Assembly (NCBI RefSeq): GCF_002019765.1
Contig: NZ_KV917380.1
Location: 2,328,667 to 2,392,666, forward strand
Source: Shouchella oshimensis
GTDB lineage: Bacteria; Bacillota; Bacilli; Bacillales; Bacillaceae_D
DNA length: 64,000 nt
Direction of reading: 5' to 3'
The position numbers and the translations under genes are program-made. Under the pieces are notes generated by a model, which was not told the origin of the DNA, did not search any database, and saw nothing but the letters and a program-made list of their open reading frames with translations. The first letter of the stretch is position 1. Each line of letters begins with the position of its first letter. Below are positions 1 through 64,000 of this stretch, in pieces.

Positions 1-73
1 ATCTTTGGTCTTGATAAATGACCGAGTAACTTTTCCCCATTGATACATCTAAAGCGACTACAAACTCCATCAT
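1..73 (-). CDS. IS110-family transposase, N-terminal fragment (runs off the window)
   Basis: The first 24 codons of a minus-strand gene are visible, starting at two adjacent ATGs (73 and 70) behind an AGAGGA ribosome binding site. The peptide contains VVALDVSMGKSYSVIY, which fits the opening beta strand and first catalytic Asp of the DEDD (RuvC-like) fold of IS110-family transposases, whose N-termini typically read like GIDVSK. The rest of the gene lies left of the window, so intactness cannot be judged. Bases 74-270 would then be the 5' flank of the element; I see no other gene there and no inverted repeat (IS110 members often lack one). The assignment rests on a short stretch. Another RNase H-fold protein is possible. 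Confidence 0.5.
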   Translation of the reverse strand, partial: MMEFVVALDVSMGKSYSVIYQDQR

Positions 74-271
74 TGTTCCTCTTTTCATTTAGCATTGAAA
101 GGTCTTCACTTAATCATTCCGATTCTAATTTCCTCTACACGAGCTCAATGGCCCCAACATACTTAAACCTGATTCAGTAATGAAAGTGAAGAAGCTCGGT
201 TTTTAATACGGATTCTAGATCCTTGAGGCTTAGGTCGAGCTTTCTTTCACCTCTCACTATACGCCTAAACG

Positions 272-315
272 AAAAATAGTGGGTAAGATTCATCCGTCGA
301 TGATCTTACCCACTA
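272..315 (-). terminator. Rho-independent terminator of the allantoinase gene
   Basis: A perfect 13-bp inverted repeat (277-289 with 303-315, arm TAGTGGGTAAGAT) is followed on the minus strand by a U-run (A-run 272-276). It lies about 40 bp after the allantoinase stop codon. Confidence 0.85.
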
Positions 316-352
316 ATCTTAGTATGTTTTGGTTTTTTATTAGGTAAATTTC

Positions 353-1702
353 TTAGTTTAGCACTTTCACTAACTTTCCGACTGTTTCTTTCCTGCACCC
401 TGTTTCTACATCATACACTACTTGTCCTCTTACAATCGTTTTTGTCACTCGACAAGCGATGGTTCGACCAACATAAGGAGAATAAGGGTTTTTATAGTAC
501 AAGTCTTCTTGTTGAAGCGTATAAGACGTCGTATCATCGAGAAAGAATAAATCGGCATCTTTCCCCACTGCCAGTTCCCCTTTTTGCTCAAGGTTAAATC
601 GCTTAGCTGGTGTCGTAGCAATTAGTTTAGCAAAAGCTGAGGCTGACATCCCCCTTTTTTTCACAGCCTCGTCATACATGATGTCAATTGTATTCTGACA
701 GCCAGTAATGCCTCCCCACGCTGTAAAAAAGTCTCCCTCTTTTAAATCGATTGTACATGGAGAGTGATCAGATGTTAACCAATCAATTTCTCCTCGTAGC
801 AGACAATCCCATAATTTTGACACGTCTTCCTTTTTCCTAAGCGGTGGCTGGCACTTCGCTAGCGTTCCTAATTTGGGCAATTCTTCTGCAGAGAATACGA
901 AATAATGCGGGCATGACTCAACGGTTACATCAAGCCCTTCTCTTTTTGCTTGTTGAATTTCAGCAATGGCTTCAGCTGACGAGATATGAACGAAATGAAT
1001 GGCACAACCTGTCTCTCTTGAATACGCAATCGCTTTCTTTACAGCAAGTACCTCCGCTTCAATTGGTCTAGAAGCTAAGAATGCTTGCGCATCCTTTTTA
1101 CCTTCAGAAATCAATTCCATTTCAAGTCGATCTGTTAGCGATGCATCTTCCGCATGTAAGCAAAGAATTTTTCCTTTTCGTGCTAAAATCTCCATCCCTT
1201 TTTTAAGGGTTGCATCATCTACATTGGAAAAATCACCTGGCTGACCTGACCCACACGTTGAGAGGAAACACTTAAACGCTATGACCTCTCGATCAGCCAG
1301 CGCCTCAATGTCAGCAAGATTTTCTGACGTTAAGCCACCATAAAAGCTGTAGTCGACTAAATTTTTCGTTTTAGCTCGATTTAATTTAAGCTGTAAATTG
1401 TCAATATTCGTTGTTGCTGGCAGTGCATTAAGAGGCATCTCCACATACGTTGTGACTCCACCAGCCGCTAATGCTTGACTACCTGTTTTAAACCCTTCCC
1501 ATTCTGTTCGACCTGGCTCTGAAAAGTGAACATGCGTATCAATGCCACCAGGAAAAACAAGCTGCCCTTTTGCATCTATTGTTTTAGCTGCTGAATGGAC
1601 AACACCAATCGTTTCGATTACACCATTTGTCATTCCAATATCCGTTTCTAAAATGCGGTCGTGTAAAACAACTCGACCACCACAGATTCGTAGATCAACC
1701 AT
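353..1702 (-). CDS. pucH: Allantoinase (ureide/purine catabolism)
   Basis: A 449-residue cyclic amidohydrolase predicted to open the ring of allantoin to give allantoate in the cytosol. The binuclear metal site is complete: HVH at 57-59 within [12 protein letters not shown], a carboxylatable Lys144 in AFKCFL, His183 in CLHAED, His239 in FVHISS and Asp312 in SDHSP. Length is normal for the family. The ATG is preceded by AAGGAAGG at good spacing. It follows the carrier gene at 1725-3164 by 22 bp and is probably its operon partner. With the PucR regulator and the divergent pucF and pucG homologues it makes the allantoin-to-glyoxylate route. Dihydropyrimidinase or hydantoinase is the main alternative, but the neighbours favour allantoinase. 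Confidence 0.9.
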
Positions 1703-1724
1703 TTTATTTACCTTCCTTCAACAC

Positions 1725-3164
1725 TTAACCAGTCCACCCTGTTAATTGTGCATAAATTAAAAATACAATTCCCACACCCATGAAGATAAAGAATAACGGG
1801 CTAAAGAATTTCACCCACTTAGTCCAGCCGATACCAGCAATGACTAAAGCTGCCATAAAGTAACCTGATGTTGGGAACAAAATATGAGCAAAGCCATCAC
1901 CAAATTGAAACGCTAAAATCGCCGTTTGGCGTGTTACCCCAAGCATATCTGCAAGAGGCGCCATAATAGGCATGGTCACCAGTGCTTGACCACTTCCAGA
2001 CGGTATGAAGAAATTGATGAATAGTTGAACCGTCATCATACCGATTGCACTTAGCGTACTTGGTAAATGACCAACGAGATTACCTAGACCATATACAATC
2101 GTATCCATTATTTGTCCTTCTTCTAGTACAATTGCAACCGATCTAGCAATCCCTATAATGATGGCGCCCATTAACACTTCTCTGAAACCCTCTGTAAAAG
2201 CTTCACACACTTTTGTAAGGGATAATCCTGAAATAATTCCTACCAGAATGCCCATAAAAATAAACAAACCAGACATTTCAAGCATAAACCAACCGAGTTG
2301 CGTTACACCATATACAAGTATACCAAAGAAAATCGGTAATGTTGAAATCGCAACCAATTGCCGCTTCGTTGCACGTTTGGCAGGTTGCTTTAAGGCATCT
2401 TTATATTTGACTCGCTTTATTTCATCTTCCTCATGTGTATAGCTTTTTGATGGATCCTGCTTTATTTTCTTCGCATATCGCATGATATACAAACTTCCGA
2501 TAAGGACAATAACGACTAACACAACCACTCGCAATCCAAAACCTGAGTAAGTCTCGAGTCCCGAAATTTGTTGGGAGATGCCAACAGTTCCTGGGTTCAT
2601 CACACCTGCTGTAAACCCTAGCGCTGTTGAAATTAGCGCAATCCCTGCGGCTGTCATTGAATCATAGCCAAGTGAAATAAAAAGCGGAATTAACACGGGA
2701 ATATAGACAAGAGACAGCTCAGGAGTGCCAATGGTTGTTGCAACGACTGCAAAGAGTGTCAACAATACCGGAATCACTGCAATGCTTTTATGTTGAAATT
2801 TTCTGGCTAATCGATCGACACCGATTTCAATAATTTCCGTTCTTCGCAGCACCATAAACATTCCACCGATGATAAAGGTAAAGAAAATAATTTCACTTGC
2901 ACTAGCCATACCAACAGGAATTGCTAACATAAAATCCATAAATGAAACAGGAGACGCATCTACTGTCGTAAAGGAATTCGGATCAATGGACTCACGTCCA
3001 TTTGGTCCTGGCACACGTTCAAATGAACCAGCTGGAATAAGATAAGTAAGCAACGCTGCTAACCCGCTAATAATAAACAGCAGCACATAGATATGAGGCA
3101 TCCGATCTTTTTTCTTCTCTAATGGACTTGGCTTATGTATATTCTGACTTTTTGGTTGTTCCAT
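1725..3164 (-). CDS. YfcC/DcuC-family membrane carrier, probably for ureides or a breakdown product
   Basis: A protein of about 479 residues with a cytoplasmic, Lys-rich N-terminus (1-25) followed by some 11-12 hydrophobic segments. It belongs to the YfcC/C4-dicarboxylate carrier type, with glycine- and proline-rich re-entrant stretches such as GTPELSLVYIP and FIPSGSGQALVTMPIMAPL that resemble the ion-transporter superfamily. I chose ATG 3164, eight bases after a GGGG ribosome binding site; a TTG one codon earlier is possible. It is transcribed with allantoinase and sits next to pucR, so allantoin, allantoate or an amino-acid-like product is the likely substrate. That is inference from position. 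Known relatives include putative arginine/ornithine and basic amino acid carriers. The usual Bacillus allantoin permease (PucI, NCS1 family) is not present here. Confidence 0.75.
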   Translation of the reverse strand: MEQPKSQNIHKPSPLEKKKDRMPHIYVLLFIISGLAALLTYLIPAGSFERVPGPNGRESIDPNSFTTVDASPVSFMDFMLAIPVGMASASEIIFFTFIIGGMFMVLRRTEIIEIGVDRLARKFQHKSIAVIPVLLTLFAVVATTIGTPELSLVYIPVLIPLFISLGYDSMTAAGIALISTALGFTAGVMNPGTVGISQQISGLETYSGFGLRVVVLVVIVLIGSLYIMRYAKKIKQDPSKSYTHEEDEIKRVKYKDALKQPAKRATKRQLVAISTLPIFFGILVYGVTQLGWFMLEMSGLFIFMGILVGIISGLSLTKVCEAFTEGFREVLMGAIIIGIARSVAIVLEEGQIMDTIVYGLGNLVGHLPSTLSAIGMMTVQLFINFFIPSGSGQALVTMPIMAPLADMLGVTRQTAILAFQFGDGFAHILFPTSGYFMAALVIAGIGWTKWVKFFSPLFFIFMGVGIVFLIYAQLTGWTG

Positions 3165-3232
3165 CAAGTTATCCCCTCACTTTACTCGCTTCAGTTTTAT
3201 TTCACCATCATACTGACGCACTAAAGAAAGGT

Positions 3233-3265
3233 CATTGGTTATAGTAGCTAAAAACAAAATATCAA
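3233..3265 (-). promoter_or_regulatory. Promoter of the carrier-allantoinase operon with PucR-box-like site
   Basis: On the minus strand there is a -35 TTGATA (3260-3265), a 16-bp spacer and a -10 TATAAC (3238-3243). The plus-strand sequence CATTGGTTA at 3233-3241 matches the core of the Bacillus subtilis PucR box (CNTTGGTTA) and overlaps the -10. The start codon is about 70 bp downstream. Confidence 0.5.
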
Positions 3266-3284
3266 ATTAGATACCTTGTACAGT

Positions 3285-3355
3285 TCACTTCAAAAAATAA
3301 AGAAGAGGTTGTAAAAAAATACAGGCTTATTTGTTAGATTTTCTTACAACCTCTT
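3285..3355 (-). terminator. Terminator of pucR
   Basis: A perfect 12-bp inverted repeat (AAGAGGTTGTAA at 3303-3314, TTACAACCTCTT at 3344-3355) lies 73 bp after the pucR stop codon. On the minus strand it runs into a T-rich tract. Confidence 0.7.
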
Positions 3356-3427
3356 ACCATAAACGAAATAGAAACGTCATAGTTCTAGGTACAACGCTTC
3401 ATACTTTCAGTTCAGCACGCACACGGT

Positions 3428-5053
3428 TTATGACGTTTCAAGTGTATGCTGAATGCGAAGTGCCAGTCGGAGATGCAACGTTGTATCTGGATCTTTTAAA
3501 CTTTTCCCTAACAATTCTTCAATTTTCTCAAGTCGATAAATAATGGTGTTTCGATGTACATATAGACGTTTTGCCGTTTCAGAAATTTGACAATGTGTTT
3601 CAAGATAAACAGCCAATGTTTGAATGAGAGCCATCTCTGTCACACCAGGTTCAGTTAATTTCTTTAAATTAAAGTCACAAAATTCAACTAAATCCTCTTG
3701 GGGGATCATTCGTAGAAGTTTCTGAAGATCTTTTGCCTGATACCCTTGAACGAATTGGCGATTCCCAGATAATCGGCCAGAATGAAGGGCATTTAACGCT
3801 TCTTTATGTGCTTCTTGTACGTCCCAAAATTGGCGACATAGATGACTGTAGCCAAATGAAATGGATCGTTTAAAATGAAGAGTGACACGATCTTGAATCA
3901 TTTCCAACGCAAACTCAATTGACTGCAATGATTCACCTGTTGTATCTCCCTCCTCCCCCTCTAATAAAATAAAGCACATCTCTCCTTTAATGAATAAGTG
4001 AGATTGAAATGGAAAAATCGATAATTCTTCTTCAACGAAGTCGAATACTTTCTCGCTCTCAATATGGTTGTCTTTAAAACCTAAATTTAATTCCTCTTGA
4101 TCCAATCTTCCAGCAACACATTTATATGGACGATCGTTGTAGAGCCCAAATTCTTTTGCACGATTAATGACCTCTTCTTTTGATGCATATTGACCATTTA
4201 AATAGTGGAGAAAAAATTCATTTTTTGCTCGTTTCGTATATTGCTTTAATGCGTTTTCCTTCATTAACTCAAATGCAATGACATTCGTCGCTTGCTCCAC
4301 AAGTAATACCGACTGACTCTCTTCATGTGAGAAAGAGCTTAGAATGACGAGAATTCCTTTTTTTGCTTTATCGGTGTAAACTGGAAATACAGTTACCGTC
4401 TTCGGATGATTCATTAACAATGTGAAGCTAGAATATCGGCTCCCCTCTGTAAAAAATGCATAGCCCATACGATGTAAATATTCCATACCGTTTACAACGG
4501 GACTGGAAGTGTTCGAAGACGATAATAGTTGACACCGTTCATTCATGAGCAAAACAGGGGAACCAACCAGCTGAGCGACATTTTCTAGTAAATGAGGTAA
4601 CCCTTTCCCACTCACAATGTGATTTGAAAACGTTCGATGTGTATCAAGTGCTGTCTTTAGTTCGTTTGTACGTTGATCTAAAATGGCACTTAGCACTTGA
4701 TTAGCAACAGAACTTAATCCTATTTGTTCTGGTAACGCAATAATGGAGAAATTTGTTTCATTTGCATAATCCAATACAACTGCTGGAATCTTGCCGAGAA
4801 AACGTTCTTGTTTTATGCCAAGACCAGCACAACCTTTTTCATTCATCGCTTTTACAAGTTCTAATAACCGTTCAGGTTTTCCTGCATAGTGATAAGCAGT
4901 AGTAACAAGCAAATCCCCATGTGTTAAATAATGAATAATATCAGGCGCATCCATCATTTTTACATTGCTTATGATTCGCGTCTTCCCTTGCATCCCTGCT
5001 ACAATTCGCGCCTGTTTTAATTCTGGTAATTGAACAAACAGATCTATATTCAT
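3428..5053 (-). CDS. pucR: PucR-family purine catabolism regulator
   Basis: A transcription factor of about 541 residues with the PucR layout: an N-terminal PucR domain (roughly 1-120, with the signature region around NVKMMDAPDIIHYLTHGDLL), a central sensor/GGDEF-like region, and a C-terminal Fis-type helix-turn-helix (last ~60 residues, SETAKRLYVHRNTIIYRLEK). In B. subtilis PucR controls the puc ureide genes, activating most of them when allantoin or allantoate is present. Start at ATG 5053 is preferred because GGAGAG precedes it at normal spacing; an in-frame TTG at 5086 would add 11 residues but has no good ribosome binding site. The gene is divergent from pucF and upstream of the carrier-pucH pair, so it sits between both arms it probably controls. 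Confidence 0.9.
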   Translation of the reverse strand: MNIDLFVQLPELKQARIVAGMQGKTRIISNVKMMDAPDIIHYLTHGDLLVTTAYHYAGKPERLLELVKAMNEKGCAGLGIKQERFLGKIPAVVLDYANETNFSIIALPEQIGLSSVANQVLSAILDQRTNELKTALDTHRTFSNHIVSGKGLPHLLENVAQLVGSPVLLMNERCQLLSSSNTSSPVVNGMEYLHRMGYAFFTEGSRYSSFTLLMNHPKTVTVFPVYTDKAKKGILVILSSFSHEESQSVLLVEQATNVIAFELMKENALKQYTKRAKNEFFLHYLNGQYASKEEVINRAKEFGLYNDRPYKCVAGRLDQEELNLGFKDNHIESEKVFDFVEEELSIFPFQSHLFIKGEMCFILLEGEEGDTTGESLQSIEFALEMIQDRVTLHFKRSISFGYSHLCRQFWDVQEAHKEALNALHSGRLSGNRQFVQGYQAKDLQKLLRMIPQEDLVEFCDFNLKKLTEPGVTEMALIQTLAVYLETHCQISETAKRLYVHRNTIIYRLEKIEELLGKSLKDPDTTLHLRLALRIQHTLETS

Positions 5054-5199
5054 TTCCACTCTCCATTCTTTAGTTAACATGCACAATGGATTTCAATATA
5101 AATAGCAAATATTCCAATGCTTTATAAGTAACTTAACAGTACACTCAATTGTACAACGATTCAATCATTTTTTAATTTAAGCAAAGTGAGGCGACTATC

Positions 5200-6432
5200 A
5201 TGGATACAGGGCAACTGACAGTATCGTTAACGACGATGATTGAAGATTTAGCCAAGATCGGTCAAACCGATGACGGTGGCGTCACGCGTTTACTTTACAC
5301 AGACGAGTGGTTTCAAGCTCAACAAACGATTAAGAATTGGTTTGGAGAAAGAGGACTAACACCTTTTTTTGATGATATTGGTAATGTATATGGGCGTGTA
5401 GAAGGAACAAATAAAGAGGAACCTGTTGTCTTAACAGGCTCTCATATTGATACCGTTGTCAACGGCGGAAAGTATGACGGTGCCTATGGCGTTCTTGCTA
5501 GCTTAGTTGCTGTTTCTGAGTTAGTAAAAGAGCACGGTCAGCCAAATCGAACAATCGATGTGATTTCTTTTTGTGAAGAAGAAGGTAGCCGCTTCCCTCT
5601 AAACTTTTGGGGTTCTGGAAAATTAACAGGTATTCACGAGGGTAAAGACTATCATAACGTGCAAGATATTCAAGGCAAATCGTTTCTCGATGCCATGCAT
5701 GGGAAAGGGTTTGGACTTGGTCATTTTCAAGAGCCGTTAAGGCAGGATTTAGCATGTTTTGTTGAACTGCATATTGAGCAAGGAGCTATTTTAGAAGATG
5801 CAGGCGAATCCCTCGGCATTGTTAAAAGCATCGTTGGGCAAAGACGCTTTATTTTTACTGTGACTGGTGAAAGCAATCATGCTGGTACTACTCCTATGAA
5901 TAAGCGGAAAGATGCTATGAATATTGCGAGTCAACTCGTACATAAACTCATCCAAACAGGGCATGAGATGGATGAGCATTTCGTAGCGACGGTTGGTCAA
6001 ATGACTGTCACTCCTAATACACCTAATGTTATTCCCGGAAAAGTGACTTTTACCCTTGATATTCGGCACCATCGTTCAGCAACGCTGGATGTGTACCATA
6101 AACAATTGAATACGTTCGTAGATGAACTGTCAGGCTCTGATGTCGCTATATCGGTTCAACAATATTCAGACGTCGTTCCAGTCGATATGGAAGAGTCCTT
6201 ACAAGCAATTGCTCACGACTACGCACAGCATCAACAGTTAAGCTATCGCTATATGTATAGCGGCGCTGGTCACGATGCTCAAATACTTGGAGCTAAGGTA
6301 CCTACTTGCTTGCTGTTTGTACCAAGTGTAAAGGGAATTAGTCACTCCCCTTATGAGTTTACCAACGAAAACGACTTGCACGTTGGTGTAAAAGCATTAA
6401 AGCATATCATCTATCAACTGGCTTACAATTAA
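5200..6432 (+). CDS. pucF: Allantoate amidohydrolase (M20/AllC family)
   Basis: A 410-residue M20-family metalloamidohydrolase. The zinc site is visible: His82 in GSHIDTV, Asp93 in KYDGAYG, the Glu pair at 127-128 in FCEEEGSRF, a His in LHIEQGAI near 190 and a late His in SGAGHDAQ. The dimerisation lid with NHAGTTPM lies between. The family contains allantoate amidohydrolases and N-carbamoyl-L-amino acid hydrolases, which sequence alone separates poorly; adjacency to pucR, pucG and pucH makes allantoate the likely substrate, giving ureidoglycine plus ammonia and CO2. The ATG has GAGGCG upstream. It is divergent from pucR and followed after 12 bp by pucG, clearly one transcript. Confidence 0.85.
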   Translation: MDTGQLTVSLTTMIEDLAKIGQTDDGGVTRLLYTDEWFQAQQTIKNWFGERGLTPFFDDIGNVYGRVEGTNKEEPVVLTGSHIDTVVNGGKYDGAYGVLASLVAVSELVKEHGQPNRTIDVISFCEEEGSRFPLNFWGSGKLTGIHEGKDYHNVQDIQGKSFLDAMHGKGFGLGHFQEPLRQDLACFVELHIEQGAILEDAGESLGIVKSIVGQRRFIFTVTGESNHAGTTPMNKRKDAMNIASQLVHKLIQTGHEMDEHFVATVGQMTVTPNTPNVIPGKVTFTLDIRHHRSATLDVYHKQLNTFVDELSGSDVAISVQQYSDVVPVDMEESLQAIAHDYAQHQQLSYRYMYSGAGHDAQILGAKVPTCLLFVPSVKGISHSPYEFTNENDLHVGVKALKHIIYQLAYN

Positions 6433-6444
6433 GGAGAGAACACG

Positions 6445-7680
6445 ATGAGTCAATTAGCGAAGCGAACCATTATGACGCCTGGCCCGGTAGAAGCTGAGCC
6501 ACGTGTATTAAGAGCCATGAGTGCTCCAATATTAGGTCAATTCGATCCTGCATTTACCGAAATGATGAACGAAACAATGGACATGTTACGGGACTTGTTC
6601 CAAACAAAAAATCAATGGGCCTTCCCTATTGATGGTACTTCACGCTCTGGACTTGAGGCGGTTTTAACGAGTTTGATTGAGCCTGGTGATCGTGTATTTG
6701 TTCCTATATATGGTCGCTTCGGTCACTTACTTGTTGAAATTTGCGAACGGTTGGATGCATCCGTTCACACAATGGAATGCGAATGGGGCACCGTTTTTGA
6801 TGAAAATGATGTTATAGAAGAGATTAGAAAAGTAAAACCAAAAATCGTTGCCTGTGTACATGGAGAAACATCTACTGGCTGTGTGATGCCCCTACAAAAC
6901 ATTGGGAAGACGTGTCGCGAAGAAGATTGCTTGTTCGTCGTTGACGCTGTCGCTACTATTGGCGGGGTTGAGTTTAAAGTCGATGACTGGTTAATTGACG
7001 CGGCCATTGGTGGAACACAAAAATGCCTATCAGTACCATCGGGTATGGCACCTATCACGTATAACAGTCGTGCCGAAGCGATTATTTCCAAGCGAAAAAA
7101 AGTTGAACGTGGCATTGCTACAGATCAAGATCAAACCACACCATTCTCAGGTTCTGTTATTCGAAGTAACTATTTTGACCTTAGTCAACTACAAGATTAC
7201 TGGAGCCCAAGGCGATTAAATCATCATACAGAGGCAACATCGATGATTTATGGGCTGCATGAAGGGCTTCGTATTTTACTCGATGAAGGGTTAGAGAATC
7301 GATTTGAACGGCACATTTTCCATGAAAAAGCGCTAATGGCTGGAATAAAAGCGATGGGTCTTGATCTTTTTGTGGAACACGAATATAAATTGCCTGTCGT
7401 TACCTGTATAGCCGTTCCAAATGGCGTAGATGCTGACGCTGTTCGTTCATTTATGCTCACTCATTTCGGAGTCGAAATAGCAAGCTCATTTGGTCCATTG
7501 CATGGGAAAATCTGGCGTATTGGTTCAATGGGGTATAGTTGTCGAAAAGAAAATGTCCTTTTTGCGCTCTCAGCTCTTGAAGCAGCACTCCTCTATAAAG
7601 AAGTACCTGTTCATAGTGGTAAAGCCGTTCAAGCAGCACTCGCTTACTATGAAACAGCCGTAGCAAACGTTCATTCATAA
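6445..7680 (+). CDS. pucG: (S)-ureidoglycine-glyoxylate aminotransferase (PucG type)
   Basis: A 411-residue class V, fold-type I PLP aminotransferase. Lys193 in GGTQKCLSVPSG is the Schiff-base lysine and Asp167 in VVDAVATIGG the residue pairing with the pyridine nitrogen. The start TPGPVEAEPRVL is typical of the alanine-glyoxylate aminotransferase group. In B. subtilis the homologue transfers the amino group of unstable ureidoglycine to glyoxylate, giving glycine. It follows pucF by 12 bp with an AAGGAGAG ribosome binding site. Serine- or alanine-glyoxylate aminotransferase is the alternative on sequence; the ureide context decides. A copy of the dispersed repeat begins only 6 bp after the stop, and no separate terminator precedes it. 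Confidence 0.87.
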   Translation: MSQLAKRTIMTPGPVEAEPRVLRAMSAPILGQFDPAFTEMMNETMDMLRDLFQTKNQWAFPIDGTSRSGLEAVLTSLIEPGDRVFVPIYGRFGHLLVEICERLDASVHTMECEWGTVFDENDVIEEIRKVKPKIVACVHGETSTGCVMPLQNIGKTCREEDCLFVVDAVATIGGVEFKVDDWLIDAAIGGTQKCLSVPSGMAPITYNSRAEAIISKRKKVERGIATDQDQTTPFSGSVIRSNYFDLSQLQDYWSPRRLNHHTEATSMIYGLHEGLRILLDEGLENRFERHIFHEKALMAGIKAMGLDLFVEHEYKLPVVTCIAVPNGVDADAVRSFMLTHFGVEIASSFGPLHGKIWRIGSMGYSCRKENVLFALSALEAALLYKEVPVHSGKAVQAALAYYETAVANVHS

Positions 7681-7685
7681 AAAAT

Positions 7686-7950
7686 GAGGCTGGGACATCA
7701 CTAAAAGTAGTATTTGAAAAGACGAATAGTCTAAAAGATGCTGAGTAGCACCGCTACAGGAGAATCCTCCGCTTTCCGGGGACACGGCCTCAGCCTTCTC
7801 CGTGGAAAACCGCCACTCCAGAGTCTTCAGACACATGCTGATCCCCCAGGAGTCTTCGAATTCTCTTTTCATATAAAACAAATGACGAACGTTCCTATTT
7901 TCAGGAATGTTCGTCATTTTGGTCTGTTGATCTACTTTTGTTCAAGCCTC
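7686..7950. repeat. MITE-like dispersed repeat, copy 1
   Basis: A 265-bp intergenic element closely similar to 25795-26069. It opens with GAGGCTGGGAC and ends with a degenerate inverted copy. Near the right end a 17-bp stem (7880-7896 with 7903-7919) encloses a 6-nt loop. Open reading frames across it, including one running from 7738, differ in frame content between copies and look spurious. It lies between the convergent pucG and the lipoprotein gene, where the hairpin could also stop transcription from both sides. Confidence 0.85.
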
Positions 7951-7961
7951 ATCTTCCCTTT

Positions 7962-8360
7962 TTAATTTAACTGATCTTCCACTACTTCATTGAAAACTTC
8001 CCCTTCACCATCCTCATTAATCGAAATAATCTTTAAACGGCTTTCCTCTTTAATAAGGATTGATTTATAACGAGGCTCTTCTTCATCAGTGAAATAAAGG
8101 ATGACCCGACTGCCACCACGATCATTTTGCATATCAACACGAGTAATGGTGTCATCTACTTCTTCTTGAACAATCGCAACTTCTGTCCACTCCTCATTAG
8201 ATCCTTCAATCGTGTTCGTATGATCCTCCCCATCCAACGGTTGATTTTCATTTACCATTTCCTCATTTTGATTAACAGGCTCTTCTTCATTCGTTGTGTT
8301 ACAAGCTGTTATTGCGACTACCGTCACAAGTGTCACGCTCATTGATGTCCAAATCTTCAT
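7962..8360 (-). CDS. Small secreted lipoprotein of unknown function
   Basis: A 132-residue protein with a short basic N-terminus, a hydrophobic segment and a lipobox ending ITAC (Cys20), so it should be lipid-anchored on the outer face of the membrane. The following 30 residues are very rich in Glu and Asn, a flexible linker. The rest (about 60-132) is a small acidic domain with IVQEEVDDTITRVDMQND and VILYFTDEEEPRYKS that I do not recognise. It stands alone between the repeat and putP, with AAAGGAA before the ATG. No function is proposed. Confidence 0.7.
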   Translation of the reverse strand: MKIWTSMSVTLVTVVAITACNTTNEEEPVNQNEEMVNENQPLDGEDHTNTIEGSNEEWTEVAIVQEEVDDTITRVDMQNDRGGSRVILYFTDEEEPRYKSILIKEESRLKIISINEDGEGEVFNEVVEDQLN

Positions 8361-8449
8361 GCTGATTAATTCCTTTCCTTTTAAGCTCCATCCTATTTTT
8401 ACCCATTCGAGCTAAAGTCAAACAACCAATCATTTAAACACTATAAAAC

Positions 8450-8475
8450 CCCTCCAATAAGTACCTATTGGAGGG
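8450..8475 (-). terminator. Terminator-like hairpin downstream of putP
   Basis: Inverted repeat CCCTCCAATA (8450-8459) with TATTGGAGGG (8466-8475). On the minus strand the stem is followed by a short TTTT. It lies just after the putP stop codon. Confidence 0.6.
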
Positions 8476-8482
8476 ATTATCG

Positions 8483-9997
8483 TTATTTAATCGCTTTTAA
8501 TTCTTCTTTAAACTCTTTAAATCCTTGATCGACACGTTGGTCATTTTTCGTAAACTTACTGACAATAACAATCATTAGTGCAGCAATCATAAAGCCTGGT
8601 AATAATTCATAGACACGTTCATTCATACCAAGTAGTTGATACAAGTTTGTATTTGCCCAGACAATGACCATAACAGCACCTGAAAGCATTCCTGCCAACG
8701 CGCCCCATCTTGTCATCCCTTTCCAATATAAACTCAGAAGCATAACAGGACCAAATGCGGCACCAAAGCCCGCCCATGCGTAGCTAACAAGTTCTAAAAT
8801 TGAACTATCCGGGTTCCAAGAGAGAGCTAACGCAATCAAAGCGACAACGAGAACAGCCCCTCTACCAAGGAAGATTAGTTCTCGATCTCCTGGTTTGCGT
8901 TTTAAAAACGTCTTATACAGATCTTCGGTTAAAGAGCTCGACGTGACAAGTAATTGAGACGAAATCGTACTCATCACTGCCGCTAAGATCGCACTAAAAA
9001 TAAAGCCAATGATAAATGGATGGAACAGCATTTCACCAAGAACGACAAAAACAGTTTCGTGCTGACTTTCGTTATCAGGGTTAAGAAAAATTCCTTCGTT
9101 ATTTAAATAAGCTCTTCCAACTAAGCCTGTCATCATGGCGCCGACAATGGATAAAATCATCCACGCCATCCCAATTCGGCGTGCCGGCTTTGCTTCTCTC
9201 GCTGTGCGAAGCGCCATAAAGCGCACGATAATATGAGGCTGACCAAAATAACCAAGTCCCCATGCAAGAGAACCAATGATCGTAACAACTGTGACGCCTC
9301 TAAAAATATCTAGTAATTGTGGGTCTATGCTCCGAACTTGATCAAATGTAGTGGTGACACCACCTACCTCAGCTAAGGCAAAAATAGGCACGAGTAATAA
9401 AGCAAGCATCATGGTACCACCTTGGACAACATCCGTCCAACTAACCGCTAGAAAACCACCAAACAGTGTGTAAAGAATCGTAACTCCAGCCACAATTAAT
9501 AAGCTTATGTGATAGTCAATACCAAGCAAAGAATCAAATACACGACCACCTGATACCATTCCAGAAGAAACATAAATGGTAAAGAAGAAAATAATAATGA
9601 GTCCTGATAAAATTCGTAGCAATTTAGTTGAATCAATAAAACGATTTTCTAGAAAGGCAGGAATGGTGATAGAGTTATTAGCTGTTTCTGTATAGGTTCG
9701 GAGCCGCGGGGCTAAGAAAATCCAGTTTAAGTATGCGCCAATAATAAGACCTAACGCTAACCAACCTGCACCTAAACCTGTTAAGTACATTGAACCAGGT
9801 AATGCTAGCATCAACCAACCACTCATATCAGATGCCCCTGCACTTAGAGCAGCAACACCAGGAGAGAGCCCTCTCCCGCCTAATGTATAATCTGAGTGAC
9901 TAGCTGTTTTTTTGTACCCATACCATCCTATTAAAATCATAATCAGTAAATAAATAATAATAGCCGCAATTATTTGCATTGAAATGTGAATCAACAT
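8483..9997 (-). CDS. putP: Sodium/proline symporter PutP
   Basis: A 504-residue sodium:solute symporter with about 13 membrane segments, of the length typical for PutP. The signature region ALSAGASDMSGWLML in the second membrane segment and the LGGRGLSP stretch before it are characteristic of proline carriers. The role would be Na+-driven uptake of proline as nutrient or osmoprotectant. The exact start is uncertain: AGAAAGG abuts the ATG at 9997, and a second in-frame ATG at 9979 lacks a ribosome binding site at good spacing. No proline dehydrogenase or P5C dehydrogenase gene lies next to it, so an osmoprotective role is as likely as catabolism. Confidence 0.88.
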   Translation of the reverse strand: MLIHISMQIIAAIIIYLLIMILIGWYGYKKTASHSDYTLGGRGLSPGVAALSAGASDMSGWLMLALPGSMYLTGLGAGWLALGLIIGAYLNWIFLAPRLRTYTETANNSITIPAFLENRFIDSTKLLRILSGLIIIFFFTIYVSSGMVSGGRVFDSLLGIDYHISLLIVAGVTILYTLFGGFLAVSWTDVVQGGTMMLALLLVPIFALAEVGGVTTTFDQVRSIDPQLLDIFRGVTVVTIIGSLAWGLGYFGQPHIIVRFMALRTAREAKPARRIGMAWMILSIVGAMMTGLVGRAYLNNEGIFLNPDNESQHETVFVVLGEMLFHPFIIGFIFSAILAAVMSTISSQLLVTSSSLTEDLYKTFLKRKPGDRELIFLGRGAVLVVALIALALSWNPDSSILELVSYAWAGFGAAFGPVMLLSLYWKGMTRWGALAGMLSGAVMVIVWANTNLYQLLGMNERVYELLPGFMIAALMIVIVSKFTKNDQRVDQGFKEFKEELKAIK

Positions 9998-10369
9998 CCT
10001 TTCTGAAAAAAAGAAACCACCTTATTCGCAAAAGGTTCGCTCTAACAAGATTACTTTTTGCTGTGCGTCAGCTGTCCATTGGTCTGTTAACTTTTCCCTA
10101 GAAGCACTGCATTATCATAGCATCCCTCCAACATAGAAATCGAACAGTTTGAACGCACATTATCTAGAATTAGAATGAACCTCTCTTACATACAACACCT
10201 CAGCTCTATGATTCTATTAAAAGCTTCAAATTCCTTCTTTATTCGTTCTTATACGCCTTTAAATGTTGAGATTGCTGTCTAAAAAACGACTTTTTTATCA
10301 AAACGTTAATATTCTCTTCGTTCAATATTATGTTATAATTATTAGTAAATTCTTTATAAGGAGAATCTG
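9998..10369. other. Divergent intergenic region putP / TPR regulator
   Basis: This 372-bp AT-rich stretch separates two divergent genes. Near its right end TATAAT (10334-10339) is a good -10 for the regulator at 10370, with only a weak -35 about 16 bp upstream. I see no convincing gene or RNA in the remainder. The putP promoter must lie in the left half but no strong match stands out. Confidence 0.5.
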
Positions 10370-11296
10370 ATGCAAAAACAAACACTTGTATTAGGTGAAA
10401 GATTGAGAACCATTCGAAAAATGAGAGGCTATACGCAAAGTGAATTAGCGAAAGGAATTTGTACACAAGGTGTAATTAGCAATATTGAGGGAAAAAACGG
10501 GAAAGAGAACCCCTCATCAAGCATCCTTTTTCAATTAAGCGAGCGCTTAGGTGTAACAATGAGTTATTTATATGGACAAGAAGAAAGTGCTTCTTTTGTA
10601 ACGTCTAAGGATATTCGCCAGTCAGAAGTTAGCAAAATTATTAAAAATCTAAAAGCAAGGCGCGATTATGCTGCACTCAACTATATTATAGAAAATGAAA
10701 AGAACAAGTCCTCCCAATTATCAAATGCTGAAAAGCAATATTTATTATGGCATGAAGCTGTTTGTAGCTATTATGAAAGAAAAAGTGTTGATGAAGCGAT
10801 TAGCCTATTTACACGCGCTCTTGATTTACAAACGACAAAGAAAAAAGCAGATTTAGTCCAGCGTGTAGAGATTGAATTAAGCTTAGGCAGTATTTATTAC
10901 GAAGAAAATCATTATAGTGAAAGCGAATACATGTTACTCGCATGCTTAGAAAACATACAAGAATTAGAAACAGATTCTTCCGTCTATGAAGTCATGACAA
11001 AAATTCACTTTAACTTATCAAATATTTACAACCGAAAAGAAGAATATGAGAAAGCATTGCGTCATGCTGAAGCCGCATTAGATCTATCAGTGTCGAGCAA
11101 TACTCTTACCTTATTAGGTGATGCTCTCTATCAAATCGGCTACACCAACTCCTTAATAGGAAATACACAGTTAGGTATTGATTATATTGAAAAATCACTT
11201 GTCATTGTTACCTTGCTGGATAATCAAAAGCTCGTATCCATTATTGAAAATACGTTAGCAAAATTGAAGCCCCATACATCGATAACATTAGATTAA
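10370..11296 (+). CDS. HTH regulator with TPR repeats (RRNPP/PlcR-like)
   Basis: A 308-residue protein. Residues ~10-65 form a Cro/C1-type helix-turn-helix (GERLRTIRKMRGYTQSELAK, then QGVISNIEGK). The remainder is helical with tetratricopeptide-like units, for example ALDLQTTKKKADLVQRVEIE and the KALRHAEAALDLS/ LGDALYQIGYTNSLIGN repeats. This is the layout of the RRNPP family (PlcR, NprR, PrgX), in which the TPR part binds a short exported and re-imported peptide. No signal-peptide-bearing small gene follows it, so either the peptide is encoded elsewhere or it senses something else. The ATG has AAGGAG upstream. It is divergent from putP, and whether it controls putP is unknown. Confidence 0.75.
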   Translation: MQKQTLVLGERLRTIRKMRGYTQSELAKGICTQGVISNIEGKNGKENPSSSILFQLSERLGVTMSYLYGQEESASFVTSKDIRQSEVSKIIKNLKARRDYAALNYIIENEKNKSSQLSNAEKQYLLWHEAVCSYYERKSVDEAISLFTRALDLQTTKKKADLVQRVEIELSLGSIYYEENHYSESEYMLLACLENIQELETDSSVYEVMTKIHFNLSNIYNRKEEYEKALRHAEAALDLSVSSNTLTLLGDALYQIGYTNSLIGNTQLGIDYIEKSLVIVTLLDNQKLVSIIENTLAKLKPHTSITLD

Positions 11297-11311
11297 CTAC
11301 GTAACATGAAT

Positions 11312-11346
11312 AAGCCACCCAGTTTACTTTTGAACATGGGTGGCTT
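11312..11346. terminator. Hairpin between convergent regulators
   Basis: A perfect 10-bp inverted repeat (AAGCCACCCA at 11312-11321, TGGGTGGCTT at 11337-11346) sits between the convergent genes and overlaps the last codons of the minus-strand gene. There is no immediate T-run on either strand, so it is a weak terminator or mRNA 3'-end stabiliser. Confidence 0.5.
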
Positions 11347-12646
11347 GATTAGAAACAGATGCTTTTTTAAATTGATAAACTCTTCTAGGTCTTCCTCGTC
11401 TTCCAGATTGCTCCTCCCCTGCCTGCTCAATGACGTCACCTTTTTCCAATGCATGTAGAATGCGTCTGGCATTTCGCTCCGTACTATTCAGCCAAGACGC
11501 CACATCCTGTGACGAAAAATACGTATAGGTTTGTTGAGAGACTTTTGCATAGAGACGAGAAATAGTTGCAGGGCTAACGGCGATGTTTGAGACATCTTGA
11601 CCGAGTTGAACTTGCTGATAATGAAGAGTTTCTTCATTTCGTTTCGCCTCTGATACATGCTTTTCTTCATCAACTAACACAATCATCTCATCTTCTGCTT
11701 GCTTACTGTAATCAATCGCAACTTGCACGTGCTTAGATGCAGCAAGAGCAGTTCGACCATAGCCAACACCCAAATAAACCGTGAGTTTGGCCGCCTGTTT
11801 AATATCCTCAATGATTTCATATGGCCACCCTTGGTTTTCAATCTCACCACGGGTTGTAAATATTTCAAAATAGCCATTTCCAAGCTCTAAGAAGGACCCT
11901 TGTAAAGACTCTGCATAGTCTAGCAGTCTTTTTCTGACGAGTAGCTCCTGATGCTTTAATTTATACGAATAAGCAATTTCCTTCTGCTCTGTTTGGGAAA
12001 ATGAAACAAGGACACCTACAACTGCAATTTGAGCTTTTTTTACATGTAAAAAATTTACCCGTTCTTGAATCCTGCCTAAAATATTTCGTGTCACTGGTTC
12101 AGCAGGCTTAATCCGATAACACGGAATTCCTAACTGCTTTAGTGCACGATAGACCCCTCTTAAACACGTTAAAGCGAGGGTGGCTTTTCCAGTGATAAAG
12201 GCTTCTTTATGAAAGGCAATCAATTTGTCCTCTTCTACATAATCAGGATAATCAAATAGCGTAATCGACAAATGAGATAAGGAAAACTCTTCTATTAACC
12301 AGTTTGTATATTCAGGTGAGACAGTGTCTAAGCTGACATGAGTATGATTTTGTTCTGTGTGGTAAAAAGCTTTCAAAAATGTCCCTAATAGGCTCGATCC
12401 CTCGTGGGGAACGAACCATGCGTTTTCTTTTATAATCAATCCTTTTTGTAAACATAAGGAAAAAGGAGCTTGTCCAGAAAATAACCATTGATCAATTGTG
12501 ACAGTGGTCTGATTTAAGCAAGTCGGGGCTTCTTCGAGCTCTTTATAAATAATTGGGACAGCAGTAAAATTTGGGTATTCTTTAATAATCCGTTGCATTT
12601 GTTGTACAGAATCTTTTGGCCCAACTAAACCAATCTGCGTTGTCAT
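11324..12646 (-). CDS. Regulator of the adjacent amidohydrolase operon (cyclase-fold-like domain plus winged helix)
   Basis: A 440-residue cytosolic protein. I do not recognise a named family for the whole. The N-terminal ~200 residues look like a ligand-sensing domain. The central part (about 205-330) contains VYLGVGYGRTALAASKHVQVAI, like the glycine-rich end of GGDEF/GTP-cyclohydrolase-III-type folds but without a GGDEF catalytic motif. The C-terminus (about 370-430) resembles a winged helix (DVASWLNSTERNARRILHAL) followed by a basic GRRGRPRR, AT-hook-like. It is the last gene of a run abgT - M20 - abgA, 34 bp after abgA, which suggests it senses the substrate and controls the operon. That role is inference. 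Confidence 0.6.
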   Translation of the reverse strand: MTTQIGLVGPKDSVQQMQRIIKEYPNFTAVPIIYKELEEAPTCLNQTTVTIDQWLFSGQAPFSLCLQKGLIIKENAWFVPHEGSSLLGTFLKAFYHTEQNHTHVSLDTVSPEYTNWLIEEFSLSHLSITLFDYPDYVEEDKLIAFHKEAFITGKATLALTCLRGVYRALKQLGIPCYRIKPAEPVTRNILGRIQERVNFLHVKKAQIAVVGVLVSFSQTEQKEIAYSYKLKHQELLVRKRLLDYAESLQGSFLELGNGYFEIFTTRGEIENQGWPYEIIEDIKQAAKLTVYLGVGYGRTALAASKHVQVAIDYSKQAEDEMIVLVDEEKHVSEAKRNEETLHYQQVQLGQDVSNIAVSPATISRLYAKVSQQTYTYFSSQDVASWLNSTERNARRILHALEKGDVIEQAGEEQSGRRGRPRRVYQFKKASVSNQATHVQK

Positions 12647-12680
12647 ACCATTCCTTCTTTCACATTAAGGCTTATCCAAC

Positions 12681-13973
12681 CTATTCAACGACTAGATGAG
12701 CAAGCGCACTAACCGCAACGAGTAAGGCATCCTCGTCAAAATCAAATTGCTTATGATGGTGCCCCGCAGCAAGCGGTGTCCCAAAAATCATATAGCATGC
12801 AGATCCACCTTGTTCCTGAACATGACGCATCATATACGTTACATCCTCTGAACCATTTAAAGGCATCCGATCTTTTACTTCGTTAATAAACTGACTGGAT
12901 TGAGTCACATTCGGAATTTTATCAAGAAAATACTTATCTGTTTCCGCTGCAAGCCCTTCTCCAACAATAGCATACTCTAGCGCTACATCGTACATATGAG
13001 CCGCACCTTCTAAACGACGAATGGCTTCCTCTTTCATATACGCATTTTCAATAGAAGACTTCCCTCTCGTTTCAAGCTGTAAGAACGCTTCACCTGGAAC
13101 GATATTTCTTCCACTGCCTGCATCAAAGCGTCCTACATTTAAACGAGTTTCTCCTTCACCATGTGGCGCAATACCATGCAAGTTTAGAACGGCTGCTGCT
13201 GCTGCGAGCATTGCATTTTTCCCTTTATGAGGTTCCATTCCGGCGTGAGCCGTTTTTCCAGTGAAACGAGCGTCAATTTTTGTTGTCGCTAATATATTGG
13301 TTGCACCAGAGACCAGCGTCCCAACAGGCTGAGAACGTATACCAAGATGTCCACTTAGGAAAAAATCTACACCGTTTAGCCAACCGTTTTCAACAACTGC
13401 TTTCGCGCCTCTGCTACCTTCTTCAGCTGGTTGAAAAATAAGGGTATACGTTCCTGATAAACGCTCTTTCAACGTTGATAGAAACGTTGCTATTCCTAGA
13501 CCAATCGCTGCATGCCCGTCATGGCCGCACGCGTGCATCATACCATCGTTACGGGAGCGAAAGCCGTTATTCGCAGGGATATGTGCATGTGATACCTCTT
13601 CTTCAATCGGTAGCGCATCAATATCAAATCGCATGGCTGTATGAGGACCATCTTTTTCTGTTTCGAGTACAGCAACGACACCTGTAAAACCGTTTTTCAT
13701 TGTTTCAAGAAAAGCCGTTGGTACTCCATTTTTTAACGCTCGTTCTTCATGTTGTGCCAATTCTTTTTCACTCGGAACTCCAAAGCGTGCTTCCTCGTTC
13801 ATTACTGCTCGACCAGTATGAAGCGTAAAGCCAAGCCCTTCCAACTTTCGGAAAATGTAATAAGTGGTTTCGTACTCACAGAAACCGACTTCGGCGATCT
13901 TATGCATCTCTTGGCGCCATGTTTTAATGTCTAATTCATTTTGTTTTACCCATTGATCAATCTCGTTTCTCAT
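12681..13973 (-). CDS. abgA: M20 amidohydrolase, AbgA-like
   Basis: A 430-residue M20D metalloamidohydrolase resembling the A subunit of p-aminobenzoyl-glutamate hydrolase. The metal motif MHACGHDGHAAIGLG, the FQPAEEGSRGA motif with the catalytic Glu, and a late GHHHK are intact. An insertion after the first helix (MNEEARFGVPSEKELAQHEE) is longer than in generic M20 members and fits AbgA. The gene starts 3 bp after the stop of the upstream M20 gene, so translation is coupled. In E. coli AbgA and AbgB form a heterodimer cleaving p-aminobenzoyl-glutamate to p-aminobenzoate and glutamate; here the neighbouring M20 protein would have to serve as partner or act separately. Confidence 0.8.
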   Translation of the reverse strand: MRNEIDQWVKQNELDIKTWRQEMHKIAEVGFCEYETTYYIFRKLEGLGFTLHTGRAVMNEEARFGVPSEKELAQHEERALKNGVPTAFLETMKNGFTGVVAVLETEKDGPHTAMRFDIDALPIEEEVSHAHIPANNGFRSRNDGMMHACGHDGHAAIGLGIATFLSTLKERLSGTYTLIFQPAEEGSRGAKAVVENGWLNGVDFFLSGHLGIRSQPVGTLVSGATNILATTKIDARFTGKTAHAGMEPHKGKNAMLAAAAAVLNLHGIAPHGEGETRLNVGRFDAGSGRNIVPGEAFLQLETRGKSSIENAYMKEEAIRRLEGAAHMYDVALEYAIVGEGLAAETDKYFLDKIPNVTQSSQFINEVKDRMPLNGSEDVTYMMRHVQEQGGSACYMIFGTPLAAGHHHKQFDFDEDALLVAVSALAHLVVE

Positions 13974-13976
13974 CTG

Positions 13977-15170
13977 CTAGCTCTCCTCTCCTTTGAGTTG
14001 CTCTAAAGCCGTAACTGCCGTTGTAGCCATTAAATTAACACCATATACAAGTGCTTCTTCATCGATGTCAAAAGACGCATCGTGAAGCGGACTTTGAACA
14101 GGTCTCTCCTTAATGGCAGTCCCTAACCAGAAATACGCACCTGGGTATGTTTGTAAAAAACGGCCAAAATCTTCACCTGCAAGGCTCGGATCTACATCTG
14201 GTGCTGCTGCCTCGCCGAATAACTGTCTTGCTTGTTCTCTAACGTGATTAGCCCATTTACTTGTATTAATAGTTGAGACATACCCTTTCTGATAGGTTAC
14301 TGACGCTTTCGCACCGAGACCTGCTGCGACCTGTTCAACAAGGCTCACTAATCGTTTTTCAACCTGTTCACGCACGGACAATGACAGCGTTCGAACGGTT
14401 CCTTCTAACACCACTTCTCTTGCAATCACATTGTACCGATCTCCACCAGTCATTTTGCCGATTGTAATAACAGCGGAATCAAGGGGATTTACGTTCCGGC
14501 TTACGATCGTTTGTAAGCTCGACATCAATTGATTGGCTACAACAATAGCATCAACGGTTTGATGTGGCATACTGGCGTGTCCAGCTTTACCATTAATGAC
14601 AATTGTAAACCGATCAGAGTTACCCATCATTGCTCCATCTCGTACACCAATCTGGCCAACAGGTAAATCTGGCCAAACATGCTGGCCGAAGATAGCATCT
14701 GGCTTCCACTGTAGAAACGCTGGATCTTCCATCATTGCTTGCGCACCACCAATAGGAGCATCTTCCTCTGCCGGTTGAAACAATAATAAAACGGTTCCTT
14801 CTATTTCCCTTTTATTCTCTTGCAGAGTGATTCCCGTTCCTAATAACATCGCTGTATGAGCATCATGACCACATGCGTGCATGACTCGCTCTTTCGTTGA
14901 TCGATAGGGAACGTCGTTTGTTTCACGAATTGGAAGGGCATCCATATCTGCGCGAAGAGCAACCGTCTTGCCTGGTTTCTCTCCTTTAATAATACCAATA
15001 ACCCCATAACTTGCTTTCATGGATTCATAGGCAATTCCTGCATCGTCCAAGACACGGCAAACAAATGCCCGTGTCTCTTTCTCTTCATGACTTAATTCAG
15101 GATATTGATGAAGGTGACGTCGCCACTCAATAACTTGCTCTTGAATAGCTGTCGCTGATTTGTAGAACAT
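13977..15170 (-). CDS. M20 family amidohydrolase (N-acyl amino acid / AbgB-position enzyme)
   Basis: A 397-residue M20D amidohydrolase of the HipO/YxeP type. It shows MHACGHDAHTAMLLG and LLFQPAEEDAPIGGA, with the exchange domain (NGKAGHASMPHQTVDA) carrying the dimer-face His, and DPSLAGEDFGRF near the C-terminus. It removes acyl or aroyl groups from amino acids. It lies between abgT (23 bp upstream) and abgA (3 bp downstream) in one transcript. It is shorter than and not specifically like E. coli AbgB, so a function on N-acyl amino acids imported by the AbgT carrier is as plausible as a heterodimer with AbgA. Confidence 0.8.
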   Translation of the reverse strand: MFYKSATAIQEQVIEWRRHLHQYPELSHEEKETRAFVCRVLDDAGIAYESMKASYGVIGIIKGEKPGKTVALRADMDALPIRETNDVPYRSTKERVMHACGHDAHTAMLLGTGITLQENKREIEGTVLLLFQPAEEDAPIGGAQAMMEDPAFLQWKPDAIFGQHVWPDLPVGQIGVRDGAMMGNSDRFTIVINGKAGHASMPHQTVDAIVVANQLMSSLQTIVSRNVNPLDSAVITIGKMTGGDRYNVIAREVVLEGTVRTLSLSVREQVEKRLVSLVEQVAAGLGAKASVTYQKGYVSTINTSKWANHVREQARQLFGEAAAPDVDPSLAGEDFGRFLQTYPGAYFWLGTAIKERPVQSPLHDASFDIDEEALVYGVNLMATTAVTALEQLKGEES

Positions 15171-15193
15171 CTCTTCTCTCCTCTTTTCATGCG

Positions 15194-16732
15194 CTATCCT
15201 TTATAGTCTGTTACACCAGGTCCAATTGGCAACCCAAACCATGTCCAAACGAGGAACAGCACGATCCAAAGCCCCAAAATAACAAGCGTATATGGAAGCA
15301 TAATCGAAAATAATGTCCCGAAGCCTGAACGTGAATCATACTTTTTCATAAACGCAAGAACCATTGGCACATAAGGATTCATTGGCGTAATAACACTCGT
15401 TGATGAATCACCAATCCGGTAGGCTAACTGAACAAGCGCAGGATGGTAGTCTAATAGCATAAACATCGGTATGAAAACAGGAGCCATGAGCGCCCATTGA
15501 GCCGACCCACTAAAAATAAATAAATTCAATAATGTTGTTAAAAAGATAAAAGCAACGAGTACGCCTATACCGGTCATATTGATGCTTTCTAAAAATTCCG
15601 CACCACTTACAGCAATCCAGACGCCAATATTGCTCCAATCAAAATAAGCAATAAATTGAGCTGCTGCAAAAATTAAGACAATATAACCTGCCATACTTTT
15701 AATCGCCTCCGCCATCATTTCTGGCACATCACGAGTGGACTTAATCACGCCAGCTGCCACCCCATAAGCAATCGACACGGTTAAAAATAAGAACAAAATA
15801 ATAGGAACAATGTTGCTAATAAATGGCGAAGGAACAATGCTTCCTCCCTCACCTCGGAGAATACCACTTTCTGGAACAATTAAGAATGAGACCAACGCTA
15901 AATACACAAATCCGGTAAAAACAGCGATAAGCAATGCTTTCGTTTCTTTTGGACCTACTTTTTCTAGTTCTTGATCAACGTATTCTTTCGCTCCGAATGC
16001 AGGATTGAATTTTCCAAGCCTTGGTTCGATGACTCTTTCTGTAATAAGTGTACAGATGATTATAAGCATAATGGATGAAATAAACATAAAGAAGTAGTTA
16101 TCGGTCATATGAACGACCATATTAGGATCCATGGTTTGAACGACTTCTGTGGAAATACCAGATAAAAGGACATCCGTGCCTGCAGGAAGGAAGTTTGCCG
16201 TAAAGCCTGCGCCTACTCCAGCAAAACCTGCAGCCATACCCGCTAAAGGATGTCGACCGATCGCATAAAAGATCATCGCACCAAGGGGTGGAACAAGTAC
16301 ATATGCCGCATCTGAGGCGATGTTTCCTATAATCCCAGTTGTCACAACAGCAACTGTTACCAACTTTGCTGGTGCCTTTAAAATGGTGCTTTTAATAAAC
16401 GTTTCGACTAGTCCGACTTGTTGCGCAAGACCGATTCCAAGCATCATTGTCAGCACGAGCCCTAGTGGCGTAAAGCCAATAAAGTTTGAAATCATCGAAT
16501 CTAGTATGTACATAAATCCATCTGCTGACACAAGACTATTAACCGTCGTTTCCTCACCTGTTCCAGGATGAATAAACGAAACACCTAGACTTGCAATGAA
16601 CCACGAAAAAAGAATTACAGCTACCGCTAAGTATAAGAATAACATAAACGGATGTGGTAGCTTATTTCCGACTCGCTCTACTGTATCAAGCAATCTTGAG
16701 CCAAACGTTTTGTTCTGTCTTAAATCATTCAT
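15194..16732 (-). CDS. abgT: AbgT-family transporter
   Basis: A 512-residue membrane protein of the AbgT family, matching its usual length. It has about 11 membrane segments and family-typical stretches such as GNIASDAAYVLVPPLGAMIF and NLFIFSGSAQWALMAPVFIP, which form the hairpins around the substrate path. E. coli AbgT takes up p-aminobenzoyl-glutamate; other members (MtrF, YdaH) export p-aminobenzoate or sulfonamides. Being first in a run with two amidohydrolases argues for import here. The ATG is preceded by GGTGG. The 232-bp upstream gap to the ROK gene should hold the operon promoter, but I see no strong consensus pair there. Confidence 0.87.
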   Translation of the reverse strand: MNDLRQNKTFGSRLLDTVERVGNKLPHPFMLFLYLAVAVILFSWFIASLGVSFIHPGTGEETTVNSLVSADGFMYILDSMISNFIGFTPLGLVLTMMLGIGLAQQVGLVETFIKSTILKAPAKLVTVAVVTTGIIGNIASDAAYVLVPPLGAMIFYAIGRHPLAGMAAGFAGVGAGFTANFLPAGTDVLLSGISTEVVQTMDPNMVVHMTDNYFFMFISSIMLIIICTLITERVIEPRLGKFNPAFGAKEYVDQELEKVGPKETKALLIAVFTGFVYLALVSFLIVPESGILRGEGGSIVPSPFISNIVPIILFLFLTVSIAYGVAAGVIKSTRDVPEMMAEAIKSMAGYIVLIFAAAQFIAYFDWSNIGVWIAVSGAEFLESINMTGIGVLVAFIFLTTLLNLFIFSGSAQWALMAPVFIPMFMLLDYHPALVQLAYRIGDSSTSVITPMNPYVPMVLAFMKKYDSRSGFGTLFSIMLPYTLVILGLWIVLFLVWTWFGLPIGPGVTDYKG

Positions 16733-16964
16733 TTTTTACACCACCATTTTCGGACATGTCTTTTTATATTCCTTAAATCTTAAAATTGAATATAGCACTT
16801 TTTGTCGAATATGTCTTTAAAAAAATCAGAAAATCTTCCATAGAATATAAAAAGTCTGATTAATGAAGGAAAAAATAGAGCATGTTGCTGTTCTTACTTG
16901 TAGTACTTAAACAACCTGAACTAAAAAGACGCCTCCTCTGTAGAAGCGCCTACTAAAACTCTCT

Positions 16965-18122
16965 CTATGAAAATTGCATTTCTTTAAAAATATGATGCAA
17001 CGCAAGTCTTGCAGCCCCAAGGGATGGGCCTTTTTCTTTCCAATACGATTTCTCTAACTGGATTGGCACATTTGTTGTTTTCTCCAGCTCATTTAAGACT
17101 TTCAGCATATATTGGAAAAATTGATCTTGCTTTGCAACCCAACCATTCACTAGTACCTTTTCTGGCTGAAGCAACAAAGCATAGTTGCAGAGCAACGTAA
17201 CAATGTCATGGGCCATTCGCTTTGCTTCACTGTGAAAGGGTTCCTCCATGTCTACAAAAGCTCGATGAAAAAAGTGATCGATGACAGCATCATTTTCTAG
17301 GATATGAGCACACTCCTTAGAATGACGGTCTCGGATACCTTTTGATAGGTTGTGAATGGAATACATATTAAGAGGGTGAAAAATCGATTCTTCTTCTGAA
17401 AAATCACTTGCCAAAATAGAGTTACCCGTTTCTCCAGTATTATAAATTTCATTTCGCAAGATAATACCGGTGCCGACACCTTGACTAAGTAAGGTATACA
17501 CTAAACTATGACACCCAACTGCTTGCCCGCTATATTGTTCTGCAAATGCAGCTGCATTAACATCATTGACAAGATGAACCGGGACTTTAAAGGCATTCGT
17601 CACAAGATCAAATAATGGGTAATTTCTCACATTCAAGTTATAGGAAAAGACAATTTTTTTACGCTCTTCATCAAGTATTCCAGGCAATGATAAGCCTATC
17701 CCTTTTATGTGATCCCGTTCAATTTGATGTTTTGTAATAAATGCTTCCAATAAATGAGGTAGATCCGATAGCCCCTCACCTGACAATTCGTTCATTCGCT
17801 CCGTCGTCAACAATTCACCACGTAAATTTAGCAATGTTAATTCAGTTGCGAAACTAAGATCTACCCCTATGACGACACCACCGTACGCGTTAATTTCCAG
17901 TAAAGTTGCCTTTCTTCCTACCCCTTCTCCAACAGAACCTGTTTCAACTAAGGTTCCGTCAAGTAAGCTCTCTTCTATTAATGAAGAAACCGTTGTAGGG
18001 CTTAGGCCTGTTTTTTGAACAAGGTCTGTTCTGGAAATTGGCGCAAGATGATTAATCAGATTTAATAGTTTTGATTTATTAAACTGTTTTAACAATTTTT
18101 GATTCCCTTGCCTCGCTTGCAT
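16965..18122 (-). CDS. ROK-family transcriptional regulator
   Basis: A 385-residue NagC/XylR-type regulator: winged helix-turn-helix at about 10-75 (SRTDLVQKTGLSPTTVSSLI) followed by an actin-like ROK sugar-binding domain (GVDLSFATELTLLN, then HLVNDVNAAAFAEQY). The zinc-binding CxCGxxGC signature of typical ROK proteins is missing; the corresponding stretch reads GNSILASDF, so sugar phosphorylation is unlikely and ligand response may differ. It is the last gene of a sugar operon (26 bp after the GH3 gene) and is the obvious candidate for binding the palindrome in that operon's promoter. Confidence 0.85.
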   Translation of the reverse strand: MQARQGNQKLLKQFNKSKLLNLINHLAPISRTDLVQKTGLSPTTVSSLIEESLLDGTLVETGSVGEGVGRKATLLEINAYGGVVIGVDLSFATELTLLNLRGELLTTERMNELSGEGLSDLPHLLEAFITKHQIERDHIKGIGLSLPGILDEERKKIVFSYNLNVRNYPLFDLVTNAFKVPVHLVNDVNAAAFAEQYSGQAVGCHSLVYTLLSQGVGTGIILRNEIYNTGETGNSILASDFSEEESIFHPLNMYSIHNLSKGIRDRHSKECAHILENDAVIDHFFHRAFVDMEEPFHSEAKRMAHDIVTLLCNYALLLQPEKVLVNGWVAKQDQFFQYMLKVLNELEKTTNVPIQLEKSYWKEKGPSLGAARLALHHIFKEMQFS

Positions 18123-18148
18123 CTAACTCCACTCCATTCCTTACCGTT

Positions 18149-19675
18149 CTAACTGTATCTAAGCGAAAAAGCCTCCATACTAGAATCCCCTGTTGAACAA
18201 ATGAGCATAACTGTTTGTTCATTAGGAATGACATCTAGATCATACGGATCACGCAATACAAGTACGATACAGTCTTTATGGTGTAACCGATGCAAGAGCG
18301 TTTGCTGTTCATGAAATAAATGAGCATTAACGGTGCCTATGATGACAACATCTTTCGCATCGACTTTCTTTACGATTTGATCAATCTCTTGATTCGTTGG
18401 TCTTAATGATAGCGAAAAGGTTTCTACTTGTAAATCAACGAGTTTATTTTCTAATGTCACTCGTTTCCCTTCGGTTGAATCTGCAGGTGTTAGTGCTTCA
18501 AGATTAGGTAAAATTAGAGCATAAGAGAGATCTTTTTTTAAAGGAAGCAGCTTTTTTGGATCACGATCAAGATGAAGGCTTTCTTTTGAAAGCTCAATGG
18601 CTTTTTCTTTCCACAGATGTTCTGGTATTGGTACTGCCTTCTTGCGGTACGTTTGAATAGCCTTCTTTAATGAAGTTAATCGTGCAAGAGACTCATCTAT
18701 TCGTTCCTCTTGAATTCTACCTGTTTCTACCGCTTCTACTAGCCCATTAAACACTTCTTGCTGGAACGATGGAGAGTGACAAATTAAGAGCTGGTCTACC
18801 CCAGCTTCAATCGCAAGTACGCCAATATCTTTTGCAGGAAAATGATCTTTAATTGCACTCATCTCCATGTCGTCTGTACAAATAACCCCTTTAAAACCAA
18901 GCTTATTACGAAGAATGTCTGTCATCCAATAATGGGACATTGTTGCTGGCAAGCCGTTGGACTGGGGAATTTGATCATAAATAACATGGCTAACCATAAC
19001 GGCATCGACACCTGCTTTAATGGCTCGTTCAAATGGCGGGATTAACTTATTGAACAGATCTTCCTCACTTAAACTACAGACAACAGAACCTAGATGAGAA
19101 TCTGCCTCTGTCTCTCCATGACCTGGAAAATGTTTAGCTGTTGCCGCTACCCCAGCTTCATGTATTCCTTGTATGTACTTAGCTCCATATTCACTAACAA
19201 GCTCCGTATCCTCACCGTAGCTTCGAACACCGATAACAGAATTCTTACGATTCGTATTCACATCTAAAATAGGCGCCCAATCAATGGCAATGCCACATGC
19301 ATTCATCATGCTACCTAATAACTTGCCATTTTTATATGCAAGTTCAGGATTATGTTTTAACCCTAGAGCACGATTTCCTGGTACTGAGGGGTAGAATCGA
19401 TCTAGGGTAGACAGGGTTCCCCCTTCTTCATCAAGCGCCATTAGAAATGGATGTTCGTACCCTTTCTGTTTGTAAAAATGCTGCACATCGCGAAAGAGTG
19501 CTAGTAACTGCTCTTTATGCTCAATATTATAGGGGTAAATACTCATACCCCCAAACGGCAATTCATCAAAACGCTGATGAAACGTTTGATCAATGGTATT
19601 ACTTGGAGCACCCATTGAGAACAACATACCTACCTTTTCACGTATCGTTAAACGTTTCACTACTCTCGTCTCCAT
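18149..19675 (-). CDS. Glycoside hydrolase family 3, beta-N-acetylglucosaminidase (NagZ-like)
   Basis: A 508-residue GH3 enzyme without a signal peptide, so cytosolic. It shows ALDEEGGTLSTLDRF, the KHFPGHGETEADSH loop that carries the His/Asp catalytic dyad of NagZ enzymes, and the nucleophile Asp in VICTDDMEMSAI. A C-terminal domain (about 370-508) follows the barrel. It probably releases terminal beta-GlcNAc from chitobiose or muropeptide sugars imported by the adjacent ABC transporter. It follows the permease by 24 bp with GGGAG before the ATG. Residue use in the DEEGG motif (usually DQEGG) is a small departure. Confidence 0.87.
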   Translation of the reverse strand: METRVVKRLTIREKVGMLFSMGAPSNTIDQTFHQRFDELPFGGMSIYPYNIEHKEQLLALFRDVQHFYKQKGYEHPFLMALDEEGGTLSTLDRFYPSVPGNRALGLKHNPELAYKNGKLLGSMMNACGIAIDWAPILDVNTNRKNSVIGVRSYGEDTELVSEYGAKYIQGIHEAGVAATAKHFPGHGETEADSHLGSVVCSLSEEDLFNKLIPPFERAIKAGVDAVMVSHVIYDQIPQSNGLPATMSHYWMTDILRNKLGFKGVICTDDMEMSAIKDHFPAKDIGVLAIEAGVDQLLICHSPSFQQEVFNGLVEAVETGRIQEERIDESLARLTSLKKAIQTYRKKAVPIPEHLWKEKAIELSKESLHLDRDPKKLLPLKKDLSYALILPNLEALTPADSTEGKRVTLENKLVDLQVETFSLSLRPTNQEIDQIVKKVDAKDVVIIGTVNAHLFHEQQTLLHRLHHKDCIVLVLRDPYDLDVIPNEQTVMLICSTGDSSMEAFSLRYS

Positions 19676-19699
19676 ATCTACTCCCTCTTTTCAAGCATT

Positions 19700-20614
19700 T
19701 TAGGTTTTAATAGCGCCTGACACAAGGCCAGATATAATTTGCTTTTGGAAAAACACAAAAATAATAAACACTGGTAATAAGGATACGACCGAAGCCGCCA
19801 TTAAATGCCCCCAATTCGTATTGTTTAAGAAACTAAATTCTGCTAGACCAAGGGGAATGGTCCTCATTTCTGGTGACGTTGTTAAAATAAGTGGTGAGAG
19901 GAAGTCATTCCATGAATTCAAAAATGTCATAATAACTAATACAGCAACAATCGGTTTCGCTAACGGAAAAATAATTTGCCAAACGATTCGAAATTCAGAA
20001 GCCCCATCTACTTTTGCCGCGTAAATTAATTCATCAGGTAATCCTGAAATGTATTGGCGCATTAAGAAAATCCCAAACGGCGTCACAAGAGTTGGTACAA
20101 TAAGGGCTTTATACGTATCAATCCAGCCAATATTTTGCATTAATTGAAAAACGGGAATCATGGTTACCTGAAACGGAATCATAAAGCTTGTAAGAACCAA
20201 TATGAAGATCAAGTTTTTTCCTGGAAACGTCATTTTTGCAAATGTATAACCTACCATTGTACAAAAAAACACATTTCCGATTACGATTGAAGAAGAAACA
20301 AATAAACTATTCCCTAGGTATCGTGCAAAATTTCCGTTTGCAAGAACAGCGGCATAATTATCAAATGAAGGGTTTCTTGGCAGAATATCTGCAAGTGTTC
20401 TTAAAACAACGCCATCCGTTTTAATGGAAATACTGACCATATACAAAAACGGGATTAGCATAACACTTAATGGAATGAACAAAAGAATGAATAGTAATAG
20501 TTCTCTTGGTTTGTAATCAAATGCCTTTCTTTTACGCTTCTTACTTGGCGGAATAGGCGCGACCTGTTCCTTCATAAGCAGCGGTGCTTTCGGCTGGTGA
20601 GATGGCTGATTCAT
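19700..20614 (-). CDS. Sugar ABC transporter permease (MalG type)
   Basis: A 304-residue inner-membrane permease with six membrane segments after a basic cytoplasmic N-terminus (1-33, PPSKKRKRKAFDYK). The EAA loop that contacts the ATPase reads DELIYAAKVDGASEFRIVWQ. It belongs to the carbohydrate uptake-1 (MalG-like) group. It overlaps the stop of the upstream permease by one base. No ATPase gene is present in this operon; in Bacillus a shared MsmX-type ATPase commonly energises such transporters, which I infer here. Confidence 0.88.
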   Translation of the reverse strand: MNQPSHQPKAPLLMKEQVAPIPPSKKRKRKAFDYKPRELLLFILLFIPLSVMLIPFLYMVSISIKTDGVVLRTLADILPRNPSFDNYAAVLANGNFARYLGNSLFVSSSIVIGNVFFCTMVGYTFAKMTFPGKNLIFILVLTSFMIPFQVTMIPVFQLMQNIGWIDTYKALIVPTLVTPFGIFLMRQYISGLPDELIYAAKVDGASEFRIVWQIIFPLAKPIVAVLVIMTFLNSWNDFLSPLILTTSPEMRTIPLGLAEFSFLNNTNWGHLMAASVVSLLPVFIIFVFFQKQIISGLVSGAIKT

Positions 20615-21498
20615 TAATCTCCAACCCCCTTATTAATACCCATTATTTTTAGCATTAAAAGTGAAATACCCATAATAATAACGAACAGCACATAGGCAGT
20701 GGCTGACGCTGGACCAAATTGGAATTGTTTAAACGCTTCTTCATATAAATAGAATACAATTGTAGTCGTCGCATTTAATGGCCCTCCACTTGTCAACGTA
20801 TATACTTCTGGAAATACTTGAAACGTGTTGATCGTATTAATGACAATAACGACAATCGCAATTTGACGAATGTGCGGAAGGGTCACATGCCAGAACTGTT
20901 TCCACCTTGAAGCCCCATCAACTGTTGCAGCTTCGTATAAATCTTTCGGTATGGACTGTAATCCCGCTAAGAAGATTAACATGTAAAAACCGCAAGACAT
21001 CCATACGGACAAGCCCATTAACGATGCGAGGGCGGTTCTTGTATCCATTAACCAATTCATCGTTGGTAACTGAAAGAGGTTTAATACCATATTGAGAAAA
21101 CCAGACGGGGAATACATAAAATTAAACATCATTGAGACAACGATAATAGACGTAACCGTTGGTAAAAAAAAGCCTACTCGGAAAAAGTTTTTAAATGGAA
21201 TTCGTTGATTGACAGCAAGCGCTAATACGAGTGCAATGGAGACGGTAAATGGGATCGTTCCTACAACATAAATGAATGTATTCAAGAGCGCCCTTCCAAA
21301 AACCGGGTCTTGTAGTAAATTACGATAGTTTTCTAACCCAACAAAGTCCATCTCGCCTCGCAAAATTTTTACATCATGAAAACTATAAATAAAGGATTGT
21401 ATTAATGGATAGACACTAAATACAGCAAATAATAAGAACCAAGGCAACAAAAAGACATAAGCCATCTTGTTACGCTTCATTTCTGTCCAAGTTTGCAT
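20614..21498 (-). CDS. Sugar ABC transporter permease (MalF type)
   Basis: A 294-residue permease with six membrane segments. The EAA motif is LYEAATVDGASRWKQFWHVT. It pairs with the MalG-type permease encoded immediately downstream. The start has GGAGGTG seven bases upstream. A stable hairpin in the 57-bp gap to the upstream binding-protein gene probably lowers permease expression relative to the binding protein. Confidence 0.88.
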   Translation of the reverse strand: MQTWTEMKRNKMAYVFLLPWFLLFAVFSVYPLIQSFIYSFHDVKILRGEMDFVGLENYRNLLQDPVFGRALLNTFIYVVGTIPFTVSIALVLALAVNQRIPFKNFFRVGFFLPTVTSIIVVSMMFNFMYSPSGFLNMVLNLFQLPTMNWLMDTRTALASLMGLSVWMSCGFYMLIFLAGLQSIPKDLYEAATVDGASRWKQFWHVTLPHIRQIAIVVIVINTINTFQVFPEVYTLTSGGPLNATTTIVFYLYEEAFKQFQFGPASATAYVLFVIIMGISLLMLKIMGINKGVGD

Positions 21499-21511
21499 CG
21501 CTACACCTCCA

Positions 21512-21545
21512 TGAAAAAGGGCATCCCTCGCTTAGTACGAGGGAT
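21512..21545 (-). terminator. Intercistronic hairpin between binding protein and permeases
   Basis: ATCCCTCG (21523-21530) pairs perfectly with CGAGGGAT (21538-21545). On the minus strand the stem is followed after four bases by TTTTT, so it is a partial terminator or a 3' stabiliser of the binding-protein mRNA, as often seen after binding-protein genes. Confidence 0.65.
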
Positions 21546-21555
21546 TTCACTTTTG

Positions 21556-22809
21556 TTACAGCTCATTTTCAATCTTGTCATGTGCTTGATTTAAAGATTT
21601 TTCTGGATCAACATCATTGAGTAATGTCTGTTCAACTGCTTCAACGACATGTCGACTAATTGACTGCCATTCGGTAATCGCTGGAGATGACTTCGCACTT
21701 TCTAACTGACCAGCAAAAACAGAAAGCTGTGGATGTTCATCAAAAAACGCATGTTCTTCTACTCCTGGAACGGCTGCAAACATTGAACCAATCCGCTGCA
21801 TATGATCAAGAGCTTGCTCTTCAGAAGCCACGTGTTGCATCAATTTAAACGCTTCTTCCTTATGATCCGATCCTTCTGGAATAACTAAGATCTCACCTCC
21901 AGCAAAACTAGAAGCTGTAGACTGCGCGCCATCAGGAATTGGTGCAACGTCAAAGTTCAGCTCCGGGGCATCTCTCGGAATGGAGAATACACCCCAAGCT
22001 CCAGAAAAAGACATGCCGATATTACCAGCTCGGAATTCACTATCAATAACTTCACTTTGAGAAACAAGTGAGTAGTTGCTCATTTCTTTATAAAATTCAA
22101 GCGCTTCAATCATTTCTGGAGAATTAATCGTGCTGGCCGTTTGATCTTCATTTAAGACGTCCGCTCCATTACTCCATGCTGTAGCCATAAAATAATGCCA
22201 TGTTGCTTCTGGTTCACCGGCATGAATACCAAATCCAGAAGCATCTGTATTTTCTTCTATTTGCTTCGCGTATTCGAGCATTTCATCCCAGTTTTCAGGT
22301 GGACGGTTAGGGTCCAATCCTGCCTCTTCAAATAAATCTGTATTTATATACATAGCTCGTGACGACATTAGCCACGGCATGCCGTACACTTCATCTTGGT
22401 ATGTAACGGTATCCCAGTTGACGTGATTGTTGTAAATCGGCTCTACTAAGTCAGATACGTTGGCAAGTACACCCTCTTCTACAAAATTGGCAAACCATGT
22501 ATCTCCAAGTTCAATGACATCCGGTACCGAGTTTCCTGCAAATGCAGTAGTAATTTGTTCAAGACCGTTATCCCAAGTCAATTGACGTAGGTTAACTTGA
22601 ATGTTTGGGTTCTCTTCAATAAATGAGTCAATTACTGGATTGATGGTGTTCTCGCCGTTCGGATCATCCTCACCAGTAAAAAACCAAAAATCAAGTGTAA
22701 TGTCTTCATCGCCACTAGTCGTGCTTCCTTCTTCACTTCCACTATTACATGCAGTAAGCATCATGGTTAAACTACCAAACATCGCCGCATATTTTAGATA
22801 TTTCTTCAT
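21556..22809 (-). CDS. Sugar ABC transporter substrate-binding lipoprotein
   Basis: A 417-residue extracellular solute-binding protein of the family 1 (MalE-like) type. The signal peptide ends in a lipobox TACN with Cys21, so it is membrane-anchored outside. The core shows LDFWFFTGEDDPNGENTINP, and GMPWLMSSRAMYINTDLFEE, typical of the group. It is the first gene of the operon sbp - permease - permease - GH3 - ROK. The GlcNAc-type GH3 partner suggests a GlcNAc-containing oligosaccharide as substrate, which is inference. AGGGGG lies upstream of the ATG at slightly long spacing. Confidence 0.88.
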   Translation of the reverse strand: MKKYLKYAAMFGSLTMMLTACNSGSEEGSTTSGDEDITLDFWFFTGEDDPNGENTINPVIDSFIEENPNIQVNLRQLTWDNGLEQITTAFAGNSVPDVIELGDTWFANFVEEGVLANVSDLVEPIYNNHVNWDTVTYQDEVYGMPWLMSSRAMYINTDLFEEAGLDPNRPPENWDEMLEYAKQIEENTDASGFGIHAGEPEATWHYFMATAWSNGADVLNEDQTASTINSPEMIEALEFYKEMSNYSLVSQSEVIDSEFRAGNIGMSFSGAWGVFSIPRDAPELNFDVAPIPDGAQSTASSFAGGEILVIPEGSDHKEEAFKLMQHVASEEQALDHMQRIGSMFAAVPGVEEHAFFDEHPQLSVFAGQLESAKSSPAITEWQSISRHVVEAVEQTLLNDVDPEKSLNQAHDKIENEL

Positions 22810-22898
22810 CCTATTAATTCCCCCTAATTAATTTTTCCAATGGACGTATTAATTAAATGTAGGAAGACTAAGCCGTTTGTCCAGTAGAAGATGACGTA

Positions 22899-22932
22899 AT
22901 TGTAGTTGATTCGTTTTTAATTGTCAATTAAA
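22899..22932 (-). promoter_or_regulatory. Sugar operon promoter with overlapping palindromic operator
   Basis: On the minus strand: -35 TTGACA (22922-22927), exactly 17 bp, then -10 TACAAT (22899-22904). A perfect 7-3-7 inverted repeat TTTAATT-GTC-AATTAAA (22916-22932) overlaps the -35, a placement suited to repression by the operon's ROK protein. The leader to the ATG is about 80 nt. Confidence 0.75.
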
Positions 22933-23322
22933 TTTTTATTTTCTAATATCAATCGCTTCCAAGTGGATTCTTGTATTTATTGTTTTCCGACTTTTTGATA
23001 TACTAGAAATCAAACATATAAAACCTCATTCCTCTCTTTATTTTCAATTTTAATAGACCTACTCGATTCGCCTTTAATAGATAGAGAACCATTTGAAAGA
23101 ATGTCACCTTTCTTATTGTCTTTTACGAAAACGATAGTCTATCAATAGTACCCTTCTTTTATCAATTATGTCTCTCACTTACTTTATTCTTCTATCCATT
23201 ACTTTGTTTAATTGAAACACCTCCATTCTTCTTTCATCCTGTTTTCCTACACTCAAATGGGGCTTTACGACAAAAGATTTACAGGGATAAAAGATAATCC
23301 TTTTCAAACACAGCAAAATTTA

Positions 23323-23351
23323 TTATAATGATTACATAATAATAATTATTA
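23323..23351 (+). promoter_or_regulatory. Tandem PerR-like boxes over the katG promoter
   Basis: TTATAATGATTACAT (23323-23337) matches the B. subtilis PerR box TTATAATNATTATAA at 12 of 14 defined positions and includes a -10 TATAAT (23324-23329). Sharing one base with it, TAATAATAATTATTA (23337-23351) is a perfect palindrome about a central A and matches at 12 of 14. The latter also scores equally against the Fur box, so the assignment to PerR rests on the downstream catalase. Confidence 0.65.
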
Positions 23352-23373
23352 CCTAATAGTTGATTTTAGGTGA

Positions 23374-25641
<2,268 letters not shown>

Positions 25642-25650
25642 AAATAAGAG

Positions 25651-25703
25651 AAAAAAAGCTGTCCCATAGAGTCATTTAGACTGTACATGGGTTCAGCTTT
25701 TTA
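25651..25703 (+). terminator. katG terminator
   Basis: A long imperfect stem (AAAAAGCTGTCCCAT near 25653-25667 with ATGGGTTCAGCTTTTT near 25687-25702) ends in a T-run, shortly after the katG stop. Confidence 0.8.
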
Positions 25704-25794
25704 TTTTGCCACGTATCTTCACTTTCAGCCTACAAACGTGCAAATGAACATACAACATGAGTGCTCCTCTTTTCCCTTATTGTTTTCAGCAAAA

Positions 25795-26069
25795 GAGGCT
25801 GGGACGTAACGAAAAGTAGTATTTGAAAAGACGAATAGTCTAAAAGATGCTGAGTAGTACCGCTACAGAAGAATCCTTCGCTTTCCGGGGACACGGCCTC
25901 AGCCTCCTCCGTGGAAAACCGCCACTCCAGAGTCTTCAGACACGTGCTGATCCCCCAGGAGTCTTTGGATTCTCCTTCCGCTCATGTTCCTATAAAACAA
26001 ACGACGAACGTTCCTATTTTCAGGAATGTTCGTCGTTTTGGTCTGTCTATCTACTTTTGTCCCAACCTC
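25795..26069. repeat. MITE-like dispersed repeat, copy 2
   Basis: A 275-bp element very similar to 7686-7950 in the same orientation. Terminal inverted repeats are GAGGCTGGGAC (25795-25805) and GTCCCAACCTC (26059-26069), ten of eleven positions pairing, followed inward by a shared AAAAGTAG on both sides. The internal stem is 25999-26015 with 26022-26038. Relative to copy 1 the T-A pair near the stem base is C-G here, a compensatory change. It lies just downstream of the nhaC stop codon. Confidence 0.87.
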
Positions 26070-26079
26070 TATCATTCGC

Positions 26080-27453
26080 TTACGATTCTGTTGACTTTCC
26101 AACGCCTATTCCAAGATAGCCGAAAAGAACGGTTAAGATTGGCGATAAAAAGAGAAAAAAAGCAAAAGGAATGTAATCCATAACCGCTACACCTAATGTA
26201 GACGCAAAGAAAGCACCACTAACTCCCCACGGTATAAGTGGATTAACAAGTGTACCTGCATCTTCAAGGGTTCTTGATAAATTCTTTTTTGCGATATTCA
26301 AGCGTTCATAATGCATTTCAAATGCTTTACTAGGTAGCAAAATAGATAGGTATTGCTCGCCAGTTAACGCATTTACACTAATGGAAGAGGCCGCCGTTGC
26401 ACCGATAAGATTTCCTCTATTTGATAGAAATGAACGAAAGAACTCCAATAACCCATCAATTAATCCGATTCGTTGAATTAGACTACCAAGCAAAAGTGCA
26501 ATGATGACGAGGGAAATGGACCACATCATTGATTGTAAACCACCAGCATCTACAATCGCATTAATTGCATCGTTTCCTGTTTCTAAGATGAAGCCATGCT
26601 GTACAACAGTGAACCATTCACTAATAAGCCAATTTCCTTGAACAAGACCTACCGTTAACAAACCGGTTAAAATCCCTACCACAAGAGCTGGCACTGTCGG
26701 AAAGCGAATGAACGCGAGAATCACAACAATTAGTGGAGATAAAAGCGTTAAAAAACTAATGGAAAAAGACGCATCAAGTGTTGTTAGCATTTCTTGAATC
26801 CCTTCTATAGTAGTCGTTGAGTAAGAACGACCAATAAAAAAGAAAATAATTAAGGTAATGATGAAACTTGGAATTGTTGTCCACATCAGATGACGAATGT
26901 GAACAAAGAGGTCTACCCCTGTTACGCCAGACGCCAGATTTGTTGTATCTGATAAAGGCGACATTTTATCTCCGAAACAAGCACCACAAATGATAGCACC
27001 TGCAGCCATGGCTGGGTTTACTCCTAACGCTAAACCAATTCCCATCATCGCTACGCCAACTGAACCGATCGTTGTAAAAGAACTGCCAGTAAAGCTTGAT
27101 ACGATCATGCAAATCATAAGCGCACTCACAGCAAACCATTCTGGTGTTATAAATGTAAGTCCATAAAACAAAATAGTTGGAACCGTTCCACTCATCATCC
27201 AAACAGCAATGACAATCCCGACTAACGACAAAATAATAATCGCTTTTGTTCCGTCTGTCACGCCTTTTATCATGGCTTTTTCAAGTTGATCCCATTTAAT
27301 ATTAAGAAAAAGACCAATAATACTTACAACAACGAGACAGATTAATAGCGGAATATGTGGCTCAGCTTGAAAAGCTGTCATGCTTGTAATGATAAGCGCC
27401 ATCATCAACGCTAGTAACAAAACAGATGAGCCAATCGATAACTTCTTTTCCAT
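26080..27453 (-). CDS. nhaC: NhaC-family Na+/H+ antiporter
   Basis: A 457-residue membrane protein with 11-12 membrane segments of the NhaC family. Typical stretches are GSSFTTIGSVGVAMMGIG, ICGACFGDKMSPLSDTTNLA and TLVNPLIPWGVSGAF. NhaC proteins exchange internal Na+ for external protons and support pH homeostasis in alkaliphilic bacilli. The close relative MleN couples malate and lactate; sequence inspection cannot fully exclude that, though no malate enzyme is adjacent. The ATG has AGGAGG upstream. It is transcribed alone, towards the repeat at 25795-26069, whose hairpin may act as terminator. Confidence 0.82.
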   Translation of the reverse strand: MEKKLSIGSSVLLLALMMALIITSMTAFQAEPHIPLLICLVVVSIIGLFLNIKWDQLEKAMIKGVTDGTKAIIILSLVGIVIAVWMMSGTVPTILFYGLTFITPEWFAVSALMICMIVSSFTGSSFTTIGSVGVAMMGIGLALGVNPAMAAGAIICGACFGDKMSPLSDTTNLASGVTGVDLFVHIRHLMWTTIPSFIITLIIFFFIGRSYSTTTIEGIQEMLTTLDASFSISFLTLLSPLIVVILAFIRFPTVPALVVGILTGLLTVGLVQGNWLISEWFTVVQHGFILETGNDAINAIVDAGGLQSMMWSISLVIIALLLGSLIQRIGLIDGLLEFFRSFLSNRGNLIGATAASSISVNALTGEQYLSILLPSKAFEMHYERLNIAKKNLSRTLEDAGTLVNPLIPWGVSGAFFASTLGVAVMDYIPFAFFLFLSPILTVLFGYLGIGVGKSTES

Positions 27454-27714
27454 CTATTGTATTCCTCCTACTTCCCTATAAACACTTTATCGCTTTTATG
27501 CTTTTATGCAATAAAGTTACTAAGTGTTTATCTTAACGAACCTTTTTCCATTCGTCAATAGCCTTTCTTCGGTACAGTTTTCCGCAAAAAGAAAGAAATC
27601 CCTGCTTTTCCTTTATAATAATCTAAGATTCTCTTACTCAATAGAGCCTAATCCGATTAAATATAAAGGACAGAGGGTATAACAATCGTTAGCACATGTA
27701 AGGAGGAAACGAAT

Positions 27715-29160
27715 ATGGCAAACAAACCGGTCATTGCGATAAGTGGAGCTAGTGGCTATATTGGAAAGAACTTAATGAATCAATTGAAAGATAAGGCCCA
27801 TATTATCGCTTTGTCTCGCTCCATAGAACACAAGGAAAATACTAATGATCTCACATGGAGACAAGCCGACTTATTTTCTCTTGGCGATGCAGAATCTGCT
27901 TTAGAAGGAGTGGATTACGCTGTCTATCTTGTACATTCCATGTTGCCATCCGCACGTTTAACACAAGCAAAATTTGAAGATATGGATTTTATCCTTGCTG
28001 ACAATTTCGCTCAAGCTGCTTCGAAAAATAATGTCAAACAAATTATTTATTTAAGTGGCATTCTACCTGAAAACGAAAAAGAGCTTTCACGACATTTAGA
28101 AAGTCGTCGTGAAGTAGAAATGGTTCTTAATGCTTATAATGTCCCTGTTACGACCGTACGTGCTGGCCTCATCGTTGGACCTAGTGGCTCCTCATTTCCA
28201 ATTGTGAAGAAATTGGTGAAACGGCTTCCGTTTATGGCGCTTCCAAAATGGACAAGACAAAAAACACAGCCAGTTGCGTTACCAGATGTTCTCCATGCTT
28301 TAGATGGATCCATTGGTAACGAAGACGTTTCTGGACGTTCGTTTGACGTTGCTGGTCCTGAAGTAATGACGTACCGAGAGATGATGATCGAAACGGCTGA
28401 TGTAATGGGTAAAAAACGCTCTATGCTAAATGTTCCTTTTATGTCTGTTAAGCTATCAAGATTATGGGTATCAGTAACAACAGGAACGCCAAAAGAAATG
28501 GTGTACCCGTTAATTGAAAGTCTAGTTCATCCAATGGTTGCTGAAGCGTCACGTATGCATCCAGATCTTAGTTACGGTAAAACAACTTTTCGCGATGCTG
28601 CTCTCGCTGCAATTGAAGAAGAAAATAAACAATCAAAAAAGCCTACTACGAGAAAGAAAAAAGAAGCCAAAACGATTGCCGACGTCCGATCCATTCAACG
28701 TGTACCGCTTCCAGAAGACCATAGTGCTGAGTGGTTAGGTCGTTATTATTTACAATGGCTAGAAAAACAAGGCCGCCCTTTTCTCAGCGCCAAAAGTGAC
28801 CAGCCCGACAAAACATCCATTTATTTACTGAATAAAAAACTGCTTGAGTTCACTTATGCTAAAGAACGAAGCCATAAACAACGCGCCCTTTATTATATAA
28901 CAGGAGGCGCCTTCGCTAATGTTAATGCTGAACCCGGTAGAGGTCGAATGGAATTTCGCAAAATTCCATATAAAAATGAATGTATGATTGCTATTCATGA
29001 ATACCAACCTTCACTCCCGTGGATCCTTTATACATTAACACAGGCGAAAATGCATATATGGGTCATGTTTTTATTTAAACGGCATTTACAACGGATGATT
29101 AGAACAAATCTACTCCTTTCAGAAACACATGAGCAGTTTCTTTTAAATCGTCCTAAATGA
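27715..29160 (+). CDS. Atypical SDR / NAD(P)-binding protein with extra C-terminal domain
   Basis: A 481-residue protein. Residues 1-300 form an extended/atypical SDR Rossmann domain with the dinucleotide motif ISGASGYIGKN at 9-19 and VRAGLIVGPSGSSFP further on; the classical YxxxK catalytic pair is not obvious, which is common in atypical SDRs (YbjT-like). A basic linker (about 308-325, KKPTTRKKKEAK) leads to a C-terminal part of ~155 residues that resembles no domain I can name. The reaction is unknown. AAGGAGG precedes the ATG; the gene is monocistronic or co-transcribed with the SufT-like gene 39 bp downstream. Confidence 0.75.
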   Translation: MANKPVIAISGASGYIGKNLMNQLKDKAHIIALSRSIEHKENTNDLTWRQADLFSLGDAESALEGVDYAVYLVHSMLPSARLTQAKFEDMDFILADNFAQAASKNNVKQIIYLSGILPENEKELSRHLESRREVEMVLNAYNVPVTTVRAGLIVGPSGSSFPIVKKLVKRLPFMALPKWTRQKTQPVALPDVLHALDGSIGNEDVSGRSFDVAGPEVMTYREMMIETADVMGKKRSMLNVPFMSVKLSRLWVSVTTGTPKEMVYPLIESLVHPMVAEASRMHPDLSYGKTTFRDAALAAIEEENKQSKKPTTRKKKEAKTIADVRSIQRVPLPEDHSAEWLGRYYLQWLEKQGRPFLSAKSDQPDKTSIYLLNKKLLEFTYAKERSHKQRALYYITGGAFANVNAEPGRGRMEFRKIPYKNECMIAIHEYQPSLPWILYTLTQAKMHIWVMFLFKRHLQRMIRTNLLLSETHEQFLLNRPK

Positions 29161-29199
29161 TTGCTATACTAGAAGTATACTGATTTCGGAGGTGTTTTT

Positions 29200-29535
29200 A
29201 TGCCGACAGAACAAGAGTTAAGAGAAACAAAAGATCGTGTGATGGCTGAGCTCGAAAACGTCATCGACCCTGAACTCGGCATTGATATCGTCAATTTAGG
29301 TCTTGTATACGATGTTCATTTAGATGAACACGTTAATGCTGAAATTGAGATGACGCTAACGGCTATGGGCTGTCCCTTAGCAGGAACGATTGTATCAGAT
29401 GTTAAAAACTCTCTTAAAGAACTTCAAGAATTAGGTGAGCTTGGCGACGTTGAAGTCAACATTGTTTGGAGCCCACCTTGGACAAAGGATAAAATGTCTC
29501 GATATGCGAAGATTGCATTAGGCGTTACCGACTAA
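29200..29535 (+). CDS. Iron-sulfur assembly factor of the SufT/MIP18 (DUF59) family
   Basis: A 111-residue cytosolic protein of the DUF59 family, close in length to B. subtilis YitW. It has the signature DPELGIDIVNLGLVYDV and the conserved cysteine in MTLTAMGCPLAGTI, which in relatives takes part in Fe-S maturation. The final VVWSPPW-like stretch (NIVWSPPWTKDKMS) is also typical. CGGAGGTG precedes the ATG. Confidence 0.88.
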   Translation: MPTEQELRETKDRVMAELENVIDPELGIDIVNLGLVYDVHLDEHVNAEIEMTLTAMGCPLAGTIVSDVKNSLKELQELGELGDVEVNIVWSPPWTKDKMSRYAKIALGVTD

Positions 29536-29540
29536 CCGAA

Positions 29541-29569
29541 CAAGCGTAGTCTCCATTCGACTACGCTTG
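29541..29569. terminator. Terminator between convergent genes
   Basis: A perfect 11-bp stem CAAGCGTAGTC (29541-29551) with GACTACGCTTG (29559-29569) lies between the SufT-like gene and the convergent HTH-F1-beta gene. T-runs are weak, so termination efficiency is uncertain. Confidence 0.65.
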
Positions 29570-30613
29570 CTATTTATCCCCTTCTAAAGAACCTCTATTT
29601 GTAAAATGCGAGAGAGGAAGATGATTCCATCTTCCTGCAAGAATTTCTTTTATATCTTTCATCGCAGTCGAATGAGGTACCGTCTCTCCTTCTTTTTTTG
29701 TATAAAGCTCAGCAATATAAAACGGTTGAGTAAAGAAAGCCTCCAGTCGTTCACCTTTCTTAAAATTACTCTCTTCTTCCTTAGGTAAAAACTCGAACCC
29801 TTTTTGTGAATATAAGATACGCATCTCTCGGTATCGGCGTATGTATTTTTGAACTTGCTTTTGAACACTTAAATCTTTTGACTCATTTAAACTCTCATCG
29901 GAAAATGAAAATAGTGGATGGATAGCTGGATAATATTTTTTTGCAACTAGCTCCATATCAAAACTCCATATCATATCTAATGGTCCAAATGGCAAATCTT
30001 CATCAACCGCTTCTCCTCTTAAATCCACTAACACAACCGTTAAACTTTTTAAATTTTTAGCTGTGTCATGTTCTTTAATGTAAGTTAAATCACCAGCAAG
30101 GACATGTGCTCGATCCATAAGAATAATAAGATCTTCATCAACAAGATTTTTATCTATTAATTCAACCGCACTTTCTTTAGAAGATGCTAACATTTCAGAT
30201 TCATTTTGAACTTCCATTAACCCAGGAACATTATCGGAGGAATGTAAAAGCATCGTCTTAAATCCTTGCTTTTTTAAACGTAGAAAAACTTCCGCCACTA
30301 AGATAAGCTGCCCCATCTCTTTACGAGCTAAAAGCCCTATTACACTCCCTTTTTTTAGAGGAGCAAAAAAATCAATAGCTTTTATTCCAGTTTCCACCAA
30401 ATTTAATTTATCATCAGATAGTACTAAATCATCTAGAAGACAGTTTGCCAAACTTGCTAACTTTACAAGGGTCTGAACTTCCGCTTTTTCAAGAGGAATT
30501 TTTCCAGTACATAAGTTAGATACCGTGGCAGGCCGTAAACCGACTTCTTTTGCAGCAACTGTTAAATTCGGTACTTTTTTTCGCAATAATGCAACATTTA
30601 AACGCAAATTCAT
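29570..30613 (-). CDS. HTH regulator fused to a degenerate F1-ATPase beta subunit
   Basis: A 347-residue protein. Residues ~12-63 form a Cro/C1-type helix-turn-helix (LTVAAKEVGLRPATVSNLCT). From ~72 on the sequence follows the F1-ATP synthase beta subunit: LVETGIKAIDFFAPLKKG (72-89), a Walker-B-like LIILMDRAHV (162-171), YYPAIHPLFSFS (227-238, cf. the beta-subunit IYPAVDPLDSTS), and a C-terminal helical domain (259-345) with FFTQPFYIAELYT and IKEILAGRWNHLPLS. The P-loop GGAGVGKT is replaced by LLARKEMGQ (95-102), and the GERTREGND segment is lost, so ATP hydrolysis is unlikely. The DELSEED region has become EFLPKEE (274-280). It follows the acetamidase gene by 10 bp; its own ribosome binding site is poor, suggesting coupling. 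It probably represses its own operon via the palindrome at 31598-31630. Confidence 0.8.
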   Translation of the reverse strand: MNLRLNVALLRKKVPNLTVAAKEVGLRPATVSNLCTGKIPLEKAEVQTLVKLASLANCLLDDLVLSDDKLNLVETGIKAIDFFAPLKKGSVIGLLARKEMGQLILVAEVFLRLKKQGFKTMLLHSSDNVPGLMEVQNESEMLASSKESAVELIDKNLVDEDLIILMDRAHVLAGDLTYIKEHDTAKNLKSLTVVLVDLRGEAVDEDLPFGPLDMIWSFDMELVAKKYYPAIHPLFSFSDESLNESKDLSVQKQVQKYIRRYREMRILYSQKGFEFLPKEEESNFKKGERLEAFFTQPFYIAELYTKKEGETVPHSTAMKDIKEILAGRWNHLPLSHFTNRGSLEGDK

Positions 30614-30623
30614 ATTCTCAGTT

Positions 30624-31583
30624 TTATACCTTCCTCAACTTTTCCTTTATTAACGATGCGTGAACACCTTTTTTGCCGTTTACAATTTGTGTAATGCTCA
30701 AATTAACGGCTAAAGATCCCCACAAACTTGCTTCAACTTTTGTCATCGAATATAGTTCTTGCATCCATTCTAACATATCATTCAATGCTAACCACATCGC
30801 TTCTTCTAGGTCTTCGTGAAATGCTAATGTGATATACTCGTCTTTCGTTACTATCCTAGGTCTTTTTAAAGATTGGCTTTTTAGTACATTTATTTGAAGG
30901 TGAATCTTGTCCATAGGACACTCTAGTGCCGGTCCACTAATTTCACCATTACCTTGAACTGCATGACCATCTCCAACAGATAAAAGTCCACCTTCTACTT
31001 CAATTGGCAAATATAACGTACTTCCTTTTCCTAATTCTTTACAATCAATGTTTCCTCCGGTTTCTCTAGGAATAAAGGTAGAGTGAAATCCTTTTTCTTT
31101 AGGGGGCATTCCAATAATACCTATGAAAGGAGAAATGGAAATAGCCCTATCGAATAACCCGAATTGGCTTTTAGCTATCATTTTATCAAGATCTAAGTGA
31201 AAGTCATATAAAACTTCTTTTTGATCCTCAATAGCTAAACGTTTATTCCATTCACTTTTAAAGCCCCCTGCTGAAGCCCATCCCCAATCAGATGGTTTTA
31301 ACTCAATAATTTCCAGTTCAAGCACATCCCCAGGCTTCGCACCTTCAATCCATACTGGACCAGTCAATGCATGTCCAAAAAAAGGTGCTTGTTTTTCTGG
31401 TAGTAAGTCTGTCCAGCGTTTCCTTGCATCTCCAGCTGATTTACGCTTTTCTTTTCCCCAACCAGAGTCTAATGTTTTAAAAACTATCTGGTCACCTGAT
31501 TGAATCGACAGCACTGTTTCCAAATCGCGATTAAATGCATTATGAAGTGATTCTTTACTCGGGTTTACATAATGAACAGTCAT
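30624..31583 (-). CDS. Acetamidase/formamidase family protein
   Basis: A 319-residue enzyme of the FmdA/AmdA family, predicted to hydrolyse a short amide (formamide, acetamide or similar) to the acid plus ammonia. Family features include FGHALTGPVWIEGAKPGDVL near the N-terminal third, GGNIDCKELGKGSTLYLPI, and the metal-site region GLLSVGDGHAVQGNGEISG. It is 80-100 residues shorter than the long FmdA form but usual for the short Bacillus form. AAAGGAGG precedes the ATG. It is the first gene of a two-gene operon with the HTH-F1-beta-like protein. No amide transporter or cofactor gene is adjacent. Confidence 0.88.
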   Translation of the reverse strand: MTVHYVNPSKESLHNAFNRDLETVLSIQSGDQIVFKTLDSGWGKEKRKSAGDARKRWTDLLPEKQAPFFGHALTGPVWIEGAKPGDVLELEIIELKPSDWGWASAGGFKSEWNKRLAIEDQKEVLYDFHLDLDKMIAKSQFGLFDRAISISPFIGIIGMPPKEKGFHSTFIPRETGGNIDCKELGKGSTLYLPIEVEGGLLSVGDGHAVQGNGEISGPALECPMDKIHLQINVLKSQSLKRPRIVTKDEYITLAFHEDLEEAMWLALNDMLEWMQELYSMTKVEASLWGSLAVNLSITQIVNGKKGVHASLIKEKLRKV

Positions 31584-31597
31584 AATAACCTCCTTTT

Positions 31598-31649
31598 ACT
31601 TTATAGAGTAATTTTAATTACTTATAAAGTCAAATATTTTCTGAAAATA
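31598..31649 (-). promoter_or_regulatory. Acetamidase operon promoter covered by a 33-bp palindrome
   Basis: On the minus strand: -35 TTGACT (31628-31633), 17 bp, -10 TACTCT (31605-31610). The palindrome 31598-31630 has outer arms ACTTTATA/TATAAAGT (8 bp) and inner arms GTAATT/AATTAC (6 bp) with one unpaired base of asymmetry. It spans from the -35 to past the -10. Immediately upstream a second perfect 7-1-7 repeat TATTTTC-T-GAAAATA lies at 31635-31649. Confidence 0.75.
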
Positions 31650-31714
31650 ATAAGTTTTCATTACGTTTTTTGCTTGATCTCTTAATCGATTACCATTTAT
31701 TATTAAATAAGCAT

Positions 31715-31764
31715 CAAAAAAACTTGTTAATAAAACCTCTAATGAGAGATTCTACTAACAAGCT
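31715..31764 (-). terminator. Terminator of the ATP-grasp gene
   Basis: On the minus strand AGCTTGTTA and TTAACAAGT arms (31756-31764 and 31721-31729) enclose a smaller inner hairpin and end in a seven-T run (A-run 31716-31722). Confidence 0.75.
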
Positions 31765-31770
31765 AGTCGT

Positions 31771-32709
31771 TTACGTGCATGATTTAGCATGTGTTACTGT
31801 TTTTTGTAAAAACTTCGCTATTTCTAACATCCCATATTGGTCTGCTCGCTCCTCGGCTTCTCCATTGTAGTTCGTATTAGTATTAATGTCATACGTATAG
31901 AAAACACCATCTTTATCTTTGATGCATTCAATCCCTGCTATTTGGATGCCATTACGCTGAAGAACGCGTTTATAATCTTTAATAAAAGGTTCAGAAAAAG
32001 TTGGATCGATCACAAATTTTGAACTTGGCTCTTCTCCCACTGGACAGTAAAGATTTTCAATAGAGCATGCATCGGCTGGACATAGTTCAAAGCCGTCAGA
32101 CGTGTTCACTTTCACAGCATAAATGAATTCACCACCAACAAATTCACATCTAGTAATATACGGCTCTTCTGATTCAATATATTGCTGCAACAATGTGATG
32201 CCATCAACAGGTTCTTCAAATCCATCACTATCAAGATACGTTCTTAATGCTGCTCTTGATTGAAACAACTGCACACCAAGTCCTTTTCCAGCTCGATTGT
32301 GCTTTGTAATAAAGGGCTCATTTTCAAATGCTTTGCTTGCTTCAAATAACGGTTCTTTTCCTACTGCCACAATTGTTTTTGGTGTTTTTATGCCTTCCTT
32401 CTCTAATTCTACATACTGAACAACTTTACTTAATTCTAATCGCAATGCACGCGAATCGTTAATGACCGTTCGACCATACTGCTCTAGCCAGACGAGTACA
32501 GCGCTAGTTAGTTCTGGTGCAAATCGATGACCTCGTGTATGGGACGATGCGCTCATACGATTATAGAAAATCCCTTCAGGTGGTTCCTCTTGCAGGTTAA
32601 TGGAACCAGAAGATAAGTTCCAGTTCTCGTATGGGGCACCTAATTCTTCTAGCCGATTAAACAATGGCGCTGACCATTCTTCATTTTCATGAATGACATA
32701 AATCTTCAT
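31771..32709 (-). CDS. ATP-grasp protein of the RimK type
   Basis: A 312-residue stand-alone ATP-grasp protein. The N-terminal ~95 residues form the pre-ATP-grasp domain (GIFYNRMSASSHTRGHRF). The ATP-binding core has FITKHNRAGKGLGVQLF and the metal-binding end reads GIECIKDKDGVFYTYDINTN followed by TNYN. The family ligates amino acids such as glutamate to carboxylates; the closest named groups are RimK and LysX-like ligases. No acceptor protein or pathway gene is nearby, so the substrate is unknown. AAGGGGA precedes the ATG, and the gene is divergent from the cyclo-ligase-like gene. Confidence 0.78.
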   Translation of the reverse strand: MKIYVIHENEEWSAPLFNRLEELGAPYENWNLSSGSINLQEEPPEGIFYNRMSASSHTRGHRFAPELTSAVLVWLEQYGRTVINDSRALRLELSKVVQYVELEKEGIKTPKTIVAVGKEPLFEASKAFENEPFITKHNRAGKGLGVQLFQSRAALRTYLDSDGFEEPVDGITLLQQYIESEEPYITRCEFVGGEFIYAVKVNTSDGFELCPADACSIENLYCPVGEEPSSKFVIDPTFSEPFIKDYKRVLQRNGIQIAGIECIKDKDGVFYTYDINTNTNYNGEAEERADQYGMLEIAKFLQKTVTHAKSCT

Positions 32710-32800
32710 CTAGTAGTCCCCTTGCTATTCAGGTTTAGTTTGTATACAGTTATGATAGCAATTACAACTAAACGTGACAATAAAAAGGTGCTGTATTCCG

Positions 32801-33511
32801 ATGAATAAACAAGAAATTAGAGAACAAGTTTGGGAACAAATGATGGATGAAAAAGTAGCACGTTTTCCTTTTCCTATTAAAGGACGTATTCCAAACTTTA
32901 AAGGCGCTGAATCTGCTGCAGAGTGGATCCGTCAAACCGATCTTTATAAACAAGCATCCATTATTAAAGTTAATCCTGATTCTCCCCAACTACCATTAAG
33001 AGCAGCCATTTTGGCTGATGGGAAGATCTTATTTGTGCCCACACCACGATTAAAAGATGGCTTTATTCAAGTGAAACCAGAATGGGTTCCACCAAATGAA
33101 TACCGAAAAGCAGCTAGTTTAACGCATATAAAATCGTATGGAAAAGTCATTCCCCTCAAGGATTTACCCCAAATCGACTTGATGGTAATGGGCTCTGTTG
33201 CTGTTGATCGAAAAGGACGTCGCATTGGCAAAGGTGCCGGATATGCAGATCGAGAATATGCTATCCTAAGAGAACTTGGTCAAAAAGAAATGCCTGTTTT
33301 TACAACGATTCATTCCTCACAGTTAATAGAATCGGACCTCCCACTCAATCCATATGATGTTACGATGGACTACATCGCCACAGAAAAAGAACTTATTCCA
33401 ATCCACAGCACTCATCCTAAGCCGACTGGTATCTTATGGGATCAAGTACCTGATTCTGATTTATCCGATATGCCTATTCTACAAGAATTAAAGACGCTAA
33501 AAAACAGCTGA
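32801..33511 (+). CDS. 5-formyltetrahydrofolate cyclo-ligase-like protein
   Basis: A 236-residue protein of the MTHFS superfamily. The motif GRRIGKGAGYADREYAIL corresponds to the GxGxGYYDR nucleotide/folate-site signature, with Ala replacing one Tyr, and TTIHSSQLIES matches the late strand. The protein is 40-50 residues longer than canonical MTHFS and lacks clear matches to its N-terminal folate loop, so it may be the diverged MTHFSD-like branch rather than the housekeeping enzyme. ATG 32801 is chosen because AAGG lies upstream; a GTG at 32774 has no ribosome binding site. Confidence 0.75.
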   Translation: MNKQEIREQVWEQMMDEKVARFPFPIKGRIPNFKGAESAAEWIRQTDLYKQASIIKVNPDSPQLPLRAAILADGKILFVPTPRLKDGFIQVKPEWVPPNEYRKAASLTHIKSYGKVIPLKDLPQIDLMVMGSVAVDRKGRRIGKGAGYADREYAILRELGQKEMPVFTTIHSSQLIESDLPLNPYDVTMDYIATEKELIPIHSTHPKPTGILWDQVPDSDLSDMPILQELKTLKNS

Positions 33512-34231
33512 CTATCGTCGGCTGTTTAATGCTTCATACCACTCATCTAATTGTTTATTTGACGGTGCATTAACGTAAATTTCTTGATCTTGAAACTGCA
33601 AGTGTAAGTAGTCTGACTCTGTTCCTTCTTTAAAGACTAATACTCGTTCTCTGTCATGTTGTCGTCGAAAATGGCCTTTCGACACATCTAGTGTACCGAT
33701 ACCATTTAATCTTGTCATAGATGGGCGCTCTTTTATTTTTTCAACACTGACAAGCTCAGTAATTGGCCATTCTGAACCGTAGGGACCAGTAATTTCAATT
33801 GAATCGTCATGTATGAGTAAATCATGCGTTTGTGCTCCTATGAAAAAGACGCTCCCGGCAATGATCATCGTGACCGTTGTGATCCCACCATTTATTAAAA
33901 AAGCACGCTTACGCTTTTCTTCCACTTCATATCGTGACAAATAAGTTAATCCACCAAGGAGAGACACTAAATAAATAAGCAATTGGAATGGGAACGCTCC
34001 TGGAACAGATAGCAAAACAGGAATGAGTAAGAGCAGAAGCAGTACACTCGTCCATAGCACGAGAATGACTTGCTTTCGCGGCAAACCGTTTTCTAACAAT
34101 TTCTCCTGATCTTCTTTACTTCTCGTTCCAAAGCTTGATAAATACTGATATTTTTTTGTTTTTAGTAAAACGATACTAAAAACAATCATTAGGATTCCAA
34201 CAACACCCATAATCGTTCCATACACTACCAA
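33512..34231 (-). CDS. Membrane protein with DUF3784-like N-terminus and PH-like C-terminus
   Basis: A ~239-residue membrane protein. The first segment and following stretch (GVVGILMIVFSIVLLK, then SSFGTRSKEDQEKL) resemble DUF3784 proteins. Three further hydrophobic segments follow (LWTSVLLLLLLIPVLLSV, LIYLVSLLGGLTYLS, TTVTMIIAGSVFFIG), then a soluble ~95-residue domain with LLIHDDSIEITGPYGSEWPI that looks like a bacterial PH domain. I chose the TTG at 34231 (GTG 34225 is equally possible) because GAGGGG and AGAAGG lie upstream; longer reading frames add an unrelated basic extension. Its stop touches the stop of the convergent cyclo-ligase-like gene. Function unknown. Confidence 0.65.
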   Translation of the reverse strand: MVVYGTIMGVVGILMIVFSIVLLKTKKYQYLSSFGTRSKEDQEKLLENGLPRKQVILVLWTSVLLLLLLIPVLLSVPGAFPFQLLIYLVSLLGGLTYLSRYEVEEKRKRAFLINGGITTVTMIIAGSVFFIGAQTHDLLIHDDSIEITGPYGSEWPITELVSVEKIKERPSMTRLNGIGTLDVSKGHFRRQHDRERVLVFKEGTESDYLHLQFQDQEIYVNAPSNKQLDEWYEALNSRR

Positions 34232-34650
34232 CCTTCTCACCCCTCTTTTTAAACGTCTTCTACGAACGAATAGGCTAATTTGTTTCAAAAGTGTTTTACG
34301 AAGGGAACAACACACTTAAGATAAGACATAATCAAAACTGTTTAAAATAGAATGAAACGCGTTGACCGTAAGATGGGGAATGATCCTTCCTAGTTTTGTG
34401 TGTCGACGATTCTCGAAATTTTTCACAGAAGCTTTGGATTCAATTCTCTTTACTACTAAGATTGCTCATCCTCTTTACACTTCAATTATTTATTGTGAAA
34501 GGAAACGATGTTTTCCTCTTAATAAGAACTGGCTTTATCATGCTCGTTCTACCATAACCATCTTTGTTTTTACATTTGTGTGCCAGTAGCCATAAGAAAA
34601 AACTCGTGAACACTTCGGTTACACGAGTTTTTTTATCATTAGTAAATGGC
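34232..34650. other. Intergenic region
   Basis: A 419-bp gap. It holds the YebC terminator at 34597-34633 and, at the left, the promoter region of the DUF3784-like gene. I see no other gene, repeat or RNA; reading frames here lack ribosome binding sites. Confidence 0.5.
34597..34633. terminator. Bidirectional terminator downstream of yebC
   Basis: Perfect stem AAAAAACTCGTG (34597-34608) with CACGAGTTTTTT (34622-34633), giving T-runs on both strands. It follows the yebC-like gene by 18 bp. Confidence 0.85.
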
Positions 34651-35373
34651 TTAGTCTTCACGTAAAGCGACGTTATGATAGACTTGCTGAACATCTTCTA
34701 AATCATCTAATGCATCAATTAATTTTTCGAGCTGTTTCTCGTCTTCTTCCTCTAAAGATAATTCTGTTTGTGGTAGCATAGAAGTCTCAACGAGGTTAAA
34801 TTCATTCACACCTGCTTGTTTTAACGCTTCTTGAACAGCTTGAAGTTGATCTGGTTCAGCATAAATGATAATAAGATTGTCCTCTTCTATAATATCTCTC
34901 GCGTCTAGGTCTGCCTCAAGTAAAAGTTCCAGTGTTTCATCTGCTGTTTTGCCTTCAAATGCTATGACTGCTGTATGGTCAAACATATAGGAAACCGAAC
35001 CGCTAACGCCCATATTTCCTCCATTTTTCCCAAAAGCAGCACGTACATCAGAAGCTGTACGGTTTACATTATTTGTTAATGCGTCAACGATTAGCATCGA
35101 GCCATTTGGACCAAAGCCTTCATATCTCAACTGATCATAATTTTCATCAGCGCCACCTTTTGCTTTTTCTAGCGCTCGCTCGATTATTGCTTTCGGAACA
35201 TTATAGGTTTTAGCTCGTTCAAGTACAACTTTTAACGCTTGATTGGCTTCAGGATCTGGCTCTCCTTGCTTTGCGACAACATAAATTTCGCGTCCAAACT
35301 TTGCATAAACTTTACTCGTATTGGCATCTTTTGACGCTTTTTTTTCCTTAATGTTATTCCATTTACGACCCAT
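34651..35373 (-). CDS. YebC/PmpR-family protein
   Basis: A 240-residue protein of the YebC/PmpR family, starting with the typical [20 protein letters not shown] and continuing with RALEKAKGG and [19 protein letters not shown]. The family has been described as DNA-binding regulators and, more recently, as factors helping ribosomes at difficult sequences; which applies here is open. It is full length with three domains. It is monocistronic. Confidence 0.92.
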
Positions 35374-35503
35374 GACCTGTCACTCTCTTTCTTCTTAAAG
35401 TTCCTTTTTATTATAACGCAAAAGTAGAATTGTGCGTAGATTGCTTTCTTCCTCCCTTTTTATCCTCTATAATCACTTTAAGAAGATAAATGGAGGCGAG
35501 AAC

Positions 35504-35803
35504 ATGCATGATCAGTCACAAACAGCCAATCATATTATTAAAAGTTATCAGCAAGATGAGCAGATGATGATTCTAGTTTTCTCTCAGTGGTGTATAAATA
35601 ATGACTACGATCCGGCTGCCCTTTATAGTGAGGCTTATCCAGAGCAAGGAAACAACCACGAACTGAAACAAGCACTGGCTTTAACTGTATCAAAAGAGGA
35701 ATCAAGCCCTATCGCAACAGAAACAGTAATCAATCTTCTACAGGTTTTTGGCAATGAAGACCTTGCTTATCTCGTCCAAACTTATAGTGAAAAAGGAAGC
35801 TAA
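35504..35803 (+). CDS. Small protein of unknown function
   Basis: A 99-residue acidic, mostly helical cytosolic protein (start ATG 35504 behind TGGAGG; a longer frame upstream lacks a ribosome binding site). It has no membrane segment, signal or cysteine cluster, and I do not recognise it. Sequence such as IIKSYQQDEQMMILVFSQW and ALALTVSKEESSP suggests a compact helical bundle. It is convergent with the exonuclease gene, sharing the hairpin at the junction. Confidence 0.65.
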   Translation: MHDQSQTANHIIKSYQQDEQMMILVFSQWCINNDYDPAALYSEAYPEQGNNHELKQALALTVSKEESSPIATETVINLLQVFGNEDLAYLVQTYSEKGS

Positions 35804-35820
35804 TTAGTTGCTTCCTTCTT
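35793..35820. terminator. Hairpin at the convergent gene junction
   Basis: AAGGAAGC (35793-35800) pairs with GCTTCCTT (35810-35817) followed by CTTTT. It overlaps the final codons of both convergent genes. Confidence 0.6.
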
Positions 35821-36568
35821 TTAATTCTAATCCGACTGGACAATGATCACTACCCATGATTTGTGAGTAAATAACAGCATCCTTTAATTGTGGAGCGAGG
35901 GTTTCATTGATTAAAAAATAATCAATCCGCCACCCAATATTCCGCTCTCTCACTTTTGCCATATACGACCACCATGTAAACGATTCATCATCTGTTGGGT
36001 AGAAATAGCGATAGGAATCAATAAATCCGTGACTTATTAGTTCTTCTAGCTTGCCACGCTCTTCCGTTGTAAAACCTGCGTTTCCAATGTTGGCACGATT
36101 ATTTTTTACATCAATTCCTTCTCTAGCAACGTTTAGGTCGCCGCACAAGATCACGGGCTTCTGCTTCTGCAGTTGATCAATATAGGCATTTACCTCTTCT
36201 TCCCATTCCATTCGATAAGAAAGCCGGCTTAAATCCCGTTTTGCGTTTGGCGTATACATGGTTATTAAGTAAAATTGCTCATATTCAAGAGTAATAACGC
36301 GCCCTTCATCGTCTTGGAAATTCTCCCCTAATCCGTAGTGAACCTTTAAGGGTTTGTGCTTTGTAAAGATAGCAGTGCCAGAATACCCTTTTCTCTCAGC
36401 GTAATTCCAGTACTGTTCATAGCCCGGTAGGTCAAGCTCTAACTGTCCTTCTTGCATTTTAATTTCTTGTAAACAAAAGAAATCCGCATCCGCATGATGA
36501 AAAAAATCGAGAAACCCTTTTTTTACACATGCGCGAATACCATTCACATTCCATGAAATAAACTTCAT
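35804..36568 (-). CDS. exoA: Exodeoxyribonuclease III / AP endonuclease
   Basis: A 254-residue Mg2+-dependent EEP-fold nuclease of normal length. Conserved motifs: FISWNVNGIRACVKKGF at the N-terminus, LQEIKMQ with the metal-binding Glu, CGDLNVAREGIDV, and GSDHCPVGLEL with the catalytic Asp-His. It incises at abasic sites and removes 3' blocking groups in base excision repair. B. subtilis names the homologue exoA. It stands downstream of mccB but with its own start signal. Confidence 0.93.
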   Translation of the reverse strand: MKFISWNVNGIRACVKKGFLDFFHHADADFFCLQEIKMQEGQLELDLPGYEQYWNYAERKGYSGTAIFTKHKPLKVHYGLGENFQDDEGRVITLEYEQFYLITMYTPNAKRDLSRLSYRMEWEEEVNAYIDQLQKQKPVILCGDLNVAREGIDVKNNRANIGNAGFTTEERGKLEELISHGFIDSYRYFYPTDDESFTWWSYMAKVRERNIGWRIDYFLINETLAPQLKDAVIYSQIMGSDHCPVGLELKEGSN

Positions 36569-36595
36569 TCCTTAACGCCTCTCCTCTTCTATGTA

Positions 36596-36621
36596 AAAAA
36601 GACTGCTTTATTAGCAGCCAT
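36596..36621 (-). terminator. mccB terminator
   Basis: On the minus strand a short stem CTGCT-AATAA-AGCAG is followed by TCTTTTTT. It lies directly after mccB. Confidence 0.55.
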
Positions 36622-36622
36622 T

Positions 36623-37756
36623 TTATTCTGTTAATGCAATTTCCAAATCCTCTGCCAAGTCTTCTACATCCTCTAATCCGATTGACAATCGAATAAGAGA
36701 ATCTTTAATACCTAACTCTTGTCGCCGTTCTTTCGGAATAGACGCATGGGTCATTTTTGCAGGAATTGAAATTAAGCTTTCCACCGCACCTAAACTTTCT
36801 GCCAACGTAAAATAACGTGTACGCTCGACCGTCTGTAAAGCAAGCTCATTAGATGTTGTTGTGAACGACACAATCCCACCAAACCCTCGAGATTGTAAGG
36901 CATGGGTTGCATGCCCCGGATGGTTTACTAATCCAGGATAATAAATCTCATCCACATTCGGATGACGTTGAAGAAATTTCACTAGCTGGCGTGTATTCGT
37001 TTCAATTTCCTCCATACGCACACCTAATGTCTTAATACCTCTCATTAAGAGATACGCATCATGAGGTCCAAGAACAGCTCCAGTGGCATTTTGAATGTAC
37101 GCAAGTTTTGCTGCAAGGGTATCCTCTTTCACAACCACTGCACCTGCAATCACATCGCTATGACCACCTAAATACTTTGTCGCGCTATGAATAACAAGAT
37201 CCGCTCCGTAGCGTAACGGATTTTGAAAATAAGGCGTTGCAAACGTATTATCAATGATAAAAAGCAGGTCATGTTCGTTTGCTACTTGACCTATTTTACT
37301 AAGGTCTGTAATTTTAAGCAAAGGATTTGTTGGTGTCTCAATAAAGACGGCTTTTGTTTCCTTTCGTATTGCTTCTTCTACTGCCGTCACGTCACTTGTA
37401 TCAACGAACGTAATGGAGATCGTTTCTTTTTCAAGAAACTGCGTAAAAAAACGATACGTACCGCCATAGACATCGTCCGTAATAATGATATGATCGCCAG
37501 GTGAGAATAACTTCATGACCGCCGTAATCGCTGCCATACCTGATGCAAATGCAAAACCATGGTCGCCTTCCTCGATATCCGCTAGTAATTGTTCAAGTGC
37601 TTCCCTGGTTGGATTGCCTGTTCTTCCATACTCGTAGTGAAATGTTCCGATTTGTGTTTGCTTAAACGTGCTAGAAAGTTGAATCGCTTGATTAACAGCA
37701 CCAGTTGCTTGATCAATTCCTTTACCACCGTGGATCAGTTTTGTTTTCTGTCTCAA
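36623..37756 (-). CDS. mccB: Cystathionine gamma-lyase / homocysteine desulfhydrase (MccB type)
   Basis: A 377-residue Cys/Met-metabolism PLP enzyme. Lys194 in SATKYLGGHSD is the PLP lysine, and YGRTGNPT with its active-site Tyr and Arg is present. It would convert cystathionine to cysteine, 2-oxobutyrate and ammonia. It starts with TTG (37756) behind GAGGAGG and overlaps the end of mccA by four bases, so the two are coupled. Cystathionine gamma-synthase/MetI activity cannot be excluded from sequence, but pairing with a CBS-like gene supports reverse transsulfuration. Confidence 0.87.
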   Translation of the reverse strand: MRQKTKLIHGGKGIDQATGAVNQAIQLSSTFKQTQIGTFHYEYGRTGNPTREALEQLLADIEEGDHGFAFASGMAAITAVMKLFSPGDHIIITDDVYGGTYRFFTQFLEKETISITFVDTSDVTAVEEAIRKETKAVFIETPTNPLLKITDLSKIGQVANEHDLLFIIDNTFATPYFQNPLRYGADLVIHSATKYLGGHSDVIAGAVVVKEDTLAAKLAYIQNATGAVLGPHDAYLLMRGIKTLGVRMEEIETNTRQLVKFLQRHPNVDEIYYPGLVNHPGHATHALQSRGFGGIVSFTTTSNELALQTVERTRYFTLAESLGAVESLISIPAKMTHASIPKERRQELGIKDSLIRLSIGLEDVEDLAEDLEIALTE

Positions 37757-38679
37757 GTCGTATCCTCCTCATAAATCCCTCTACTTAAGTATCGATCTGA
37801 GCCATCAGCAAAGATCATCACAATATTTTTCGGAGTTTTCGCTTCTCTCGCCTCTTTTAACGCAGCTTCAAAAACAGCACCTGATGAACTTCCTACTAAA
37901 ATCCCTTCTTGTTTTGCTAATTCACGGACGCGAAGAAATGCTCGGTCATCTGGAATCGTATGAATACGATCAAATAATGCTGGAACCACATAGTGTGGAA
38001 TAAATTCCATCCCAATTCCTTCTGTTCGATGGGGTCCGATTGTGCCGCCATCAAGAATTGATCCCTCTGGCTGAACAACAACTGTATCAATGTCTGGGTT
38101 CTGTTCTTTTAAATATGCTGCTGTTCCTTGAAACGTTCCACATGACCCTGCACCTGCAAGAAAGACGTCAATTTGACCATTTAGTTGAGCATACAATTCT
38201 GGACCAAGTGTTTTATAGTACGTTAACGGGTTTTCTGGATTTTGGAATTGAAGCGGGCAATAGGAATCGCTTATTGTTGCTTCTAATTCTTTCGCTTTTT
38301 TTATAGCTCCTTTTATTCCTTCTTCGCTAGGTGTGTTAATGACAGTTGCACCTAAGCCGCGAATAAGTTGTTGCTTCTCTAGACTAAAGGATGTTGGGAT
38401 GACCGCTATTACATTTACTTCTGTTCCAATTGCTGCTAAAGCTAATGCGATGCCTGTATTCCCTGCAGTTGGTTCAATAATGGTTCCTTTTGGACTAATC
38501 TTCTTGCTCTCCAAAGCAGCATTCAGCAATTGTTTGCCTAAGCGATCTTTAATACTTCCACCAGGATTATAGCTTTCTAATTTAGCAAACAAACGCACGT
38601 TTTGAGGAATAGGAAACGAACGTAATTCAACAATCGGTGTTTTTCCAATAAGTTCGTGAATATGAAAATGAACTTCCAT
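37753..38679 (-). CDS. mccA: Cystathionine beta-synthase-like enzyme (MccA type)
   Basis: A 308-residue fold-type II PLP enzyme of the CysK/CBS group. Lys44 in NPGGSIKDRLGK binds PLP and EPTAGNTGIALA is the substrate loop. In B. subtilis MccA joins O-acetylserine and homocysteine to cystathionine. It lacks the CBS regulatory domain of the eukaryotic enzyme. The gene precedes mccB with overlap. The usual B. subtilis partners (mtnN and the yrrT methyltransferase) are not adjacent here. GAGGTGAG precedes the ATG. Confidence 0.87.
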   Translation of the reverse strand: MEVHFHIHELIGKTPIVELRSFPIPQNVRLFAKLESYNPGGSIKDRLGKQLLNAALESKKISPKGTIIEPTAGNTGIALALAAIGTEVNVIAVIPTSFSLEKQQLIRGLGATVINTPSEEGIKGAIKKAKELEATISDSYCPLQFQNPENPLTYYKTLGPELYAQLNGQIDVFLAGAGSCGTFQGTAAYLKEQNPDIDTVVVQPEGSILDGGTIGPHRTEGIGMEFIPHYVVPALFDRIHTIPDDRAFLRVRELAKQEGILVGSSSGAVFEAALKEAREAKTPKNIVMIFADGSDRYLSRGIYEEDTT

Positions 38680-38781
38680 CCTCTCACCTCATTCGCTCTT
38701 GATACTGTATCGTATGTTGGTTGTCTGTGTATGTGCCTATTTTTTCAATTTAATTCGGTACGTGAAATTATTAATTTCATT

Positions 38782-38812
38782 AAAAAGAACACTTGCCTTC
38801 TAGACAAATGTT
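38782..38812 (-). terminator. Terminator of the first LLM monooxygenase gene
   Basis: AACACTTG (38788-38795) pairs with CAAATGTT (38805-38812), including one G-T; on the minus strand it runs into TTTTT (38782-38786). It abuts the stop codon. Confidence 0.65.
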
Positions 38813-39811
38813 TTACAATGAGACAAGTTGTGGATAAATTTCTGTAAGTAAGCGATAAGAGTGCAGGCGATCTCGAAGCTCTGGAGCGTGTGTTACGACC
38901 ATTAATTCTTCTAATTGTAAGGCCTCTGAAAGTTCATCAAGCTTTGCTTTGACTGTAGTCTTGTCCCCAACAATTGTCGTTGAATCGCTTTTCTCTATTT
39001 GTTCTCGTGTTTTCGTATCTAGCTGGTTTAACAAATAAGCCGCTTCACTTTTAGTTGGAATAGCCCCAATAGGCTGGTTCATTGAGTGAAATGCTTGCCA
39101 TACTCGTACGGAACGATGCAACAATTCGGCTTCTTCTTGGGTATCCGCACATAGAACGGATACGCAAGCAAATGCTTGTCCATCTTCTTTCTTATTCCGA
39201 TAAGCGTTTAACACATGCTTTCCATTTTCATTATTCATAAAATGACCGTAAACATAATTAAGATTATGTTTACTTGCTAAGTGTGCGCTCTTTTCAGACG
39301 TGCCTAGCATAAAGACCTGTGGCTTCTCATAAGGCACAGGTGCTGCTTTTAATGTAGAAAAGCGATGTGCTTCAGGAAAATCACGTCTTAAAAAGTGCAT
39401 TAACGTTTCTGTCTTTTCATCCATTTGATGAACATTTTCAATGAAATTTTCAGACAATGCTTCTGATGCTTCCGCTGATCCACCAGGCGAACGTCCTAGG
39501 CCTAAATCAATTCTGCCTGGAAACAAATTAGCAAGCATATTGAAATTTTCAGCAACTTTATACGGTTTATAATGCGGTAATAATATCGCTCCAGCGCCTA
39601 ATCGGATGGAATAGGTTTTTGCACCGATGTAAGCAATTAAAATCTCAGGCGATGGCGACAGGAGCGCATCTAAATCATGATGTTCAGCGATCCAATAGCG
39701 GTGATAGCCAAGGTTTTCAGCGGCTAATGCTAAATCAGCTGTTTCTTTTAGCGCAATCTCATTAGTTGATTCAGATGAACGTGGTACTTGATCGAGGATA
39801 CTAAGTTTCAT
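38813..39811 (-). CDS. LLM-class flavin-dependent oxidoreductase
   Basis: A 332-residue luciferase-like monooxygenase of the single-subunit TIM-barrel type. Hallmarks are MKLSILDQVP at the start, GYHRYWIAEHHD and [19 protein letters not shown]2 would be used to oxidise an unknown organic substrate. ATG 39811 has AAGG upstream; upstream codons are not supported. It is one of two paralogues here, the other at 41146-42141, flanking the toxin-antitoxin pair. Confidence 0.85.
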   Translation of the reverse strand: MKLSILDQVPRSSESTNEIALKETADLALAAENLGYHRYWIAEHHDLDALLSPSPEILIAYIGAKTYSIRLGAGAILLPHYKPYKVAENFNMLANLFPGRIDLGLGRSPGGSAEASEALSENFIENVHQMDEKTETLMHFLRRDFPEAHRFSTLKAAPVPYEKPQVFMLGTSEKSAHLASKHNLNYVYGHFMNNENGKHVLNAYRNKKEDGQAFACVSVLCADTQEEAELLHRSVRVWQAFHSMNQPIGAIPTKSEAAYLLNQLDTKTREQIEKSDSTTIVGDKTTVKAKLDELSEALQLEELMVVTHAPELRDRLHSYRLLTEIYPQLVSL

Positions 39812-39901
39812 CCAATGGAACCTTCTTTCTAACATAGCTTAGTATATACCGTATCGAAATTAGTCGAATTTAGCAACTAATATCCCCTCACAAACCACAA
39901 T

Positions 39902-40060
39902 TCATACAGAACCTCGGTCTTCTTTTACATCCTTTTTCCATTTATTGAATAATTGGATGGCTTCTTTATTCTTTTTTTGTAAATTCATTGTAAAAGGAGA
40001 CGAGAAAAACGCCGGTAAAATACTCTCTGTTGACTTTTTTGCTGTTTTCTTCACTTGCAT
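39902..40060 (-). CDS. spoIISB: SpoIISB-like antitoxin
   Basis: A 52-codon gene 41 bp downstream of the SpoIISA homologue on the same strand. The product is small, strongly basic and without membrane segments, like the 56-residue B. subtilis SpoIISB. Its middle has SPFT followed by Asn-Lys-rich helix (QKKNKEAIQLFNKWKK), resembling the SPHT...KEN stretch of SpoIISB that wraps the toxin's cytosolic domain. The start is ATG 40060 or, better spaced from GGGTG, GTG 40054 (50 residues). SpoIISB is thought to bind two SpoIISA cytosolic domains and neutralise them. Similarity is short and is judged mostly from position, size, charge and this motif. Confidence 0.7.
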   Translation of the reverse strand: MQVKKTAKKSTESILPAFFSSPFTMNLQKKNKEAIQLFNKWKKDVKEDRGSV

Positions 40061-40101
40061 CACCCACTTAAACAAGTTTGTATACTTTACGATATTCTAC
40101 T

Positions 40102-40863
40102 TTACATCAATTGGTGAGCCTTGTTCTCATCATCTTCATTGAAGGAAAGCAAATCATAAATAGCAACAAGAGAAGCAAATAATAACGCATCGTATTCAAT
40201 AATTCGTTCCTCTGACGACAACTTAATAACATAGTGCTCTCCTTTTAATATAACTGGGATAAAAATTAAACGATCTTTTTCACCGTAATACACATCTTGC
40301 CTTTCAAGCGTTGCACTGACAACCGTTCGATTAGAAAAATGAAACAAAAGGTGATCTTTTTCAGCCTTTGTCATGAAAGGAAAAAGATTCGCTTCAATAT
40401 CGGTTTTCTCTGCGAACTTCATTAAAATTTCTCGCACACCTGTAATATATGCATCATGCCCACCAAAATAGACGTTAATTGTGTCACTTTTTAAAAGGCG
40501 AAAGAAAGCTTTTAATCGTTTTTCCTGTAGCTGCAAGACTTCTTGATTTGTTTCAATCAGTTGTCCCGTATCGATTGTCAATAGATTCGACCCAAATCGT
40601 TGTACGTATGCACTTAAAAAAACAAAAGCGTCAATGACAACAAACAAACAAGCAACGATAAGGTAGTGTAGCCAGTTTTCGAATAAGCTAGTTGGGAATA
40701 ATGTCCAAGATAAAGCTGCACCGACTGTGAATAAGGAGTACCAAATTTTTCGTATAAAAGGAAGTTTTCTTTTTGTTGCATCTTCCCATTTCCAAGAAGC
40801 AAACACGTAAAAAGCTAGTCCACTTACGCTAACCCATACAAGAATTTGATAAAGTAACAGCAT
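40102..40863 (-). CDS. spoIISA: SpoIISA-like membrane toxin
   Basis: A 253-residue protein close to B. subtilis SpoIISA (248 residues). Three membrane segments lie at about 2-24, 38-57 and 65-87 (for example LIVACLFVVIDAFVFLSAYV), with SLFENWLHYLIV before the third. The cytosolic domain (about 95-253) has INVYFGGHDAY, RQDVYYGEKDRLIFIPV and YDALLFASLVAIYDL, each with a close counterpart in SpoIISA, a GAF-like fold. The toxin damages the membrane and kills vegetative or sporulating cells when unopposed. ATG 40863 with AAAGGGGG upstream is the right start; longer reading frames only add unrelated sequence. The antitoxin gene follows. Confidence 0.88.
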   Translation of the reverse strand: MLLLYQILVWVSVSGLAFYVFASWKWEDATKRKLPFIRKIWYSLFTVGAALSWTLFPTSLFENWLHYLIVACLFVVIDAFVFLSAYVQRFGSNLLTIDTGQLIETNQEVLQLQEKRLKAFFRLLKSDTINVYFGGHDAYITGVREILMKFAEKTDIEANLFPFMTKAEKDHLLFHFSNRTVVSATLERQDVYYGEKDRLIFIPVILKGEHYVIKLSSEERIIEYDALLFASLVAIYDLLSFNEDDENKAHQLM

Positions 40864-41083
40864 GCGAACTGCCCCCTTTTCCTTTTTCTGTATGAATATG
40901 TCGCATAAGCAATAAAAAGAGATCTTTTTTGTTGGGAAAATACAAAAAGGCGAACAAATTTTCACAATGCCATCATCTGCTGTAAACGAATCGCTCATAT
41001 ACAATAACCCGATCCGTTTGTCAGCAGCACCCTTATCACTTCTTTTAATACCATTCGTATACTAGAATAAGGCTTTCGGATTC

Positions 41084-41136
41084 AAAAACGCTGTATGAAG
41101 AAAGGTTTAAATGAAAAACGACCTTATCATACAGCG
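41084..41136 (-). terminator. Terminator of the second LLM monooxygenase gene
   Basis: CGCTGTATGA (41089-41098) pairs perfectly with TCATACAGCG (41127-41136); on the minus strand it is followed by TTTTT (41084-41088). Confidence 0.75.
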
Positions 41137-41145
41137 CTAATTTTT

Positions 41146-42141
41146 TTAAAGTGCTTGCCAAGCACTCATTATACGATTGTAAGAATCGATTTGCTTCTCT
41201 TCATCAAAAATAGTCGTTTGTAACATGATTTCATTTACATGCAGTTTCACAGCGAAATCATTAAGCTGTTGGGCGACTTTATTGGCTTCACCAATAAAGG
41301 ATCCACTTAATTGTTCCATCACAAGCTGTTCTTCATGAGGTGTCCAAATATCGTCCATGTTTTCAACTGCAGGTTGTAATGTTCCTCGTTGGTTTCGAAT
41401 CATTGAAAGAAACTGTTGGTAAAGAGAGCTAGCAAGTACGTGGGCTTCTTCCTCAGTCTCGGCAGCGATAGCATTCACGGCTATCATGCTGTACGGTTCA
41501 CTTAACACCGAAGAAGGTTTAAACGTATCATAATAAAGGTTCAATGCTGGTACAATTTGTTTTGGTGAAAAGTGACCAGCAAACGCAAATGGTAAGCCTA
41601 ATTCACCGGCCATTTGCGCACTGTAACCACTTGAGCCAAGAAGCCAAATAGGAACCTCTTCTCCTTCACCTGGTATCGCTCGTACATGAGGTCTTGACGA
41701 TACTGGTTTAAAGTAATGACGTAATTCTTCCACAAGACTAGGAAAATCTTCTGCCTTTTGTCCATGTCGTCTTAATGCTTGCGCTGTTAATTGGTCTGTT
41801 CCTGGTGCTCGGCCAAGCCCTAAATCAATCCGATTTGGATGAAGAGCTGCAAGGGTGCCAAACTGTTCTGCAATAATTAATGGCGCATGGTTTGGTAGCA
41901 TTATGCCTCCTGAACCGACACGGATCTGTGTTGTTTCCTGAGCAAGTTGTCCAATTAATACAGCTGTTGCTGAGCTTGCAACACCTTCCATATTATGATG
42001 TTCAGCAACCCAAAAACGATGATAGCCAAATGATTCAACAGCTTTTGCGCTACGAATTGTATGTTGTAATGCTTCTCTTACTGTTTTTCCTTTTCGAACT
42101 GGTGCTAAATTTAATGCTGAAAGTTTGATTTGCTTTGTCAT
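41146..42141 (-). CDS. LLM-class flavin-dependent oxidoreductase (second paralogue)
   Basis: A 331-residue luciferase-like monooxygenase. Motifs correspond to the paralogue at 38813-39811: [24 protein letters not shown] and [13 protein letters not shown]. The two clearly belong to the same subfamily but differ along their length, so they are old duplicates. AAAGGTGG precedes the ATG. Substrate unknown. It is divergent from the Eis-like acetyltransferase. Confidence 0.86.
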
Positions 42142-42277
42142 TCTAAAGCCACCTTTCTTACTTTCGTTAGTGTAGCGATTCTTTCCACTTGTTTCAAATC
42201 AAACGATTTGACTGTTTGCATTGATTTTACTAGAATGAATGATAATCAGTCATTTTAATGAAAGAGGTCGAAATCAC

Positions 42278-43486
42278 ATGAGTCAGAATCGAAAAGATGA
42301 CTTAGAACTGAAGGTTGTTACAAAAGAACATACGCAAGATTCTCTTGATTTGTTGAACTACGTGTTTCAAGTAACGAATCAAGACGTTTCCCAAATTGGC
42401 GAGTCGCAAATGGCTCTCTGGAAAAAACCAATCTTTGAACAAAGTTCGATTTTAGGATGGTTTTCTAAAAACAAGTTGATTTCACAAATGGTTGTGTACC
42501 CTTTTTCAGTTAACATTCACGGTCGTGCCTATAAAATGGGTGGTGTGACCGGAGTTGGAACGTATCCTGAATATGCAGGACTTGGACTCATGAATGATTT
42601 AATGAAAGAAAGCTTAACGTTAATGCGGGAAAAAGGACAAACTATCTCTTATTTGTTCCCCTACTCGATCCCTTATTATCGAAAAAAAGGCTGGGAAATT
42701 ATATCGGATGTCATTACCTACACAGTGCGTGATACACAAATTCCGAAGCCTTATGATGTACCTGGACGTATTGAGCGAGTTTCATTTCATGATAAAGATA
42801 TTCGTAAAGCTTACGAACAATTTTCAAAAAAAGAAAATGGAGCTATGATTCGTAATGAGCTTGCTTGGGATGAACATTTCAAGTGGGAACGAGATGATCT
42901 AATCGCTTGTGTTTACTACGATGCAAAAGAACAGCCAACAGGTTATATGTACTATAAGGTCGAAAATGAAACCTTTTTCGTTCAAGAAATGATTTTTAAC
43001 AATGAAGAAGCTCGTCGTGGACTATGGAACTTTATTGGTGCTCATTTTTCGATGGTTTATTATGTAAAAGGAAAGATTTTTGCCAATGAACCACTCTCAT
43101 TCTTTCTTGAAGACGGAGAAATTGAAGAAAAAATCTCTCCCTATTATATGGCGCGAATTGTTGATGTTGAAGAATTTTTACGTGGTTTTCCCTTTACTTC
43201 TTATGCAAAGCAAGCGATTGTTTTAAAGGTTAACGATCCTATGCTTGAATGGAATCAAGACGTATTTAAACTGACGTTTGAAAATGGTCAAAAAGTGGAA
43301 CGAGTGAGTGAGGATACACCTGTTGATGCATCTCTTGATATTCAGACCCTCGTCACCCTTTTGCTTAACTACAAGCGAGCGAAAGACTTGAAAGAAATCG
43401 GGCGTATCGAAGCAACGAATGCAACAATTAGTTATTTAGAAGAGTTAATTCCAGACAATCAACCTTGGTTCTCTGACTATTTTTAA
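42278..43486 (+). CDS. Eis-like GNAT N-acetyltransferase
   Basis: A 402-residue protein of the Eis family: N-terminal GNAT domain (about 10-160) with the acetyl-CoA site MGGVTGVGTYPEYAGLGLMN, a second degenerate GNAT repeat, and a C-terminal sterol-carrier-like domain (about 300-402, DASLDIQTLVTLLLNYKRA). The terminal carboxylate of Eis proteins is catalytic; here the chain ends SDYF. Mycobacterial Eis acetylates aminoglycosides, but Bacillus relatives have mostly unknown substrates, and I do not infer resistance. ATG 42278 is preferred with AAAGAGG upstream. Confidence 0.82.
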   Translation: MSQNRKDDLELKVVTKEHTQDSLDLLNYVFQVTNQDVSQIGESQMALWKKPIFEQSSILGWFSKNKLISQMVVYPFSVNIHGRAYKMGGVTGVGTYPEYAGLGLMNDLMKESLTLMREKGQTISYLFPYSIPYYRKKGWEIISDVITYTVRDTQIPKPYDVPGRIERVSFHDKDIRKAYEQFSKKENGAMIRNELAWDEHFKWERDDLIACVYYDAKEQPTGYMYYKVENETFFVQEMIFNNEEARRGLWNFIGAHFSMVYYVKGKIFANEPLSFFLEDGEIEEKISPYYMARIVDVEEFLRGFPFTSYAKQAIVLKVNDPMLEWNQDVFKLTFENGQKVERVSEDTPVDASLDIQTLVTLLLNYKRAKDLKEIGRIEATNATISYLEELIPDNQPWFSDYF

Positions 43487-43562
43487 TCAATGATTGACAC
43501 GAATATGATCGAATGATAAAGTATATTTACTGATCATATTTGACCTAAAAAGTCGATAATGG

Positions 43563-43591
43563 TTGAACAATATCGTTTGATCAGTTATAAT
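43563..43591 (+). promoter_or_regulatory. Sigma-A promoter upstream of clpE
   Basis: -35 TTGAAC (43563-43568), 17 bp, -10 TATAAT (43586-43591). A reversed CtsR heptad TTTGACC (43539-43545) lies just upstream. A hairpin AAACAGCT/AGCTGTTT (43603-43610 with 43624-43631) occupies the start of the leader. Confidence 0.75.
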
Positions 43592-43645
43592 AAGTCTATA
43601 TAAAACAGCTACTCCTTTGCGATAGCTGTTTCTTATACACCAAAT

Positions 43646-43662
43646 GGTCAAATATAGTCAAA
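43646..43662 (+). promoter_or_regulatory. CtsR operator upstream of clpE
   Basis: GGTCAAA-TAT-AGTCAAA is a perfect match to the CtsR heptad direct repeat (RGTCAAA-NAN-RGTCAAA). It lies 32 bp before the ATG and downstream of the promoter at 43563-43591, so bound CtsR would block the transcript's path or a second promoter. Confidence 0.88.
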
Positions 43663-43694
43663 GTCAAAAATATTAAAAATGGGGGTAATGGAAG

Positions 43695-45806
43695 ATGAAA
43701 TGTCAACACTGTCAAACAAATGATGCCACAGTATCATTAAATCTTGTTGTAAATCAACACAAAAAACAGATGATCTTATGTGAAACGTGTTTACAAGAGT
43801 TACGACAAGTACATGGTCAGGCTGCCCCAACGCAATCCTTTTTTCAATCATTTATGGACGGGCAAGAACAACAGCCTCATCATACACAAATAAAAGAACA
43901 ACAACATGAGAAAGATAGCTTTTTAACTCAATTTGGACACAACCTAACCTATGAAGCAGAGAACGGAAACATTGACCCTGTTATCGGGCGGGACCAAGAA
44001 GTAGAACGAGTCATTCAAGTTCTCAGTCGCCGAACTAAAAACAATCCAGTACTAATCGGTGAAGCCGGTGTTGGGAAAACAGCAATTGCTGAAGGCTTAG
44101 CACTACGAATCTCAAAAGGAAATGCACCTGCCAAATTGCTAAATAAACAAATCTTTTCTTTAGATTTTGCTTCTCTCGTTGCTGGAACAAGCTATCGAGG
44201 TCAATTTGAAGAACGCATGCAGCAATTAATTGATGAAGTATCTCAACGTGAAGAGATCATTCTATTTATTGATGAGCTTCATATGCTTGTTGGTGCTGGT
44301 GCTTCTGGTGAAGGAAATATGGATGCAAGCAACCTATTAAAACCAGCACTTGCACGTGGGCAAATGCAGTTAATCGGTGCTACAACATTAAATGAATACC
44401 GTAAGATTGAAAAGGATGCCGCCCTTGAACGTCGCTTCCAACCAGTAACTGTTAAAGAGCCGACAGAAGAGCAAGCATACGAGATTTTAAAAGGCTTGAA
44501 ATCAGTCTACGAAGCGTATCATGGTGTAGCCTATTCAGACGAGGTATTACGTGCAACAGTAAGTCTTTCAAACCGCTATATTCAAGATCGTTTCTTGCCG
44601 GATAAAGCAATTGACTTACTTGATGAAGTTGGATCTCGCTTGTCCCTTTCTATTGAACATGAAGATAAAGCGTCACTTGAAAAGCGCTTAAATGATGTTC
44701 GCACACGTAAACACGCCGCTACTAAAAATGAACAATACGAACAAGCAGCTACGTTACGTGATGAGGAAAATGCCATTAAAGAGAAATTGAAAGAAACGGA
44801 ATCAAACTTAACACCGATTAGCGTTAAAATCGAAGACATTCAAGCATTAATTGAAAAACAAACAGGTATCCCTGTTCAGAAACTCCAAAAAGATGAGCAG
44901 CAAAAAATGCGTGATTTAACAAGCCGTCTCGCTAGTAAAGTCATTGGACAGGAAGATGCAGTTTCAAAAACAGCGAAAGCGGTCAAACGTAGTCGCGCTG
45001 GTTTGAAGCAAGGCAATCGCCCTATTAGCTTTCTCTTCGTTGGACCTACTGGAGTTGGTAAAACCGAGTTAACGAAGCAATTAGCCGAAGAAGTATATGG
45101 AAATAAAGAAAATATGATTCGCCTTGATATGAGTGAGTTTATGGAAAAACACGCAGTCTCTAAATTAATCGGCTCACCTCCAGGTTATGTAGGACATGAA
45201 GAAGGTGGTCAATTAACGGAGCAAGTTCGCCGCAATCCGTACAGTATCATCTTGTTAGACGAAATTGAAAAGGCCCATCCTGATGTGCAACATATGTTCT
45301 TGCAAATTATGGAGGATGGTCGTTTAACAGACAGTCAAGGTCGAGTCGTTTCGTTTAAAGATACTATGGTCATTATGACATCCAATGCAGGCGTTGGGTC
45401 CCCTTCTCGTTCACTTGGCTTTAACGCTGAACAAAGTAAAACGATTGGCATTCTTGAGAGTCTGCATGACTACTTTAAGCCAGAATTCCTAAACCGTTTT
45501 GATGCATTGATTGAGTTTAATCAACTAACAGAAAACGATTTAATTCAAATTGTTGATGTCATGTTAGATGACCTTCGTAGTCGCTTAGATGAGCTAAACA
45601 TGACGATTCATGTAAGTGATGACGCAAAACGAGAACTAGCGAAAAAAGGCTATCACCCTTCTTTTGGCGCAAGACCATTACGCCGCGTTATTCAGGATAC
45701 AATTGAAGACGATATTACCGAACTTCTTATTGAAGATGGCGACATTACGCATATAGACGTGATACTGAAAGAAGGAATGTTACAAGTAAATGCTACACAT
45801 GAATAA
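43695..45806 (+). CDS. clpE: ClpE, Hsp100 ATPase of the Clp protease
   Basis: A 703-residue AAA+ unfoldase. The N-terminal zinc finger that distinguishes ClpE from ClpC is intact: Cys3/Cys6 and Cys29/Cys32 (MKCQHCQ and LCETCLQEL). Two AAA+ modules follow, with Walker A motifs GEAGVGKT and GPTGVGKTE and Walker B regions LFIDELH and [10 protein letters not shown], separated by a UVR-like coiled segment ([20 protein letters not shown]). With ClpP it degrades aggregated proteins under heat or oxidative stress. CtsR control is shown by the upstream operator. Confidence 0.95.
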
Positions 45807-45830
45807 ACTCTGGGGAATTCCCCAGAGTTT
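45805..45830. terminator. Bidirectional terminator clpE / yheC
   Basis: Perfect 11-bp stem AAACTCTGGGG (45805-45815) with CCCCAGAGTTT (45820-45830), four-base loop, between the convergent genes. Confidence 0.85.
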
Positions 45831-45837
45831 ATTTTGC

Positions 45838-47175
45838 TTAAAACCCTTCCATTTTTGCGGCATACTTAAACGGTGACCATGCAACTCGATAATAAGCATC
45901 TTCATCAAACAGTTTAAGCCCTTTGTATCCTGGCCGAAAGTTGACCTCGATAAGAACAAAACGCTTTTGCTTTACATCAAAAGCAAGGTCAATTCCTAAT
46001 TCAGCAAAATGATCATTCCGATAAATCGATTCAATCTTATCCGCTATTTCTATACACAATTGTTCAATTTCTGCTTCCATTGCTTTTGTGTGTCCACCAA
46101 AAATGTCGCTAAGCGGAAGAACTCTCCCCCCTTTTGAAAAATTGGTAATAAGCTGCTTCGCTTGAGCTTGTCGACACTCAATTCCATTCACTTGCCAATT
46201 AGCCGTTTCTTTTTGTAAAAATACCCTGACATCAAATGGTCGTGACTCCCATCTCTTTAAAGCAATCCATTCCTGTATGATATAGTCTTTTGAACGTAAT
46301 TTGCGCTTATGAAAAAATCGTATTAGTGCTTTTTTGGTTAGCTTTCGTTTAATTGCTTGATCGGTCTTGGCGTAATCATAAACGAGATACTGGTTCCCCT
46401 GTTTTAATTTCGAAATCATATAAATACCCCGACCTTGGGAATTTAAAATTGGCTTTAATACAAATTTCGGCTTTTCCTGTAACCAACGTTCTAACTGATC
46501 TTCCTTTGTCCACTTTTCTGTCTTAGGCAAAACACGCTTTAACGTGCTATCTTCATTAAAGTGGGCATGAAGTTCCCATTTATCTGGTCGATTTGAATTA
46601 AAGATCGTTCCACCTTTTTGTCTTATAGTCTCTTTGAATGAATGAAATTCCTCTTGTCGCAAATGACGTCTATAAATAATCTTAGGAATTGGTACTACTT
46701 CTTCTTTCCATTTTTTTGTTTCTACACAGTACGTTAGTGCCTTTGTTTTCGCTTGTTCTAGGTTGACCCATTTGATTGAAAAAGCAGCTACTCTTACGCC
46801 GAGTTGAGTTTGTAATTTCATTCTTTCTTCATAATGTTCTTTCATGAATGCAGCGGTATAATTCAATGGTTGATCGCCTAGTAATAATCCAATATAGGGA
46901 CCAATGGTTAGTTCGCCCTGCTTCACCCTCACTTGATAACGCTCTTTTTTATGAAGAGCTAATTCTTTTTGTACATTTTTATGAACGTAGATGGAAGGCG
47001 AATCATTTTCTCTCTCATCAAAATAAGAGATTGTGAGATTACGAGACGCGAGTCCATATGTTAGCTGTACTTGGTTATGACTGAACCATTTTTTCAAAAA
47101 AGACGGTACTAGAATCGTTTCTTCCTTTTGTTTTATTTTTGAACGAAACACCACAGAGAATGTGGTTGACATCAT
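45838..47175 (-). CDS. YheC/YheD-type endospore coat-associated ATP-grasp protein
   Basis: A 445-residue protein of the YheC/YheD family found in spore formers. The N-terminal ~180 residues form the family-specific domain; the ATP-grasp part (about 200-440) has FVLKPILNSQGRGIYMIS and the metal-binding end ELGIDLAFDVKQKRFVLIEV with NFRPGYKG. B. subtilis homologues associate with the spore coat; the ligation substrate is unknown. ATG 47175 (or 47172) is chosen because GGAGGTG precedes it at proper spacing. Confidence 0.85.
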   Translation of the reverse strand: MMSTTFSVVFRSKIKQKEETILVPSFLKKWFSHNQVQLTYGLASRNLTISYFDERENDSPSIYVHKNVQKELALHKKERYQVRVKQGELTIGPYIGLLLGDQPLNYTAAFMKEHYEERMKLQTQLGVRVAAFSIKWVNLEQAKTKALTYCVETKKWKEEVVPIPKIIYRRHLRQEEFHSFKETIRQKGGTIFNSNRPDKWELHAHFNEDSTLKRVLPKTEKWTKEDQLERWLQEKPKFVLKPILNSQGRGIYMISKLKQGNQYLVYDYAKTDQAIKRKLTKKALIRFFHKRKLRSKDYIIQEWIALKRWESRPFDVRVFLQKETANWQVNGIECRQAQAKQLITNFSKGGRVLPLSDIFGGHTKAMEAEIEQLCIEIADKIESIYRNDHFAELGIDLAFDVKQKRFVLIEVNFRPGYKGLKLFDEDAYYRVAWSPFKYAAKMEGF

Positions 47176-47356
47176 TTCTTCACCTCCATACATTCTATGT
47201 AACTACTCTATGTGAGGTGGATAGAATTCGATTAGACGTAAGGAGCGCAGGAAACGCACATATTTAACGTTCTCCGCTAATTACTACTGTTCAATTGAAT
47301 AGGATTTTGATACGTTTAACTAGAGTTATACATTTTGTGAACAAGGACGTGAATAG

Positions 47357-48628
47357 ATGGACACTTCAAAGCAGTATGCAGCGAGACTCGATGCAACTGA
47401 TGCCCTAGCTCCTTATCAAAAAGAGTTTTATCTTAATAAAGACACCATCTATATGGATGGCAATTCATTAGGGCTACTAAGCAAGAGAGCTGAGCAGACG
47501 GTTCTACAAGTGCTTGAAGATTGGAAAACATATGGAATTGATGGATGGACAGATGGTCAATACCCTTGGTTCACTCTTTCTGAGAAATTAGGTTCGTCAA
47601 TGGCTCCATTGATTGGTGCATCAGCAGAAGAAGTGTTAGCAATGGGCTCAACAACGGTCAATCTTCATCAATTACTTGCAACGTTTTATCAACCAACAGC
47701 TGACCGTTACGTTATTGTGAGTGAAGCCCTTAGCTTTCCGACAGATCTTTACGCCATTCATTCACATCTTGATCTTCATAGCATCTCTCATAAGGAAGGA
47801 CTCCGTTTAATTGAGAGTCAAGACGGTCATACATTATCTGAGGAAGAGATCATTGCCTCATTTGATAATGACGTTGCAGTAGTTATTCTTTCAAGTGTAC
47901 TCTATCGAAGCGGACAGCTATTATCTCTTGAACGATTAACAAAGGCAGCCCATGATAACGGAATTTTAATTGGCTTTGATCTTTGCCATTCTATTGGCTC
48001 TGTCCCTCATCAACTCAAGCAATGGGATGTTGATTTTGCTTTCTGGTGCACGTATAAGCATTTAAATGGCGGGCCCGGTAGTGTTGGCGGTTTATTTGTT
48101 CATGAAAAGCATCACACCGCATTGCCTGGCCTTAGAGGCTGGTTTGGTTCTGATAAGTCAAAACAATTCGATATGAGCCCGCTGTTTCATAAAAGTGCAT
48201 CTGTAGGATCGTACCAGCTGGGAACGCCTCACCTTTTATCCATGGCACCACTCATTGGCTCGTTAGACATGTTTACTGAAGTTGGCATAGAGGCCATTCG
48301 AAAGAAATCCTTGGCACTCACCCATTATTTACGTTATCTATTAAACCAGCTACCAGACACTCAGTCGTTTACAATTTCGACACCTGTGCATGATAAGGAG
48401 CGCGGAGGGCATCTTCTTCTCGAGCATCCAGAAGCTGCACGCATATGTAAAGCACTTAAATCCCATGGTATTATTCCTGATTTCCGCAGTCCGAACGGTG
48501 TCCGCATTGCACCTGTTGCCCTCTATAATTCATTTACAGATGTTTATAAGACTGCACAAACCCTTGCAGCCATCATGAAAAATAAAACGTATCTACAATT
48601 TGAAAACAAACGAGGAGTGATTGCATAG
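47357..48628 (+). CDS. kynU: Kynureninase
   Basis: A 423-residue PLP hydrolase of fold type I splitting kynurenine into anthranilate and alanine. The N-terminal YMDGNSLGLLS and the PLP lysine motif WCTYKHLNGGPGSVGG are diagnostic. It is the first gene of kynU-kynB-kynA, transcribed as one unit: kynB begins on the next base after its stop. A TATACA stretch near 47326 with a weak -35 16 bp upstream is a possible promoter. The start has GGACG upstream. Confidence 0.95.
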   Translation: MDTSKQYAARLDATDALAPYQKEFYLNKDTIYMDGNSLGLLSKRAEQTVLQVLEDWKTYGIDGWTDGQYPWFTLSEKLGSSMAPLIGASAEEVLAMGSTTVNLHQLLATFYQPTADRYVIVSEALSFPTDLYAIHSHLDLHSISHKEGLRLIESQDGHTLSEEEIIASFDNDVAVVILSSVLYRSGQLLSLERLTKAAHDNGILIGFDLCHSIGSVPHQLKQWDVDFAFWCTYKHLNGGPGSVGGLFVHEKHHTALPGLRGWFGSDKSKQFDMSPLFHKSASVGSYQLGTPHLLSMAPLIGSLDMFTEVGIEAIRKKSLALTHYLRYLLNQLPDTQSFTISTPVHDKERGGHLLLEHPEAARICKALKSHGIIPDFRSPNGVRIAPVALYNSFTDVYKTAQTLAAIMKNKTYLQFENKRGVIA

Positions 48629-49258
48629 ATGGGTTGGATTGATATTACAATGCCACTACATAACGGTATTGCTCATTGGCCAGGCGACACACCTTTCTCC
48701 TACACATTATCGGCACCTATGGAAGAAACAGGGTCGGTGAATATAGGTGAAATTACGACTAGTACTCACACAGGTACTCATGCTGATGCACCGTTTCATT
48801 ATCACGAGACAGGGGCAACCATTGATGCACTACCGTTAGAGACGTATGTAGGACCAGCTCTTATAATTACTGCTATTGGGGTACAAACCATTAATCAAGC
48901 TTTACTTGAAACGTATGATTTAACCGGTGTCAGACGCCTACTTATTAAAACAAAAACGAAAACGGATTCAACTGTTTTTCCAACAGATATTCCATACGTT
49001 ACAGAAGATGGAGCAAATTATTTACTGAAGAAAGGTGTTTCTTTATTAGGTGTGGATGTCCCGAGTGTTGACCCATTAACCAGTAAAGACTTAGTCGGCC
49101 ATCATAGTCTCGGCAAAGCCAATATCGCCATTATTGAAAACCTGATGCTTGATCATGTGGAGGCTGGCTTATATGAATTTATTGCCCTACCTCTTCGCAT
49201 TGTTGGCGGTGATGGCAGCCCAGTACGTGCCATTATTAAACCTTTGGAGAGTGATTGA
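48629..49258 (+). CDS. kynB: Kynurenine formamidase
   Basis: A 209-residue cyclase-family metal hydrolase that removes formate from N-formylkynurenine. The metal motif [12 protein letters not shown] (HxGTHxDxPxH) is intact, and DVPSVDPL is typical of the family. The ribosome binding site GAGGAGTG lies inside kynU. Its stop codon is 2 bp before the kynA ATG. Confidence 0.93.
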
Positions 49259-49260
49259 CC

Positions 49261-50085
49261 ATGACAAACAATAGCCAATCTGCTTATACAGACTTTAAAG
49301 ATAAAATGACCTACAGTGATTATTTGCAGCTTGAACCGATTTTAAATAGTCAAAAGCGACTGTCTGATCATCACGATGAAATGTTGTTTATAGTGATTCA
49401 TCAAGTAAGTGAATTGTGGATGAAACTAATGCTCCACGAAATACGTGGTGCGATTACCTCCTTGCAACAAGATCAATTTCAACCTGCCTTTAAACAGCTT
49501 GCTCGCGTTTCAAAAACCCAAGCACAAATTATTCAAGCGTGGGATGTTCTCGCTACATTGACACCAAGTGAATATGTTGAATTTCGAGATAGTCTAGGAC
49601 AAGCGTCTGGCTTTCAATCCTATCAACACCGTCAACTCGAGTTCCTATTAGGCAAAAAAACGCCACATATCTTAAAAATCTATGAAAATGAGCCGACCAT
49701 CTTAGCAGGGTTACAAGCAGATTACGAGAAGCCTACTCTTTACGATGAGGCCATTCAAGCCCTTGCACGGGCAGGGTTATTTTCAGATAAAACCATACTA
49801 GAAAGAGATGTAACAAAAAGCCATCAGTCAACGGATTCGGTTAGAGACGCATGGCAAATCGTTTATCAACAATCGAACCGCTATTGGAATCTTTACCAGC
49901 TCGCCGAAAAGCTCGTTGATCTCGAAGACTGGCATCAGCAATGGCGATTTCGACATTTAAAAACCGTCGAGCGAATTATTGGAATGAAGTCAGGTACAGG
50001 AGGCTCCGCAGGCGTTCATTATTTAAAAGCTGTTCTCGACGACTACTTCTTTCCAGAGCTTTGGGAATTACGCACAACCATTTAA
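49261..50085 (+). CDS. kynA: Tryptophan 2,3-dioxygenase
   Basis: A 274-residue haem dioxygenase opening the indole ring of L-tryptophan to N-formylkynurenine. Family stretches: [35 protein letters not shown] with the distal pocket, and the [12 protein letters not shown] substrate/haem loop. With kynB and kynU it forms the complete route from tryptophan to anthranilate. No kynurenine 3-monooxygenase is present here, so the product is anthranilate rather than 3-hydroxyanthranilate. GGAGAG lies in the kynB tail. A strong terminator follows. Confidence 0.95.
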
Positions 50086-50092
50086 AACCATT

Positions 50093-50137
50093 AAAAAACG
50101 TACAAGCTCCATTTTTATGCAAAGCTTGTACGTTTTT
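50093..50137. terminator. Bidirectional terminator kynA / methyladenine glycosylase
   Basis: AAAACGTACAAGCT (50095-50108) pairs with AGCTTGTACGTTTT (50123-50136), with T-runs on both strands, between the convergent genes. Confidence 0.9.
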
Positions 50138-50710
50138 TTATTTGTTTTCGATAAAGCGAAAAGGGAAGTACTTTGCTTGTCCTGTGTTCTCAATCCCAAT
50201 TCGCTTCGTCGCTACTGGTACTCCATTTTTTTGCCCGTTATAACCAATATAAAGCGGACCATCTATAAACGACTCTCCATAGGCGTTCATTGAAATACCC
50301 ATTGCTTGTGTTAATTTTCCTGGTCCATTTGCAAACTGTTTGTCCTGAGCAGATTTCCCTCTTAAAGATTCCATTTTTTCAATTCCGCATACAGGCTCAA
50401 TGCCTCGAATGAGCACGGCTTCAGGCTGACCACTTCTTTCTGCAACGACATTTAATAGACAATGCGTATGCATCGTATACGTATAAACATGTCCCGGGTC
50501 CTCGTACAAAATACGAGTACGTTTGGTTTGTTTTCTGCCGTAACTATGACAGGCTCGATCCAAAACACCTAAATATGCTTCTGTTTCGGTAATTCTACCC
50601 ACTAGAAGCTCTCCATTAAGAAAATGAACTAAATAATTTCCGATAAGTGCTTTTGCTAAATCGATTGTTGACTGAGCATAAAAATGGGCTGGCATTCTTT
50701 CAACAGACAT
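50138..50710 (-). CDS. DNA-3-methyladenine glycosylase (AAG/MPG family)
   Basis: A 190-residue repair glycosylase of the mammalian AAG type. Conserved stretches are LAKALIGNYLVH, RITETEAYLGVLDRACHSYG with the catalytic Glu, and FANGPGKLTQAMGI. It excises alkylated purines for base excision repair. It is monocistronic, convergent with the kyn operon. Confidence 0.92.
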   Translation of the reverse strand: MSVERMPAHFYAQSTIDLAKALIGNYLVHFLNGELLVGRITETEAYLGVLDRACHSYGRKQTKRTRILYEDPGHVYTYTMHTHCLLNVVAERSGQPEAVLIRGIEPVCGIEKMESLRGKSAQDKQFANGPGKLTQAMGISMNAYGESFIDGPLYIGYNGQKNGVPVATKRIGIENTGQAKYFPFRFIENK

Positions 50711-50727
50711 AAAACCTTCCTTTCCTA

Positions 50728-51522
50728 TTAACTAAGTCGAATGTCTGATGTTGGGACAATTGGTAGCAATTGACCTAGCGTATAACTCACACCAATGAAG
50801 ACGACCAACAACAAAAGAAATTGCCCATCGACCCAACGGTACGACATAGGATAATAAAATGTTCGTTTTTCTTGGGTAAACTGCTTTGCTTCCATCGCCA
50901 CCGCTAGTTTCTGTGCTCGTCGAATCGCCTGAGTTAGTAACGGTATAACATAAAAGGATACCGCTCGATACAGACGTTTTCCTCCTGGCTTTTGTTTTGC
51001 ATTTCTAATTTGATAAGCATGACGAAGCGTTTGGAACTCCCCTACCATAATCGGTAGCATTCGCACCGCCGCTAAAAAGGCATAAGCAAACGTTGGTGGT
51101 AGCTTAAGCTGCTGCATCAGAGAATAAAATAAGAGTACAGGCTTTGTCGTTAGAAGAAATAGTAAACCAAGAGTTGCAAATAAAGTTGCTCGTATGCCTA
51201 GATGAAGACCTGTATAGAAGCTTTCCTCTGTAATATGAAGTAGTCCCCATTTTACCCAAGTGGTTTCACCTTGTCCAAAGAACATCATTGTTGTTGAAGC
51301 AGAGACAAATAAAAGAACAAATGATGCAACATATAAAAGTACATATCGTTTAGGGTGCCCTGAAAAAAAGACTGTAACGAGAAGGGCACATACAACCATA
51401 AAGAATAATACATTTGGATTGTGAATGAGCACAATGACAAAAAACAGCGCAAGCAAACAAAGAAGTTTAACTGTTGGATTAATGCTTGTGAGAAATGTAT
51501 CATGTAGCGAGTACACCTTCAA
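50728..51522 (-). CDS. ykoC: ECF transporter T component (thiamine-precursor, YkoC-like)
   Basis: A ~264-residue membrane protein with five to six membrane segments and the coupling-helix signatures ARMLP-like (AAVRMLPIMV) and ARA-type (RAQKLAVAMEAKQF) of EcfT proteins. It couples the two ATPase domains to the substrate-binding YkoE. The start TTG at 51522, close behind AAAGGAGG, is preferred; it overlaps the ATPase gene by 23 bp. Last gene of the riboswitch-controlled operon. Confidence 0.85.
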   Translation of the reverse strand: MKVYSLHDTFLTSINPTVKLLCLLALFFVIVLIHNPNVLFFMVVCALLVTVFFSGHPKRYVLLYVASFVLLFVSASTTMMFFGQGETTWVKWGLLHITEESFYTGLHLGIRATLFATLGLLFLLTTKPVLLFYSLMQQLKLPPTFAYAFLAAVRMLPIMVGEFQTLRHAYQIRNAKQKPGGKRLYRAVSFYVIPLLTQAIRRAQKLAVAMEAKQFTQEKRTFYYPMSYRWVDGQFLLLLVVFIGVSYTLGQLLPIVPTSDIRLS

Positions 51523-52930
51523 GTTGCCTCCTTTCACTCGGAATAAGTGCTCCATTTTTTACATGCCATTCTTGTGTCGCAAACAGACGAACAAGCGTTT
51601 TATCATGTGTAACCATCACGATTGTGCCACCTGATTGACGAAAGTCCTCCATTAAATCGAGCAACGCAAACGTATGGTACGCATCCTGACCAAACGTAGG
51701 TTCATCAAGAAAAAGAAATGGTTTTGAATGAACAAACGCTGTCGCTACGCTTAGTCGTCTTTTTTGACCAACAGAAAGCCTGTATGGATGAACAGTACAG
51801 TATTCAGAAAGCCCGAACCGCTGTAGAATTGTCTTTACTAGGGCTTTTTCGTCGGCATTCGTTGCTGAAAAGAGCAATTCTTCTTCCACATTGGTTGTAA
51901 CAAATTGAAATTCTGGATGTTGAAATACAAAGTTAATTCGATCTGATACATGTTCTTTCCGATGTACGAGTTCACCGTTTAATGTGTATTGACCTTTATG
52001 GTGAAGTAAATTCATTAATCCATAAAGCAGCGATGATTTGCCTGCACCATTCACCCCAGTTATACAAATCCAATCGTTCTCATATACAGTCGCTTCCTTA
52101 ACGGTAACAAGTGGTTTTTTTCGTCTTAAAAGCTGCCAATCGTTAAGTGCTAGCACCTCTTTTGGCTGTTTGAAACGGCGAGTAACCGTTTTTTCTCTTG
52201 CGTAGTCCTCCCACGAATGTGGATGCCAGATCCCAGCAGCTATTACTTCTTTTCGATACTCGTTAAAGAAAACACTAGCCTTTGAATCCGCTACTAGCTG
52301 CCCTCGATGATTAAAGAGTAGAACTCGATCCATATGTGGGAGTGCCTCTGTAATTCGGTGCTCAACGGCTACAACGGTCTTTCCTTCAGCATGTTTCGCC
52401 ACTTCATTCCATAATTGAACTGCCCCATCAGGATCAAGCAAAGCAGAAGGCTCGTCTAACAACATACATTCTTTATCATGGAGCATGGCTGAAGCTAAAG
52501 CCAATCGTTGCTTCATTCCCATAGATAATGTTTGGATCGCTGTATGAGGCTGATCCTTTTGTAAACCAACCGTTGTGAGCATTCTTTTTATAATGGCGAG
52601 CATGTCCTCTGAAGCGACTTGCTGATTTTCCAACATAAATGCAAGCTCTTCATCTACATAAGGCATACAAAACTGTGAGTCCGGATCTTGAAAGACGTAG
52701 CTGCACGGTGGGACTTGATACAAATCAGCGTTTACTTCAAACTGGTTCGTTGTCTCGAGAAGTTTAGCAATTACTTGTAACAAAGTCGATTTCCCTGCAC
52801 CACTTGGCCCTACAATTAAGACTTTTTCACCTGGTTTAATTGTGCAGGAAACTCGATCTAAAATGAGTTTCCCACTCTGTTGATCTCGTACAGTGAGCTC
52901 CTTTAATACAATTGGTTGATGCGCATTCAT
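51500..52930 (-). CDS. ykoD: ECF transporter ATPase with two fused ABC domains (YkoD-like)
   Basis: A 476-residue cytosolic ATPase in which the two ECF ABC domains are fused. Domain 1 (about 1-230) has GPSGAGKST and LSMGMKQRLALASAML; domain 2 (about 260-476) has GVNGAGKSS and LSVGQKRRLSVATAF. Both Walker B stretches are intact (LLDEPSALLD, FLDEPTFGQD). It energises uptake with YkoC and YkoE. It overlaps the upstream S-component gene by four bases. Confidence 0.9.
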   Translation of the reverse strand: MNAHQPIVLKELTVRDQQSGKLILDRVSCTIKPGEKVLIVGPSGAGKSTLLQVIAKLLETTNQFEVNADLYQVPPCSYVFQDPDSQFCMPYVDEELAFMLENQQVASEDMLAIIKRMLTTVGLQKDQPHTAIQTLSMGMKQRLALASAMLHDKECMLLDEPSALLDPDGAVQLWNEVAKHAEGKTVVAVEHRITEALPHMDRVLLFNHRGQLVADSKASVFFNEYRKEVIAAGIWHPHSWEDYAREKTVTRRFKQPKEVLALNDWQLLRRKKPLVTVKEATVYENDWICITGVNGAGKSSLLYGLMNLLHHKGQYTLNGELVHRKEHVSDRINFVFQHPEFQFVTTNVEEELLFSATNADEKALVKTILQRFGLSEYCTVHPYRLSVGQKRRLSVATAFVHSKPFLFLDEPTFGQDAYHTFALLDLMEDFRQSGGTIVMVTHDKTLVRLFATQEWHVKNGALIPSERRQLEGVLAT

Positions 52931-53505
52931 GAAAACGGCCTTCCTTTATGATGTGATCCAAACGAATCCAGAACCCCTGTCTTTTGCAATGCTTGTACCA
53001 GTTTAGCAGCTAAAACACCTGTAATGAGAATGGCACCAATCGTTCGTAAACTTATTCGCACAACGAGCGCCCACGTTGTCAGTTGACCAATGTTGGCATA
53101 TAAGAAATCTAATCCAATTGAAGCAAAACTTGCAAACACACCACCTAGCATGGCAGTCCAAATGGAGTACACTTTATAACGGAAGAGTGCAAAGGCTAAC
53201 TCCATACCGATTCCTTGGAGAATGCCATATATAAGCAATATGCCACCATACGGAGAGCCTGCGATAAATTCTCCAGATGCCGCAGCCGTTTCAGCAATTA
53301 AAGCTACAAACGGTTTTTTAATAATTAAAGCCGCTATTGTCCCTGCAATAAACCACATCCCATAGATAAGCTGCTCCAGTTGTAAACCAAATAATCCAAC
53401 AACGTCTGTAACAGGACTCCATAATCGGTAAACAACCGCAAACACTGTGGCAATCATAACTGTCACAATAATATCAACTAACGTCAGCCTATTCTTCTTT
53501 TTCAT
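52927..53505 (-). CDS. ykoE: ECF transporter S component, YkoE-like (thiamine precursor HMP)
   Basis: A 192-residue integral membrane protein with about six segments, matching the YkoE family (IVTVMIATVFAVVYRLWSPV, then GMWFIAGTIAALIIKKP). It is the substrate-binding subunit for hydroxymethylpyrimidine or a related thiamine precursor. The TPP riboswitch and terminator directly upstream confirm the thiamine link. It is the first gene of ykoEDC. Confidence 0.9.
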   Translation of the reverse strand: MKKKNRLTLVDIIVTVMIATVFAVVYRLWSPVTDVVGLFGLQLEQLIYGMWFIAGTIAALIIKKPFVALIAETAAASGEFIAGSPYGGILLIYGILQGIGMELAFALFRYKVYSIWTAMLGGVFASFASIGLDFLYANIGQLTTWALVVRISLRTIGAILITGVLAAKLVQALQKTGVLDSFGSHHKGRPFS

Positions 53506-53533
53506 TTTGACTCCTATCCACCACTATGAACAC

Positions 53534-53562
53534 AAAAAACGTTCCATCTAAACGACGGAACG
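53534..53562 (-). terminator. Riboswitch expression platform: terminator
   Basis: On the minus strand CGTTCC and GGAACG (53557-53562 with 53540-53545) form a stem followed by TTTTTT (A-run 53534-53539). It lies between the TPP aptamer and ykoE, so ligand binding would cause premature termination. Confidence 0.85.
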
Positions 53563-53611
53563 ACGCATGCAAATAAACTGGCTAGACTTTTAACAACCAA
53601 TTGGTTTACAT

Positions 53612-53698
53612 ATCGCACTTCCCTTCGCTAGCATTATCTAGATCAGGTAAAGGGTTAAGGATTTATCCTCTCTCAGCTTTTCGCACCCCTAGTGGATT
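53612..53698 (-). ncRNA. TPP riboswitch (THI element)
   Basis: On the minus strand the conserved segments occur in order: ACTAGGGGTGC, GCTGAGAG, the ACCC...ACCTGATC stretch, TAGATAATGCTAGCG and AAGGGAAG. These are the core elements of the thi box. A 3' terminator follows at 53534-53562, and the operon downstream is ykoEDC. Confidence 0.97.
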
Positions 53699-53724
53699 TT
53701 ATAATTTTTGTTAAGCTAATTAGA

Positions 53725-54537
53725 TCATATTCGTGAAGCTTTATCAAGGGAATGTTTCACTTTCTCTAAACGAACTAACTCTTCCAGCGATTCAATCATA
53801 TAGGTAGCATGGATACTCGTTTCATTTGCTTGGTTCTCTCGATTCAGCCACACAGATGGAATGCCACTTGCATTTGCACCTTTAATATCTGTATGAAGGT
53901 TATCACCAACCATAATGGCTTCGTGGGGTTCTAGCTCCAGTCGATGTAAGGCTTCCTCAAACATTAGAACGTCAGGTTTCCCTCTTCCAAATGACCCAGA
54001 TATAAGAATATGATCAAAATAGGGCACAAGCTCAGGTGTTAATTCTAGCTTTGTATTTTGTAAATCTGGTGAGCCATTAGTCAGTAACACAAGATGAACT
54101 TTATCCTTCAAAGCATTTAATGTTGAAAACGTGTCGTCATAGACAACCGGGTGTTTACGACGCTCCACCGGAAATACATTTGCTAGATGTTGGGCAAACG
54201 CTTCGTTGTCAATGCCCACTTTTTTCAACCCTTCATGCCATGCTGCTTTTTGATAAACCGGTGCAATCTCTCTTAACGCTTTAAAGCCTTCCTCTTCATC
54301 ACGAAAGCTGCCCCATAATCCTTCAAATGGATTAATCCCAATGTTCACTGTGAAAGGATACGTTTCATAGGACTGATAAAGTCTTCTTGCTTCTTCCCTT
54401 ACCCACACCTCGAGTTCGTTTGGATCGAGTTCTTTTTCAATAGCTGCTTGTAAACACGTTTGCTTAAATGCTAAGGCGATACTTTTTTTATCCCAAAGCA
54501 AGGTATCGTCTAAATCCAGAAATACAGCTTTTATCAT
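53725..54537 (-). CDS. HAD-family phosphatase (YjjG/YfnB-like)
   Basis: A 270-residue HAD hydrolase with all motifs: the nucleophile in AVFLDLDDTLLWD, VLLTNGSPDL, a Lys in GRGKPDVLMFEEAL, and MVGDNLHTDIKGA. The cap is of the helical type found in pyrimidine 5'-nucleotidases. Substrate not determined. ATG 54537 is chosen with GAGGG upstream; the frame extends 21 bp further without support. It directly follows ilvE. Confidence 0.8.
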   Translation of the reverse strand: MIKAVFLDLDDTLLWDKKSIALAFKQTCLQAAIEKELDPNELEVWVREEARRLYQSYETYPFTVNIGINPFEGLWGSFRDEEEGFKALREIAPVYQKAAWHEGLKKVGIDNEAFAQHLANVFPVERRKHPVVYDDTFSTLNALKDKVHLVLLTNGSPDLQNTKLELTPELVPYFDHILISGSFGRGKPDVLMFEEALHRLELEPHEAIMVGDNLHTDIKGANASGIPSVWLNRENQANETSIHATYMIESLEELVRLEKVKHSLDKASRI

Positions 54538-54557
54538 TGGTTCCCTCGCTTTACCCA

Positions 54558-55640
54558 TTAATCGTTATCAATTTCAACAATCCACCCGAAACGATCTTCT
54601 TCTTTTCCAACGTGTAGATCTGTTAAGTAATTGTATAGTTTTTGAGCTAAAGGACCCGTTTTATTATGATGGATGGTAATGTTTTCATCGTTCCATTCTA
54701 ATTGTCCAACTGGAGAAATAACCGCAGCAGTTCCGGTTCCAAACACTTCTTCTAAGATCCCATCTCGATGAGCTCGAAAGATTTCTTCTATTTCAACTTG
54801 CTGTTCTTTTACAGTTAATCCCCAGTCTTTTAGCACCTGAATGACACTATTTCGCGTGACACCATCAAGAATACTATCGTTTAACTTAGGAGTCACAATC
54901 TCGCCATTAATTTTAAAGAATACATTCATGCTTCCGACTTCTTCGACGTACTTCTTTTCACTTGCATCTAGCCATAATACTTGCGCCTTTTGCTTAGCTG
55001 TCGCGCGCTCCTGGGCTTTATATGCAGAGGAGTAGTTGCCGGCTGTTTTTGCTGTACCCGTTCCTCCAGGTGCAGCACGAGTATAGCGTTCCTCGACTAA
55101 AATACTAACTGGTGACATCCCTTCTTTGTAATAAGCACCTACTGGGGATAAAATCACCATTAGTTTATACGACTGAGAAGGAGCCACACTTAAATTCGGT
55201 TCTGTTGAAATAATAAATGGACGGATATAAAGAGAAGTCCCTTCTTTTTCAGGAATCCACTTTTTATCAATGATCAACAATTCTTTTAAATAACTTAATA
55301 ATTGTTCTTCATCAACAGGTGGAATCGTTAACCTTTCACTAGAACGATTAAGACGTTTAATATTCATATCCGGTCGAAATAAACGAATGGTTCCGTCTTC
55401 TTTCGAACGATACGCTTTTAAGCCTTCAAAAACAGTTTGTCCATAATGAAATACCATTGAAGCTGGATCAAGGGTTAAAGGCTGGTATGGAATAATACGT
55501 GGGCTATACCACCCCTTCTCTTCAGAGTAATCCATAATAAACATATGATCTGTAAAAACAGTTCCGAAAACAAGAGAATCTGGATCTGGTTTTTGCTTTT
55601 CGTGGGTACATTTCATAACTTCTAGCGTATGTTCTGACAT
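54558..55640 (-). CDS. ilvE: Branched-chain amino acid aminotransferase
   Basis: A 360-residue fold-type IV PLP aminotransferase of the long (BCAT II) form. FHYGQTVFEGLKAYR, the PLP-lysine region GTAKTAGNYSSAYKAQ, and EEVFGTGTAAVISPVG are diagnostic. It performs the last step of Leu/Ile/Val synthesis or the first of their degradation. ATG 55640 is preferred behind AAAGGGAG; 16 upstream in-frame codons are unsupported. I find no T-box in the ~160-bp leader region. Confidence 0.92.
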   Translation of the reverse strand: MSEHTLEVMKCTHEKQKPDPDSLVFGTVFTDHMFIMDYSEEKGWYSPRIIPYQPLTLDPASMVFHYGQTVFEGLKAYRSKEDGTIRLFRPDMNIKRLNRSSERLTIPPVDEEQLLSYLKELLIIDKKWIPEKEGTSLYIRPFIISTEPNLSVAPSQSYKLMVILSPVGAYYKEGMSPVSILVEERYTRAAPGGTGTAKTAGNYSSAYKAQERATAKQKAQVLWLDASEKKYVEEVGSMNVFFKINGEIVTPKLNDSILDGVTRNSVIQVLKDWGLTVKEQQVEIEEIFRAHRDGILEEVFGTGTAAVISPVGQLEWNDENITIHHNKTGPLAQKLYNYLTDLHVGKEEDRFGWIVEIDND

Positions 55641-55799
55641 AAAAAAGCTCCCTTTCTTACTCCTTATAAAATAAGTATCTTTGTCCATACTAAATCAAAA
55701 TAGGATTTTTTATCATATAACTATAACATGAATTTGTATTTTCAAACAGTTTAAACATTACAAACAAACACTAAGTATGCACTAAAGAAGGGATGAAAC

Positions 55800-56672
55800 A
55801 TGAGACGATACGAGGAATTGCGTAAAGGTGAGGGTGGGGCATGGTTAAGTATTGGCACATACCTTTTCTTGGCTAGCTTAAAACTAATCATTGGTTACCT
55901 CTTTTTGTCACAAGCCCTCGTGGCAGACGGCTACAACAATGCTGCTGACATTATTGTTTCCGTAGCTGTATTAGTTGGTTTGCGTATCTCCCAGAAGCCA
56001 CCTGATCATGACCACCCATATGGTCATTTCCGAGCTGAACATATCGCAGCACTCCTAGCTTCGTTTATTATGGCGGTTATCGGTTTACAAGTCTTACTAA
56101 GTGCCGGTACAACGCTGTTTGCAAATGAACGAGTTGAAGCACCTAGTTTGATTACTGCCTGGGTAGCTGGCTTTAGTGCAATTGTTATGCTTTTTGTCTA
56201 TCGCTATAACCGGAAGTTAGCAGATAAAATTAATAGCCAAGCATTAAAAGCGGCTTCACAAGATAATAAGAATGATGCCCTAGTCAGTATTGGTGTTGTC
56301 ATTGGAATTGTAGGGTCTCATCTTCATTTGAGCTGGATTGATCCTTTAATGGCTTTTTTAATTGGTCTTATTATTTGTTATACGGCCTGGTCCATTTTTA
56401 AAGAAGCAAGTCACTCGTTGACAGATGGATTTAGTGAAGAAGCACTCCAACCCTTTACATCAACCGTTTTAACGATTGACGGTGTGGAAGATGTATTGAA
56501 CATTAAAGCAAGACAAGTTGGTTCAACCATTTACGTTGATGTAACGATTTCCGTTATGCCATCTATGACCGTTCGCACTAGCCATGACATTGCCGACCTT
56601 ATTGAAAAAACGCTTCGAGATCATCATGATGTAACAGAAACAACTGTTCATGTTGAACCAGCTGCAATGTAA
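55800..56672 (+). CDS. Cation diffusion facilitator (CDF) metal transporter
   Basis: A 290-residue metal/proton antiporter with six membrane segments and a cytosolic C-terminal domain (about 210-290). Metal-site residues in segments 2 and 5 are visible as ADGYNNAADIIVS and QDNKNDALVSIG; the Asn in the first motif and Asp in the second fit the Mn2+-type CDF group rather than Zn2+ (His). That makes manganese (MneP/MneS-like) the best guess. HDHPYGHFRAEH forms the conserved loop. AAGGGATG precedes the ATG. Confidence 0.85.
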   Translation: MRRYEELRKGEGGAWLSIGTYLFLASLKLIIGYLFLSQALVADGYNNAADIIVSVAVLVGLRISQKPPDHDHPYGHFRAEHIAALLASFIMAVIGLQVLLSAGTTLFANERVEAPSLITAWVAGFSAIVMLFVYRYNRKLADKINSQALKAASQDNKNDALVSIGVVIGIVGSHLHLSWIDPLMAFLIGLIICYTAWSIFKEASHSLTDGFSEEALQPFTSTVLTIDGVEDVLNIKARQVGSTIYVDVTISVMPSMTVRTSHDIADLIEKTLRDHHDVTETTVHVEPAAM

Positions 56673-56678
56673 ATCAAA

Positions 56679-56708
56679 AGAAGCTGCAGTCGTTTCTGCA
56701 GCTTCTTA
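56679..56708. terminator. Bidirectional terminator CDF / wall protein
   Basis: Perfect 12-bp stem AAGAAGCTGCAG (56679-56690) with CTGCAGCTTCTT (56697-56708), six-base loop, between convergent genes. Confidence 0.85.
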
Positions 56709-56713
56709 CTTGT

Positions 56714-57709
56714 TTAATTTAAGACGGTCACCTGTACGTTTTGACGTCCAAATTGAAAGGCTTCATCTTTCGTTTGCACGTATAAATCAATCTTATGACC
56801 TTTTATCGCTCCGCCTGTGTCTCCTGCAATAGCCTCACCATAGCCTTCTACATAAACCCTGCTACCGAGAGGAATAACATTGGGGTCAACAGCAACTACT
56901 TTTTGGTTTGGATTCGCCCGTAAATCAATACCTGTTCTCGTAACACCTGAACATCCTTCACAATAAGCTGTATATGCTGTCGCTTCCATGGTCATAGTTT
57001 GACCTGCAGACTCGTTGACAGACGTAGTCACTTCTTCCTCCACAGTCGTTGTCTCTTCTTCTACATTCGCAGTTTCTTGCTCTTGATGGTTTACTTCTGC
57101 TTCCGTTGTAACTTCTACTTGTTCGTCCTCACTACTAGTCGTATCTTCATTTTGTTCTGCTTGTGCAATTTGTTCTTTCTGCCCCTTAGAAGTCGGCGGT
57201 GATTCAACAACATTGGCTATCTTTGTTTGATTGTAATAAAGATGCGCATGTGTTTCTGGTCCTGCGATGCCGTCTACAAGTAAATGATTTGCTTGCTGGA
57301 AAGCAATCACTGCTTGTGTGGTAAGAGGGCCGAACTGACCATCAATTGAACTACTATAATAATTTAACTCTTGTAGCTTTTTTTGCAAAGCTTCCACCAG
57401 CGATCCCTCGCTCCCCTCTTGCAATACTTCTAAAGCACCTAGCGTTTGCTTACCAACAATGCCGTCTACACTTAAGCCATGCTCTTCTTGATAGGCTTTC
57501 ACCGCTTCAACAGTTGCCTCATCTAAAATGGAGGAGATATGCTCTTCTTTTAAAAAATCTTGCTCAACTAATTGGTTTTGTAGCCACTCTACTCGTTCAC
57601 TTTCTTCATATGATTCAAACGTTTGCACAGCTGTTGCATATGTATGTTCTGGCAGTAAAAATAGTACCCCCATTAGGAATGTAGCAATCATACTAATCAT
57701 ATATTTCAT
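56714..57709 (-). CDS. YocH-like secreted protein: two PG-binding domains and a 3D domain
   Basis: A 331-residue secreted protein. Signal peptide about 1-25 (MISMIATFLMGVLFLLP ... TYA). Two PG_binding_1 domains lie at about 36-95 (ATVEAVKAYQEEHGLSVDG) and 100-160 (LTTQAVIAFQQANHLLVDG). A Glu/Thr/Val-rich linker (about 170-240) leads to a C-terminal 3D domain with the three conserved Asp residues (TRTGIDLRANP, VVAVDPNVIPLGSRVYVEG, AGDTGGAIKGHKIDLYV), a double-psi barrel related to lytic transglycosylase MltA. Probably a cell wall hydrolase. ATG 57709 is chosen behind AAGGAGAGG. Confidence 0.87.
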   Translation of the reverse strand: MKYMISMIATFLMGVLFLLPEHTYATAVQTFESYEESERVEWLQNQLVEQDFLKEEHISSILDEATVEAVKAYQEEHGLSVDGIVGKQTLGALEVLQEGSEGSLVEALQKKLQELNYYSSSIDGQFGPLTTQAVIAFQQANHLLVDGIAGPETHAHLYYNQTKIANVVESPPTSKGQKEQIAQAEQNEDTTSSEDEQVEVTTEAEVNHQEQETANVEEETTTVEEEVTTSVNESAGQTMTMEATAYTAYCEGCSGVTRTGIDLRANPNQKVVAVDPNVIPLGSRVYVEGYGEAIAGDTGGAIKGHKIDLYVQTKDEAFQFGRQNVQVTVLN

Positions 57710-57883
57710 TACGAACCTCTCCTTATTTGCTTTTTCCTTATTTTCCATTAATCCACTTTTGTTTCGGTGGCGAAAAGCCTCTGAAGTCTTCATAAACAAA
57801 TGAACGCCTCCTTCTTGTAATCTGTTCCATACCTACTCGTTGTTGTCCTAAATTAATACCTATTACAGTCCATTTAATCTTTT

Positions 57884-57900
57884 TGTAACGTATTTGTAAC
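57884..57900 (+). promoter_or_regulatory. Candidate WalR (YycF) box
   Basis: TGTAAC-N5-TGTAAC is a perfect direct repeat of the WalR consensus. It lies 175 bp upstream of the YocH-like gene (minus strand) and 72 bp upstream of the divergent methyltransferase gene. In B. subtilis WalRK controls yocH, so the wall protein is the expected target, but the repeat reads in the opposite direction. Confidence 0.5.
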
Positions 57901-57971
57901 AATATAACGGTCATAAAGAGCACGAAACCACTACCGGTTCATACGATATAAAAAACAAGAGGAGGATTCGT

Positions 57972-58697
57972 ATGACCAACTACACCGATATGCTCGCCGC
58001 CTTTGGAATTGGTAGCGCCCACCCTGGTGGTTTTAAAAAATCGATCGCTATGATTATGGATATGAACATTGATGAAAGATCGATTGTTCTTGATTGCGGG
58101 TGTGGAACTGGTCAAACTTCTGCCTACATTAAACAACAATTTGATTGCGAGATGATTGCACTTGAATGCCATCCTCTAATGATTAAAAAAGCACAACAAC
58201 GGTTTACTGACAGCCTTTTATCTATTGATTTACATCAAGCCTCTATAGAAGCGATTCCATTAAAGCCAAGCTACGTTGATTACGCACTAACAGAATCCGT
58301 ATTAAGCTTTGTCTCTAGTAATCATGCTTTAGCCGAACTATATCGCGTATTAAAAAAAAGCGGCAAACTTTACCTGAATGAACTCGTTTGTTTCGCCCCT
58401 TTATCAGCTGATGAGCGATTGGTACTGCAAAACGCCTATGGGTTTACTTCACTCTTTTCACAGGATCAATGGATAGATCGATTAACAAAAGCGGGTTTTA
58501 GCACTATTGAAACAATGGAGATGTACACAGCAGAATCAATGCAGAATGATGAAACAGATAAAGGAAACGATATGCGACCGTCCGAATCGATTCACTCCCA
58601 CTTCTATGAAAAAATGCATCAACACCAGTCATTGATGGCAAACTATAAAGATAAAATTGGTCACATTATTATAAAAGCATCAAAAACGGCAATGTAA
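57972..58697 (+). CDS. Class I SAM-dependent methyltransferase
   Basis: A 241-residue Rossmann-fold methyltransferase. The SAM motif is SIVLDCGCGTGQTSAYIKQQ (about 39-58), with acidic residue Glu66 in IALECHP after strand 2 and motif IV near YVDYALTESVLSF. Substrate unknown; the layout resembles UbiE/COQ5-type small-molecule enzymes. GAGGAGG precedes the ATG. Confidence 0.8.
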   Translation: MTNYTDMLAAFGIGSAHPGGFKKSIAMIMDMNIDERSIVLDCGCGTGQTSAYIKQQFDCEMIALECHPLMIKKAQQRFTDSLLSIDLHQASIEAIPLKPSYVDYALTESVLSFVSSNHALAELYRVLKKSGKLYLNELVCFAPLSADERLVLQNAYGFTSLFSQDQWIDRLTKAGFSTIETMEMYTAESMQNDETDKGNDMRPSESIHSHFYEKMHQHQSLMANYKDKIGHIIIKASKTAM

Positions 58698-58709
58698 GAA
58701 TCCCTGCTT

Positions 58710-58771
58710 GCTCGAAATCGCTTTCATGTGGTATGGTCATAGCGAATCTTCGAGCATGATCGCTTTTTTTT
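58710..58771 (+). terminator. Terminator region before gnd
   Basis: GCTCGAAATCGCT (58710-58722) can pair with AGCGAATCTTCGAGC (58741-58755), and alternatively AGCGA (58741-58745) with TCGCT (58760-58764) directly before an eight-T run. The two foldings exclude each other. Confidence 0.55.
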
Positions 58772-58820
58772 GAGAATCATGCCTTGACTACAGGTAAGCA
58801 ATAGAGAAAGGACGTACGAA

Positions 58821-60227
58821 ATGACGAAGCAAAATATCGGTGTTATTGGTGTTGGCGTTATGGGAAGAAGTTTAGCCCTTAACTTTGAAAGTAAAGGGTA
58901 TCGCGTATCTTTATACGATGTTTCCGAAGAACGAATAAACCAAATTATTTCTTTAGAGAAAAAGAAAAATTTAGTAGGGACTTATTCCCTCGAGGAACTT
59001 GTTGCTTCATTAGAGACGCCACGCAAAATTATGCTCATGGTTCAAGCTGGCGAAGTAACAGATTCTGTCATTGATTCATTGCTTCCTTTACTTGATGAAA
59101 AAGACATTTTAATTGACGGAGGTAACACGTATTATACGGATACCATTCGTCGATCTGAACGCGTCGAAGCGCGTGGTGTTCATTTCATCGGTGCTGGTGT
59201 ATCAGGTGGCGAGGAAGGCGCACTAAAAGGACCATCTATTATGCCAGGCGGGCAAAAACAAGCCTATGAACTCGTTCGTCCACTGTTTGAAGATATTTCT
59301 GCCAAAGTAAACGGTGAACCATGTACAACATATATTGGACCTAACGGTGCTGGTCATTATGTAAAAATGGTGCATAACGGAATCGAATACGGAGATATGC
59401 AGCTCATTTCTGAATCCTATGCGCTATTAAAAGAGATTGTTGGCCTTTCAAATGATGAACTTCATCACGTCTTTAAAGAATGGAACGAAGGCGAACTTGA
59501 CAGCTATCTAATTGAAATAACCGCAGACATCTTCACCAAACAAGATGAAGAAACAGGACAAGCACTCGTTGACGTTATTCTTGATTCGGCAGGTCAAAAA
59601 GGGACCGGAAAGTGGACAAGCAAAAGTGCCTTAGATCTAGGTGTTCCTTTATCTATCATTACTGAATCGGTTTTCGCCCGCTTCTTATCAGCGATAAAAG
59701 AAGAGCGTATTCAAGCGAGTAAAGTGCTTTCTGGACCTAAAACAACGCCTTATTCAGGCGACAAACAAGAGATCATTGAAGAGATTCGAAAAGCTCTTTT
59801 CTTTAGTAAAGTGCTTTCCTATGCACAAGGTTTTGCTCAATTAAAAGCTATGTCAGATGAGCAAGATTGGAATATTCAATATGGAGAAGTTGCTCGTATT
59901 TTCCGGGGAGGCTGTATTATTCGTGCTGCGTTCCTTCATAAAATTACGGAAGCTTTCTCAAATAATCCAGAATTAGCAAATTTACTGCTTGATCCTTACT
60001 TTGAAAACGTTGCTTCTTCATACCAAAGCTCATTAAGAAAAGTCATTTCTCTTGCGGTTGAAAATGGCGTTCCTGTCCCTAGTTTTTCAAGCGCTATTGC
60101 GTATTATGATAGTTACCGAAGTGAACGTTTGCCAGCTAATTTGCTACAGGCACAACGTGATTATTTTGGCGCTCACACGTATAAGCGTATTGATAAAGAC
60201 GGCATTTTCCATACAAACTGGGTATAA
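58821..60227 (+). CDS. gnd: 6-phosphogluconate dehydrogenase, decarboxylating
   Basis: A 468-residue enzyme of the oxidative pentose phosphate pathway converting 6-phosphogluconate to ribulose-5-phosphate with NADP+. Nucleotide motif [18 protein letters not shown] at 10-27; substrate-site motifs [16 protein letters not shown] and the catalytic Lys in [20 protein letters not shown]-terminal [14 protein letters not shown] region. Full length. Zwf, the preceding pathway enzyme, is encoded nearby at 61400-62881 on the other strand. Confidence 0.95.
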
Positions 60228-60348
60228 TCAACGAAGTAAGCCTTGGAGGTTGAATGTGTCCACTGTGGTTTTCACTTATACATGAAGCATATCGCCAACA
60301 TCTTTTCTCCAAGAATGACCATTTCGTTCTGTCCATTACGATTCAAGC

Positions 60349-60377
60349 AAAAAAGCGCCGAGGTCGGCGCTTTTTTT
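60349..60377. terminator. Bidirectional terminator gnd / pseudo-M50 gene
   Basis: AAAAAAGCGCCG (60349-60360) pairs with CGGCGCTTTTTTT (60365-60377), with T-runs on both strands and a four-base loop. Confidence 0.9.
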
Positions 60378-60414
60378 GCTCTACTGCTGCATACTGATTT
60401 ATCTGTCAAGAGTG

Positions 60415-61155
60415 TTACGCATCTGGTTCTACATAATTTCCTCTTGCGCGTTCATCTCGGTCACGATTCTCTTTCGTTTGTTCCTGGGATTCTGTAAAAC
60501 TACGCTCATTATTGGAGTCTGAATCGGTATTGTCCCTTGTTCCACTTGATTCAGGATTTGTATGATCGTCTCTTTCTTCATCGTCTCGATCTCGATTTTC
60601 CATCGTTTCTTCTTGAGCCTCTGTATTGCTTCGTTCATTGTTTTCTTCCGTCTTCAACTCGTTTTCTTCTCTGAGTTTTTTGAAATCTGACCGCTCACCG
60701 TGCCAAATAAGGTCAAATATTGCACGGCCATTTGTAGGTTGTCCATCTGGAAGATAAACAGGAATAACATCAAAAAGCATGTAGTAGAAGCAATAAAAAA
60801 TAAAGGTTGTCCAAAAGATATTAGGTGGTAAAACGCTACTAAGAACGAGGGAATTTACAAGGAACGCAAACGTTCCCGTCGTAATAATAGGTGCAGCATA
60901 GATAAAACCATGCCAAAAGCGGTTCCCTGGCTTTAATTCATCGTATTCCATCCAGCTGTACATAAAGAAATAACGTCTAACCTCTACCGTTCTTAGCTTA
61001 ATTAACGTAGGACCACTACCAATAATCAGTTTTTTATTTTCACCTCTAAGGAGCGAAGCAGCCAAATAATAACCCGATTCACGTATAACCGTGACAATCG
61101 GAAGGATAAACAGAGCTGCCATAAACAAGCGTAACCAATCAGTTGGACTAAACAA
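60415..61155 (-). CDS. Membrane protein related to M50 site-2 proteases but lacking the zinc motif
   Basis: A 246-residue protein (TTG start at 61155 behind AAAGGAG; a TTG nine codons earlier lacks a site). Four or so membrane segments lie in the first ~140 residues. The arrangement recalls M50 peptidases: where HExxH should stand there is RESGYY (25-30), keeping only Glu, and the second motif NxxPxxxLDG appears as FDVIPVYLPDG (128-138). Loss of both His should abolish zinc binding, so it is a pseudoprotease or an unrelated look-alike. The C-terminal tail (about 155-246) is highly charged and contains two copies of a ~22-residue unit, at 174-195 and 217-238 (each ending ENRDRD plus acidic/Arg residues). 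Confidence 0.6.
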   Translation of the reverse strand: MFSPTDWLRLFMAALFILPIVTVIRESGYYLAASLLRGENKKLIIGSGPTLIKLRTVEVRRYFFMYSWMEYDELKPGNRFWHGFIYAAPIITTGTFAFLVNSLVLSSVLPPNIFWTTFIFYCFYYMLFDVIPVYLPDGQPTNGRAIFDLIWHGERSDFKKLREENELKTEENNERSNTEAQEETMENRDRDDEERDDHTNPESSGTRDNTDSDSNNERSFTESQEQTKENRDRDERARGNYVEPDA

Positions 61156-61350
61156 ATGATCTCCTTTCTTATTCCATTTCAATTTATCTACTTCTTACTA
61201 TTTTTTTAGTTGTATAAAATGACGGATGGACAATGCTACAGGAATAGAAAAAAAATTACAACCGATTTATTAAAGAGGAAGCAAAATCAGGATAATATTC
61301 TCAGTTCTATTCCATATTTAGCCGCTTGTATTACGGATAATCGTAACCAC

Positions 61351-61381
61351 AAAAAGAGAAGGGGCTTATCGTCCCCTTCTC
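61351..61381 (-). terminator. zwf terminator
   Basis: GAGAAGGGG (61356-61364) pairs with CCCCTTCTC (61373-61381). On the minus strand it is followed by TTTTT, 19 bp after the zwf stop. Confidence 0.85.
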
Positions 61382-61399
61382 ACCATTTTGCTTATTTGC

Positions 61400-62881
61400 C
61401 TACATTTCTTCAACAGGCCACCATGCGTGATTTTCACCTGCAAGTAATTGATCTGCTTCTTTTGGACCCATTGTTCCTGCTCGATAATTCACCGGTTTAC
61501 GAGCAGACTCTTTCCATGCATTTGAAATAGCGTCGACGAGTGACCAAGATAAACTTACTTCATCCCAGTGAGCAAAGTTTGTTGCATCACCCATCATGCA
61601 ATCATAGAGCAAACGTTCATATGCTTCCGGTGTGTTAATACGGTCTTCACTATCATGACGATATTCCAAATGAACAGGCGTTGTGTCGGCAGAGCCAATC
61701 TTTTTTCCATTCAAAACAATCGTAATGCCTTCGTCTGGCTGAATGTGAATAATAAGCAAGTTCGGCCCTGTTGCTTTATGTTCCTTTGCATAAAGATTAA
61801 GGGGCATCTCTTTAAATTCAACAACGATTTTTGTTGATTTTACAGCCATTCGTTTCCCTGTTCGAATATAAAAAGGAACACCTGCCCATACGTGGTTATC
61901 AATCATTAGTTTAGCTGCTACATAGGTTTCTGTATGAGATTGAGGATCGACATTGTCTTCCTCCACATAACCCGGTACCTGTTGACCATTAATGGTACCT
62001 TCGTCATACTGCGCGCGAACAACAGTATCATCAATATTGTCATTTGTAATAAGTCGCAGTGCACGGAGCACCTTTATTTTTTCACTTCTTATTTCGTCTG
62101 TTGTTAATTGTAACGGTACGTCCATAGCCAATAAGGAAACCATTTGGAGCATATGGTTTTGTACCATGTCGCGTAAAGCACCGGATTTTTCATAATAACC
62201 ACCACGGCCCTCCACACCAAGCTTTTCACTAGAAGTTATTTGCACATTAGCAATATGACGGTTATTCCAAAGCGGGGCAAACATAGCATTTGCGAATCGT
62301 ATGACTTGTATATTTTGAACCATTTCTTTTCCTAAATAATGATCAATTCGATAGATTTCATCTTCAGCAAACGCTTCACGAATTTCATTATTAAGCACTT
62401 TGGCAGTTTGTAAATCTGTTCCAAATGGCTTTTCGATGACAAGTCTTGTCCACCCATTTGTTTCCTTTAAACCATAATTATGTATCGATTGAGCAATTTG
62501 ACCAAAAAATTCTGGCGCCATTGCCATGTAAAAAATGCGGTTTCCAGGTAATTGGAAATTATTTTCTTTGTTCTCGATTTCTTGCTTTAAGCCTTTATAA
62601 GAATCTTTGTTCGTTACATCGAACGACAAGTAAGAAAAATGAGTAAGAAAGGAGTCTACCTTATCCAGTTGTTGATTGGATTCTTCCAGCGCCTCTTGAA
62701 CGACACCTCTTAGTGTTTCATCGTTCCACTCTCTTCTTCCTAGTCCAATGACAGCAAATTTATTTGATAGCAAGCCCTTTACATACAAATTGTATAAAGA
62801 TGGAAACAATTTTCGTTTTGCAAGATCTCCAGTTGACCCAAATATAACAAAAACAGCCTCTGACTGTCTATTATCTTCCAT
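61400..62881 (-). CDS. zwf: Glucose-6-phosphate 1-dehydrogenase
   Basis: A 493-residue enzyme oxidising glucose-6-phosphate to 6-phosphogluconolactone and making NADPH. NADP motif FGSTGDLAKRKLFP near the N-terminus, active-site motif RIDHYLGKEMVQN with the catalytic His, and the PDEGITIVLNGK stretch in the C-terminal domain. AGAGGG precedes the ATG. It is convergent with gnd, separated by the pseudo-M50 gene. Confidence 0.96.
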   Translation of the reverse strand: MEDNRQSEAVFVIFGSTGDLAKRKLFPSLYNLYVKGLLSNKFAVIGLGRREWNDETLRGVVQEALEESNQQLDKVDSFLTHFSYLSFDVTNKDSYKGLKQEIENKENNFQLPGNRIFYMAMAPEFFGQIAQSIHNYGLKETNGWTRLVIEKPFGTDLQTAKVLNNEIREAFAEDEIYRIDHYLGKEMVQNIQVIRFANAMFAPLWNNRHIANVQITSSEKLGVEGRGGYYEKSGALRDMVQNHMLQMVSLLAMDVPLQLTTDEIRSEKIKVLRALRLITNDNIDDTVVRAQYDEGTINGQQVPGYVEEDNVDPQSHTETYVAAKLMIDNHVWAGVPFYIRTGKRMAVKSTKIVVEFKEMPLNLYAKEHKATGPNLLIIHIQPDEGITIVLNGKKIGSADTTPVHLEYRHDSEDRINTPEAYERLLYDCMMGDATNFAHWDEVSLSWSLVDAISNAWKESARKPVNYRAGTMGPKEADQLLAGENHAWWPVEEM

Positions 62882-62937
62882 GAGTATACCCTCTTTCTAG
62901 TTCACAACGCTGATCATTTTCTATCCTTATACTAAGG

Positions 62938-63129
62938 TTAGTGCTTTTCATAATACCAGTTTATCATTGTTTTAGCTACAGTTTGAACTTTGAATCCATT
63001 GGTTTGTATCTGTTTTTCATTGTAACCGCTTTTTGTAATCGCTATCCTATTTCCACGTACATCTTTTTCATGTTGTTCATTCAATTTAGTGAGGTAAACG
63101 AAAAAGGGCGATTGGTCTCGGTGAATCAT
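62938..63129 (-). CDS. Possible small protein, weakly supported
   Basis: A 63-codon reading frame upstream of zwf on the same strand, ATG at 63129 with AAGG at plausible spacing. The predicted product is basic, without membrane segment or recognisable domain. The same interval could equally be a plain leader region. I list it because the rest of 62882-63190 shows no other gene. Confidence 0.25.
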   Translation of the reverse strand: MIHRDQSPFFVYLTKLNEQHEKDVRGNRIAITKSGYNEKQIQTNGFKVQTVAKTMINWYYEKH

Positions 63130-63190
63130 CCAACCTTATTTCGACTTCTGCGAATAGTCTACAGTATCCTACAAAAAGGTGGTGGATTAC

Positions 63191-63496
63191 TTGTCTCGTT
63201 CACACGATGAGAAAAAGAATGAAAAGCGAAATGATTGTGACTGTCAGTGTCAAAATCCATGTCGGTTTCCCTTCTTTCCGTTTCCAATTTCGAGAGGTTC
63301 CAACTGTCAATCTTTAGTGGCAATTGCAAATACCGTCCTAGCTTTACCAGCTAACACACCAGTAACAATTACAACAGCTACGAGCACATTCACAGGAATA
63401 TTTATTGGGTTTAACCTTGCGAATGGTACGGTTGTGTTTACAGATGGTGTACAGACACGAACATTTACACTATCTCAAATTTGTACAATCAGCTAA
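63191..63496 (+). CDS. Small Cys-containing hydrophobic protein, possibly spore surface
   Basis: A ~101-residue protein, probably starting at TTG 63191 just after AAAGGTGGTGG (an upstream GTG is possible). The N-terminus is charged and Cys-rich (DCDCQCQNPCRF), followed by FPFFPFPIS and a C-terminal ~65-residue beta-rich, Thr/Val-rich stretch (NTPVTITTATSTFTGIFIG ... TRTFTLSQICTI). The composition recalls small coat or exosporium proteins of bacilli such as CotZ-type Cys-rich proteins, but I do not recognise a family. It has its own terminator. Confidence 0.6.
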   Translation: MSRSHDEKKNEKRNDCDCQCQNPCRFPFFPFPISRGSNCQSLVAIANTVLALPANTPVTITTATSTFTGIFIGFNLANGTVVFTDGVQTRTFTLSQICTIS

Positions 63497-63502
63497 CAGT
63501 GC

Positions 63503-63539
63503 AAAAGTCGAGCTCAAGAAATCGAGCTCGACTTTTTTA
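63503..63539 (+). terminator. Terminator of the small Cys-rich gene
   Basis: AAAAGTCGAGCTC (63503-63515) pairs perfectly with GAGCTCGACTTTT (63524-63536), followed by more T. Confidence 0.9.
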
Positions 63540-63598
63540 CGCTCGCAATACATATTCAACTTCAGACTTGAATACGATGATTTAAAGGAGTTGATAGA

Positions 63599-63925
63599 AT
63601 GTTCGGAAATGGGGAATGGGTGATTTATAAAGCCGGTCGCACGAGTATATTAGGTTGGATTAGTGAAGCCAAAGTCATTGCGTCAAGCTCTTCAAATGAA
63701 CCGATTAAAACGATGTATCAATTCTACACAAAGCAACGAGTATTAAATGGCAAACAACCACTTCTTGCAAATGAAGACGATTTGCAAACGAGCAAGGCTC
63801 GTTTAAAAGAATCTGATATAAGAGCTTTACAAGAACTAGCACTACTCACTAAGGACAAGCAGTGGTTCATGGAGTTAAGCCGTTTAAGAGATAAAGTAGG
63901 AATTCGAAAAAACGTATCGAATTAA
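63599..63925 (+). CDS. Small hypothetical protein with IDEAL-like C-terminus
   Basis: A 108-residue cytosolic protein. The first 30 residues (WVIYKAGRTSILGWISEAKV) look like a small beta domain; near the C-terminus LALLTKDKQWFMELSRLRDK resembles the IDEAL motif of several Bacillus proteins. AAAGGAG lies eight bases before the ATG. Function unknown. Confidence 0.6.
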   Translation: MFGNGEWVIYKAGRTSILGWISEAKVIASSSSNEPIKTMYQFYTKQRVLNGKQPLLANEDDLQTSKARLKESDIRALQELALLTKDKQWFMELSRLRDKVGIRKNVSN

Positions 63926-63968
63926 TTGAATTGGTTATTCCTATACTTATTTCTCTATCATTACGATT

Positions 63969-64000
63969 TTATACTAAAGGCAACCATTCTTCATCTTTAT
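63969..64000 (-). CDS. Possible C-terminal fragment of a gene entering from the right
   Basis: A minus-strand reading frame enters at the edge and ends KDEEWLPLV-stop at 63969. Only ten codons are visible, so this is a guess based on protein-like composition. Confidence 0.25.
   Translation of the reverse strand, partial: KDEEWLPLV

Follow-up and report, generated by a model that had tools for sequence, protein, structure and literature searches.

A predicted helix-turn-helix domain joined to the remnant of an F1-ATPase beta subunit

The window analysed here, a 64,000-nt stretch of the Shouchella oshimensis genome, carries an operon in which an acetamidase/formamidase-family gene (P0002) is followed at close distance by a regulator gene (P0001; Table 1). 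Judged by its sequence, P0001 is an XRE-type helix-turn-helix (HTH) joined to the nucleotide-binding and C-terminal domains of the F1-ATPase beta subunit. Its sequence and fold are similar overall to those of F-ATPase beta, and in fold searches with the whole protein the match lists were filled by the F1 part. The protein, for whose residues 64-347 a likeness to AtpD had been proposed, does match the AtpD equivalog profile TIGR01039, at 82.3 bits, far below the cut-off of 462.85. The N-terminal beta-barrel (crown) of F1 beta is missing, and about 65 residues modelled as a helical HTH stand in its place. The genome has this single regulator copy besides its true atpD.

Several lines of evidence suggest the HTH. 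Pfam HTH_26 was matched weakly by all four family members searched (E from 0.015 to 0.0018, among matches listed at E up to 0.1), the score of the window protein falling below the Pfam gathering cut-off; one AF2 model shows a helical HTH at the N-terminus; and this region is a strongly conserved stretch in the alignment of 87 homologues described below. When the HTH by itself was compared with PDB sequences, two LRR-kinase matches came up, which we took as spurious. Together, the homology searches and the family alignment bear out, at the level of sequence, the original prediction that an HTH has been joined to an F1-beta fold no longer fit for catalysis.

Table 1. Features of the amidase-regulator operon, in window coordinates.
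Feature	Position	Strand	Basis or remark
HTH-F1beta regulator gene, P0001, 347 aa	29570..30613	-	Open reading frame and F1-beta similarity
Predicted XRE/Cro-C1-type HTH, N-terminal, residues 1-63	30425..30613	-	Pfam HTH_26, AF2 helices, conservation
Remodelled P-loop GLLARKEMGQLI, residues 93-104	30302..30337	-	Alignment to GGAGVGKT of the same genome's AtpD
Walker-B-like ILMDR, residues 164-168	30110..30124	-	D167 in 85/87, R168 in 86/87
Adenine-side pair Y228-P229 (bovine Y345-P346)	29927..29932	-	Y/F in 87/87, P in 87/87
Adenine-side QPF...YT, residues 296-305 (bovine Q416, F418, F424, T425)	29699..29728	-	Family alignment
Acetamidase/formamidase-family gene, P0002	30624..31583	-	First in operon, 10 bp before regulator; Pfam FmdA_AmdA
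Putative operator A, TTACTTTATAGAGTAA	31596..31611	.	Covers -10; 20.6 bits
Putative operator B, TTACTTATAAAGTCAA	31618..31633	.	22 bp from A, covers -35; imperfect, 3.6 bits alone
Sigma-A-like promoter TTGACT-N17-TACTCT	31605..31633	-	Embedded in operators B and A

The P0002 product matched Pfam FmdA_AmdA with an E-value of 7.3e-33 (114.4 bits, cut-off 27) and scored 78.7 bits against the formamidase FmdA equivalog NF045496, below the cut-off of 500. The same gene order and close spacing recur in two further species of the genus. Across 89 distinct regulator loci an amidase adjoins the regulator in four (the window, G009, G012 and G066, in the last of which it lies within the regulator operon). 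The proposed coupling to an acetamidase thus holds locally, as an operon, and fails as a general rule, and we rejected acetamidase as the general partner of the family, the other 85 loci having no adjacent amidase. A conserved neighbourhood was sought across the 89 loci and none was found: the largest neighbour cluster was one of mixed kinases (27/89), and the downstream kinase and two-component genes of certain genera were rejected as partners because they are separated by a gap of about 90 bp or more and vary in kind by genus. In six loci (L003, L136, L182, L184, L187 and L196) an alpha/beta hydrolase gene directly follows the regulator, with a gap of at most 11 bp or with overlapping frames. 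The one in Neobacillus mesonae (L003, 6028-6812) is split into two frames of 186 and 75 aa and is probably disrupted. Upstream of the operon in the window lies a RimK-like ATP-grasp gene (31771-32709), which is likewise present in G009 and G008, though the operon itself is patchy.

A family widespread in Bacillales and separate from AtpD

A search for the same fusion elsewhere found full-length homologues in 85 of 397 genomes, a sample drawn from the order Bacillales (four-sequence profile, E < 1e-100). Within the genus of the window, intact copies occur in 3 of 13 genomes and broken ones in two, and the taxonomic family of the species, among 41 genomes, holds the same five copies. The broken copies are those of G005 (L264, 2995-3738) and G008 (L265, 3049-4911); in G008 the adjoining amidase gene is also in pieces, so that both genes of the operon seem to be decaying together. 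A draw of 398 genomes from the phylum gave three matches at an E-value of 1e-50, namely the genome of the window itself, G123 and G578, a member of a different class, whose copy lies at L369, 1495-2562. Among 80 loci kept from a contig search, the sole close full-length match was that of Neobacillus mesonae.

The regulator of Paenibacillus cellulositrophicus, annotated 'hypothetical protein', resides on an 897-kb plasmid (L345, 4989-6047). Mobile carriage was looked for in 72,556 plasmid records, which yielded one full-length copy, and in 50,697 phage records, which yielded none. The remaining plasmid and phage matches were partial or AtpD-like, and carriage of the family by phages or plasmids was rejected. 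In a tree of 33 rows, 17 regulator-family proteins formed one clade against 16 F1-beta relatives (support 100/100), separated from AtpD by a branch of about 2.0 changes per site. Besides the full regulator, one genome (G073) has an F1-beta copy of 269 aa that lacks the HTH (L263, 3097-3906). This copy begins at MLETGIKVID, seems to have its own ribosome-binding site and is preceded by phased operators; it is possibly a modulator or decoy of the full regulator.

Catalytic residues are lost while the adenine side of the pocket is kept

We aligned 87 full-length homologues (the 85 of the Bacillales sample, that of G012 and that of L003), the others being 39-61% identical to the window protein, and mapped them onto the AtpD of the window's own genome, with bovine numbering assigned by motif anchoring and with the alignment around GER being uncertain. 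Nucleotide contacts were taken from the list for bovine F1 in PMC9615146. The catalytic Lys162 is replaced by Gln in all 87 proteins and Thr163 by Leu in 75, Thr being retained in one; the Arg260 column is empty in 87/87, and Tyr311 is lost in the family. The column of Glu188 holds Gly in 53/87 and Arg189 is unconserved, in agreement with the proposed loss of the GER segment, within the uncertain alignment of that stretch. On the adenine side, in contrast, position Y345 is Y or F and P346 is P in all 87, Q416 is Q in 87/87, F418 is F in 83/87, F424 is F or Y in 83/87 and T425 is T or S in 87/87, such that most members either retain the six adenine-side contacts listed in PMC9615146 or carry conservative replacements there.

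The P-loop had been described as lost. Its catalytic Lys and Thr are indeed replaced, but the loop persists in a remodelled and strongly conserved form: G93, G101, Q102 and E108 are invariant and A96 and R97 are present in 86/87, a pattern that, at the level of the alignment, is not one of drift. Considering the conserved loop together with the lost catalytic residues and the kept adenine side, ATP hydrolysis has very probably been lost and the conserved adenine-side pocket is very probably under selection, which narrows the earlier question of what ligand is sensed.

A further, mostly charged patch (residues 259-265 and 291) comprises the invariant R259, Y261 and E263, with R260 and E291 in 86/87. 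It corresponds in place to the aurovertin contacts of bovine F1 beta and could be a contact for a ligand or a subunit. Of the aurovertin contacts listed in PMC9615146, Y381, P350 and L378 are retained in the family; aurovertin itself is disfavoured as a ligand, with R412 replaced by Ala in 82/87 and Q379, Q385 and Q411 mostly charged instead. R412 is absent from the AtpD of the window genome as well.

Putative phased operators overlie the regulator promoters

The regulator promoters share a 16-bp palindrome, TTACTyTwwArAGTAA, which is repeated at intervals of about 22 bp across the -35 and -10 elements of the gene's own promoter. We described it by a symmetric weight matrix (16.1 bits in all) from 87 upstream regions, seeded by reading these regions side by side. 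Sites of at least 8 bits occurred in 85 of the 87 regions, with at least two sites in 82 and at least three in 53, as compared with 0.05 sites per region in shuffled sequences, and adjacent sites were spaced by 21-23 bp in 132 of 150 cases. By one rule, phased chains of at least two sites were detected in 76 of the 87 family promoters and in none of 1052 control windows taken from the same loci; in 72 promoters every site of the chain reached at least 8 bits. Sites of at least 14 bits numbered 178 within the operator regions (6.5 per kb) and 20 outside them (0.018 per kb). Since the matrix had been seeded from regions already read, we also held out each of 21 families in turn, and a site of at least 12 bits was still recovered in 85/87 promoters, both misses belonging to family f41, in which the sites lie 341-391 bp upstream. 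Two loci outside the training set agreed with the pattern: the plasmid-borne Paenibacillus locus has two phased operators (18.1 and 15.6 bits), and the copy from the other class (G578) has one upstream operator of 13.3 bits.

In 69/87 promoters we could discern a sigma-A-like promoter whose -10 element is the left half of an operator, with a 17-bp spacer in 66, and a phased pair covers both -35 and -10 in 69/87, which is the geometry of a repressor. The palindrome noted earlier before the amidase-regulator operon is, by these sequence measures, operator-like, with one strong and one weak copy (operators A and B). The weak copy places the window promoter with the 11 (of 87) failing the two-site rule; in the sister species G009 and G012 both operators exceed 11 bits each. 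Operators A and B form the sole pair in the window genome matching the pattern with two mismatches, the reversed control pattern having one match there too, and the loose single 16-bp pattern is not enriched in this genome (7 sites versus 13 for the reversed control).

A small and variable set of predicted unlinked targets

Phased pairs were scanned for in 94 genomes (86 holders of the regulator, four without the gene and four with broken or partial copies), and a match occurred in 80 of them, mostly at the regulator's own promoter. With two mismatches allowed there were 83 matches versus 17 for the reversed control in 35 genomes, and the reversed control gave 33 matches in the remaining 59, so matches at this stringency include chance occurrences. 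Of the 21 unlinked pairs that we examined (at most two mismatches), 11 precede a gene of interest and the other 10 are chance-like, lying within genes or before unrelated ones; 14 further poor two-mismatch pairs were set aside as chance by eye. Behind phased pairs we found an M3 oligopeptidase (G042, G202, G227 and G265, and a fragment in G394), an operon of an amidase and an alpha/beta hydrolase (G202), an alpha/beta hydrolase (G229), a TPR-alpha/beta hydrolase (G265 and G307), an ABC exporter (G229) and the HTH-less F1-beta copy (G073). These families were assigned by profile match, except for the G265 hydrolase and the G394 fragment, which were assigned by eye.

No Pfam match at 0.01 was obtained for the M3 proteins of G042, G202 and G265, but they pass NCBIfam TIGR02289 and keep HExGH; the one in G227 is an ordinary M3 protein that Pfam does match. 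Operators were present at the G042 gene and at the three genes closest to it (G265, G116 and G202, the G202 pair coming from the phased-pair scan) and at none of the next 26 M3 genes examined, suggesting that most of these targets are dedicated paralogues tied to the regulator, G227 excepted. Amidases occur in 82 of the 397 genomes; among the best 30 loci, of which 29 were readable, sites of at least 9 bits precede the amidase in 5 of 15 holders (G000, G009, G202, G238 and, weakly, G067) and in 0 of 14 genomes without the regulator. The same amidase subclade lies under operators in trans in G202 and G238.

A stricter single-site pattern had matches in 80 of 86 holders, and its reversed control, on the forward strand, in 23/80. 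Eighteen new places examined gave one plausible target, an alpha/beta hydrolase about 12 bp downstream of the site in L353; the rest, by eye, were inside genes or before unrelated genes. Single sites thus add almost nothing beyond chance, and we trusted phased pairs only. The phased-pair scan revealed no second, unlinked target in many holders, in which autoregulation may be the whole role. The predicted regulon is tiny and differs between genomes, and no atp genes were seen among the unlinked targets examined.

A ligand-relieved autorepressor as the favoured model

Promoter-covering operators, control of the regulator's own gene and a few variable targets are, in combination, typical of a local repressor that a ligand relieves. 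We therefore favour, with a probability of roughly 0.7, an autorepressor that has a non-catalytic F1-beta sensor domain and controls hydrolytic or detoxifying enzymes. The architecture, the family conservation, the operator, the autoregulation site and the target genes are supported by sequence comparison, and from these we infer the rest of the model. As a one-component transcription factor, the protein would bind phased 16-bp palindromes through its XRE-type HTH, at sites that cover the promoter of the regulator gene or operon and those of a few unlinked targets, and would most likely repress these genes. The F1-beta portion is the natural candidate for the sensor: its ability to hydrolyse ATP presumably gone, it would serve as a ligand-sensing and probably oligomerisation module. 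A ligand at or near the retained adenine-side pocket would cause release from the operators and so induce the hydrolytic enzymes (amidase, alpha/beta hydrolase, M3 peptidase) or an exporter, along with the regulator itself, and these products may in turn act on the inducer. That the targets are hydrolases of unlike chemistry and an exporter suggests a role in disarming harmful substances, not in a single catabolic pathway.

What the inducer might be is where the readings diverge. The domain may be a sensor of energy or adenine nucleotides that binds AMP, ADP, ATP or a relative without hydrolysis and couples energy status to scavenging hydrolases, as could fit the peptidase, amidase and hydrolase targets and a pocket with its six adenine-side contacts mostly kept and its phosphate and catalytic side lost. 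Nevertheless, so tiny and genome-variable a regulon is unlike a global energy response, and the replacement of Lys by Gln and of Thr by Leu would be expected to lower the affinity for di- and triphosphates, leaving this proposal possible though on balance unlikely. A rather unlikely, tentative proposal is that the dead F1-beta copy, joined to the HTH, acts as a decoy of an antibiotic target: it would detect natural toxins directed at F1-ATPase, or adenine-like ones that its pocket accommodates, and would derepress the enzymes that destroy or expel them. In this proposal the phased arrays, of two to four palindromes each, might be matched by an oligomer such as a six-membered, F1-like ring, with several HTHs placed along one face of the DNA. 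Microbial F1 inhibitors named in PMC9615146 include tentoxin, efrapeptins, aurovertins, apoptolidin and ammocidin; sensing of such inhibitors would fit the regulon and is compatible with the sensing of adenine compounds. The regulator might alternatively be an activator, since its operator arrays reach upstream of -35 in many promoters and some XRE proteins both activate and repress; we consider this improbable given the phased pair over both -35 and -10 in 69 of 87 promoters.

Docking of the domain on the real F1 alpha, gamma or epsilon subunit, by which it would report ATP-synthase assembly, might be expected of a protein that keeps the beta fold and the C-terminal domain. The N-terminal barrel, which in beta forms the crown of the alpha3beta3 ring, is missing, however, the branch to AtpD is long (about 2.0 changes per site) and no atp gene is among the targets examined, making this idea very unlikely. 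The least likely of the alternatives is the dedicated regulator of amide catabolism put forward originally: three species of the genus, and G066 too, do have the amidase in the regulator operon, and in G202 and G238 it is under operators in trans, yet 85 of 89 loci lack an adjacent amidase and other hydrolases take its place elsewhere.

Relation to known systems

The regulator resembles AtpD (TIGR01039) in its nucleotide-binding fold, helical C-terminal domain and adenine-side pocket residues, and differs from it in having an HTH in place of the barrel, in the loss of the catalytic Lys, Thr, Glu and Arg, and in lying outside the atp operon and in a separate clade (100/100). Two Mycoplasma families, NF045934 (F1-like, MSC_0618 beta) and NF045858 (the MMOB1670 gliding G1-ATPase), are, going by their names, presumably F1-beta relatives that were also turned to a different use; the regulator scores about as high against them as against TIGR01039 and far below their cut-offs (86.9 bits against 570 and 75 bits against 850), and the Mycoplasma F1-beta relatives in our set (L006, L020 and L043) keep a canonical P-loop, unlike the regulator. 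With one-component regulators of the XRE/Cro-C1 type it shares palindromic operators at its own promoter and, going by weak matches, an N-terminal HTH_26-like domain, but here the sensor would be an F1-beta remnant, and most promoters carry phased arrays of two to four operators.

Enzyme folds have been reused as sensors in MocR/GabR (aminotransferase), ROK proteins (sugar kinase) and BirA, and we know of no enzyme-derived regulator that uses a rotary ATPase subunit. A search of the open-licence PMC literature, judged by its listings, found no description of an HTH-F1beta regulator. Thus, the use of an enzyme fold as a sensor is already known, and the HTH-F1beta architecture and its regulon appear to be new.

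For the biology of these bacteria, our results suggest a widespread family in which the catalytic subunit of a rotary ATPase has been turned into a transcription factor, one that appears to be a self-controlled switch for a few hydrolase or exporter genes across many Bacillus relatives, and the defined operator and predicted regulon make this claim directly testable. Should the domain indeed sense F1-directed toxins, an antibiotic would be sensed through a retained copy of its own target, and the regulon would point to unknown inhibitors of ATP synthase in bacteria and to enzymes able to inactivate such inhibitors.
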